38,987 bases of DNA. Origin: Spirulina sp. SIO3F2. Its GTDB lineage: Bacteria > Cyanobacteriota > Cyanobacteriia > Cyanobacteriales > Spirulinaceae. The notes below the pieces were generated by a model. That model saw only the letters and a list, made by a program, of their open reading frames with translations. It made no database searches and was not told where the DNA came from. The stretch spans positions 1-38,987 of the forward strand of contig JAAHHN010000037.1 in the NCBI GenBank assembly GCA_010672165.1. Direction: 5' to 3'. A program made the translations under genes and the position numbers. Shown one piece after another: positions 1-38,987 of the stretch (position 1 is its first letter; each line of letters begins with the position of its first letter).

Positions 1-2
1 TT

Positions 3-1124
3 ATGACCTCCCCCCTGCCCACAGTTGAGACGCTCCCCTCTAAACCCCCAACTGGACGTATCCTGTGGATCGACAATATTCGAGCGATTGGTATTTTGCT
101 CGTGGTCTTTATCCATACCGGGCGCTTTGAAGCTGCATGGTTCGTCTATATCTTGTCGTTTTTCATGCCCCTGTTTTTCTTCTTGTCCGGGTTGTTTGTC
201 AAAGATAGCCTGCGCGAGAAACCGTTTGGCCCCTTCCTGCGCGATAAAGCGCTGCGTCGCCTGGTGCCCTATTTCGTTTTTAATATTCTGAGCTATGGGT
301 TTTGGGCAATCCTAATCCGACCCATGAGAGACGGAACCGTTGACCTTCCCCCGTTAATGCAACCATTGCTCGGCATTTTTTATGGGGTTGGTGGGTTTGG
401 CTGGCTTCGGCACAATATCAGTCTGTGGTTTTTAGTCTGCTTGTTCGTTACAGAAGTGGCGTTTTATTTCTTGATTCGGCTGCCCTCCAAACGCTATTTG
501 GTCATCGCCTTAGGGATATGCAGTATTGTCGGCTATGGCTTCTTTGCCTTTACCATTCCGCTTAACTATGAACTGGCCTGGATACCCTACTCCCTCCCCT
601 ATCGTTTGCCTTGGGGCTGTGACTTAATGCCAACAGCCTTAGTGTTTTATGGTGCGGGCTACCTCGCACGTCCCTATGTGCTCAGCGATCGCTTTCGCAC
701 CTGGCTACGTTGGGGCATTATGGGCGGAGCATTTGCCGCCTATCTGGTGGGGACATCTTTGAACCCTGGCAAAGTAAATTTTGTGTTGGGGCGATATGGT
801 AACTTTTTCTGGTTCTATCTGGCCGCGTTTGGGGGGATCTTCTTTTGGCTCCATCTTTGTCAACTGATTAAACCCAATCGAGTGTTAACAGCCATTGGGC
901 AAAGCTCACTGACCATTTATCTTTTACATCTGTTGGCTTTTCCATTGATTACGGGAGTTTTGACCCTTATTTTGCAGATTCCCAATGATTCATTAAAAGG
1001 TGTCTGGTGGGCAGCGATGCTCTATACCAGCATTACTGCCGCGAGTCTGATTCCAGTCCATTATTGCTTGAACCAGTATTTGCCGTGGTTGGTCGGACAC
1101 AATCCCCGTCGGCGTTCCCCCTAA
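3..1124 (+). CDS. Acyltransferase family 3 integral membrane protein
   Basis: This 373-residue protein looks like a member of acyltransferase family 3, multi-pass membrane enzymes that transfer acyl groups to sugars or other cell-surface molecules. After a short hydrophilic N-terminus comes RILWIDNIRAIGILLV and then FIHTG; the early D-x-x-R and the membrane-embedded His are typical of the family. About ten hydrophobic segments follow through residue 360, and the tail HNPRRRSP is basic. The ATG is the third base of the window, so a start further upstream cannot be excluded, although length and N-terminus fit a complete protein. The substrate cannot be told from sequence. The next gene converges on it from the other strand. 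Confidence 0.85.
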   Translation: MTSPLPTVETLPSKPPTGRILWIDNIRAIGILLVVFIHTGRFEAAWFVYILSFFMPLFFFLSGLFVKDSLREKPFGPFLRDKALRRLVPYFVFNILSYGFWAILIRPMRDGTVDLPPLMQPLLGIFYGVGGFGWLRHNISLWFLVCLFVTEVAFYFLIRLPSKRYLVIALGICSIVGYGFFAFTIPLNYELAWIPYSLPYRLPWGCDLMPTALVFYGAGYLARPYVLSDRFRTWLRWGIMGGAFAAYLVGTSLNPGKVNFVLGRYGNFFWFYLAAFGGIFFWLHLCQLIKPNRVLTAIGQSSLTIYLLHLLAFPLITGVLTLILQIPNDSLKGVWWAAMLYTSITAASLIPVHYCLNQYLPWLVGHNPRRRSP

Positions 1125-1157
1125 GTTTCGGGAAGCATCTGTAAGCAGTTAAATACC

Positions 1158-1490
1158 TTACAGCCCCTGTGTATCCAGACTGTCAAGTTCTGCTAGCAGT
1201 TTCTCCATAAACTGTTGACTTTGACCTGCTTTATGCAGGGGAATTTCATTCACCGCTAGCATTTCTTCAATACTGTAGTCATCATCACTATCAATCACAT
1301 CAGAGAGCCAGTTTACTAACCGCTCAGGATGATCGAGGAGTTCGTTAGCAAACTCAAGGGGGGTTTTGCCGGAGTTTTCAGCCACCACTTTGGTCGCCAG
1401 ACAAAAGTTCAAGAGCTTACCCAGGGTGGTTTCTGGTGTGGTACACATCAAAAACGCCATTGTTTGGGCTAAAAGCTGTTTCTTTTCCAT
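1158..1490 (-). CDS. Hypothetical acidic protein, 110 aa
   Basis: I do not recognise this protein. It is soluble, has no signal peptide or membrane segment, and is rich in Leu, Glu and Asp (an acidic run SDDDYSIEE near residue 70), suggesting a small helical protein. The stop codon lies 34 bp from the stop of the acyltransferase on the other strand. It is the last of three minus-strand genes after the CHAT protein and the 146-aa exported protein, but a 120-bp gap separates it from the latter, so co-transcription is uncertain. The reading frame is intact and codon use resembles its neighbours, which supports a real gene. Confidence 0.6.
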   Translation of the reverse strand: MEKKQLLAQTMAFLMCTTPETTLGKLLNFCLATKVVAENSGKTPLEFANELLDHPERLVNWLSDVIDSDDDYSIEEMLAVNEIPLHKAGQSQQFMEKLLAELDSLDTQGL

Positions 1491-1610
1491 AGCGAGTGAG
1501 CGGTAAAATGCGACCTCAAGATATCACAGATTTTTGTGCTCAGGTTGTGTCTCTGCACTCATTCTGAATGCAAGCTGCTTGCAAAGTTAAAGAACAAGGT
1601 TGGTGGCGAA

Positions 1611-2051
1611 TTAAGAACATAACTCCGTTGTCCAATCTTGAGAGCCACGCTCTTCCCAACAACGCCACTGTTCGCCAACCCACGTGATTTGCCAGTCTAA
1701 TTCTGCATCCCAAACCAGCTCGACTTGGAAGCGCTGCGCCGCGATCGAATCATCTGCCAAGCCCACAACAGTGATGTTTACGGTTGCCCGAAATGCTCCA
1801 TCGCCTCGATGGTAGTCAATCGTAAAGCCTTCAGAGCGTCGCCCCTCCCGTTCAACCGTTACGGTTTTAAACATGTCCATTGCCACTGTTCGGGGGTCAT
1901 AGCCCGAGAGGCTAAACCGTTGCGCAAACTGACTGGGGTCAATCTCTTGGTATCCCTCGTAATTGTCAAGTGAATAGGCTGGACTTAAGCAGCCCCACAT
2001 CAACAGGGCAGCGATCGCCCCCACGCCTTTAATTCCTAAATGTTTCAACAT
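1611..2051 (-). CDS. Small exported protein next to the CHAT gene, 146 aa
   Basis: A 146-residue protein with an N-terminal signal: basic residues (K3, K8), a hydrophobic stretch GAIAALLMWG and a likely cleavage after AYS near residue 27. A Cys near residue 21 (MWGC) could act as a weak lipobox, so either a periplasmic protein or a lipoprotein is possible. The mature part has two Cys near the C-terminus (WRCW and the final CS) that could pair. No family recognised; the compact alpha+beta-like pattern resembles small secreted domains. Its start lies only 3 bp after the CHAT gene, so the two are almost certainly translated from one mRNA, which suggests a shared extracytoplasmic role. Confidence 0.7.
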   Translation of the reverse strand: MLKHLGIKGVGAIAALLMWGCLSPAYSLDNYEGYQEIDPSQFAQRFSLSGYDPRTVAMDMFKTVTVEREGRRSEGFTIDYHRGDGAFRATVNITVVGLADDSIAAQRFQVELVWDAELDWQITWVGEQWRCWEERGSQDWTTELCS

Positions 2052-2054
2052 AAT

Positions 2055-5000
2055 TTACCAGTCTCCTTGTAAGGTGAATGCTGCCCAATAGTAGGGGGCA
2101 GCCCATTGGTCTTGAGCCGCGATCGCCTGTTGAGCTGCTCGTAAAGCTGCTGCGGGTGTTGCTTGCTCCGTCAGCAATTGTCGATAAAACTCACTCATCA
2201 ACGCTGCTGTTGCGGCATCATCCACTTGCCACAAGCTAGCCACCACCCGTTCTGCTCCGGCATACATAAAGCCGCGGGTCAGACCAATGAGTCCCTCGCC
2301 TCGCACCAGCGGACCTGTCCCTGTTTCGCAGGCACTCAAAACCACCAATTCCGCCGCCAAATCGAGATTATAGACATCATTGAGTCGCAAAAAGCCGTTT
2401 TGGGGCTGACCCGTCTCATCTATTAACGACATCACAATGCCGGATAACTCTGGCTTTTGGGTATTCACAAAACCGTGGGTGGCAAAATGGACAAACTGTG
2501 CTGTACCCAAATCTGGATTAAATGCCGCTGCTTTACTTGCGGCAAAACCAAAATGGGCTTCAGATTGGGCTGCGGGAACCAGCTCCAAAATTGCTTGGGC
2601 CTCTTGGCGCGTTCCGGGCAAACGTGTCCAACTAATGCCCACATCTGACGCTGCTCGGCTCACTTGTAAGGTTGCCAACACTGTATCTTGCAAACCTCCT
2701 TTCACTACCCGCTCATCTGTAGCTGTAAACACCGGATCAGCCATAATCGCTATAGTTTTGGCGGGTTGTGAGCGTTGGGCGTCGGTCTTGCGCAACGTCG
2801 CCAATGTGGAAATAGAGGGCAAACTGACAATTTCATACTGGTTAATCAGTGGTGCGTAGCCATCACTATCTGGCTGAGTTAAGGCAGCAAAGGGCACATA
2901 TTGCAGCGCTCCATCACTGACCACTAATAGTCGTTTGCCGGTTAGTTGTTCCTGCACAGGAGCGAGTAAGGGCTGGCTCAGGGCTTGAGCTGCATCGTAG
3001 AGGCGTTCTGGTGAAGTGGCTGATCGCAGTCGCCGATTAAACGTCTGGGTTAAGCTTGCCAATTCGGCCCGCGGCGGCAAAACATAGCTCTTGAGTTCCT
3101 GCTGGCTGACCAGCCACAGATGGCTTTGCTGCTCCCCGAGGGAATATTGCAATAACACCGTATCTGCATCCAGCAATTGCTGAATCGCTTGTAATTCCAG
3201 AGGTTGGGGATATTGAATCTGGGCATATTGGGGGTTGGCAGCACGGATTTGGTTTTGAATGCTTTGGTACTGTCTGAGGAGACGATCGCGCTCCGTTTCA
3301 ATGCCAGCCGTGTCTGCGGCTTGGGCCAGGGCGGCAATCCGTCGTGTTTCCAAAGCTTCGAGTTCTTGAACGACAGCCGCTTCACGTTCTAAGAGCGTTG
3401 GCTCAACCCCTTTTCGAATGTCTACATTGGCCTCAGCCAGCAGCCCCAATAACCCTTGGGTGCGGCGGCGCTCATCAGCCTGTAGGGCTTGCCCGTCATA
3501 ACCATTCCCAGGTTCCTGCTGGTGCAGTCGCATAAGGATATCAATGTAGAGGTCGTAATAGGTTTGCACTGAGGCAAAAAAATCTTGGCGGCTGCGAGGG
3601 TTTTTGAGGCGACGACTGTAGATTTCAAGTTCGCGGATGACTTTGCGGATTTGGGTGAGTGCTGCTGCATAGTCCCCTTGATCTCGTTGGACTTGGGCGA
3701 TCGCACTCCAGGTCTCCAGGTAGTCATACCAACTGTTGGAGCCTGAGCTGTTGATTAAAATCTGGGTATTACTCACCTGCAACGCCTTTTCATAGAAGTC
3801 GAGGGCGCGATCGAGCTGCTTGAGCTGCTGGTAAGCATCGCCTTGATACTTCAAAATGTCCCAAGTCTGGCGCACATCTGTCGCCATTGCTTGTTCTAAG
3901 TAGCGCAATGCTACCTGGGGTTGGCTTTGTTTGAGCTTAATTCGCCCCATGTTGACCAAAACATTGACTTTGCGGTTGGCAAGGAACGAATCCCGCTCAT
4001 AGGCTGCCAGCGCTTGCTGATAGTAGTTCAACGCCGCATCCAAGCGGTTTTCAAACCAAGCTAAATCCCCCGACCAAACCAACGTATCCGCCATACTGTC
4101 AATGTCGTCGGTTTGCTCAAGCACACGTCGAGCTTGGGCACGATATTGGAGGGCTACCTCCACATCTTCCACCGCTGGGTTCATCCAGGGAGAGTAAAAA
4201 TCACTGAGTCGCTCTAGGGCATCTGCTTCGGATCGGGGATCTTGAAGGGCGCGAGCGGCAGTTAAATTTTCCTGGAGTAGGGCAAGCGCCCCCTCAAAAT
4301 CTTGCGCTTCATATTTAAGCTCAGCTAACCGAATCCGCAATATGGTTTTGAGAAACGCATTATCCAGTTCCTGGGCGATCGCCATTGCTTCAGCGTAGGT
4401 TGCTTGCTGCTGATCCGTTTCACCTAAACGATGATAAATATCGCCCATTGTCGCCAGCGCTCTGGCGAGGTTAAAGCGGTTATTGACCTGGCGATAGAGG
4501 GCAATACTGGACTCAGTATGGGCGATCGCCGCTTCACGATCACCCACCGCATCGTAGAGAGCCGCCAGTTTGCGGGTCAAAAACCCATAGTCATCCAGAT
4601 TGTCGAGATCCTGATTGCGTAGGGCCACCAGACGTTCGTAAGTGGTGATGGCTTGGGCACGTTGTCCCAGTTGATCCTGAGCATCAGCCAATGCCGCCAA
4701 CGCTAATCGCAATTGATCACGATCCCCAGAACGTTCTCGTAAAGCAACTTGCTCTTGGGCAATCGTTAAAGCTTGCTCCGGTTGCTCAAGCAATGTTTGA
4801 TAAACCGACTGGAGTTGCGTCAAGATGTGGTTGATTAGACCATCGACGTGTTCAGGAGTTCTCCCATGCAGTTCCCAGCCCCCTGACGGTGGGTTTTGAT
4901 AGAGTGTTAAAGCTTGGCGATAATAGTCAACACTGGTTTGGCCCTGTTGTAAGCGACGATAAAGCTGACCAACTTCGGACAAAAGCCAGGCAGTATCGAG

Positions 5001-5924
5001 GGGATTGCCCAGTTGCTCTGCGAGTTGAATGGCCTGCTCATAGGCGCTAAGGGCTTGGTTCAATTCTTCGGCAGCGACGTAGTATTGCGCGATCGACCGG
5101 GAGGCAACCAAGGCATCATCTGTCGCGCCAGCTTTACGAAACCCGTCTAACGCGGCTTCGTAGTAGCTCAAGCTCTGACGAGGATCGCCTTTGCGTTCTT
5201 GCCATTCGCCCATTTGCAGATTGGCCTCACCCCATGCTGACCAGTCTTTAGCCTGGCGATGATAAGCAATCAGATGTTCAAACCAAGCGAATCCCCGTTC
5301 GGTATCGTTCTCTTGTAGGGCACGTGTTGCCGCAAAACGCAGGAGTTCAGGCAGTTCAGAAGCGTTCAGCGTTTCATACGCTGCGATCGCTTGTTCCAAA
5401 TAAGGAATAGCCGCTTCAAAGTCATTCGTTAGGCTGTAATGTTCGGCCAGGCTCCGGGCCAATGTGGCGACCTGGGCTGAGTTGCCGAGCTGTTGATAGC
5501 TCTGGAGCGCCTGTTGCTGATAATTCAGCCACAGCCCTGCCTCTAAAAAGGGGTCAACATTACTCGCCATCAATGCCAGGGCTTGAGCCGCCGCTTCTAA
5601 TTCCCCTGCGGCTTGGTAGAGCTTGACAGCTTCTTGGCGAGCTGAGAGGGCACGATAGCGCCCGTCGTCCGTACCTAAGCTTTCGTAAATTTCTGCCAAG
5701 CGATTGAAGTCAGCAGCCAAGGGTAAGCCTGTCTCCGCCGCCAGGGATTGTTTAATCAGATCCGCATATTGATGAATCGCCTCGATCGCATTGCCCTGGC
5801 GATAGTCCTGTTCGGCGGCTTGTCGGAGACTATCAATGGCAGGGGTTTGGGCAATTGCTGGCATACTCAGCAGCAACCACAACCCGACTGTGTTTCCAAA
5901 AAGCGATCGCCCCATTCTGCTCAT
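2055..5924 (-). CDS. Exported TPR-repeat protein with C-terminal CHAT protease domain
   Basis: A 1289-residue protein. Residues 1-25 form a signal peptide ending in AIAQ. Residues about 30 to 780 consist of many tetratricopeptide repeats (A-x-x-x-Y-x-x-A-L patterns), followed by a coiled-coil linker to about 940. The C-terminal 330 residues are a CHAT (caspase HetF-associated) domain: the catalytic pair is visible as His1150 in FATHG and Cys1199 in SACETGTG, and the family end GAERVVASLWQVDD is intact. CHAT domains are caspase-like peptidases; TPR arrays bind partners. Such proteins are common and often multi-copy in cyanobacteria but mostly unstudied. ATG at 5924 gives MSRMGRS; ATG at 5915 is an equally possible start. 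It leads a two-gene unit with the 146-aa exported protein. Confidence 0.92.
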   Translation of the reverse strand: MSRMGRSLFGNTVGLWLLLSMPAIAQTPAIDSLRQAAEQDYRQGNAIEAIHQYADLIKQSLAAETGLPLAADFNRLAEIYESLGTDDGRYRALSARQEAVKLYQAAGELEAAAQALALMASNVDPFLEAGLWLNYQQQALQSYQQLGNSAQVATLARSLAEHYSLTNDFEAAIPYLEQAIAAYETLNASELPELLRFAATRALQENDTERGFAWFEHLIAYHRQAKDWSAWGEANLQMGEWQERKGDPRQSLSYYEAALDGFRKAGATDDALVASRSIAQYYVAAEELNQALSAYEQAIQLAEQLGNPLDTAWLLSEVGQLYRRLQQGQTSVDYYRQALTLYQNPPSGGWELHGRTPEHVDGLINHILTQLQSVYQTLLEQPEQALTIAQEQVALRERSGDRDQLRLALAALADAQDQLGQRAQAITTYERLVALRNQDLDNLDDYGFLTRKLAALYDAVGDREAAIAHTESSIALYRQVNNRFNLARALATMGDIYHRLGETDQQQATYAEAMAIAQELDNAFLKTILRIRLAELKYEAQDFEGALALLQENLTAARALQDPRSEADALERLSDFYSPWMNPAVEDVEVALQYRAQARRVLEQTDDIDSMADTLVWSGDLAWFENRLDAALNYYQQALAAYERDSFLANRKVNVLVNMGRIKLKQSQPQVALRYLEQAMATDVRQTWDILKYQGDAYQQLKQLDRALDFYEKALQVSNTQILINSSGSNSWYDYLETWSAIAQVQRDQGDYAAALTQIRKVIRELEIYSRRLKNPRSRQDFFASVQTYYDLYIDILMRLHQQEPGNGYDGQALQADERRRTQGLLGLLAEANVDIRKGVEPTLLEREAAVVQELEALETRRIAALAQAADTAGIETERDRLLRQYQSIQNQIRAANPQYAQIQYPQPLELQAIQQLLDADTVLLQYSLGEQQSHLWLVSQQELKSYVLPPRAELASLTQTFNRRLRSATSPERLYDAAQALSQPLLAPVQEQLTGKRLLVVSDGALQYVPFAALTQPDSDGYAPLINQYEIVSLPSISTLATLRKTDAQRSQPAKTIAIMADPVFTATDERVVKGGLQDTVLATLQVSRAASDVGISWTRLPGTRQEAQAILELVPAAQSEAHFGFAASKAAAFNPDLGTAQFVHFATHGFVNTQKPELSGIVMSLIDETGQPQNGFLRLNDVYNLDLAAELVVLSACETGTGPLVRGEGLIGLTRGFMYAGAERVVASLWQVDDAATAALMSEFYRQLLTEQATPAAALRAAQQAIAAQDQWAAPYYWAAFTLQGDW

Positions 5925-5954
5925 CTTTGCCCTGTCATTTCGCCCCTTGGCTCG

Positions 5955-5960
5955 GTTATA
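5955..5960 (-). promoter_or_regulatory. Possible extended -10 promoter element for the CHAT gene
   Basis: Read on the minus strand this is TATAAC preceded by TGT, a TGnTATAAC extended -10. No good -35 hexamer lies 17 bp upstream. Transcription would start near 5948, leaving a leader of about 24 nt before the ATG at 5924. The palindrome at 5986-6001 would then be centred about 45 bp upstream of the start point. Weak single-sequence evidence. Confidence 0.3.
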
Positions 5961-5985
5961 ACATGCGCCGAAAAGAAGCGGTTTT

Positions 5986-6001
5986 ATTGATCGAGATCAA
6001 T
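5986..6001. promoter_or_regulatory. Perfect palindrome matching the FNR/ANR-type box
   Basis: ATTGATCGAGATCAAT is a perfect inverted repeat (7-bp arms, 2-bp centre). Its core, TTGAT-N4-ATCAA, equals the consensus bound by FNR/ANR-class regulators of the CRP/FNR superfamily. It lies between the CHAT gene (start 5924, minus) and the small plus-strand gene at 6133, so it could serve either. Chance is possible because GATC is over-represented in this genome through HIP1 sites. Confidence 0.35.
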
Positions 6002-6132
6002 AGGAAGACGCGATCGGAGACCCTCGCCACTGGTAAAAAACATCACGCATTGGCTCAAACCCCTATCACCGTAATCAGCAGTGAATTTGCGGATACTGAG
6101 ATTGTTGAGCAATGACCCCGAACCCCCATCCC

Positions 6133-6315
6133 ATGAACGTCACCATTAACGCGATCGCCACCAAATCCCTACAACAGTTCACCGTCTCTGAAACGGACTA
6201 CTCAACCCTTACCCGTCTCCTCAATGAAGCCTCAAACTTGAGTGAACAGGATGTCACCTTAGCCCAACGCATTCTCTATGGCGTGCGTCACGGTATTGTT
6301 AGTCTGGCTCAATGA
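6133..6315 (+). CDS. Small conserved-type hypothetical protein, 60 aa
   Basis: A short soluble protein beginning MNVTINAIATKS; an upstream in-frame ATG at 6112 would add MTPNPHP, but the second ATG gives a more natural N-terminus. It is rich in Leu, Thr and Ser and ends LAQRILYGVRHGIVSLAQ, probably helical at the C-terminus. It resembles other small orphan proteins in cyanobacteria that have one acidic helix and one Arg-containing helix, such as the 69-aa product at 13837, though I see no clear homology. It is followed by a hairpin that may terminate both it and the converging sigma gene. No function is proposed. Confidence 0.5.
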   Translation: MNVTINAIATKSLQQFTVSETDYSTLTRLLNEASNLSEQDVTLAQRILYGVRHGIVSLAQ

Positions 6316-6352
6316 AGTAATCTGCATGAATTCGTTCATGGGGTCTAATGGA

Positions 6353-6386
6353 AAAGCACCCTGATTCGTAGAATGCAGGGCGCTTT
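6353..6386. terminator. Hairpin between convergent genes, possible two-way terminator
   Basis: AAAGCACCCTG (6353-6363) pairs with CAGGGCGCTTT (6376-6386) with one A-C mismatch and a 12-nt loop. A-rich bases on one side and T-rich on the other could give short U-tracts in both directions. It sits between the stops of the 60-aa gene (6315, plus) and the sigma gene (6410, minus). The U-tract is short (three to four bases). Confidence 0.5.
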
Positions 6387-6409
6387 GATGGCTGTTCTAG
6401 ATAAAACGA

Positions 6410-7363
6410 TTAGCTGGCAAGATATTCCCGGATGAGTCCCTTACGTTGACGGAGCTTTTTGAGGGCATCGCGCTCAAGCTGGCGGACTCGTTCTCGGCTA
6501 ATGCCCAAGTGATTGCCGATTTTGGCCAGGGTCAAGGGCTGACCATCACTGAGACCATAACGGAGGGTTAGCACCTCGCGCTGTTGAGGGGTGAGATCGC
6601 CCATCAGCTTTTGCAAGTCCCCTTGCAGGGAAGAATGGGTGGCAAAGTCCTCTGGGGAGGGGCCATCATCTTCGAGCAGTTCACTCAATTCGGTGTCCTG
6701 GTTATCCCCCACCCGAAGGTCAAGGGAGAGGGGATGACGGGATTTTTCGAGATAATCCCGTACTTGTTTGGGGGTGAGATCTAGCTCTTGGCCCAGCTCA
6801 TTGATGGTGGCTGCACGGCCAAGCTTTTGAGATAGCTGGCGCTGGGCCTTTTTGATTTTATTGAGCTTTTCAGTGATGTGAATTGGCAAGCGAATGGTAC
6901 GACTTTTTTCAGCGATCGCCCGAGTAATCGCCTGACGAATCCACCAGTAGGCATAGGTTGAGAACCGATAGCCCTTGGTCGGGTCAAACTTTTCAACCCC
7001 ACGCTGCATACCAATCGTGCCTTCTTGAATTAGATCAAGTAGATCCAGATTGCGCTTGATATATTTTTTGGCCACAGAAACGACTAGACGGAGGTTGGCC
7101 TCCACCATCTTGCGCTTAGCGGCATCCCCTTCATTGAGAGCTTGCCGTAGCTCTGTTTCTGAGAGTTCAGCAAGTTGAGCCCAAGCAGCAAATGACAGGG
7201 GGTTTTCCTCGTCGTTATGTTCCGCTTTGAGCGCTTGGAGGGCGATCGCCCGCTGCACCTGCTTAGCGAGGACAATTTCCTCCTCATGGGTGAGCAAGGG
7301 CACACGGCCAATTTCTCTGAGATAAGTACGAACGGTATCTGCGGACTGTTGAGCTAATTTCAT
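6410..7363 (-). CDS. Group 2 RNA polymerase sigma factor (RpoD-like, possibly SigD/RpoD3)
   Basis: A 317-residue sigma-70 protein without the long N-terminal region 1.1 of the housekeeping factor, hence group 2. Region 1.2 is [20 protein letters not shown] (residues 9-28). Region 2 includes [24 protein letters not shown] and [13 protein letters not shown]. Region 3 follows, and region 4.2 contains [20 protein letters not shown]. Group 2 sigmas redirect RNA polymerase during light, nutrient and redox stress. Length and N-terminus resemble SigD (RpoD3 of Synechococcus elongatus), and the two HLR1-like sites upstream fit, since rpoD3 is a known RpaB target; the exact subclass is an inference. 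The gene has its own 420-bp upstream region shared with divergent ktrB. Confidence 0.93.
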
Positions 7364-7585
7364 GGTTGAGTGTTGGCGGGGCGCGAAATATCCTCAATGG
7401 TTAGCTATTGAGGGTGGACTGATGTTAGAGCGAGCAAAGAAGCACTGAATCCGACCCGACATGAGATGTGAATGCAGTTGATGGTGAGGAATAAAAGACA
7501 GTGGAGTGAGTTTGGTGGGGTGGGTAATTTGGGAATGCAAAGGAGTTTCAATTGGGAACCCATCCCTTCCAGTTTAGAGGCAACC

Positions 7586-7603
7586 ATTGTAACTAACTGT
7601 AAT
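7586..7603 (-). promoter_or_regulatory. HLR1-like RpaB-type site, proximal copy
   Basis: On the minus strand: ATTACAGT-TA-GTTACAAT. HLR1 is two direct repeats of (G/T)TTACA(T/A)(T/A) separated by 2 bp. The second repeat matches fully, the first has two mismatches, and spacing is exact. It lies about 220-240 bp upstream of the sigma ATG. Confidence 0.5.
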
Positions 7604-7629
7604 AATGGTTGCACTTCGCTCACAGTCGA

Positions 7630-7647
7630 TTTGTGAACAATTGTAAC
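7630..7647 (-). promoter_or_regulatory. HLR1-like RpaB-type site, distal copy
   Basis: On the minus strand: GTTACAAT-TG-TTCACAAA. The first octamer matches the HLR1 repeat fully, the second has one mismatch, and the 2-bp spacing is right. It is the better of the two sites in this upstream region. Confidence 0.55.
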
Positions 7648-7653
7648 ATTTCT

Positions 7654-7677
7654 GAGAGTCTGTGTCTACAGACTCTC
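7654..7677. promoter_or_regulatory. Perfect 10-bp inverted repeat upstream of sigma and ktrB
   Basis: GAGAGTCTGT and ACAGACTCTC flank a 4-base loop (GTCT). There is no T-run next to it, so it looks more like an operator or an RNA hairpin in a leader than a terminator. It starts 6 bp after the distal HLR1-like site. Confidence 0.45.
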
Positions 7678-7783
7678 ATTTGGTGCTGGAATATATTACA
7701 ATAATACTACATGAAGGTGGATTGTCAATCCCCAATCTCGATATACTGGCGACACAGAAACGCCGCTCTTTGCATCCTCGCCT

Positions 7784-9115
7784 ATGACCATTGCCCGTAC
7801 GATTTGCTTGGGCTTTGTTGCTGTTATCCTTCTGGGCACCAGTTTGTTAATGTTGCCCATTTCCGTGAGTACTGGTGAATGGAATTCGCCCCTAGTCGCT
7901 CTGTTTACCGCCACCTCAGCCGTTTGTGTAACAGGACTGATTGTGGTTGATACTGGCACCCATTTTTCAGTTTGGGGCCAGGCTTTTATTTTGGGACTGA
8001 TCCAGATTGGCGGCTTGGGGTATATGACCACCACCACCTTTTTGATGCTGATTTTGCGTCGGCGGTTTGACCTCCGCCAAAAAGTTGCGATTCAATCGTC
8101 GTTCGATCGCCCCTTCCGCCAAGGGAGTCGTCACCTCATGCGATCAATTTTGGCGGTGACATTAGCGTTTGAACTGCTGGGAACCCTAGGCTTATTCCGA
8201 ACCTTTGCCTCCCAATACGGTGTGGGTCAGGGTTTGTGGCTTGCCACGTTTCATAGCATCAGTGCTTGGAATAATGCAGGCTTTAGCTTGTTTCCTGACA
8301 GTCTGGTGCGATATTGCGGCCATTGGTGGGTCAACGGTGTGATTTGCGGTCTGATTATCTTGGGCGGCATTGGCTATCAAGTCATTTTGGAGCTGTTTTT
8401 GTGGGGACAGAGTTTACGTCGCCCGGTTCGACTCGGCTTCTCGTTGAACTTCAAGGTGGTGATGAGTACCACGTTATTTTTACTAGTACTCGGTTGGCTC
8501 GCTTTTGGCATTACTGAATTTCAAAATCCGATGACATTGGGGGGCCTTTCTGGGCCAGAGCAACTCCTCACCACTTTGTTTCAATCCGTAACAACCCGCA
8601 CCGCAGGCTTTAATACCTTAGACTTCGGTCAGATGGGCGATGCGGCACTCGTGGTTTCGTTGGGGCTAATGCTCATTGGGGCGAGTCCTAGCGGTACAGG
8701 TGGCGGGATCAAAACGACGACGCTGCGGATTTTGCTCAACTGCACTCGGTCAACTTTGCAGGGGCGAGAGCGAGCCGTGATGTATGGCCGAGCGCTCTCG
8801 AATACGTTGATCTTTAAAGCGATCGCGGTGTTGATGGGATCAGGTATCACAGTGGGTTTAGTCACTTTTCTGCTGGCGATGACTGAACCGCAGAAATTCC
8901 CCTTTCTCCACCTGCTGTTTGAAGCGGTTTCAGCGTTTGCCACCGTGGGTCTTTCGACAGGCATCACCGCCGACTTTTCCGCTTGGGGTCAGGGAATTTT
9001 GATCCTCACGATGTATATCGGTCGGGTAGGAATCTTGGTCTTTATTGCTGCCCTTATTGGTGATCCCTCACCTAGCCAAGTGCAATATCCCGAGGAGAAT
9101 CTGTTGGTGGGCTAA
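7784..9115 (+). CDS. ktrB: KtrB/TrkH-family potassium (or sodium-dependent potassium) uptake channel
   Basis: This 443-residue membrane protein has the four membrane-pore-membrane repeats of the Trk/Ktr superfamily. Selectivity-filter segments are visible: SAVCVTGLIVVDTG (about 45), SAWNNAGFSLFPDS (about 155), SVTTRTAGFNTLDF (about 270) and SAFATVGLSTGITADFS (about 385), each with the conserved filter Gly. KtrB forms the ion pathway and in cyanobacteria works with the regulator KtrA and sometimes KtrE; neither is beside it here. The ATG at 7784 gives MTIARTICLGFVAVIL, matching the usual first helix. No clear ribosome binding site precedes it. The upstream region is shared with the sigma factor gene. 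Confidence 0.93.
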   Translation: MTIARTICLGFVAVILLGTSLLMLPISVSTGEWNSPLVALFTATSAVCVTGLIVVDTGTHFSVWGQAFILGLIQIGGLGYMTTTTFLMLILRRRFDLRQKVAIQSSFDRPFRQGSRHLMRSILAVTLAFELLGTLGLFRTFASQYGVGQGLWLATFHSISAWNNAGFSLFPDSLVRYCGHWWVNGVICGLIILGGIGYQVILELFLWGQSLRRPVRLGFSLNFKVVMSTTLFLLVLGWLAFGITEFQNPMTLGGLSGPEQLLTTLFQSVTTRTAGFNTLDFGQMGDAALVVSLGLMLIGASPSGTGGGIKTTTLRILLNCTRSTLQGRERAVMYGRALSNTLIFKAIAVLMGSGITVGLVTFLLAMTEPQKFPFLHLLFEAVSAFATVGLSTGITADFSAWGQGILILTMYIGRVGILVFIAALIGDPSPSQVQYPEENLLVG

Positions 9116-9198
9116 GTTCACAGAATCCAAGCGCTGTAGGCGCAACCTGACCTGTAGAATAGGGGAGCAAAATCATTGGTTTGAAGGCTCTAGAGGGC

Positions 9199-10137
9199 AT
9201 GGTAACGACAGAAGGGACGCCAAATACGACGCTAAATTCATGGGGCATTGCTGACTTTAATCTCGCCACGTACTTGGCGGACTACAAGACAAAAGTGGAA
9301 GCCACATTGGATGCATCGTTGGTGATTGCCGAACCTCCGACCGTTTATGAATCAATGCGCTATTCGCTTCTGGCTGGTGGCAAACGATTACGCCCAATTC
9401 TGTGTTTGGCGACCTGTGAACTGCTAGGGGGCACGGTTGAGATGGCGATGCCAACCGCCTGTGCTCTGGAAATGATTCATACCATGTCGCTGATTCACGA
9501 TGATTTGCCTGCGATGGATAATGATGACTATCGGCGAGGCAAACTCACCAACCACAAAGTCTATGGTGATGATATTGCGATTTTGGCTGGTGATGGGTTG
9601 TTGAGTTATGCATTTGAATTTATCGCTCGACAGACCCAAGCGGTTGCGCCCCAGAAGGTTTTGGCAGTGATCGCCCATTTAGGTCGTGCGGTTGGAGCAG
9701 AAGGTCTGGTTGGTGGCCAAGTAGTGGATTTACAGTCTGAAGGCAAGCCGGATGTGACCCTGGAAACTCTAGAGTTTATCCATACCCACAAAACGGGGGC
9801 ATTGCTGGAAGCCTGTGTGGTTTGTGGAGCAATACTGGCAGGGGCAACCGATACAGAGTGCAATCGCCTTTCCAAGTTTGCCCAGAATATTGGTTTAGCG
9901 TTTCAAATTATTGACGATATTTTAGATATCACAGCCACGCCTGAGGAATTAGGTAAAACCGCTGGTAAGGATGTAGCAGCGCAAAAGGCAACGTACCCCA
10001 GCTTGCTGGGTTTAGACGCCTCTAAGCAGCGGGCTGACGCTCTGATTGCTGAGGCGATCGCGCAGCTCGAACCCTGGGGTGAGCAGGCAATACCACTAAA
10101 AGCCCTGGCCCATTTCATTACTGCCCGCAAAAACTAA
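9199..10137 (+). CDS. crtE: Geranylgeranyl diphosphate synthase
   Basis: A trans-prenyltransferase of the IspA/CrtE type that extends farnesyl or dimethylallyl diphosphate with isopentenyl diphosphate to C20, feeding carotenoid, phytol and quinone synthesis. The first aspartate-rich motif DDLPAMDND follows [12 protein letters not shown], and the second is DDILDIT. The [18 protein letters not shown] segment is also diagnostic. I chose the ATG at 9199 ([10 protein letters not shown]), giving 312 residues, because cyanobacterial CrtE often starts MVA-; an in-frame TTG at 9181 would give 318. A divergent PAP2 gene follows 31 bp downstream on the same strand, a pairing familiar in cyanobacteria, so the two are probably one operon. 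Confidence 0.93.
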
Positions 10138-10168
10138 ATATTTCAGTGTTAGGGAGATTCTGAAGACA

Positions 10169-10630
10169 ATGGATGGTTTTGGAGCAGTGCTCACCAATCA
10201 AACCCTGCTCGTGGCGATCGCAGCCTGCTTACTTGCCCAAGGCATGAAGTTAGTTGTTACGCTTGTTCAGCTCAGGCAGTTTCAGGTTAGTGCGTTGTTT
10301 AGCGCAGGGGGAATGCCCAGTGCTCATTCTGCCCTGGTTTCGGCGCTGGCCACCAGTGTCGGTCAAACTAAAGGTTGGTCAAGTCCGGAGTTTGCGATCG
10401 CTTGTATGTTTGCCGTGATTGTGATGTACGACGCGGCAGGAGTACGCCAAGCAGCAGGCAAGCAAGCCAAGGTGCTTAACCAGATTGTGGATGAGCTGTT
10501 TCAAGAGGGGGAAGACCTCACGCCTGAACGTCTGAAAGAGCTATTGGGACACACGCCACTTCAGGTATTGGCGGGTTTAACACTGGGGATTGCGATCGCG
10601 TTGATTGTGGGGACGATCATGGGAAATTAA
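10169..10630 (+). CDS. Divergent PAP2-family membrane protein (YuiD-like)
   Basis: This 153-residue membrane protein belongs to the divergent PAP2 family (acid phosphatase/haloperoxidase-related, YuiD type). Typical features are KLVVTLVQLRQFQ, the GGMPSAHSALVSALATSVG motif with the core SAH, MYDAAGVRQAAGKQA with YDA and R, and HTPLQVLAGLTLGI near the end. Three to four hydrophobic segments are visible. Members are thought to act on lipid or isoprenoid phosphates, but their substrates are largely unproven. Its place directly behind crtE invites the idea of prenyl-phosphate metabolism, which is inference only. AGGGAG lies about 12 bp upstream of the ATG. Confidence 0.88.
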   Translation: MDGFGAVLTNQTLLVAIAACLLAQGMKLVVTLVQLRQFQVSALFSAGGMPSAHSALVSALATSVGQTKGWSSPEFAIACMFAVIVMYDAAGVRQAAGKQAKVLNQIVDELFQEGEDLTPERLKELLGHTPLQVLAGLTLGIAIALIVGTIMGN

Positions 10631-10770
10631 GTGCTCAGAGTTCTAATCTCTAGCCATTGCCTCAACAACTGTTCAGCGCTTGTGCTGGGAATTAATTCAC
10701 CCCGACTCCACTCTGTCCATTCTGGAAGGTAGAACGTAATTGCTAGTACTCGACGGCGGAAGTAAGCCAC

Positions 10771-11352
10771 CTATTCAAAATCCACCCGATATCTGTCATA
10801 CAGACACTTTGAACTTTGAACTCTGCACTTTGAACTTCCGCCCTGCGGTACTAGCTCATTCGGATCATCGGGTTCATTGACTTGAGAGAAATATTCCTGG
10901 AGCATGTCATATTTTTCATCATCTTCAGACAGAAATAACCAGCCATACTTACTCACCCCGACTCGAATCAGTTGACCCCAGCGATTTTCCAAGACCACCG
11001 TTCCGTAAGAAATTTCGTATTTCCCTGGGTTTTCCATACTTTGCCAGAGCTGCCCCTGACAATACTCTAGTATTCGCTGTTTGACTGTTGAGAATGTGTA
11101 GTGCTTTTCAATTCTGACAAACTGTTCTTCTACTTGTTCAGTCCATTCATCATCAGACAAATCAATGTGAAAGAATTCATCAAAGTATTTTTGACCTTCG
11201 GCCTCGAAATATAAATGGGAACAGTCTCGATGTAAGTCCAATTGAGCTTCGTTTTCTAGTTGCTCAACAAGATCGACTTTGATGAGACAGTAGACTGTGA
11301 CTGTGTTCTCACCAGTAGCTTGGTATTGAAAAATCCCCCATACTTTGCTCAT
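10771..11352 (-). CDS. Hypothetical acidic protein whose C-terminus is built from a short repeat
   Basis: I do not recognise this 193-residue soluble protein. It is rich in Asp, Glu, Tyr and Trp (for example HIDLSDDEWTEQVEEQF and LFLSEDDEKYDMLQEYF). The last 21 residues, SSKCRVQSSKC onward, are encoded by the short repeat at 10806-10837, which also occurs at 32836-32875 outside any gene. The native C-terminus therefore probably ended near residue 170 and was extended when the repeat landed or expanded there. The start codon (complement of 11350-11352) is 6 bp from the ATG of the divergent gene at 11359, so each promoter must lie inside the other gene or one start is misplaced. Confidence 0.6.
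   Translation of the reverse strand: MSKVWGIFQYQATGENTVTVYCLIKVDLVEQLENEAQLDLHRDCSHLYFEAEGQKYFDEFFHIDLSDDEWTEQVEEQFVRIEKHYTFSTVKQRILEYCQGQLWQSMENPGKYEISYGTVVLENRWGQLIRVGVSKYGWLFLSEDDEKYDMLQEYFSQVNEPDDPNELVPQGGSSKCRVQSSKCLYDRYRVDFE
10806..10837 (-). repeat. AGTTCAAAGT-type short repeat inside a coding region
   Basis: On the minus strand the run reads AAGTTCAAAGTGCAGAGTTC followed by AAAGTTCAAAGT. The same unit family appears on the plus strand at 32836-32875. Such heptamer/decamer-like TTCAAAG repeats are scattered through many cyanobacterial genomes. Here the repeat is translated as the tail of the 193-aa protein. Confidence 0.7.
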
Positions 11353-11358
11353 TGTTTA

Positions 11359-12132
11359 ATGATGAAAATCACTTTCCCTCATTCTGAGCTACTCCAGGCT
11401 AGTTATGGAACCCGTTCAGCCCTAATCACTCTGATCGCTGGTAGCTTGGTGACGGGATTCGGGATTTTTGTGATGCTTAAATATGCCAAGGTTACACAGC
11501 TTGACTGCGATCGCACTCCCAACAACATCATCACCTGTCAATGGCAAGAGCAGGGAATTCTCCAAACTCGCCGAGAACCCATTGTCAATTTGACGGCGCT
11601 GGAAGTCGAAGTAAATGAGAATAATGTGTTCCCGTTGTATCGCTTGCACTTAGTGATGGAGCGGGGGGAGATGCCGTTGATGGCAAACTACACCGACAAT
11701 GCAAATACGATTCAGCGCCTTGGTGGGCAAATCAATGCTTTTATTACTGATTCCTCCCAAACCCAATTGACGGTGAGGTTCGATCGCCGCTGGTTTGGTT
11801 ATGGCATGGGGGGAATTCTTAGTGTGATTGGACTATTTGGTCTCTACAATGCTCTGTGGCGACCCTGTGTTTATCAGTTGCGAGTCGATCGCCGCCACGA
11901 GCTGATCAGTGTGGAATACCGCAGCTTAATTCTCCATCGTCGTACTCATCACTACCTTATGCAAGACGTGCGAGCAGTCACCAGTCATCGTTTTGCATGG
12001 GATGGACAAGAACAAATCAGTTTATTGATGAACTCAGGTGAATTTTTGACTCTAACATTGCCGGAGCAAGCGGATGACGCTGCAAGACAAAAAATTCAAG
12101 GCTTTTTACAATCAGCCTCTAAACTTAATTAG
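11359..12132 (+). CDS. Hypothetical membrane protein with two transmembrane helices
   Basis: A 258-residue protein not assigned to a family. The open frame extends back to 11260, but that part overlaps the divergent gene and has no helix or signal character, so I start at ATG 11359 (MMKITFPHSELLQ; 11362 also possible). One helix is near residues 20-38 (LITLIAGSLVTGFGIFVML), and a second, GMGGILSVIGLFGLYNALW, near 150-168. Between them is a beta-rich domain facing one side of the membrane; the C-terminal domain (YQLRVDRRHELISVEYRSL) is also beta-rich, reminiscent of PH-like or bacterial membrane-anchored domains. Stop is 23 bp from the converging YggT gene. Confidence 0.65.
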   Translation: MMKITFPHSELLQASYGTRSALITLIAGSLVTGFGIFVMLKYAKVTQLDCDRTPNNIITCQWQEQGILQTRREPIVNLTALEVEVNENNVFPLYRLHLVMERGEMPLMANYTDNANTIQRLGGQINAFITDSSQTQLTVRFDRRWFGYGMGGILSVIGLFGLYNALWRPCVYQLRVDRRHELISVEYRSLILHRRTHHYLMQDVRAVTSHRFAWDGQEQISLLMNSGEFLTLTLPEQADDAARQKIQGFLQSASKLN

Positions 12133-12154
12133 CGTCCCCACTCTGTATGAGGCA

Positions 12155-12448
12155 TTAGACAAAGGTATAAAGGAAACCCGCTAGCATTCGGATGATGAAT
12201 GGCCCCAAAAACTGTAGGGTCAGCAATGCCAAAATCGGAGAAAAGTCAAAACCCCCCATCGGAGGCAGGAAAGATCGAAAAATATTGAGGTAAGGATCAG
12301 TAATTGGACTAAGGGTCGCTGCTAATTGCTGTGCCCAACTCACCATCGGCAACCAAGTTAATAACAGACGGACGATAAGGATAAACGAATAAATACTCAG
12401 AAAATTGTATAGGCTCACGGTAATGAGCCGGGCAATGCTGATATCCAT
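12155..12448 (-). CDS. YggT/YlmG-family small membrane protein
   Basis: This 97-residue protein has the two hydrophobic helices and the conserved central segment of the YggT (YlmG, plastid Ycf19) family: RLLLTWLPMVSW in the first half and LSPITDPYLNIFRSFLPPMGGFDFSPILALLTLQFL in the second, with the PYL-FR and DFSP signatures. In plastids and cyanobacteria the family has been linked to nucleoid distribution and to thylakoid protein assembly; the biochemical role is unsettled. The first of two MITE-like elements in the window starts about 57 bp upstream of its start codon, so the promoter may lie in or next to that element. Confidence 0.9.
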   Translation of the reverse strand: MDISIARLITVSLYNFLSIYSFILIVRLLLTWLPMVSWAQQLAATLSPITDPYLNIFRSFLPPMGGFDFSPILALLTLQFLGPFIIRMLAGFLYTFV

Positions 12449-12505
12449 AGGAGCAGAAAAGGAATGATGATAATGAAGGTAATGTGCCTATTGTACAAGC
12501 TGAAT

Positions 12506-12627
12506 TAGGGCGTGTCGTCAGTTAACACCAGAAGCCTTATGAGACAAGGGATAGAGCGCCCGACCCAAAGGGCAATAAGGGGACTGTCGTCAGCTAGATT
12601 TCCAACTCTTGCTGACGATAACTCCTA
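12506..12627. mobile_element. MITE-like non-autonomous element, copy 1
   Basis: It begins TTAGGGCGTGTCGTCAGTTA (12505-12524) and ends GCTGACGATAACTCCTAG (12611-12628), imperfect terminal inverted repeats (about 12 of 16 bases). A third copy of the end sequence, GGGGACTGTCGTCAGC, lies inside at 12579-12595, giving a nested hairpin with the right end. It is flanked by TA (or YTAR). The left 70 bp align with the reverse complement of the element at 22330-22459: shared blocks include GTCGTCA, ACCAGAA, CCTTA, ATAGAGC and GACCCAAA. It has no coding capacity. The source transposase is unknown; TA/YTAR ends suggest an IS630 or IS5 relative. Confidence 0.7.
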
Positions 12628-12631
12628 GATT

Positions 12632-12907
12632 CTAAGCATCAGGTCGAGATGCCCCATTGACCCCACCCAACTGCTGGCGAACATCATCGATTGCCAGGTT
12701 GAGTTGAGCAATTTTGGTCTCTAGGCTGCGTCGCGTGGATTCAATGCTTTGTTCCGGCTCCCGGAGATCTGCCGCTAGATCGGTATCTGGATTATCAAGG
12801 GTCTCGCTCCGCCGAGTGGTTGCAAGAACTCCCACTACCCCACCGATAGCCCCACCCAATAGGGCTCCGAGGAAAAATCCACTGGCAAATCCGTCACGCT
12901 GGCTCAT
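12632..12907 (-). CDS. Small membrane protein with glycine-rich helix (YtxH-like), 91 aa
   Basis: The N-terminus MSQRDGFASGFFLGALLGGAIGG carries a Gly/Ala-rich transmembrane helix of the type found in YtxH/gas-vesicle-like small proteins, followed by VVGVLATTRRSE and then an acidic, helical tail (residues 38-85) likely to form a coiled coil. Proteins with this layout are common in cyanobacteria and are mostly annotated as hypothetical; some related families affect envelope stress. The 4-bp gap to the MITE-like element behind its stop codon means the element inserted almost at the 3' end of the gene without damaging it. upp lies upstream, in the same orientation, 77 bp away. Confidence 0.7.
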   Translation of the reverse strand: MSQRDGFASGFFLGALLGGAIGGVVGVLATTRRSETLDNPDTDLAADLREPEQSIESTRRSLETKIAQLNLAIDDVRQQLGGVNGASRPDA

Positions 12908-12984
12908 TGTCTTTGTTTAATACCTTTTGCATACAACTCGTTCAAGCTTATAGCCCATGCTATCAGGTCTTCCATGCCAGAGTC

Positions 12985-13635
12985 TTAGGTGCCGAAGGCT
13001 CGATCGCCCGCATCCCCCAAACCTGGAACAATATATCCCTGCTCATTGAGCGTCTCATCAATCATTGCAGTGTAGACATTGAGGGCAGGATAGGCTTGGC
13101 TTAGCTTTTGCAGTGCCGGGGGAGCTGCCACCACCGAAACGATCCGGATTTGCGCCGGATCGCCACCCCGCGCCACTACCTCAGCTAACGCTGACATCAT
13201 CGAACCGCCGGTTGCCAGCATCGGGTCGAGCAACAAGATTCGTGTCTCGGGGGCAAACGCCTCCGGCAATTTATTAAGATAGCAGCTCGCTTCAAGGGTG
13301 TCTTCATTCCTGGCCATGCCCAGATGGTAGGTATTGGCAAGCGGCAGAAGGGTTTGTGCACCATCCAAGAGCGCCAAACCTGCTCGAAGAATGGGAATCA
13401 CTGCCATTGGCACAGTGGGGTTGATTAATTTGGCGGGGCAGAGGGCAAGGGGTGTTTGGACGGTTACTTCTTCAACGGGTAACCACTGACGACTGGCTTC
13501 ATAAGTGAGCCAGCGTCCCAATTCGGTCATGGCGCTTTTAAACAAAACCGCTGGGGTGTCCTGATCGCGGGCCACGCCCAGCCAATGCTGAATAAGGGGG
13601 TGCTCAGGGACATAAACACGGAGTTGTAGGGTCAT
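12985..13635 (-). CDS. upp: Uracil phosphoribosyltransferase
   Basis: UPRTase makes UMP from uracil and PRPP in pyrimidine salvage. The 216-residue length fits the family. Visible motifs are LVPVL-like VIPILRAGLALLDGA (about 78-93), HLGMARNEDT (103-112), the PRPP-binding LLLDPMLATGGS (135-146) and the uracil-binding C-terminal segment DETLNEQGYIVPGLGDAGDRAFGT, which ends in the conserved FGT. It starts at ATG 13635 and is followed in the same direction by the small membrane protein. A CRP-type palindrome lies 99 bp upstream in the region shared with the divergent 69-aa gene. Confidence 0.95.
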   Translation of the reverse strand: MTLQLRVYVPEHPLIQHWLGVARDQDTPAVLFKSAMTELGRWLTYEASRQWLPVEEVTVQTPLALCPAKLINPTVPMAVIPILRAGLALLDGAQTLLPLANTYHLGMARNEDTLEASCYLNKLPEAFAPETRILLLDPMLATGGSMMSALAEVVARGGDPAQIRIVSVVAAPPALQKLSQAYPALNVYTAMIDETLNEQGYIVPGLGDAGDRAFGT

Positions 13636-13733
13636 GGCTGATTTTTCCGCTGAAGAACCTTGCCCATGATAATACGGGATGCTCCTCGATGCCGTTGCAA
13701 TCTGCTGTTCCCCTTGAGGAGATTGCCGTTAAC

Positions 13734-13747
13734 GTGATCGCAATCAC
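13734..13747. promoter_or_regulatory. Candidate CRP-type binding site GTGA-N6-TCAC
   Basis: GTGATCGCAATCAC has perfect GTGA/TCAC half-sites with the 6-bp spacing of CRP sites (consensus TGTGA-N6-TCACA; here the outer bases are C). A further GATCAC occurs at 13765-13770. It lies 99 bp upstream of upp and 90 bp upstream of the 69-aa gene. The embedded GATCGC is part of a HIP1-like word, so it could be chance. Confidence 0.4.
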
Positions 13748-13836
13748 CTCTGTATTTTTGAGGGGATCACAGGCCAGCGGCACAGTTTCTAGAAAGATGG
13801 ATTCTATACCTTACTGTTCCTAAACAACAGCATGTC

Positions 13837-14046
13837 ATGATGATTCGAGCTTCTTTGATCCGTCGCTTGGTTGAAAAAGCGCTATATATTCGGCGTTTGA
13901 CACCTGAGATTGAAAATGCCATCAATTCTGAGCTTACTCGGGTGGGTCATATTTCAGATGTGGATTATGAGGCCCTAGAACTGCTGATGGCAGAGATGGA
14001 TGCGGGGCGGATTAAGCTAACCCCCACACCGATGCTGCCCCTTTAG
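13837..14046 (+). CDS. Small hypothetical protein, 69 aa
   Basis: This soluble helical protein begins MMIRASLIRRLVEKALYIRR (a second ATG at 13840 is possible), has a basic amphipathic N-terminal helix and an acidic second half with DVDYEALELLMAEMDAGRI. I believe homologues are widespread in cyanobacteria as uncharacterised small proteins, but I cannot name a family. A TATACC at 13805-13810 could be its -10. Its stop codon overlaps the stop of the converging transglutaminase gene by 4 bp, so the two 3' ends are fused and there is no room for separate terminators. Confidence 0.65.
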   Translation: MMIRASLIRRLVEKALYIRRLTPEIENAINSELTRVGHISDVDYEALELLMAEMDAGRIKLTPTPMLPL

Positions 14047-15740
14047 TCAGGAGTTGGGGGTTTGAGTTCGTCCAGAACTGTAAAGCGCACATGATTGATT
14101 GCCAAGCTCCCTAAAGCAACTTCTTCCTTAGCGATCGCTTCCCCGTTACGGTAGAGCTTCTCGAAGGGGATGCCCTTACCCATTTCGGCGTGATACCAGG
14201 CGAGTCCCATGAAAAAGCGAGTGGGATAGGGGCCGCCTTCCTGGATGTCATCTGGATTGGATTCCATAGGCAACCAACCATAACCTGGTAAATAAAATTC
14301 CATCCAAACATGGTTAAAGTCTGGTTCTAGCGGCAAATTACGTTCCAAGGGCTTAGGAGGACATTTGTAGCGACCCACAGTGCGACAGGCAATACCATTG
14401 AGCCGAGCGAGAGCGAGCAAGACCCCTAGATATTCGCCACAAGAGCCGACGCCCCGAGCTAACGCCACATCGGGTGTATCAATATGGGGTTTGATGCCGT
14501 AAGAGAGGCGATCGTAGACATAGTTGCGAATGTTGTACATCTTCCGCAACAAATTAGCTTCACCCCGCGTTGCATCCAAGGCAGCCCGTTGGATAATATC
14601 TTGATCCATCGCCAGATTGTCATTATCAACTAAGTAGCGTGTTTGTAAATCTGAAGTGAGTTCTGGTGGCTGGCTCCCGTCTTGGGGGGTAAATTGATAC
14701 TTGATACCCCAAACATCTACGATCGCCCGCCACCCTAGCAAATGACGTTGGTTCGCATCAAGGTGGTCAAATTTGAAGACTGCCACCTGCTGACCATTGA
14801 TTTCCCGTTGTTCAAAGGGTCTGCCGATTGGCTCAACATGTCGTACATGCTGGCGCTGTGTTTCAGCAGGCAGCGCCATATGCCACTCGATATCCTTGAG
14901 TTCAAAGGGATCGAGGGGAGAGAGTTCTTCCACATAACTCATCTCTAATCGATACCCATTGGAGAGAGCATACTTCTGCTCAGGGTAATAGGCAGTATAA
15001 AGGGGGTGAATAAACGAGCGATCGCGGTATTGCAGTTCATGATTGGGATAAGCGTTGGGATTATCCCGGATATAGGGTTCATCCTGAACATAAGCAACAT
15101 AGAGCTGTTCACCTGCAAATGCCACGGCTGTGGGGTTCTCAAAAGGGGTTAGGACGTTAAAGAGCACCTCTCCCGTGGCGCGATCGAGGCAGTACACTGT
15201 TTGTTCAAGATCATCGCAAACCCAAAGCTCCTCGCCTCGAACTGCTAACTTTTCTGCACCAATACCAGGGGCGTAAAAATGCGTGATTTCTCGGTAATTA
15301 TCACGGCTAAAGACCAGAATTTTCTGCTGACGGACACAACTGAGGTAGATGGTGCTGTCCTGAATGGCAATGCCTTGCACCTCTTCGCGCAGGGTCATCA
15401 ACCGCTGGGGTCGCACCTCAGGGGTTTGGAGGTTCCAGCAATAGAGGTCTCGATAGCGGGTAAACCATAGGTTTTGACCCTCAAGGGCTAAACCTGTTGC
15501 CCCTACAAAATCCTGCCAGCAGTCAGAATTGAGAATCTGTGTTGCGCTGTGATCGCATCCAACCTCAAGCAAATAACCTGTGGTGGAATCAAGCGTATAG
15601 AGATTATCTCCCGAAAACGCGATCCCTTGGAGTTTAGCAGTCGCGAGGGGATAGAGGGTTGCCAATGGGCAAACAGTTCCCGAAGTTGCAAATCCGGAAG
15701 AATCAGGAATCATACTCAACAGTTTTGAAGCAGAAATCAT
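14043..15740 (-). CDS. Transglutaminase-like protein with N-terminal beta-propeller-like domain
   Basis: The 565-residue protein has two parts. Residues about 30-240 carry repeated beta segments with aromatic/charged patterns (LQGIAFSGDNLYTLDSTTG, GLALEGQNLWFTRY, IQDSTIYLSCVR, EKLAVRGEELWVCDD), like a six-bladed propeller. Residues about 390-530 form a transglutaminase core: Cys in RGVGSCGEYLGVLLALARLNG, His in FNHVWMEFY and Asp in MESNPDD make the triad. Such cores in bacteria act as cysteine proteases or amidases. No signal peptide is evident, so it is probably cytoplasmic. The start at 15740 gives MISASKLLSMIPDSSG; an internal ATG at 15713 is a possible alternative. Its 3' end overlaps the 69-aa gene. 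Confidence 0.85.
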   Translation of the reverse strand: MISASKLLSMIPDSSGFATSGTVCPLATLYPLATAKLQGIAFSGDNLYTLDSTTGYLLEVGCDHSATQILNSDCWQDFVGATGLALEGQNLWFTRYRDLYCWNLQTPEVRPQRLMTLREEVQGIAIQDSTIYLSCVRQQKILVFSRDNYREITHFYAPGIGAEKLAVRGEELWVCDDLEQTVYCLDRATGEVLFNVLTPFENPTAVAFAGEQLYVAYVQDEPYIRDNPNAYPNHELQYRDRSFIHPLYTAYYPEQKYALSNGYRLEMSYVEELSPLDPFELKDIEWHMALPAETQRQHVRHVEPIGRPFEQREINGQQVAVFKFDHLDANQRHLLGWRAIVDVWGIKYQFTPQDGSQPPELTSDLQTRYLVDNDNLAMDQDIIQRAALDATRGEANLLRKMYNIRNYVYDRLSYGIKPHIDTPDVALARGVGSCGEYLGVLLALARLNGIACRTVGRYKCPPKPLERNLPLEPDFNHVWMEFYLPGYGWLPMESNPDDIQEGGPYPTRFFMGLAWYHAEMGKGIPFEKLYRNGEAIAKEEVALGSLAINHVRFTVLDELKPPTPD

Positions 15741-16153
15741 GCTTTAAGGACATGTCATCAAGTTATTCTAGACCCCTGAAGGAACCAACGATAACGCATA
15801 CATTCAATCAGCTAGGGACTGCCACATCTGCTATGGCGATGGTTTGATACTTACATGTGAGTTGATAACAGCAGCCAGAAGGGAAAGAAAATTCAAGTCT
15901 GCTAAACCGATGGACTCGCTTCTCTTCCATTTGCTGATGCTTAAAACCATCAAGTACAAGGAGAATAGCCGATACCTCCTCCTGACAGGTCACAACAACA
16001 TGGACAATCCTTGTCGGTTTCAGTTACAACAGAAATGAGATGGGTGCTAATGGTGCGGACTTCTGGGGTGTTGGTGACTAATAACTTAAGCATTACTGGG
16101 CAACCCAAATTCTTCAGTATTCTTAATCACAATCTTAGGAGAGTTAAAACTTC
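15741..16153. other. 413-bp divergent intergenic region
   Basis: It lies between the transglutaminase gene (minus) and the DUF928 gene (plus). Short open frames exist on both strands but have no start signals or protein-like composition. The only clear signal is AGGAGAG at 16137-16143, a ribosome binding site 10 bp before the DUF928 ATG. I found no convincing promoter or dyad. Confidence 0.5.
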
Positions 16154-17020
16154 ATGCAAGATTTTACCCAACCGTATTCTATCCAAGCCCGTAAGGGAGT
16201 CCGGCGGCTGGCATTATGGGGTACTACAGCGTTGCTAGCAGCCTTGACCTCTATCCCGCTGACAACAATCCCCAGTATTGCCCAAGGGTTGCCCAGCCTT
16301 GCTGATTGGCAAGAAGCAGGCTTCACCCCGAATGTGAGTACTTCAGCGGAGCGTAGTTCTGGGGGCGGCACGCGTAGTGTGGTCACGGAAATTCAAATTG
16401 CGGCTTTGATTCCGGGTCATAACTCTTATGGAGTCACGGTTAAACCTGATCCGAACCTGCTGGTTTATTTGGCCGCAGGTTCAGGTCAACGCCTTGTGTT
16501 TTTAGAAGTGGAAGAAATCTCACGCAACGCTGATGATTCGCTGCAATACACTGTGATTCATGAGCAAGAACTGGAAATAGAACGCCGTGCTGGATTAATG
16601 AAGTTTCAGCTCCCAGCCACCAGATCAGCAGGGACTCCTCTGCTCAATCCGGGGCAAGACTACCGCTGGGTAGTTACCGTCTACAGTGATGTGTCCGGGG
16701 ATTCGATTGCAGGGGAGGTAACAGGCTACATCAGTCATATTCCTAGCGAGAATGTCAATTGGACAAACCCGGAGACTATCTCCCAACTTAATAACCTTTC
16801 TTCCCATGAGCAAGGCCAATACCTTTTCCAAAACTATATCTGGTATGACGGGCTAGTTGCGCTCGCCCAAGGCTATCAAGTTGATCCAGCTGGGCTATTG
16901 GCAGATTGGGAGCAAGTTTTGGCCACGAGTGGTTTAGAGGGCACTGAGGCTGAGCAAGTTCTTGTTGATATGGCGGCGAATCCCAATTTCATTGAGGCTA
17001 AACTGCTTCATTCTCAATAA
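16154..17020 (+). CDS. DUF928 exported protein
   Basis: A 288-residue protein with a twin-region N-terminus (MQDFTQPYSIQARKGVRR) followed by a hydrophobic segment LALWGTTALLAALTSIPL, a probable signal peptide cleaved after SIAQ around residue 44. The rest fits the cyanobacterial DUF928 family: a Gly/Ser linker (SSGGGTR), then a beta domain with IAALIPGHNSYGVTVK, LVYLAAGS, LEVEEISRNADDSLQYTV, PGQDYRWVVTVYSD and a helical end with QGQYLFQNYIWYDGLVALAQ. The family often occurs beside CHAT/CHASE2 genes and is thought to act outside the cytoplasm; no function is proven. Start ATG 16154 is supported by AGGAGAG 10 bp upstream. Confidence 0.9.
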   Translation: MQDFTQPYSIQARKGVRRLALWGTTALLAALTSIPLTTIPSIAQGLPSLADWQEAGFTPNVSTSAERSSGGGTRSVVTEIQIAALIPGHNSYGVTVKPDPNLLVYLAAGSGQRLVFLEVEEISRNADDSLQYTVIHEQELEIERRAGLMKFQLPATRSAGTPLLNPGQDYRWVVTVYSDVSGDSIAGEVTGYISHIPSENVNWTNPETISQLNNLSSHEQGQYLFQNYIWYDGLVALAQGYQVDPAGLLADWEQVLATSGLEGTEAEQVLVDMAANPNFIEAKLLHSQ

Positions 17021-17092
17021 TCATCACCAGGAGAAGCGAGGTAATGATGCTACTGGCATCGAACATGACGTTCTAACTCTGCATATCCCAAA

Positions 17093-18463
17093 TCAAGCCA
17101 GGGGCAACCACACCGTAAAGGTTGTTCCTTGAGATTGGTCGGAATTGGGGCTGAGTACCTCAATCCGACCCCGCATTTGAATGATTAGATCTTGCACGAT
17201 CGCCAGACCCAAACCTGTACCTGGCAAGTCACCTTGAGCTTGCACCCCCCGATAATGCCGCTCAAAAATATGAGCCTGGTCTTCAGGCGGGATGCCCACA
17301 CCCGTATCTTGGATTTTGATGCCCAGCTCATTTCCCGATTCCAAACCCACTTCGACCGCTATCGAGCCGCCGTTTGGTGTGTATTTGAGCGCATTATCTA
17401 AGAGGTTACTCAACACTTCTCGCAAGGCGATCGCATCCCCCTGAATGGGCAGCAAATCTGGATAGCAGAGTTGAGTAAATTGAATATCCTTCTGGGCTGC
17501 CATCTCCGCTGTTGTTACTAAAATTGGCCTGAGCAGCTCAGTGAGGTCAATCTCACTGGGGTTTAAAGTTGCACTGGGCAACAGCGAAAGGGGTGCAGAT
17601 GAAGATGGTTCACCTGCGTCAGGACTGGGGAGCAAGGGTAACGACTGCTGGCCCGTTAGCGCATAAGTCGGAGCTGGCGGTTGTGCCAAAACGGTCTCTA
17701 ATTGTTGGATCAAAAGTTGCAAGCGATCGCTTTGGCGCACCAGACTTTCTGCAACAGAATAGTTGCGATCGCTCGGAGAAAACCGTTTGAGTAAAAGTTT
17801 CCCCAATGTTCGTAATGCCGTTAAGGGGCTACGGAGCTGATGCAAAATCAATTCCAGACGTTCTTGCTGGGTAGTGTTTTGTTGATGAAATTGGTGCAGT
17901 TCCTGATGCATTTGCTGGGATTGCTGATCCATAAAACAGGCAATTCCAAGCGTATGAGCAATCGTACGGACTTGCGTGAGTTCAACATCATGCCAGGGAC
18001 GATCGGTGCGCCGACTCACCAGCAACCCAAAAACTATATCGTTATGAAGCAGCGGCAGCATCACTTGACGACGCCCCCAGAGTGTTCCTTCCTCCCAGGG
18101 CATGAGCTGGGGGGCTAGCTTGGTGTTTGCATTGGACTCAAGGGGAGGGGGAGTTGCTGTAATTTGCTCAGAGACTGCTGATTTACGGTGTTGTTCTTGA
18201 GCAGGAGACGTTTTGCACCATGACATATCGGGCTGTGATGTTGCCATTGGAGCTGTTTCAGGCAAAGGTGTGCTGGCGAGCGGTTCCCAAATCGGCGGTG
18301 CATGGTGTGGATAACTCACAAGTGGGCGCAAGGCAGGCTGGCCAGGTGCAAGTTGGTTATCGGTGAGATAGATGGCACTCCAACTTGCACCGATAACCTG
18401 AGTGAGCAACGTCACCTGAGACTCACAAAGCTCAACAAAATCATGACTTGATGGTTTGAGCAT
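17093..18463 (-). CDS. GAF-domain sensor histidine kinase
   Basis: This 456-residue protein has no transmembrane segment, so it is a soluble sensor. Residues 5-190 form a GAF-like input domain interrupted by a Pro/Ser/Thr-rich insert (about 60-125). The HisKA motif LHQLRSPLTALRT places the phosphorylated His at 208. A second low-complexity insert (about 260-300, SLPLLPSPDAGEPSSSAP) separates it from the ATPase core, with N box NLLDNALKYTPNGG, G1 DTGVGIPPE, F box IFERHY and G2 GTGLGLAIV. Both inserts are unusual. No response regulator is adjacent, so it is an orphan kinase, as is frequent in cyanobacteria. The stop lies 73 bp from the DUF928 stop (converging). Confidence 0.9.
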   Translation of the reverse strand: MLKPSSHDFVELCESQVTLLTQVIGASWSAIYLTDNQLAPGQPALRPLVSYPHHAPPIWEPLASTPLPETAPMATSQPDMSWCKTSPAQEQHRKSAVSEQITATPPPLESNANTKLAPQLMPWEEGTLWGRRQVMLPLLHNDIVFGLLVSRRTDRPWHDVELTQVRTIAHTLGIACFMDQQSQQMHQELHQFHQQNTTQQERLELILHQLRSPLTALRTLGKLLLKRFSPSDRNYSVAESLVRQSDRLQLLIQQLETVLAQPPAPTYALTGQQSLPLLPSPDAGEPSSSAPLSLLPSATLNPSEIDLTELLRPILVTTAEMAAQKDIQFTQLCYPDLLPIQGDAIALREVLSNLLDNALKYTPNGGSIAVEVGLESGNELGIKIQDTGVGIPPEDQAHIFERHYRGVQAQGDLPGTGLGLAIVQDLIIQMRGRIEVLSPNSDQSQGTTFTVWLPLA

Positions 18464-18521
18464 GGGGGGATCTCAAAAGAACAAGACTTCTTGATATTAA
18501 GGATAACTTTATCTGCAAATC

Positions 18522-18550
18522 TTGACTTTAAAATTTAGATCAGATATTAT
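18522..18550 (+). promoter_or_regulatory. Sigma-70 type promoter of the DUF3155 gene
   Basis: TTGACT (18522-18527) and TATTAT (18545-18550) are separated by exactly 17 bp. Transcription would start near 18557, giving a leader of about 53 nt that contains the hairpin 18563-18580 and the ribosome binding site AGGAGG at 18596-18601. Confidence 0.65.
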
Positions 18551-18562
18551 AGCTGCGGAGTT

Positions 18563-18580
18563 TTGTAGCCACGGCTACAA
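18563..18580 (+). promoter_or_regulatory. Hairpin in the 5' leader of the DUF3155 gene
   Basis: TTGTAGCC and GGCTACAA form an 8-bp perfect inverted repeat around AC (in RNA, a 7-bp stem with a 4-base loop CACG). It sits between the predicted start point and the ribosome binding site, 15 nt before AGGAGG, where it could affect translation or mRNA stability. Confidence 0.5.
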
Positions 18581-18609
18581 GAAAATAGCCACCACAGGAG
18601 GTCGTCAGT

Positions 18610-18936
18610 TTGGCAAGGAAACGCAAGCGCAAAAGCCGTCGTCGCCAAGAGGGGCGTAAAATTTTAGAGCTGGTTCCCCAGTACAACTTGGAGAGTGGTG
18701 AGGATAAACCCGTCACCGCAGCCCGAAAATTCATCGCAGCCAATGCAATTGTTCCGCCTGCCGTTTTAGTTGTACGCCGTAATGAGCATACAACAGATCG
18801 GTATTTTTGGGCTGAGAAAGGGTTATTTGGCGCTCAGTACGTTGAAGAAAATCATTTCTTATTCCCCAGCCTACGCTCTATCATCCCCCAAGAAGCGGTA
18901 AGTAAAACCCCTGCAACATCGGTAGCAGGGCGTTAG
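18610..18936 (+). CDS. DUF3155 family protein
   Basis: A 108-residue protein, very basic at the N-terminus (MARKRKRKSRRRQEGRKILE) and then conserved through HTTDRYFWAEKGLFGAQYVE and EENHFLFPSLR, a pattern I associate with the cyanobacterial DUF3155 family. The basic start suggests nucleic-acid or ribosome binding, but no role is known to me. The start codon is TTG at 18610, chosen because the strong AGGAGG lies 8 bp upstream and no ATG fits. The last 15 residues (VSKTPATSVAGR) look unconserved and are partly encoded by a 6-bp-stem hairpin (CCCTGC/GCAGGG) without a T-run. Confidence 0.85.
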   Translation: MARKRKRKSRRRQEGRKILELVPQYNLESGEDKPVTAARKFIAANAIVPPAVLVVRRNEHTTDRYFWAEKGLFGAQYVEENHFLFPSLRSIIPQEAVSKTPATSVAGR

Positions 18937-19298
18937 TCACTTGAGCTGTTTTGCTCACCCTAGCTGGACATTAGTGATCAGCCTTTCTCAATTGACTCGC
19001 TGTTCTATTAAGCAACCTCACTATCCTTTTGACCTGTCTATAGTTTTTAAGGGGCGTGGGGTTGTTTGCATATTAGCTATTCTCTTTTCTACATGATGCA
19101 TACAGACAAATTGTTTCTTGAGCATTTTCTATGATCTCATCTTGGTTGCTTTGTTAGGATAAAAGTATTCCAAGGAGCAAGGCTTCAACAATATTGAGGC
19201 TAGTTGCTCCCTGGTAGTTGGGATATGTGCGCATTTTTTGTAGTCTCAATTCCCGTAGTATGAGTACCTCATCTGTGCTGGGTAATACTTTTTGAGGA
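18937..19298. other. 362-bp region upstream of scpA
   Basis: AT-rich, no gene-like frame. The main structure is the 37-nt imperfect palindrome at 19174-19210. Several TTG-rich and TA-rich hexamers occur but none pairs at 16-18 bp with confidence, so I do not assign a promoter. Confidence 0.5.
19174..19210 (+). promoter_or_regulatory. Large imperfect stem-loop in the scpA upstream region
   Basis: GGAGCAA (19174-19180) pairs with TTGCTCC (19204-19210), and inside it CTTCAA pairs with TTGAGG (one G-U) around a CAATA loop. It ends about 90-100 bp before the scpA start and is not followed by a T-run, so it may be a leader RNA structure or an operator. Confidence 0.4.
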
Positions 19299-19310
19299 AT
19301 GATATTGAGG

Positions 19311-20090
19311 ATGCCCATTCAGCTTGCCGAAGAAGCCATCGCTGTTTTACATGACTTAGCCCAAAGGGGCGAGATTGATCCTTGGGATGTGCAAGTAATT
19401 GAAGTCATCGATCGCTACCTCAGCAAAATTCCGCTGAATTCAGCGTTCAGCCATCATCCACTTGATAATCATCATCTGCCCCAATCTGGTCAGGCGTTTG
19501 TCTGGGCATCAATGTTGGTGCTGCTGAAAGCCAACACCCTAGAAGAACAAGCGGATGCCGAAGATGATGAGTTGACGCTCGTTGGTGAAGACCTAGCATT
19601 CGTCGCGTTACCCGAATTGCCCTCACACCTCGAACATCATATTCGCCGCCGTCCGACTGTTCCCCCTGTGCGGCGTCGCCGGGTCACCTTGAATGAGTTG
19701 ATTCAGCAAATTCAACAGATGGCTCGGCTAATGGAAACGCAGTTGCCCCGACAGCGGAAGCGACGATTAGGCTATTCTCGGCGCGAGGCCACTCAACAGA
19801 TCTCGCAGCTAGCTCATGACGAAAATCTCAATGAAACGGCAGAACGACTGGAAGCGCTGCTACACGATCGCCTGCCACTCTCCGATGAGACAGACCAATC
19901 CAGTATTTCTCTAGAGCAGCTCGTACAATGGTGGGCTGAATCCCAAGCTCATTCCCCATCAACCCACGATCGCGTTGGTGTTTTTTGGGCATTGCTGCTC
20001 CTGTGTTCTCAATCTAAGGTGGAATTGCAACAGGCCAGCTTTTATCAGGATCTAGAAATAAAACCCCTGATTGTGCCGATCAGCCCTTGA
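19311..20090 (+). CDS. scpA: Segregation and condensation protein A
   Basis: ScpA is the kleisin that joins SMC and ScpB for chromosome condensation and segregation. The N-terminal block MPIQLAEEAIAVLHDLAQRGEIDPWDVQVIEVIDRYLS matches the family (the usual motif is L-L-x-L-I-x-x-x-x-I-D-I-x-D-I). The central part RRVTLNELIQQIQQM and the C-terminal winged-helix region RVGVFWALLLLCSQSKVELQQASFYQDL also fit. I prefer ATG 19311 (259 aa) to 19299 because MPIQLAEEAI aligns with family starts; neither has a well-spaced ribosome binding site. The length equals other cyanobacterial ScpA proteins. A nucleotidyltransferase gene follows after 101 bp, a familiar cyanobacterial neighbour. Confidence 0.88.
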   Translation: MPIQLAEEAIAVLHDLAQRGEIDPWDVQVIEVIDRYLSKIPLNSAFSHHPLDNHHLPQSGQAFVWASMLVLLKANTLEEQADAEDDELTLVGEDLAFVALPELPSHLEHHIRRRPTVPPVRRRRVTLNELIQQIQQMARLMETQLPRQRKRRLGYSRREATQQISQLAHDENLNETAERLEALLHDRLPLSDETDQSSISLEQLVQWWAESQAHSPSTHDRVGVFWALLLLCSQSKVELQQASFYQDLEIKPLIVPISP

Positions 20091-20191
20091 AGATTGGGAT
20101 AAAATCAGGATCGTTGATCCAGACTCAACACCATTTGGCCCCTTGAGTTGGACTTAACGCCATACCGTCAATAAGGACAACAGAAAACAAC

Positions 20192-21355
20192 ATGAAAGCC
20201 ATGATTCTGGCAGCGGGAAAAGGGACACGTGTTCGCCCCATTACCCACACTATCCCGAAGCCCCTCATTCCCATCTTGCAAAAGCCGGTAATGGAGTTTC
20301 TCTTAGAACTGCTGCGTCAGCATGGTTTTAGCCAAGTGATGGTCAATGTTAGTCATTTGGCCAATGAAATCGAAAATTACTTTCGAGATGGTCAGCGATT
20401 TGGGGTGGATATTGCCTACTCCTTTGAAGGCAGTATCAAAGCTGATGGGGAATTGGTCGGTCAGGCTTTGGGCTCAGCGGGTGGAATGCGTAAAATCCAA
20501 GACTTTTACCCGTTTTTTGACGATACGTTTGTTGTTCTTTGTGGCGATGCTCTCATTGATCTGGATTTAACTGCGGCGATTCAGTGGCATAAGCAAAAAG
20601 GGGCGATCGCCACCATTGTCACAAAAACAGTTCCCAAGGAGCAAGTTCCGAGCTATGGCGTGGTAGTCACCAATGGCGATGGTCAAGTCCAGGCTTTCCA
20701 AGAAAAGCCTACAGTGGAGGAAGCCTTGAGCACCATGATCAATACCGGGATTTACATCTTTGAGCCGGAAATCATGGACTATATTCCCCCAAAGACCATC
20801 TTTGATATTGGTGGCGATTTGTTTCCCCTGCTAGTAGAGAAAGGCGCACCGTTTTATGCGGTAGCCATGGATTTTGAATGGGTAGATATTGGAAAAGTGC
20901 CTGATTATTGGCATGCCATTCGTGGTGTTTTGACTGGTGATATCAAGAATGTTGCAGTTCCAGGCAAAGAAGTTAAACCAGGCATCTACACTGGACTCAA
21001 TGTGGTAGTTAACTGGGATAAGGTGAATATCCAAGGGCCTGTGTACATTGGTGGCATGACCCGGATTGAAGACGGCGCAACGATTATTGGACCAACAATG
21101 ATTGGCCCAAGCTGCCACATTTGTGCTGGAGCAACGGTAGATAACAGCGTGATTTTTGAATATTCTCGCCTTGGCGAAGGGGTTCGCCTGATCGATAAGC
21201 TAGTGTTTGGGCGCTATTGTGTGGATAAAAATGGGGCAGCTATTGATGTCAAAGCTGCCGCTCTCGATTGGTTAATCACCGATACCCGTCAACCCCAACC
21301 TGTCCCCGATCACAACGAACGCAAAGATATTCAAGCGATTCGGAGTGCAAAGTAA
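20192..21355 (+). CDS. Sugar nucleotidyltransferase (mannose-1-phosphate guanylyltransferase-like)
   Basis: A 387-residue NDP-sugar synthase. The N-terminal Rossmann-like domain has the signature MILAAGKGTRVRPITHTIPK, then KPLIPILQKPVMEFLL, with LCGDALIDLDL for metal binding, FQEKP and NTGIYIFEPE. From about residue 245 comes a left-handed beta-helix of hexapeptides (GPVYIGGMTRIEDGATIIGPTMIG and on). Such enzymes make GDP-mannose or dTDP/UDP-glucose for cell-surface glycans; the sugar and nucleotide cannot be fixed from sequence alone. It follows scpA on the same strand but with a 101-bp gap, so an own promoter is possible. A clear terminator follows directly after the stop codon. Confidence 0.9.
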   Translation: MKAMILAAGKGTRVRPITHTIPKPLIPILQKPVMEFLLELLRQHGFSQVMVNVSHLANEIENYFRDGQRFGVDIAYSFEGSIKADGELVGQALGSAGGMRKIQDFYPFFDDTFVVLCGDALIDLDLTAAIQWHKQKGAIATIVTKTVPKEQVPSYGVVVTNGDGQVQAFQEKPTVEEALSTMINTGIYIFEPEIMDYIPPKTIFDIGGDLFPLLVEKGAPFYAVAMDFEWVDIGKVPDYWHAIRGVLTGDIKNVAVPGKEVKPGIYTGLNVVVNWDKVNIQGPVYIGGMTRIEDGATIIGPTMIGPSCHICAGATVDNSVIFEYSRLGEGVRLIDKLVFGRYCVDKNGAAIDVKAAALDWLITDTRQPQPVPDHNERKDIQAIRSAK

Positions 21356-21380
21356 GCCGAGGTCACAGTTCGGCTTTTTG
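21354..21380 (+). terminator. Intrinsic terminator after the nucleotidyltransferase gene
   Basis: AAGCCGA (21354-21360) pairs with TCGGCTT (21370-21376) across a 9-nt loop and is followed by a T-run (21375-21379). It overlaps the TAA stop codon. It also separates this gene from truB, which converges from the minus strand. Confidence 0.75.
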
Positions 21381-21395
21381 AGGCGATACCTAAAC

Positions 21396-22292
21396 TTAGG
21401 TTGACCCAGGTTGACCAATAACTGTTTTAGGGCGGCATTCTTGGGAAGATAGAGATTGACCTATTCCCAAAAAAGGGCCATTTGCTTGATGGACTTGCAG
21501 ATAGTCTCCCTGTCGGCATTGCAAGGCGAGTACTGTCAGTTTTTGGCCCTGACACCAACGCTGAGCCGCAGCCAAGTCCAGCTCAATTCTGGTTAGATGA
21601 TTTAATAAATGCTCTGGTGGAATGAGGGTGAGCCGGTTGTGTTCCATCTGCACCTGAATCTCTGCCAGGGTAAGACTCGTTGCCAGGGATAAGCCGCAAC
21701 TTTGGGTGCGGATCAAGTTCGCCAAAGTGCCGCCAACCCCTAATTTTGTCCCTAAATCCCGAGCGATCGCGCGAATATACGTCCCTGAACCACAATCAAT
21801 TTCCACAGTCAGTTCCGGTTGTGCTCCTGCCTGCCAGCTCAAAATCCGAATCCCCATCACTTCCACTTGGCGAGTGGGTATGTCCACTGCTACACCAGCC
21901 CGGGCTAATTCATAGAGCCGCTTACCATCTCGCTGAATAGCACTGTGGGCAGGAGGCACTTGTTCGATATTGCCAATAAATTGAGGTATGACGTTTTCAA
22001 CTGTGGCCAGAGTGAGGTGCTCTGCATTTTGAGTGGTTACCACTTCCCCTTCAAGATCATCAGTTGTGGTTTGTACGCCAAAACGTATCCGCGCCTGATA
22101 TTGCTTAAAGGTCGGCAAATATTGCAGCAAGCGGGTTGCTGTACCTAGGGCAATGGGTAATACCCCTGTTGCTGCGGGGTCAAGTGTACCGCCATGGCCC
22201 ACACGCTTCTGTCGGCAGAGTCGCCGGAGCTTGGCCACACAGTCATGAGATGTCCAACCCGCAGGTTTATTGAGATTGAGAAAACCAAACAT
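21396..22292 (-). CDS. truB: tRNA pseudouridine(55) synthase TruB
   Basis: TruB converts U55 in the T-loop of tRNAs to pseudouridine. The N-terminus [20 protein letters not shown] and the catalytic motif [20 protein letters not shown] (catalytic Asp38) are clear, followed by TKTYQ-like [17 protein letters not shown] and [19 protein letters not shown], and the RNA-binding loop [15 protein letters not shown]. At 298 residues it matches the family, with a C-terminal extension typical of cyanobacterial forms. It converges on the nucleotidyltransferase gene, and the second MITE-like element lies about 38 bp upstream of its start. Confidence 0.95.
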
Positions 22293-22329
22293 GACAGGGC
22301 ATTATCTCCATCATCAGTCGTCTTGGAAC

Positions 22330-22459
22330 TAGGGGCTGTCGTCAGTTAGGTGGTGAACTCTTGCAGTGACTGGCTTACCGCCCCTTTTCCTGTTATTTGG
22401 GTCAGGTGCTCTATTGCTTATCCTGTAAGGTTTCTGGTTTTAAATGACGACGCGCCCTA
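22330..22459. mobile_element. MITE-like non-autonomous element, copy 2
   Basis: The left end TAGGGGCTGTCGTCAGTTAG and the right end, read on the other strand, TTAGGGCGCGTCGTCATTTA, are imperfect terminal inverted repeats. It is flanked by TA on both sides (CTAG left, CTAA right). About 130 bp long and noncoding. In reverse complement it aligns with the left part of the element at 12506-12627, so the two copies lie in opposite orientation about 9.8 kb apart. Confidence 0.72.
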
Positions 22460-22571
22460 AATTACCGCAGCTAAATTGGCGCTGTAATGATACTCTTTAT
22501 TCACAGTGATCTAAGGATTTTTGTAGATTGGGATACATTTTTTAATTGAACTTAATCCTGACTCGATCACC

Positions 22572-22624
22572 TGCTCATTGCTACCGTCATATCGCATAGC
22601 AATATAAGCGTAGCAGAATGAGCA
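22572..22624 (+). promoter_or_regulatory. Long stem-loop upstream of the RpaB-like gene
   Basis: TGCTCATT-GCTAC (22572-22584) pairs with GTAGC-AG-AATGAGCA (22610-22624), a 13-bp stem with a 2-nt bulge and a 25-nt loop. It starts 122 bp and ends 70 bp before the start codon. It could be a leader RNA structure, a terminator-like pause site or a protein site; no T-run follows. Confidence 0.5.
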
Positions 22625-22635
22625 AAAGTACTCAT

Positions 22636-22653
22636 GTTATCATCATTGATAAC
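22636..22653. promoter_or_regulatory. Perfect dyad before the RpaB-like gene
   Basis: GTTATCA and TGATAAC flank TCAT: 7-bp perfect arms with a 4-bp centre. It ends 40 bp before the GTG start codon, a position fitting an operator over or near the promoter, possibly for autoregulation. Confidence 0.45.
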
Positions 22654-22693
22654 CTACCCTGACCTTTCGTTAATACAATAGGGCCAAACTACA

Positions 22694-23437
22694 GTGGATA
22701 ACCACAAGGGAAAAATCCTCGTGGTGGATGATGAACCAGCAGTGCGTCGTATCTTGACAACACGTCTGTCGATGGCTGGCTACATTATCACCACCGCCGC
22801 CGATGGTGAAGAAGCGATCGAAAAATTTGAGCTAGAATCACCAGATTTAGTCATTCTAGATGTCATGCTTCCCAAAGGAGATGGCTACCAGATTTGTGAG
22901 CAACTCCGAGCCACTTCTGAAGTTCCCATCATTATGCTGACGGCCCTATCCAATGTTGCGGATCGGATCGCTGGCCTCCAAATGGGAGCAGATGACTATC
23001 TGGTCAAACCCTTTTCACCAAAAGAATTAGAAGCTCGAATCAATACGATTTTGCGCCGCTTCAAGAAAGGGGAATTTCGGGATTCTGGTAGCAACGGCAC
23101 AGTTCAAGTCGGGAATCTGAGTGTGGATAGCAATCGTCGCCGCGTTTATATCGATGATCAGCTCATTCGCTTGACCGAAATTGAATTTAATGTGCTGCAA
23201 CTGTTGATCAATCAAGCAGGTGAGCCAATTTCACGAGCAGATATCCTAGAAGCCATTTGGGGCTATGCTCCTCGTCAACCTGGGGATTTGCGCCTTGTAG
23301 ATGTGCACATCTCCCGCCTCCGGGGCAAAATTGAAGCCGATCCGAAGCAGCCCGAATATATCATTACTGAGCGGGGTATGGGCTACTCGTTCCAGCGTTT
23401 CCCTGCCCTATCAACCGTTGCAGTTGCTGATCTATAG
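22694..23437 (+). CDS. OmpR/PhoB-family response regulator, RpaB (Ycf27)-like
   Basis: A 247-residue regulator. The receiver (residues 7-120) has acidic pair D12/D13, phospho-acceptor Asp56 (LVILDVMLPKGDGY), Thr84 and Lys106 (YLVKPFSPKELEARI). The C-terminal winged helix (135-235) includes LTEIEFNVLQLL and LVDVHISRLRGKIEADP. The start MDNHKGKILVVDDE and the KPFSPKELEARI block are those of RpaB, the high-light regulator, but it differs at many positions from the nearly invariant RpaB sequence (for example LQMGADDYLVKP versus LELGADDYVVKP). It may be an RpaB paralogue such as SrrA, which also pairs with kinase NblS in S. elongatus. The start is GTG. Its stop overlaps the converging 571-aa gene by 6 bp. 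Confidence 0.85.
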   Translation: MDNHKGKILVVDDEPAVRRILTTRLSMAGYIITTAADGEEAIEKFELESPDLVILDVMLPKGDGYQICEQLRATSEVPIIMLTALSNVADRIAGLQMGADDYLVKPFSPKELEARINTILRRFKKGEFRDSGSNGTVQVGNLSVDSNRRRVYIDDQLIRLTEIEFNVLQLLINQAGEPISRADILEAIWGYAPRQPGDLRLVDVHISRLRGKIEADPKQPEYIITERGMGYSFQRFPALSTVAVADL

Positions 23438-25147
23438 AGACCAAGGCAATAGCAGTGGATCATTGAGCTTTTGATGGCTATGGGCGCAGATCTGCTCGAG
23501 GTATTGTATGGCACGGCGACGCTGACGAGCGTCACAGTGGAACTGTCCAGGATGCTCGGGATTGGGCACAAAGAGAGGCTGAGAGCGTAAAGCTTGATAT
23601 TCAACCGTGGCTTGGGACTCTGGTGATATCCAGGGATCAGCGGTATCAGGAGTCCAGCCTGGGGGGGTATAGCCTGCTAGGAATTGGGCGATGCGATCGC
23701 GGCAATCTTTTGTATGCAGACCTTGGCGACGGAGATTCTGGCAAACTTCACTCAAGGTAGTCGTCTCTGTATTGATCGCTTGAAGCAGTTCTCGCAGCAG
23801 AAAATAATCATCATATTGATGCTGGTGGCGCTCTAGACTGACTGGAAAGGAAGGCAACAGGGCTAAGCCATCTGCCAAACGAGCGGTAACTGCCACCAGA
23901 CGAGCTTGGGGAAATTTAGTCTGGAGCCAACTTGTTAATAAGGGCGCAAGACCTTGCCAAGCTTGGGGTTGCCACAATAATTGGCGAACTTGGCGCGAGG
24001 TTTGCCCCTGGCGACTGAGCAGCTTGTTAATTGAATGGTTCAATGTTGCTGTAACCCCAGGCAGCAGCGTTTGAGCAAGTTGCCGTTGGTGTACCTGCCA
24101 AGAATGCATCCCCAATTGGGCAGCTACGGTTGGACGATGGTACAGAATCAGGAGAACCTGCCGGGCGAGAGTCAGGACGGTGGAGCCCATGGCATGGTTG
24201 GTGAGGGATAAGGTGGCACGATCGCGCTGCGGGAAATCCGGTGCGCCGACCTTTGGAAACTGCCAGTCAAATGTGGTCAAAAAATCCTGATGGGGTAACC
24301 ATTGGGGATAGAGCAATTGATAAAACACATCTTCCTGAAGCCCTGAAACACCATAGTTGTAGCCCTCAACATGGCTCTTGTGGGGGTGAAACTGGGCATC
24401 GGCGAGCGACTCAGTCCAGGAAGCGACCTCAGTGATAGCTGTATTGATATAGAGTGAGAGCGTGGTGCGGTCTTGGGAGCGTACTACAATTTCAGCAGAT
24501 GCTCGGTTTTGGGCTTGATAGGCTAGGGCGATCGCCAGAGGACTATCCACACAAAGCACTTGGTCAGGTGTTTCAACCAAACGAGTACTTAGAATCGCTT
24601 CCCGTAGATTAAAGCGATAGGTTGCCCCCCAAGTCGCTGGACAGGCAATCACGACCCCTGCCAACTGTTGCAGTGCATCTCGAAATGTTGCACCTGAGAG
24701 ATTCTGACCACAAACTGGTTGATCGGGGGTCGGGATAATCCTCTGCAATACAGCTTGCACGGTTTGTTTAAGGTCTTGCAACAACAGGGATTGACCCCCG
24801 GCGCTCCCCCCCGGTAATCCCAAGGCGGGATACCATTGGTGTTGCCGACGGCGAAAAAAAGGGACAGCACGACGCAAATGGGGATAGAGATCAACCCAAT
24901 TGAGCATCGTGGTTTGGGAGGGGGTGTGAACGGAGGCTACAAAATCCAGATTCATAACCGATAGTGATGAATCTGGATTCGCCCGTAGATGCACCGGATA
25001 AGTATCATGGCGTTGACTGCCGTGTAACCAAATCAGCGGATGCACTGAACCTTGGGGATATTGTGCTAAGGATGCCTGGAGTCCGGCTCCGCTCCAGTCC
25101 AGACCGAGATACCATTGGGGCGGCTGATTGCGCATCATCTTTCCCAA
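23432..25147 (-). CDS. Degenerate Hsp70/actin-fold protein
   Basis: A 571-residue protein not named in any family I recall. Its first 215 residues follow the Hsp70/actin plan: a phosphate-1-like strand-turn YLGLDWSGAGLQASL (13-27) and a segment VVIACPATWGATYRFNLREA leading to LAIALAY (165-210) that mirrors the Hsp70 VPAxF...AALAYG block. The phosphate-2 motif (DxGGGT) is replaced by EIVVRSQDRTTLSLYI and the C-terminal GG adenosine motif by RLVAVTARLADGLALLP, so nucleotide hydrolysis is probably lost or altered. The last 150 residues are unassigned, with Trp/Pro-rich stretches. It is the second gene of a two-gene unit, 6 bp after the 766-aa gene, with which it should act. Confidence 0.7.
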   Translation of the reverse strand: MGKMMRNQPPQWYLGLDWSGAGLQASLAQYPQGSVHPLIWLHGSQRHDTYPVHLRANPDSSLSVMNLDFVASVHTPSQTTMLNWVDLYPHLRRAVPFFRRRQHQWYPALGLPGGSAGGQSLLLQDLKQTVQAVLQRIIPTPDQPVCGQNLSGATFRDALQQLAGVVIACPATWGATYRFNLREAILSTRLVETPDQVLCVDSPLAIALAYQAQNRASAEIVVRSQDRTTLSLYINTAITEVASWTESLADAQFHPHKSHVEGYNYGVSGLQEDVFYQLLYPQWLPHQDFLTTFDWQFPKVGAPDFPQRDRATLSLTNHAMGSTVLTLARQVLLILYHRPTVAAQLGMHSWQVHQRQLAQTLLPGVTATLNHSINKLLSRQGQTSRQVRQLLWQPQAWQGLAPLLTSWLQTKFPQARLVAVTARLADGLALLPSFPVSLERHQHQYDDYFLLRELLQAINTETTTLSEVCQNLRRQGLHTKDCRDRIAQFLAGYTPPGWTPDTADPWISPESQATVEYQALRSQPLFVPNPEHPGQFHCDARQRRRAIQYLEQICAHSHQKLNDPLLLPWSL

Positions 25148-25153
25148 GTTAGG

Positions 25154-27454
25154 TTATCCATTTTGGCCAGAGGCAATACTAACGGAAGGGCGCTGTTCCC
25201 CCCACAAGTCCGCCTGCGCATCGTCTGTGGTCAAAGATTCTGCTGAATTATGCTTCCAGTCTAAATCACTTAATGAAGAGAGCACGGCATGAGCGGGAAG
25301 CTCAATGGTGGGGTCAGTGGCTGCTGCACTCGACGGACTTGGGGTCGTTTCAATCGCTATCGTTGCAGGAGGGGGAATTGAGACAGCATCGGTTTGGGTG
25401 GGGTGTTCAGATGGCTCTGGGACTGGGGGCACTGCGTTAGTCCGAGCGGGTTCAGGTGCAGGAATCTGAGATGAGGATGGCGCAACAACGGTTGTCGCCT
25501 CAGGCTCAGGTATCACCACAGATTGAGGCGTGGAGTCGGGCATTGATGGTACTGCTGAAGCAGGTTCAGGCGTGACAACAGGGTTTGGGGCGGCTGTCAT
25601 CGCTTCTGTGTCCACATGGGCAGAAGCAGCAGATAGCGAGGTGGTCTCTGACGCTCTGTCTGTATCAGGCTGAGTCGATGAATTTGATGACGATGTCTCC
25701 TGAGATGATGACGGTGACGTTACTGGCTCTGATACAGCCTCGGTCGTTGATGGTATCGGGATAGGGGATGCTGGGACAGGGTTAGGAGGGGCAGATGCTG
25801 TCGGTTCGGATTCGGTGTGTTCGAGTTCAGCTTGAGCAGGTGCTTCGGCCTCAAAACTAGCTAAATCAGCGGAGAGCTGATCCATTTTCTGGGCATCTAA
25901 CACAGCATCCAACTGGCCGGATGGTTGAGCTGCAAACTCAGCAGTGGTTAATAGGGTTTCGCCCGGCGAGATTTTGCCCTCATCCGCTTCAGAGTCTGTT
26001 GCAGAGGTCTCTGCATCAGTCGTGGTTTCTGCCATGCGAGCTGACACTTGCTCTAAGAGATCATCCAAGGAGGCGATCGTCTCTTCTAAGGTTGGGCCAG
26101 GGGACTCAGTCGCCTCATCAGGGTCTAGAGCACCTGCGAGGTCTTCGGTTGTGAGGGTCTCAGCTTCAGGGTCAATGGCCGGATCGCCAAAGAGCACTGT
26201 GCCTGCAACAGGTGCGGTAACAGGGGGAAGGGAGGAATTCTCTGCTCGCTCCGGTTCTGTTACCGTTGCTGGATCACTCAAGTTGGCAAACAGCTCTTGC
26301 TGGACTTCACGAGGCAAGTCGGCGGCAGGCTCAAGTTCTGGCAACTCCAACGGCACATCTTGAGCTGTGGGAGGTTGCTTTGGGTCGGGTTGAGGTAGAT
26401 CTACTGTCAGTACGCGGGATAGATCTGGTGCTGATAAAGGTTCATCTTGGCCTGGATCATAGTTAAAAAGATATTCATCCCACGCTTCCCAAGCTTGATC
26501 ACTCGAAACCGTATGTTGCTGTGACGGAGCGGAGACTTGCGGGTTTAAGTCGAGCTGGAGAACTTGCTCCACGGGTTCCACGAACTCGCCTGTAATCAAG
26601 GGTTCTAATGCGGGTAAGGGTTCGCCTTGATCCAGTTGAAGCAAGGGCATCTCATGAACAGGAGATGATTGCCAAGGGAGTGCTGAGTCTACAGCACGGG
26701 GGGACATCGCTGCTGGAGACTGATGGGGTAAGGCTTCAGCCCTATCTCCAGGTGTTAATAAAGTCTGATTTTGTAACTCATGGATTTGGCCAAGTTTGTG
26801 GCGGAGCGATTGGTGATAACTTTGAACATCTTGCTCAAGGCTATTGAAAACTTGATGGAAAGTTTGATCTAAGCTCAAGAACAATTGGTCAGCTTGCTGC
26901 TCGAGCGATCGCAACTTTTCAAGCCAGTCCAGTTGTTGCAAAGCGGGAGGAGCATTGTTTGGCGCTGGTGTGCCTGAGAGCGTTTGGCTAAATTGTCCTT
27001 GTAACCGATCAAACACCGTTGCCAACTCTTGTTTAAGTGCCTCACTACAGCGATGCATTACAGTTTGCAACAATTCATGGGACATCTGGCGCTGCTGGGT
27101 TTCAAGATGATGGATTTCCCGACGGAGGGTTTCTCGTTGCTGCCGAACCGTTTCTAACTCCAGTTGCATGGGCTGCAACCAAGCTTGGCGCTGTAAATTC
27201 ATTTGGGCCATCACAGCCCGTGCGATCGCCTCGGCTGTCTGCTGCTCTGGTGGGTTTAAGGGCAATGCTTCTAAATCAGGAACCTCCACTTGGCGCACCA
27301 AGTTGCTCAAACACCAGCGAACCTTTTCAAGCACAGCCTGGTATTGCGCTGGCTCAATCAACATATCTGGGTTCGCTTCGTCAGTTGCCCATAGAAGCTG
27401 ATCTACCTCTGCAATGAGTTCTTGAATATCAGTTTGTGAAACGGTCACCGTCAA
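25154..27454 (-). CDS. Large coiled-coil protein with long disordered acidic tail
   Basis: The 766-residue product has an ordered N-terminal third: residues 1-60 helical (SQTDIQELIAEVDQLLWATD), 70-230 predicted coiled coil (LELETVRQQRETLRREIHHL and on through SLEQDVQSYHQSLRHKLGQI). From about 240 the sequence is acidic and rich in Pro, Ser, Thr, Glu and Ala with little hydrophobic patterning, typical of a disordered tail. No catalytic motif, signal peptide or membrane segment. The unusual composition causes long open frames on the opposite strand, which are artefacts. It is the first gene of the unit with the Hsp70-like protein and is divergent from the CRP-family gene. I propose a scaffold or client-binding partner, as inference. 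Confidence 0.7.
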   Translation of the reverse strand: MTVTVSQTDIQELIAEVDQLLWATDEANPDMLIEPAQYQAVLEKVRWCLSNLVRQVEVPDLEALPLNPPEQQTAEAIARAVMAQMNLQRQAWLQPMQLELETVRQQRETLRREIHHLETQQRQMSHELLQTVMHRCSEALKQELATVFDRLQGQFSQTLSGTPAPNNAPPALQQLDWLEKLRSLEQQADQLFLSLDQTFHQVFNSLEQDVQSYHQSLRHKLGQIHELQNQTLLTPGDRAEALPHQSPAAMSPRAVDSALPWQSSPVHEMPLLQLDQGEPLPALEPLITGEFVEPVEQVLQLDLNPQVSAPSQQHTVSSDQAWEAWDEYLFNYDPGQDEPLSAPDLSRVLTVDLPQPDPKQPPTAQDVPLELPELEPAADLPREVQQELFANLSDPATVTEPERAENSSLPPVTAPVAGTVLFGDPAIDPEAETLTTEDLAGALDPDEATESPGPTLEETIASLDDLLEQVSARMAETTTDAETSATDSEADEGKISPGETLLTTAEFAAQPSGQLDAVLDAQKMDQLSADLASFEAEAPAQAELEHTESEPTASAPPNPVPASPIPIPSTTEAVSEPVTSPSSSQETSSSNSSTQPDTDRASETTSLSAASAHVDTEAMTAAPNPVVTPEPASAVPSMPDSTPQSVVIPEPEATTVVAPSSSQIPAPEPARTNAVPPVPEPSEHPTQTDAVSIPPPATIAIETTPSPSSAAATDPTIELPAHAVLSSLSDLDWKHNSAESLTTDDAQADLWGEQRPSVSIASGQNG

Positions 27455-27647
27455 CCTCTAGATGCCAGATCGTCATTAGCAATTGTGCTTCTATGCTACA
27501 CCTACTGGTATGGCAATCTTCAGAATTAGCAGGCAAGCCCTACCATTCAGAGCTAAAATTAGCCCAGGCAGTTAGTGTGATATTACAGACTACTAATGCT
27601 TGCCTCCCAGCCACGCCCCCATTTTCTGACTTGTGTCCCGCTCCCTC

Positions 27648-28352
27648 ATGGAAGATCGCTTTAATCCTGTTGATGACCCAGATATTCATTTGCTGGTGGA
27701 AACGGTTCCCTTTTTTAAAGGGTTACCAGAAGAGATTTTAGGCAAAGTGACTTGTCATGTGGTGACGCGAACCCATCCGTCGAATCAAGTGATTCTGCTC
27801 GAAAATGATTGGGGGGGATCGGTTTATTTTATTGTGGATGGCTGGGTGAAAATCCGTACCTACAATCTGGACGGGAAGGAAGTCACGCTCAATATCATTG
27901 GCAAGGGTGAGGTTTTTGGCGAAATGGCGGCGCTTGATGAAGTTCCCCGCTCCACAGACGTGATCACGCTGACCAAAACCAAAATTAGCAGTATCCCTGC
28001 CCAAGATTTTGTGGACTTGATTAATAATGAGCCGCTGGCAGGAGTGCGCTTGGCCCAATTGATGGGTACGCGTCTGCGCCAGGTCAACCGTCGCTTGCGC
28101 TTGCGGGAAGCAGATAGTATGTCGCGGGTTGCGGATACAATCCTCTTTTTGGCTGAAGGTCAGGGGAAGCGAAGTGAAGGGGGAATTGAAATCCCTAACC
28201 TACCCCATCGAGAACTAAGTAGCCTGAGTGGCTTAGCGCGGGAGACTGTCACACGAGTGCTCACCAAGCTAGAGAAGAAAAACCTAATTCGGCGAGAGCA
28301 AGATGTGTTGTTGATCCCGAATCCCCAGGCACTGGAACGCACGATTAATTAA
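27648..28352 (+). CDS. CRP/FNR-family regulator, cAMP-receptor type (SyCRP1-like)
   Basis: A 234-residue transcription factor (ATG 27648; an in-frame GTG at 27633 would add five residues). The cyclic-nucleotide domain covers residues 15-135. The phosphate-binding cassette reads FGEMAALDEVPRSTDV: Gly91-Glu92 and Arg101-Ser102 correspond to the residues of E. coli CRP that contact the cAMP ribose and phosphate, so cAMP binding is likely. The C-terminal winged helix has recognition helix LARETVTRVL with Arg198, Glu199 and Arg203 in the positions CRP uses to read TGTGA. NtcA differs clearly in the cassette. The gene is divergent from the 766-aa gene. It resembles SyCRP1 of Synechocystis, which controls motility genes. 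Confidence 0.9.
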   Translation: MEDRFNPVDDPDIHLLVETVPFFKGLPEEILGKVTCHVVTRTHPSNQVILLENDWGGSVYFIVDGWVKIRTYNLDGKEVTLNIIGKGEVFGEMAALDEVPRSTDVITLTKTKISSIPAQDFVDLINNEPLAGVRLAQLMGTRLRQVNRRLRLREADSMSRVADTILFLAEGQGKRSEGGIEIPNLPHRELSSLSGLARETVTRVLTKLEKKNLIRREQDVLLIPNPQALERTIN

Positions 28353-28610
28353 TCATATCAACCCTTGAATCGCTGAGCCTATTTTCTTGTGGGTGATAGC
28401 TAAACGCTATGCAGCGCAAAAAAAACGTAGTGCGGATGTTTTGCCCACCATTGACAATGATTTTTGGGAGTGTGTTGTTCCCTTGTATCATGGCTCTGAC
28501 GCTTACCGATTACAGCCAACCTTAGAGCGATAGAGGCAGAGCCTCTCAAACTACATTATCTGGCAGAGCCAGGTAACGAGCAAAGGGGTCGGGAGAGCAT
28601 TGTTGAGTAA
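28353..28610. other. 258-bp region after the CRP gene, with a possible tiny ORF and repeats
   Basis: A frame of 46 codons runs from GTG 28393 to TAG 28533 (MIAKRYAAQKKRSADVLPTI at its start, ending in LQPTLER); TTG 28387 is another possible start. It has no clear ribosome binding site and may be a gene remnant. Behind it lie two GGCAGAGCC mini-hairpins (28532-28572). Nothing else is seen. Confidence 0.35.
28532..28572. repeat. Pair of GGCAGAGCC mini-palindromes
   Basis: AGAGGC-AGA-GCCTCT (28532-28546) and CTGGC-AGA-GCCAG (28560-28572) are two short palindromes with the same core, 13 bp apart. Repeats of the form nnGGCAGAGCCnn occur in many cyanobacterial genomes. A related GCAGAGCC inverted pair is at 32169-32198. 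Confidence 0.6.
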
Positions 28611-29348
28611 TCACAGTGAGTTTTGTTGCTGCCGATAATTGTGCAACTCTTGCTGCCACTGCTCCACCGCTGCATCCAGGCCAGCTTGATGCTCACAATG
28701 CACCTGACCTGGCTTAAGACGCTGCCATTGGACAAAGTCTCGGCTGGCGGGGGGACGTTTAAGGGGGCAATGGGGCTGAGCAGGCTCCCGCAGGCTCCAA
28801 AGGGCTGATCCCAACGTTCGGATCAGATCCAACACCGTTTTTAACGATCGCTCTTGGTTGCCAGGTTGGCCAGTTTCGATCACAATATCTGGCTCAACCC
28901 AAATACCATGTACTCCCAAGTGGAGTCGCGCCATCCAGAGAGCACGAGGTAAATGAGACGCTGAGGTGATTAAACGGACATGGTGGGCTTGCCACGATCG
29001 CAGAATCGGGGTGCTGTGATAGAAGTTACCCCAGGTGTTTTGAGCACAGCGATCGCTATAGACCTGGTCTAAAGGAGTTTGAACTCGCTCAAAAATCAAC
29101 GAAATACAGGGTAAATCAGACCCACCAGAAATCAAAATCGGCACATCGGGTAATGCTTTCGCCACTTCCGCCACATGCATCTCCCGTTTGATGCTGCCTC
29201 CCAGTACCAAAATGGCATCAGTGGGTTGTTGGGCATGGCGGTAGAGCTGGCTGGAGAGGGCGATCGCTATTACTAGAATCAAACTCAAAATCCCTCTCAA
29301 AACCCACGTTAAAGATCGTCGCCGACGCCAACTTACCTGCTCTTTCAT
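28611..29348 (-). CDS. YdcF/DUF218-family protein
   Basis: A membrane-anchored protein of the DUF218 (YdcF, SanA) family. I start at ATG 29348 (MKEQVSWRRRRSLTW), giving 245 residues; the frame extends upstream to 29393 but that part lacks protein character. An N-terminal helix LRGILSLILVIAIALSS anchors it. The fold signatures are DAILVLGGS, VPILISGGSD, a conserved NTWGNF and RLITSASHLPRALWMARLHL. The family has been linked to envelope integrity and to S-adenosylmethionine binding (YdcF), but its reaction is not established. The last 60 residues are unusual, with CPLKRPPASRDFVQWQRLKP, and may be lineage-specific. Confidence 0.87.
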   Translation of the reverse strand: MKEQVSWRRRRSLTWVLRGILSLILVIAIALSSQLYRHAQQPTDAILVLGGSIKREMHVAEVAKALPDVPILISGGSDLPCISLIFERVQTPLDQVYSDRCAQNTWGNFYHSTPILRSWQAHHVRLITSASHLPRALWMARLHLGVHGIWVEPDIVIETGQPGNQERSLKTVLDLIRTLGSALWSLREPAQPHCPLKRPPASRDFVQWQRLKPGQVHCEHQAGLDAAVEQWQQELHNYRQQQNSL

Positions 29349-29401
29349 TAGTGAATGCCTCAATTCCAACGAACAGAAAAAATGAGCAACCAAGCGAACA
29401 A

Positions 29402-29743
29402 CTAGAACTGTTCAAAGAAACAGATTAATTCTGGTTCTCTCTCTGGATGAGTTAGACATTGCATCCGTTCACTAATCTCCAGAAATGGGTTTCCATACAG
29501 CCAAATATTTTGCAGATTAGTGAGTTCAGATAACAGAGTACTATCTTGGATTGCATTGCGATCAATATGGAGTTCTTGCAAGTTACTCAAAGTAGAAAGA
29601 GGATCAGCACTTTGAACTGAATTGGAGTGCACCCACAGTTTTTGCAGATTTGTGAGACTGATGAGCGGAACTAGATCTTGAATTTCATTATCCTCAACCC
29701 AAAGTCTGTTTAGCCTGATTCCTCTACAAACTGAAGTATGGCT
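29402..29743 (-). pseudogene. Leucine-rich-repeat gene remnant, 5' end missing
   Basis: The minus-strand frame reads LRR units: LNRLWVEDNEIQD, LTNLQKLWVHSNSVQ, LSNLQELHIDRNAIQD, LTNLQNIWLYGNPF, then a capping tail ending in CFFEQF. It is open all the way back to the stop codon of plsC and has no ATG or TTG upstream of its only early GTG (29632), which lies in the middle of a repeat. So the 5' part of an LRR gene has been lost and the remainder now abuts plsC in the same frame. LRR proteins of this type bind other proteins. Expression from GTG 29632 would give 76 residues; readthrough of plsC would fuse it. Confidence 0.65.
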
Positions 29744-30373
29744 TTAACGTCCTAACGCGTGGAGGGTATTAATGCGATCAGCACAATCTTGAGTCACTTG
29801 CTCCAAAACCTGGCGTTGCGTGCTCGCAGGTGGTGCAACAGGCTCGCCAATCCGTACCGTGATTGGTGTACTTTGTGGCAACCTCCCTTGCTCAATTTTT
29901 TCTGTTCCCCATAGACTCACAGGTAATAACGGTGCCTGAAGCTTAGCCGCCAATAGCGCCGCCCCCCGCTTCGGACGATGAACACGGGCATCGGCGGTGC
30001 GCGTTCCTTCTAAAAAAATACCGATCGCCCACCCCTGCTGACCCATATTGAGAGCCGCTTTAATCGCACCGCGATCGGCCCGCTGGCGCTCCACGGCATA
30101 AGCCCCATAGAGCCGAATTGCGCTGGCAAATACCGGAATTTTAAAGAGTTCTGCCTTGGCCATAAACGCCACAGGACGCTGAAGACAATTAGATAATAAC
30201 GGCGGATCAAAATTGCTGGCGTGGTTACTCACAACCACCAGCGGGCCCGTACGGGGCACATTTTCTATTCCCACAATTTGTCCCTGAAAATAGCCCCGAA
30301 ACAGCGGCGCAACCACTGACCACTTGAGGAGATGATAGAGCGCCAGGCTCAGGGGCGGTTCACGATCGGGCAT
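29744..30373 (-). CDS. plsC: 1-acyl-sn-glycerol-3-phosphate acyltransferase
   Basis: PlsC acylates lysophosphatidic acid to phosphatidic acid in membrane-lipid synthesis. The 209-residue protein has motif I NHASNFD (His51, Asp56), motif II region AKAELFKIPVF, motif III FLEGTR (Glu122-Arg125) and motif IV LPVSLWG. It is short and has no long N-terminal helix, like many cyanobacterial PlsC-type proteins; cyanobacteria carry several paralogues, so the exact acyl substrate is open. It starts ATG 30373. The cyclase gene lies upstream, 31 bp away in the same orientation, so transcription may be shared. An LRR remnant follows in frame directly after its stop. Confidence 0.92.
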   Translation of the reverse strand: MPDREPPLSLALYHLLKWSVVAPLFRGYFQGQIVGIENVPRTGPLVVVSNHASNFDPPLLSNCLQRPVAFMAKAELFKIPVFASAIRLYGAYAVERQRADRGAIKAALNMGQQGWAIGIFLEGTRTADARVHRPKRGAALLAAKLQAPLLPVSLWGTEKIEQGRLPQSTPITVRIGEPVAPPASTQRQVLEQVTQDCADRINTLHALGR

Positions 30374-30404
30374 GGGCAGGGGGCTTCAAGATGACACGCT
30401 CATT

Positions 30405-32048
30405 TCATTGTACGAGGGGAGTGGTCGCTTGCCGACGTCGCGTTTGATAGACATCAAGGGGGCGATCGAAACCTTTGAAGGACTGTTGACCAAGCCAATC
30501 AAATGCCTTGGGCACAGTAATTTGGTTATACGTAGCCGCAGAGATGATGCATTCACTAGCCGGACAAATTGCTTCCAGCCGAGCTGCTAGGTTAACTGGC
30601 TCACCCAGCACCGTATAGTCTACCCGCTGGGCACTGCCCACATCCCCCACCACAGCCCGGCCACTACTAATCGCCACCCGAATCGCCAGGGGTTCGGCAA
30701 AGGTATTGGCAGCATTGAGTTGGTCAAGATGCTTAAGCATATCTAAAGCTGCACGAACTGCGCGATCGGCATGATCGGGTTGGGGTTCTGGTGCCCCAAA
30801 GAACGCCATAATGCAATCACCAATAAATTTGTCCAATGTCCCCCCTAAGGCAAAGACAAATTGGAGCATTTCTTCGAAAAAGCGATCGAGCAATTGGGCA
30901 ATCTGTTTGGGGGTCATCCGTTCGGACATAGAGCTAAACCCGACTAAGTCCGCAAAGATCACACTGATCTCAGCCTCACGGGGTTGAATGCGACCCCCTT
31001 CTAACTCACCTGCTGTAATAAGCTGCTGAACAACGGCTGGGGAATGGTAGCGTTCAAGCTGCTGACGAATCCGTTCTTGGCCTTGAAGTTTCCGGCGCAG
31101 CAGCCAGCGTTGCACACTATAGGCTACAAGATTGGCGATCGTCGAAAAAAAGCTCAGGTCTTCTTCATCTTCCGGGTCTTCGGAGGCCTTGAGGCGCAAA
31201 CTTGCATCCCCATACAAAACACCCACCACTTGATTCGTATCCCATAGGGGCACCGCCAACGCCCCCCGAATCCCTTTAACTAAAATACTTTGTTCCCCTT
31301 CAAAGCGCTCATCTGCTTGGGCATCTAAGGTTTTGAGGGCAATCTTCTCTCGGAAAACCCGTTGGCAAATACTCTGACTAATCCAACTATGGCTGTGGGT
31401 CTGCTTAACATTCGTTGCCTGACGAGCTGCCGCATCAATTAAGCTCAGATTGCCATCGCCATCGACATCAACCAACAATGCCAACCGTTGAATATCAGGA
31501 ATCTCCTTAAACAAAATCAACTGAACTTTCTGAAAAATATCTTCAATCGATTCAGCAGAACTCAGACTCTTAGAAATTTCAACGAGGTATTGGAGACGGG
31601 CGATCGCTCGTTGTTGGGTTTTACTGGTTTCCTCTTGACCTGCCTGTAGCCATTGTTTTTGAAGCTCCTCAACACTACGTGAAATCGTGTTGCTACGGTT
31701 GGCGATTTGGGTGCGCTTATCATTATCACTTTTGATCACTGAATCAACGTCGATCAAATACACCAACAAAAAAGCATTACCAATTTGAATCGCATCACTA
31801 TGGTGTAGCTGATATACCCCCTTAATCTCCACCTGATTCACTACAGTGCCATTGGTACTGCCCATATCTTCAATGCACCACTCTCCCTGGGCATTTTGAT
31901 AGATTCGACTATGGTTACGAGAAACTTCTGAAAAGGGTAAACAGAGATCACATTCTGGCAGACGACCGATAATTAGCTCTTGGGAGGAGACTGTAATGAG
32001 CTGTTCCGCCCTGTCGTCGATATGAAGATGAAGTTTGAGTTCAGCCAT
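30405..32048 (-). CDS. FHA-GAF-class III adenylate cyclase
   Basis: The 547-residue protein (ATG 32048; a TTG at 32084 would add 12) has an FHA domain (20-95: IIGRLPECD, SRNHSR, GSTNGT), a coiled stretch, a GAF domain (about 155-300) and a class III cyclase domain (about 350-540). The cyclase keeps both metal Asp (FADLVGFS, Asp367; FIGDCIMAFFG, Asp411), the adenine-specifying Lys407 and Asp477 (DYTVLGEPVN), and the transition-state Asn486/Arg490. These predict ATP rather than GTP as substrate and an active enzyme. FHA implies control by a phosphothreonine partner. It would supply cAMP to the CRP-type regulator 4 kb away, which is inference. Confidence 0.92.
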   Translation of the reverse strand: MAELKLHLHIDDRAEQLITVSSQELIIGRLPECDLCLPFSEVSRNHSRIYQNAQGEWCIEDMGSTNGTVVNQVEIKGVYQLHHSDAIQIGNAFLLVYLIDVDSVIKSDNDKRTQIANRSNTISRSVEELQKQWLQAGQEETSKTQQRAIARLQYLVEISKSLSSAESIEDIFQKVQLILFKEIPDIQRLALLVDVDGDGNLSLIDAAARQATNVKQTHSHSWISQSICQRVFREKIALKTLDAQADERFEGEQSILVKGIRGALAVPLWDTNQVVGVLYGDASLRLKASEDPEDEEDLSFFSTIANLVAYSVQRWLLRRKLQGQERIRQQLERYHSPAVVQQLITAGELEGGRIQPREAEISVIFADLVGFSSMSERMTPKQIAQLLDRFFEEMLQFVFALGGTLDKFIGDCIMAFFGAPEPQPDHADRAVRAALDMLKHLDQLNAANTFAEPLAIRVAISSGRAVVGDVGSAQRVDYTVLGEPVNLAARLEAICPASECIISAATYNQITVPKAFDWLGQQSFKGFDRPLDVYQTRRRQATTPLVQ

Positions 32049-32168
32049 TTGGGAGAGCGCTACAGTCAGCCAAGCGTCAGCCAACGAGAAATGTTGATAC
32101 TTAATCCTACTTTACTCAGACTGTGACCTTAGATTCGGAACATTTCTAGGGCACGGCCTTAGCGCAGC

Positions 32169-32198
32169 GCAGAGCCCTTATCGAACAAGCGGCTCTGC
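32169..32198. repeat. GCAGAGCC inverted pair
   Basis: GCAGAGCC (32169-32176) and GGCTCTGC (32191-32198) are perfect 8-bp inverted repeats with a 14-nt loop. The core is that of the mini-palindromes at 28532-28572. It lies between the divergent cyclase and 106-aa genes. No T-run follows, so a terminator is unlikely. Confidence 0.5.
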
Positions 32199-32234
32199 AC
32201 CTAATCCCAACGTCATGACAGGAACTATGCTCTG

Positions 32235-32555
32235 ATGAACAAACAACGATCCCATCCCCCCAACCATCGCCAGAATCTATTTTTTGTAAATCTCAAGCCG
32301 ATTTGGATACAGAGCTGGGGCTACTTTCTCGTTCTGGCTTGCGGCAGTGGCGCGATTAATGGGCTCTTGGCTCGATTGGGATGGATTCAGGCGCATCAGG
32401 TTTCACCGCTCTACCGCAACGAATTCATTTTGCCCTGCTTGTGGTTTCTGCTTGGCCTCGGGCTGGGCATGTTTTTAGTCCCCCGCATCATCTATCACCA
32501 CCAAGCAAAATCACCCGAGCTAGAGGCAGATCAGGAGAGGGGTAGTTTAGAGTGA
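32235..32555 (+). CDS. Small hypothetical membrane protein, 106 aa
   Basis: This 106-residue protein has two hydrophobic segments: WGYFLVLACGSGAINGLLA (about 28-46) and ILPCLWFLLGLGLGMFLV (about 65-82), connected by a short loop with RLGWIQAHQVSPLYRNEF. The C-terminus is hydrophilic and charged. The topology suggests a two-helix inner-membrane or thylakoid protein. AGGAAC lies 9 bp upstream of the ATG at 32235. I do not recognise the family, but similar two-helix proteins are conserved in cyanobacteria. A 77-aa gene follows 47 bp downstream in the same direction. Confidence 0.65.
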   Translation: MNKQRSHPPNHRQNLFFVNLKPIWIQSWGYFLVLACGSGAINGLLARLGWIQAHQVSPLYRNEFILPCLWFLLGLGLGMFLVPRIIYHHQAKSPELEADQERGSLE

Positions 32556-32602
32556 GAAAGGATTAATCCGTCCCATCTTAATCAGCAGCGGAGAGCAACG
32601 CC

Positions 32603-32836
32603 ATGAGTGAACAGCCTGAAAAAAACCTCGAACAACGCCTTGAAGATGAAGTGGCATTTATGAGCATCAATAAATTAACGGAACTGGGTAATCAAGCGAT
32701 CGCGGCAGGTCTGATTATTGGTCATGGCTTTCACGGGGGACAATACGAAATTTTGCGGCGGGGTGAGGTCTTGCTCTTCTCGCCCGAAGAGGCGCAGGCT
32801 TATCTGGAAGAGGCGTTGCAGAAGAAAGGAAAGTAG
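32603..32836 (+). CDS. Conserved-type hypothetical protein, 77 aa
   Basis: A small acidic soluble protein: MSEQPEKNLEQRLEDEVAFM, then a helix with LTELGNQAIAAG, a turn-rich strand region IIGHGFHGGQYEILRRGEVL and the helix SPEEAQAYLEEALQKKGK. The short, balanced composition and central GxGFHGGQYEI motif look conserved, but I cannot assign a family. GGAGAG about 12 bp upstream supports the ATG. It may be co-transcribed with the 106-aa gene. Its stop codon is immediately followed by a TTCAAAG-type repeat that separates it from the glycosyltransferase gene. Confidence 0.65.
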   Translation: MSEQPEKNLEQRLEDEVAFMSINKLTELGNQAIAAGLIIGHGFHGGQYEILRRGEVLLFSPEEAQAYLEEALQKKGK

Positions 32837-32875
32837 AGTTTAGAGTTCAAAGTTCAAAGTTCAGGGTTCAGAGTT
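32836..32875 (+). repeat. AGTTCAAAGT-type short repeat between genes
   Basis: GAGTTTAGAGTTCAAAGTTC continues as AAAGTTCAGGGTTCAGAGTT. This is the same family as 10806-10837, in opposite orientation. It begins at the last base of the TAG stop of the 77-aa gene. Confidence 0.7.
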
Positions 32876-32914
32876 GTTTAAAACACGAACGCTTACCTTG
32901 AATAAGGAACAGGC

Positions 32915-34039
32915 ATGAAACACAGTTGGGCATTTCTGGAAATTTTTTCCCGTGAAGGGGGAATTCAATCCTACGTTAAAGATATTTGGCAAGCCTATGG
33001 AGAGCTGGCGGCGGCACAGGGCTATCACTCGCAGGTGTTTTTGCTGCGCGATCGCGCCCCCATCACCAACCCATTCCAGAGCGATCGCGTCCGGTTCCAC
33101 TATTACGCCAGCCGCTCAGCCCAGCTCGGACGGCTCAAACTGGCTACAGGCTTGGCGCGATCGCTTCTGCTTAATCGACCCCAGCGGGTCTTGTGTGGTC
33201 ATATCAAACTCGCCCCTTTAACGCGTCTACTGTGCCAGCCCTTGGGCATCCCCTATACCGTGCTCACCTATGGCAAAGAAGTGTGGGATATGTGGGAAAT
33301 GCTCACGGATCTTGAGCGCCAATCCTTGCACCACGCCGCTAGCATTTGGACGATTAGCCGCTATAGCCGCGATCGAATTTGTGAAGCTCATCGAATTCCT
33401 CCAACACGAGTGCAGTTGTTGCCTTGCGTCGTTGATGGGGAGCGATTTCAGCCTGGTTCTAAACCTGTTCATTTACTGGAGCGCTACCAACTCCAGGGCG
33501 CAAAAGTATTGATGACCGTCTCACGACTCTGGGCAGAGGATATTTATAAGGGCGTGGATGTGACGATTCGAGCGCTGCCGCAGATTGCCCAGGCTATTCC
33601 GAATGTGAAATATCTGGTGATCGGTCGCGGGGACGATCAGCCGCGTTTGGCTCAGTTGGCTCAAGAGATGGGCGTAGGCGATCGCGTTGTATTCGCAGGC
33701 TTTGTGTCTACCCCCGAGTTGCCGGATCACTATCGTGTCGCTGATGCTTACACCATGCCCTCCCAGGAAGGGTTCGGTATTGTCTACCTCGAAGCGATGG
33801 CTAGCGGCATTCCGGCGCTCTCGGGTCTAGGGGATGGTTCGGCTGATCCGTTGCAGGATAGTCGGGTAGGCTGGCAAGTACCCCATCGGGACGTGGATGC
33901 GGTCGCAGCGGGGTGTATTGAGATGCTGCGGGGTGAGGAGCAGCGGTGTGATGGAGAATGGTTGCGATCGCAGGCACTGGAAAAGTTCGGTCGGGCATCG
34001 TTGACCCAGCGCTTGGTTCAACTGTTAGAACTCGACTGA
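32915..34039 (+). CDS. GT4-family glycosyltransferase
   Basis: This 374-residue enzyme has the two-domain GT-B fold of family GT4. N-terminal domain: FSREGGIQSYVKDIW (the GG loop) to about residue 165. C-terminal donor-binding domain: VLMTVSRLWAEDIYKGVDV, VKYLVIGRGDDQPRLAQLA, VFAGFVSTPELPDHYRVADA and the E-x7-E motif EGFGIVYLE followed by AMASGIPALSG. GT4 enzymes transfer sugars from nucleotide-sugars with retention, mostly in cell-wall or exopolysaccharide synthesis; the substrate is unknown. There is no signal peptide, so it is cytoplasmic or peripheral. It converges with the aldolase gene, overlapping it by 22 bp. Confidence 0.92.
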   Translation: MKHSWAFLEIFSREGGIQSYVKDIWQAYGELAAAQGYHSQVFLLRDRAPITNPFQSDRVRFHYYASRSAQLGRLKLATGLARSLLLNRPQRVLCGHIKLAPLTRLLCQPLGIPYTVLTYGKEVWDMWEMLTDLERQSLHHAASIWTISRYSRDRICEAHRIPPTRVQLLPCVVDGERFQPGSKPVHLLERYQLQGAKVLMTVSRLWAEDIYKGVDVTIRALPQIAQAIPNVKYLVIGRGDDQPRLAQLAQEMGVGDRVVFAGFVSTPELPDHYRVADAYTMPSQEGFGIVYLEAMASGIPALSGLGDGSADPLQDSRVGWQVPHRDVDAVAAGCIEMLRGEEQRCDGEWLRSQALEKFGRASLTQRLVQLLELD

Positions 34040-34671
34040 TCATGCTCAGTTTGAATGTGTTGAATCCCCTCCTGAATCCGCCGTGTTATTCCTGCCCAAT
34101 CCTCAGTTTGAACTAGCTGACGGGGGAAAAGCTGACTCGAAAGACCCACCGCGATCGCGCCCGCTTGCAACAGTTCTGGCGTTTGTTCTAGGGTCACGCC
34201 GCCTGTGGGGATGAGCGGAATATCGTTAAGAGGCGCTGCGATCGCCTGCAAATAAGCCGCGCCCCCCACTGCTTGAATCGGAAACACTTTCACCGCTGTG
34301 GCCCCCGCTTGCCAAGCCGTGACGATTTCGCTGGGGGTGAGCGCCCCTGGAATGATGGGAATGCCCAGCGATCGCGCCATCTGGATTAATGGCACGTTGG
34401 TATGGGGCGCAAAGGCGAAAGCAGCGTCCACATCAGCGGCCTGTTGGAGCTGTTCAACGGTTAGGATTGTGCCGACCCCGATCGCGCGATTGGGAAACGC
34501 TTGACTGAGACGGCGCACCAACTGCTGGGCATGGGGCGTATTCCAGGTAATTTCAATCGAAGCCAAGCCCCCTTCAATGGCGCAAACTGCCATTTGATAA
34601 GCTATCTCCGGCGTGGCCGCTCTCACTACGGCAATGATCGGGCTGTTCTCAAGTTGATTTAACCAAGCCAC
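34018..34671 (-). CDS. eda: KDPG/KHG aldolase (2-dehydro-3-deoxyphosphogluconate aldolase)
   Basis: Eda cleaves 2-keto-3-deoxy-6-phosphogluconate to pyruvate and glyceraldehyde-3-phosphate (Entner-Doudoroff) and can also cleave 4-hydroxy-2-oxoglutarate. The 217-residue length is normal. Visible residues: Glu40 (GLASIEITWNTP), GVGTIL (65-70), Schiff-base Lys128 (GATAVKVFPIQAVGG), and phosphate-binding IPTGGVT. One deviation: the usual FxVSPG stretch reads AFAFAPH (84-90), which could alter substrate preference. Many cyanobacteria carry such a gene. Its last 22 bp overlap the 3' end of the converging glycosyltransferase gene; the overlap encodes QSSSNS-type residues of low conservation. Confidence 0.9.
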   Translation of the reverse strand: MAWLNQLENSPIIAVVRAATPEIAYQMAVCAIEGGLASIEITWNTPHAQQLVRRLSQAFPNRAIGVGTILTVEQLQQAADVDAAFAFAPHTNVPLIQMARSLGIPIIPGALTPSEIVTAWQAGATAVKVFPIQAVGGAAYLQAIAAPLNDIPLIPTGGVTLEQTPELLQAGAIAVGLSSQLFPRQLVQTEDWAGITRRIQEGIQHIQTEHDQSSSNS

Positions 34672-34758
34672 CTTAATTTAAACTCACCCTTAATCTGGAA
34701 CCACGATGCTGCCCAAAGTGCTTTTAAAAGCGCATTCATCATATCTTGTGTTGACGTC

Positions 34759-35442
34759 ATGACCTCTATTTCCATCATCATCCCGGTCTACAACGAAGCG
34801 TTAGCCCTGCCCCAGACCTTGCCTCACCTCTGCTCAAACCCCAATCTAGAAATTATTGTGGTGGATGGCGGGTCAACGGATGACTCATTGGCGATCGCTC
34901 AGTCCTATGACGTCAAGGCATTTTTAAGTCCTGAACCCGGACGCGCTGCTCAAATGAATGCGGGGGCAGCACTCGCCACAGGCGAAATTCTGCTGTTTCT
35001 CCACGCTGATACCCAACTGCCGACAGGGTTTGAAACCCTTGTGAGAAGAGCATTACAAGATGAACAAGTGGTGGCAGGGGCATTTGAGCTGGCGATCGCA
35101 GGCTCAGCACCCGGATTACGTTGGGTCGAATGGGGGGTTAAATGGCGATCGCATTGGTTTGCCTTGCCCTATGGGGATCAAGCTGTGTTTTTGCGCAGGG
35201 AAACCTTTGAAGCGATTGGGGGCTTCCCCAGCCTACCGATTATGGAAGATTTTGTGTTTGTCCGTCAGTTGCAGCGTCACGGCAAAATCACCATCCTCCC
35301 CCAGCCTGTACTCACTTCAGCTCGGCGCTGGCAACGGCTGGGTATCCTCAAAACGACGCTGATCAATCAAACCATGATTATGGGCTATTACGCGGGCGTG
35401 AAGCCGCAGCGTTTGGCAGATTGGTATCGACGCCTACGTTAA
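34759..35442 (+). CDS. TIGR04283-type family 2 glycosyltransferase
   Basis: A 227-residue GT2 enzyme. The N-terminus ISIIIPVYNEALALPQTL starts the nucleotide-binding domain, followed by IIVVDGGSTDDS and the metal-binding FLHADTQLP. RAAQMNAGA and PYGDQAVFLRRETFEAIGGF are hallmarks of the TIGR04283 subgroup, which is often found near arsenosugar genes (ArsS, ArsM); no such genes lie beside it here. A final short hydrophobic region is compatible with membrane association. The substrate is undetermined. It is divergent from the aldolase gene (87-bp gap) and converges with the hybrid kinase gene. Confidence 0.9.
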   Translation: MTSISIIIPVYNEALALPQTLPHLCSNPNLEIIVVDGGSTDDSLAIAQSYDVKAFLSPEPGRAAQMNAGAALATGEILLFLHADTQLPTGFETLVRRALQDEQVVAGAFELAIAGSAPGLRWVEWGVKWRSHWFALPYGDQAVFLRRETFEAIGGFPSLPIMEDFVFVRQLQRHGKITILPQPVLTSARRWQRLGILKTTLINQTMIMGYYAGVKPQRLADWYRRLR

Positions 35443-35463
35443 ATCTGGATAACAGTAACTGAC

Positions 35464-37542
35464 TTATGAGACCAATTCGCTCAGACGTTCAAACTGGAAT
35501 TCATCCACCCAATTGATCAGCTTTTTGCGCAAGCTGACGTAGTTTTCCGGAATTTCATGGAGCAAGTCGCGGATCTGCTGCTCATTACAGACTGAGATCG
35601 CCCCCTGGAGCTCAATCTGCCATTGCGGGGGCATGAAATCTAAGGTGTCTGGCGAATGCGTATCTGGTAATTGGGCAGGGTGAGCCGCAGGTTCCAAAGA
35701 TTTTGCTGCGTAGCGATATTCCACAGGCAGTTGGCTGGCGATCGCGTCCAAGAGCTGCTCTCGGTTAAATGGTTTGGTGAGCACCTGCATAATTCCCTCG
35801 GGTGGGAATTGACCATTATCACGACTAAAAGCATTGGCAGTTAGGCCGATTAGGACTGGAGGGGAATGATCCTGGCGTAACGTCGCAACCACAAGGTCAG
35901 CTTCTGTATTGTTGAGAACGCTTAAATGAATCAAGGCTAAATCGACTGGCTGGCTTTGACAATGGGCGATCGCACTCGGCACATCTGCACAAATCGTGAC
36001 CACAAATCCCACATCTGTGAGCCACTCTTGATACAAGAGACGGCTATCCGCATCGTTTTCGAGCACCAGAATCTGATAAGTGGGCTGATTAGGTTGCAGC
36101 CCCACCACAGTATTGACTGCTACTTCTTGCTCAACCTGAGTTTGGCTCACCTCCACCGGAATCGTAAATGCAAATGTTGCTCCCTGTTGCTCAACGCTAT
36201 CAACAGTGATTTGTCCCCCCATTAGTTGAACAAATTGCTGAGCAATGCTCAAACCTAATCCTGTACCTTCCAGTTGCTCTGCACCTGTTTGAGTCTGACC
36301 AAACGCTTCAAAAATATGCTCTAGGCTATCAGTGGGAATACCACAGCCTGTATCTTGCACCCAGAACGTGAGGTTTACCCAATGTAGACGGCTCTGAGGC
36401 TGGGCTTGCACCCGCAGCGTCACTGTTCCCTGTTCGGTGAACTTAACGCCATTACTGAGGAGATTAATCAATACTTGGCGGAGTTTTTGCCCATCGATAA
36501 GCGCTTGGCGGGGTACAGTCGGGTCCCATTGCAACGAGAGTTCGAGAGCTTTGGCTTGAGCCTTGACCTCCACAATCTCAATCACACTCCGTAGCAGCGC
36601 ATGCAGATCGCAATTTGCCAAACTGAGGGTCGTGCGCCCAGCTTCGATTTTAGACATCGCCAACACATCATTAATCAGCGTGAGGAGATGTTCACCACTG
36701 CGATTGATGATGTGGAGTTGGTTGGTCTGAGTGGGGGTCAAATTTGTAGCGCCACCCAGGAGCTGAGCAAATCCCAAAATGGCATTGAGGGGGGTGCGTA
36801 GCTCATGACTCATGCTGGCGAGAAACTCGCTTTTTGCAGCGCTGGCGGCTTCGGCTTTGTCTTTAGCGTGCTGGAGTGCTGCCGCCTGTTGTTGCGTTGC
36901 GGCCAACAACTGCGCCTGTTGGAGAGCCACCGTCATATGCTCCCCAATCTGGATCACAATGTTGATTTCATCCGCTCCCCAGAGGCGGGGGGTGGCATTT
37001 TGATATACACAAACCAAACCCCAAAGCTGATTATCGACAAAGAGGGGGGTATTAACATAGGCTTTGGCGTCCATGCGATCGAGAAAGTCTTGATAGCATT
37101 CGCTAAATCCTGCTGTAGCAACGTCATTGACGGCGCGATAGGGCAGTCCCCCCCGATAGATGCCCCCTTGGTTCGCTTGTAAATAGGTGTCGGTCACTTC
37201 AACAGGCGGTTCGCCTGCTTTATATTGCTGGAGCACACAATCCGAATGCTCGGTGGTATTCCGTTGCAGCTCGGCTTCCACAATTTGACGGGTGCGCAGT
37301 GGTTCCCAGTTTGGGTTTACGGATTCTGCAACAATGGTGCCGCTCCAATCAGGATTAAATTGGTAAATTATAGCGCGATCGCAAGCTAAAACCGAAAGGA
37401 GTTCTGCAGTGGTGGTTTGGAAAATTGTATCGAGATCCAAGCTTCGACGAATCCGCGTAATCCCTTGGGCTAGGATACGTTCTCGGGCTAAATGAGCACG
37501 AAGATTAGTTGTATGGGGTGTGGCTGAATTCATGTGTGTCAT
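35464..37542 (-). CDS. GAF hybrid histidine kinase with a degenerate receiver
   Basis: A 692-residue soluble kinase. GAF domain (about 20-210) is of the phytochrome/cyanobacteriochrome-like type: it has GFSECYQDFLDRMDAKAYVN with Cys149 but Tyr150 where pigment-binding domains have His, so a chromophore is doubtful. HisKA has the phospho-His246 in ASMSHELRTPLNAILGF, then HATPase with N box NLLSNGVKF, G1 DTGCGIP and G2 GTGLGLSIAQ. The C-terminal receiver (about 488-610) has ENDADS at its acidic patch and DLALIHLSV with His539 in place of the phospho-acceptor Asp, while KPF is kept. So phosphorelay to this receiver is not expected; it may act as a regulatory decoy. A helical tail follows. Confidence 0.9.
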   Translation of the reverse strand: MTHMNSATPHTTNLRAHLARERILAQGITRIRRSLDLDTIFQTTTAELLSVLACDRAIIYQFNPDWSGTIVAESVNPNWEPLRTRQIVEAELQRNTTEHSDCVLQQYKAGEPPVEVTDTYLQANQGGIYRGGLPYRAVNDVATAGFSECYQDFLDRMDAKAYVNTPLFVDNQLWGLVCVYQNATPRLWGADEINIVIQIGEHMTVALQQAQLLAATQQQAAALQHAKDKAEAASAAKSEFLASMSHELRTPLNAILGFAQLLGGATNLTPTQTNQLHIINRSGEHLLTLINDVLAMSKIEAGRTTLSLANCDLHALLRSVIEIVEVKAQAKALELSLQWDPTVPRQALIDGQKLRQVLINLLSNGVKFTEQGTVTLRVQAQPQSRLHWVNLTFWVQDTGCGIPTDSLEHIFEAFGQTQTGAEQLEGTGLGLSIAQQFVQLMGGQITVDSVEQQGATFAFTIPVEVSQTQVEQEVAVNTVVGLQPNQPTYQILVLENDADSRLLYQEWLTDVGFVVTICADVPSAIAHCQSQPVDLALIHLSVLNNTEADLVVATLRQDHSPPVLIGLTANAFSRDNGQFPPEGIMQVLTKPFNREQLLDAIASQLPVEYRYAAKSLEPAAHPAQLPDTHSPDTLDFMPPQWQIELQGAISVCNEQQIRDLLHEIPENYVSLRKKLINWVDEFQFERLSELVS

Positions 37543-37925
37543 TCACCAAAAAAATGTTTCAATCTAAAGCTTTGGATGCACTCAAATACAGGCACAATAA
37601 AACGAAAAACACCAATATAGTAAACGCCTCACAAGACTAATTGGAACACTTGAAAAAGTAAGAAAATGAGCTATTCGGAATTGTTTGGCGATCCCGTTCT
37701 CACAAGTGAGCAAAAAAAGCGACAGATGCCCTTAAAACCATAAATAGCTATCCTTTATTGATTTAAGGTGATGCACTCAAGTCGATGGCTTCAGGGACTA
37801 AAACAACCATCATGTTGTTATTCTGGCTGTCTACATGCCTTGTTCATGAATCAAGATTAACATTTTTGATTATCTCAATCCATCAGTTCAATTGCCTTAT
37901 TCTATTCATGTGCCTTATTCTATTC
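37543..37925. other. Intergenic region before the broken MpaB gene
   Basis: AT-rich. It contains a 25-codon frame 37666-37743 (MSYSELFGDPVLTSEQKKRQ at its start), possibly the remnant of a small gene, with a short CTCAC/GTGAG hairpin. An 18-bp tandem duplication, 37893-37928, covers the start codon of the next gene. No convincing promoter was seen. Confidence 0.4.
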
Positions 37926-37928
37926 ATG
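37893..37928 (+). repeat. Perfect 18-bp tandem duplication across the start codon
   Basis: TGCCTTATTCTATTCATG occurs twice back to back (37893-37910 and 37911-37928). Each copy ends with an in-frame ATG, so the first gives MCLILF and then the second gives MSQEQ. Length is a multiple of three, so the frame is kept. Confidence 0.9.
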
Positions 37929-38758
37929 TCTCAAGAACAAATCTCTACTGAGCCTAGCGTAATCGTCCATCATCTCTTTGGCTATCTGTTTCCTTGGGAT
38001 ATCACCCGAGCATTAGAATTTGCTTTACTTAAAACTTTTTGTGTCCCCAGTATTTCAAGGCTACTTGCCCAAACAGGAGAATTTCGTGACCATACTCAGA
38101 AGCGCTACGACGACACAGGACTGTTAATTGCTGAGATTGCCCAATGGGGCTACAAGCATGAGCGAGGACAAGCCGCTATTGCCCGCATGAATGCCATTCA
38201 CGGTCGCTTCAAAATCAGCAACAACGATTTTCTGTATGTACTCTCAACATTCATTTATGAACCGATTCGTTGGCTCAATCAGTTCGGTTGGCGTCGGTTA
38301 ACCGAAGTGGAACAGGAGGCTTGCTACCAATTTTGGTGTGCGGTGGGCGATCGCATGCAGATCACAAACATCCCCGATAGTTATATGGCTTTTGAGCAGT
38401 TCCACGATCGCTACGAGATTGAACAGTTTCTCTATGCTTCGACGAATCAACAGATCGCTGAGGCGACCCAAATGATGTTCCTGGGTTGGTTTCCCGTGCC
38501 GTTGCGGTCAATTCTTGCCCCTGCGCTGATGCATTGCTTGAGCCTTTGATGGTTCCGGCGTTGGGGGTCACGCAATCGCCCCAACGGCTGATGCAAACTG
38601 TGCGTCAGAGTCTGTGAGCGCAATCATACTTTGCTCATTTGTTCCCACCGCGTCAGCGATCGCACTTCTATACTGAACTGCCTAATCGCACCTATTCTCA
38701 GGGGTATGAGATTGAGGACTTGGGGCCGAAGTGGGAAGGGGAGCGGAGCGATCGCTGA
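37926..38758 (+). pseudogene. MpaB-family oxygenase (DUF2236), frameshifted
   Basis: From ATG 37926 (MSQEQISTEPSVIV) the frame shows DUF2236/MpaB-like features, including VPSISRLLAQTGEF, KRYDDTGLLIAEIAQWGY and ERGQAAIARMNAIHGRF, with the His typical of the family's haem ligand region. The frame runs to 38549 and stops in ALMHCLSL. A +1/-1 shift restores the family C-terminus: ALLEPLMVPALGVTQSPQRL continues from about 38530. A TGA at 38615-38617 then breaks the frame, and after it come LFPPRQRSHFYTELPNRTYSQGYEIE-type residues ending at 38758. MpaB-family proteins are haem oxygenases (latex-clearing type). The bases GATGCATTG suggest a lost GATG unit. Probably non-functional, unless a truncated protein works. 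Confidence 0.75.
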
Positions 38759-38816
38759 AAATCCGAGTTAAGATAACCCGTAATCGGCGAGGACAGCATA
38801 ACAATTTAACAAATCT

Positions 38817-38987
38817 ATGAAAGCACTCTTAATCTATCCCATTTTCCCGAAGAGCTTTTGGTCATTCGAGAAAACTCTTGAGTTGGTCGGGCGTAAAGCG
38901 ATGCTGCCGCCCCTCGGTCTCATCACAGTTGGTGCAATGCTCCCCCAAGACTGGGAACTCCGCCTCGTCGATCGTAATGTCTCTGAA
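38817..38987 (+). CDS. B12-binding domain radical SAM protein, partial
   Basis: The window ends inside this gene; 57 codons are visible from ATG 38817: MKALLIYPIFPKSFWSFEKT, then GRKAMLPPLGLITVGAMLPQ and DWELRLVDRNVSE. This is the N-terminal cobalamin-binding (Rossmann-like) domain start of a B12-dependent radical SAM enzyme of the type with a C-terminal DUF4070 domain. The pattern is PPLGLI-x-GAMLP followed by x-VDRNV. The radical SAM cluster lies beyond the window. No neighbour tells the substrate. It follows the broken MpaB gene by 58 bp in the same direction. Confidence 0.8.
   Translation, partial: MKALLIYPIFPKSFWSFEKTLELVGRKAMLPPLGLITVGAMLPQDWELRLVDRNVSE

Follow-up and report, generated by a model that had tools for sequence, protein, structure and literature searches.

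A putative RpaB operator of the HLR1 type before the sigD gene of Spirulina sp. SIO3F2 and before most cyanobacterial sigD genes sampled

We analyzed a 38,987-nt stretch of DNA from Spirulina sp. SIO3F2 (hereafter the window), which forms contig C301 of a 7.3-Mb genome in 453 contigs. In this window, a gene for a group 2 sigma factor and a gene for a TrkH-family potassium transporter are divergently transcribed from a shared 420-bp region, and an RpaB-like response regulator is encoded elsewhere. The positions of these genes and of the features between them, together with examples of a leader microprotein from other genomes, are listed in Table 1.

Table 1. Features of the window and examples of leader microprotein ORFs from other sigD loci
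Feature	Position	Strand	Description and basis
sigD, group 2 sigma factor, SigD/RpoD3 type, 317 aa	6410..7363	minus	Curated model and tree
Predicted sigD leader, ~270 nt	7364..7633	minus	From predicted start
Inverted repeat GCAACCATT / AATGGTTGC	arms 7580-7588 and 7604-7612	.	Encloses site B; sequence and fold
HLR1-like site B	7586..7603	minus	ATTACAGTTAGTTACAAT; 2 + 0 mismatches; not conserved
HLR1 site A	7630..7647	minus	GTTACAATTGTTCACAAA; 0 + 1 mismatches to KTTACAWW octamers
Predicted sigD promoter	7640..7668	minus	TAGACA (7668-7663), 17-bp spacer, extended -10 TG-T-TACAAT (7645-7640); independent promoter scan
Conserved 5' flank CTCTCAGAAAT	7648..7658	minus	Outside HLR1; strongly conserved before sigD (TYTCAKAAAT)
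Palindrome GAGAGTCTG-N6-CAGACTCTC	7654..7677	.	Perfect 9-bp arms, over predicted -35 of sigD
Second predicted promoter	7701..7728	minus	TTGACA-16-TATTAT; further upstream, toward sigD; promoter scan
TrkH-family potassium transporter gene, divergent	7784..9115	plus	Profile; neighbour counts
RpaB-like response regulator, Spirulinaceae paralogue	22694..23437	plus	Profile, identity, trees
Microprotein examples in other loci	L029:1221-1352; L047:2724-2855; L162:1241-1384; L195:1279-1410; L235:941-1081		In sigD leaders, just after the HLR1 block

The class of the sigma factor was examined using curated NCBIfam models and a phylogenetic tree. The protein scored 588.5 bits with the SigD model NF005642 (cut-off 524) and 503.3 bits, under the cut-off of 530, with NF004615 (PRK05949), which we take to be a SigB-type model by our own reading, its name being merely 'RNA polymerase sigma factor'. 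For a paralogue on contig C101 of the same genome the order is reversed (520.8 bits with NF005642, below 524, and 576.7 bits with NF004615, above 530). In a tree of 48 sigma proteins, whose bootstrap was not fully settled, the window sigma is placed in a 39-row SigD clade (support 96/94), together with Spirulinaceae relatives, one Synechocystis-type and two S. elongatus-type sigmas (identities presumed), and the C101 sigma lies in a separate clade (90/78). Both results support the SigD/RpoD3 assignment made by an earlier sequence-only reading of this DNA, which had proposed the phylogeny as a check.

Two HLR1-like sites, A and B, face the sigma gene. Each consists of paired KTTACAWW-type direct repeats with the exact 2-bp gap that defines HLR1 (0 + 1 mismatches in site A, 2 + 0 in site B), and they are the top two HLR1 matches of the whole window when both strands are scanned. 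Our re-count thus agrees with the sequence-only reading, which had described paired octamers at 7586-7647 with exact 2-bp spacing and at most one mismatch in three of the four. In 20,000 simulated sequences of the same dinucleotide make-up, a sense site with no more than one mismatch within 420 bp occurred with P = 0.00055. Across the whole genome, 32 matches with at most one mismatch were found versus 18 with a reversed control pattern, so the HLR1 motif by itself proves little. Site A stands above chance because it is conserved at the same gene in other genomes, and site B shows no such conservation.

To quantify this conservation, sigD upstreams were collected in two sets, set A with 92 rows after de-duplication and set B with 114 rows, gathered later and used as the held-out set. 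Upstreams shorter than 300 bases and rows sharing identical last 200 bases were dropped before counting. Set B was picked after set A had been seen; it spans many genera, some of them repeated (e.g. g133), and may include relatives of set-A members. The class-wide search gave no match at E <= 1e-132 in 106 of 290 genomes, and its sample covers genomes with a match. Within 500 bp upstream, sense HLR1 sites with at most one and at most two mismatches were present in 18 and 47 of the 92 set-A rows (0.13 and 1.68 expected from shuffles) and in 22 and 50 of the 114 set-B rows (0.10 and 1.80 expected), and antisense sites at the same thresholds were present in 2 and 10 rows of set A and 2 and 9 rows of set B. 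Antisense HLR1-like matches are also commoner than shuffles predict, and 14 of the 19 rows with such a match (at most two mismatches) carry the sense block as well.

Site A forms part of a conserved 29-bp block, TYTCAKAAAT-GTTACAAT-NN-TTWAYAWW, which in the window reads CTCTCAGAAAT-GTTACAAT-TG-TTCACAAA; flank plus site A is unique to sigD in its own genome within 3 mismatches. A weight matrix of 29 columns was trained on the 47 set-A sites, with the 99% shuffle level taken as a pass. By this measure, 87 of the 114 held-out rows pass on the sense strand versus 23 of the same rows on the antisense strand; in set A, the corresponding figures are 86 of 92 (including the 47 that trained the matrix) and 18 of 92. 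Since about one in five upstreams passes on the antisense strand, far above 1%, the shuffle level is too kind, which makes the operator reading slightly less firm. The antisense excess perhaps arises in part because the block is a near dyad, and the excess of sense over antisense stays large. All 12 Spirulinaceae rows pass the matrix; nine of them trained it, so the independent figure is three of three, and two rows, L013 and L018, pass weakly (12.1). The family name follows from two of its genomes, whose compared sigD upstreams are identical to those of Spirulina sp. DLM2.Bin59 and Spirulina subsalsa FACHB-351. The thirteenth family genome, G011, which is 82% complete, gave no SigD-type match.

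As controls, 40 SigB-type upstreams were scanned, and these contain no sense site with at most two mismatches, two antisense sites and two matrix passes. The type of these controls was taken from identity and rank, not assigned individually: 39 rank second among the sigma matches of their genome, behind a SigD match, and L334 (G051) is the sole match of its genome at E <= 1e-100; one control whose gene part for the orientation check contains a stop codon was kept. Another candidate control, a sister group comprising L104-L116 without L108 (0 of 12 with the site), was rejected as mixed, the tree placing L105, L107 and L113 inside SigD.

The second octamer was also examined separately. When held-out rows were picked on the left part of the block alone, a right octamer with at most two mismatches followed at the exact 2-bp gap in 55 of 79 rows versus 2.8% of random 8-mers, which indicates that the second octamer is conserved in its own right. 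Its consensus, TTAAYAWW, departs systematically from KTTACAWW (57 of the 79 rows have A and 17 have T at the third base); the second half is thus conserved and yet unlike the textbook HLR1 half. An early sequence logo was set aside because its pattern omitted the TCATAAAT class. A candidate third HLR1 half-site, seen by logo in the 5' flank about 11 bp upstream, is poor in the window itself.

By the matrix, the block was not found in 27 of the 114 held-out sigD upstreams, including those of two S. elongatus-type genomes, in which the nearest site has 4 mismatches. If these two genomes are indeed S. elongatus, in which control by RpaB was first demonstrated, the working site there lies far from the consensus. 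The sigma genes L105, L107, L113, L203 and L276, from Gloeomargarita-like and Geminocystis-like lineages, also have no block; the first four fall inside the SigD clade, and L276 is outside the sampling of the tree. These cases are apparently losses or earlier branches. Taken together, the comparisons support the view that site A is a conserved, HLR1-like putative operator element before most of the sigD genes sampled.

Further examination of the promoter region showed how site A overlaps the predicted start of sigD. An independent promoter scan places the start near 7633, and site A would cover approximately -14 to +4 relative to it; the -10 element falls within the first octamer, and the expected start within the second. 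A suitably spaced -35-like hexamer, matching at 4 or more of 6 positions, is present in 90 of 173 rows with the block versus 21.5% expected, and the leader in these rows has a median length of 257 nt (interquartile range 212-294). The window leader has no match in Rfam, and its predicted folding is unremarkable (z = -1.19), with the inverted repeat around site B folding as a hairpin in the predicted RNA. The second predicted promoter further upstream would escape cover by site A, and inspection by eye shows a comparable TGTAGTAT/TATTAT stretch, about equally far upstream, in the closest relatives (L008-L010). The palindrome over the predicted -35 occurs only once in the genome when up to 2 mismatches are allowed and was rejected as a dispersed repeat; it is not visible by eye in the upstreams of relatives that were inspected.

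Two proteins of the genome are candidates for the regulator. Canonical RpaB is encoded on contig C14 (394.7 bits with the NCBIfam RpaB model), and the RpaB-like protein of the window scores 370.1 bits, above the cut-off of 330. The latter is 59% identical to the C14 protein, has partners of 72-80% identity in 9 of 12 family relatives (G001-G012) and is 56-62% identical to the other proteins compared. This paralogue was found in 10 of 13 family genomes including its own, evolves faster than canonical RpaB, and in G002 lies about 2 kb from sigD. In a tree of 30 rows, the canonical RpaB clade (19 rows, 100/100) includes the C14 protein, and the window protein belongs to a separate Spirulinaceae group of 10 rows. 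In a second tree with more distant rows, support for the two groups was weaker or the forks open, and no supported fork joins the window protein to the second copy of the S. elongatus-type genomes (candidate SrrA; identities presumed). No HLR1 site with at most two mismatches was found in the 500 bp before the paralogue gene. The sequence-only reading had suggested that the window's own RpaB-like protein might control the sigma gene; we did not adopt this suggestion, because canonical RpaB is present elsewhere in the genome and the paralogue groups apart from it. The DNA-recognition stretches of the paralogue and canonical RpaB are nearly the same by eye (LVDVHISRLRGK vs VVDVHISRLRAK), so both proteins might bind the site.

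We also inspected 30 of the 32 HLR1 matches with at most one mismatch for which loci were available. ORFs that we recognised by eye, and presume to be psbA (L153), apcA (L138) and an HLIP-like gene (L154), follow within 450 nt of such a match, and most of the other matches precede ORFs without an assigned name. The presence of HLR1 matches before these three ORFs fits a working RpaB regulon.

According to a review, HLR1 sites located at -38 to +23 act in repression and those at -45 to -66 in activation, and rpoD3/sigD is summarised in reviews as repressed by RpaB in both PCC 7942 and PCC 6803. With the start as predicted, site A (about -14 to +4) would fall inside the published repression range, which fits repression lifted in high light. 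We consider it likely that site A is an RpaB operator on the sigD core promoter, keeping the gene off in low light and releasing it in high light. For Spirulina sp. SIO3F2, we infer RpaB binding, the light response and the sign of control, with RpaB control carried over from PCC 7942 and PCC 6803. In the proposed mechanism, phosphorylated canonical RpaB from contig C14 would occupy the two octamers in low or moderate light, lie over the extended -10 and the start, and keep RNA polymerase out. In high light, RpaB would be dephosphorylated and released, the TAGACA-17-TGT-TACAAT promoter would yield a sigD transcript whose leader is about 270 nt long, and RNA polymerase carrying SigD would then turn on high-light genes.

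The main rival follows from the conserved flank and the part of the right half that does not conform to HLR1, both of which could reflect contact by a second or different protein. The block would then serve specifically as the sigD operator of some other regulator, or of RpaB plus a second protein, with the flank TYTCAKAAAT and a partial dyad TGTTA-N7-TAACA as the true target, and the likeness to HLR1 would in part be a chance overlap with the -10. The strong conservation of the 5' flank, which HLR1 does not explain, speaks for it, as do the preference of the right octamer for TTAACA, which completes the dyad, the restriction of the block within 3 mismatches to sigD in its own genome, and the lack of the flank, by eye, in all 29 inspected flanks of other HLR1 matches of the genome. 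On the other hand, the window itself (TCACA) breaks the dyad, as do the TTTACA and TTAATA classes, while the 10-bp spacing of the direct repeats is kept, and the reviews report RpaB control of sigD for two model strains. We regard this reading as improbable. The probability is much smaller still that the block is simply a conserved core promoter, that is, an extended -10 and start region whose octamers have no regulatory meaning: TGTTACAAT is a perfect extended -10 frame and much of the first octamer is therefore promoter, but conservation extends beyond the -10 to the second octamer and the flank, and SigB-type upstreams do not carry the block (0 of 40 at up to two mismatches; 2 of 40 by matrix).

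The location of the sites in the divergent region shared with TrkH could suggest that they serve that gene instead of sigD, or both genes. However, among loci longer than 2.5 kb, TrkH is the neighbour in only 2 of 136 whereas the block is present in 120, with or without TrkH, which indicates that the block goes with sigD; moreover, sites in the sigD sense outnumber antisense ones (47 vs 10 of 92; 50 vs 9 of 114). The sites were rejected as TrkH elements, and we assign this possibility an almost negligible probability. A different proposal takes site B, the other HLR1-like site of the sequence-only reading, to be functional as well, so that RpaB bound at two sites would repress more strongly; this is compatible with the RpaB operator at site A. 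Site B lies on the same strand with exact octamer spacing, and a sense site with at most two mismatches inside 120 bp has P = 0.0024 in the same kind of simulation. Nevertheless, only 2 of 157 rows have another site in the 120 bp that follow the block, namely the window and, at another distance, L164. Site B would also extend over approximately +31 to +48 of the predicted start, with its centre near +40, outside the repression range of -38 to +23 given in the review, and it lies inside the inverted repeat, itself a possible cause of local constraint. A working role of site B is therefore doubtful in our view. The site is almost private to its own genome and may have arisen by chance; at most, it is a local accessory.

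In other lineages, a short ORF of 37-52 residues (typically about 45) was observed in 28 of 173 sigD leaders, and two more (L225 and L023) were identified by profile. In 25 of the 28, the ORF starts 39-52 nt from the first HLR1 base. The encoded microprotein is predicted to span the membrane once and carries a [VI]P[IV]PV[RK]-like (VPIPVR-like) motif at its C-terminus, span and motif being themselves the rule by which the set was selected. Pooled over 31 equal-length pairs, pN/pS comes to 0.34, and third codon positions account for 673 of 1190 differences; these pairs are non-independent, and most come from one Nodosilinea-like group. The pair L162/L168 shows no constraint. Overall, these values give signs of purifying selection on the microprotein. 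Five members scanned against Pfam and NCBIfam matched no family above the cut-off, and a literature search on small proteins in cyanobacterial sigD leaders returned nothing relevant by title or abstract start. The microprotein was found neither in the window nor in any of the 12 Spirulinaceae leaders; matches elsewhere in the genome of the window are weak, the best of them (E = 0.03) falling in a frame of 479 residues. The relative G001 gave a weak match (E = 0.003) in a 55-residue frame on a contig other than that of its sigD.

We tentatively put forward a broader possibility, which we hold to be rather unlikely at present: the sigD operator may be the whole 29 bp with HLR1 as one part, TYTCAKAAAT and the TTAAYA half providing an extra sigD-specific contact for a third RpaB protomer or a partner, and in some lineages the same operator may drive the leader microprotein. 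If so, sigD would, through the extra contact, be gated in a special way within the RpaB regulon, and in those lineages, which do not include that of the window, high light would release SigD along with a membrane partner.

The present analysis links an RpaB-type site to sigD: most of the sampled genes have it upstream in a constant promoter geometry, and SigB-type control genes are without it. It also provides a concrete 29-bp target for footprinting, tells canonical RpaB apart from the Spirulinaceae paralogue, and draws attention to an uncharacterised microprotein in sigD leaders.

Similar arrangements have been described in model strains. A review describes SrrA, an RpaB homologue of PCC 7942, as a second RpaB-like regulator, and the Spirulina genome likewise has a second RpaB-like protein; no supported fork, however, unites this window paralogue with the second copies from the S. 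elongatus-type genomes. The HLR1/RpaB-rpoD3 system of PCC 7942 (Seki et al. 2007, as summarised in reviews) likewise combines a SigD-type gene with an HLR1-type site at the start and a repression geometry, start and geometry being predicted ones for Spirulina. In PCC 7942, as summarised there, the site lies just downstream of the start, whereas site A of Spirulina overlaps the predicted -10; in addition, the two S. elongatus-type genomes (identity presumed) do not carry the 29-bp block, unlike the window. In PCC 6803, which belongs to another family, sigD is under RpaB (Riediger et al. 2019, as cited in a review), the same gene and regulator as proposed here, and a Synechocystis-type genome (G187; identity presumed) has the block at -270. 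The Spirulina locus is thus a good new example of the known RpaB switch rather than a new system, with an extension that this switch leaves unexplained.
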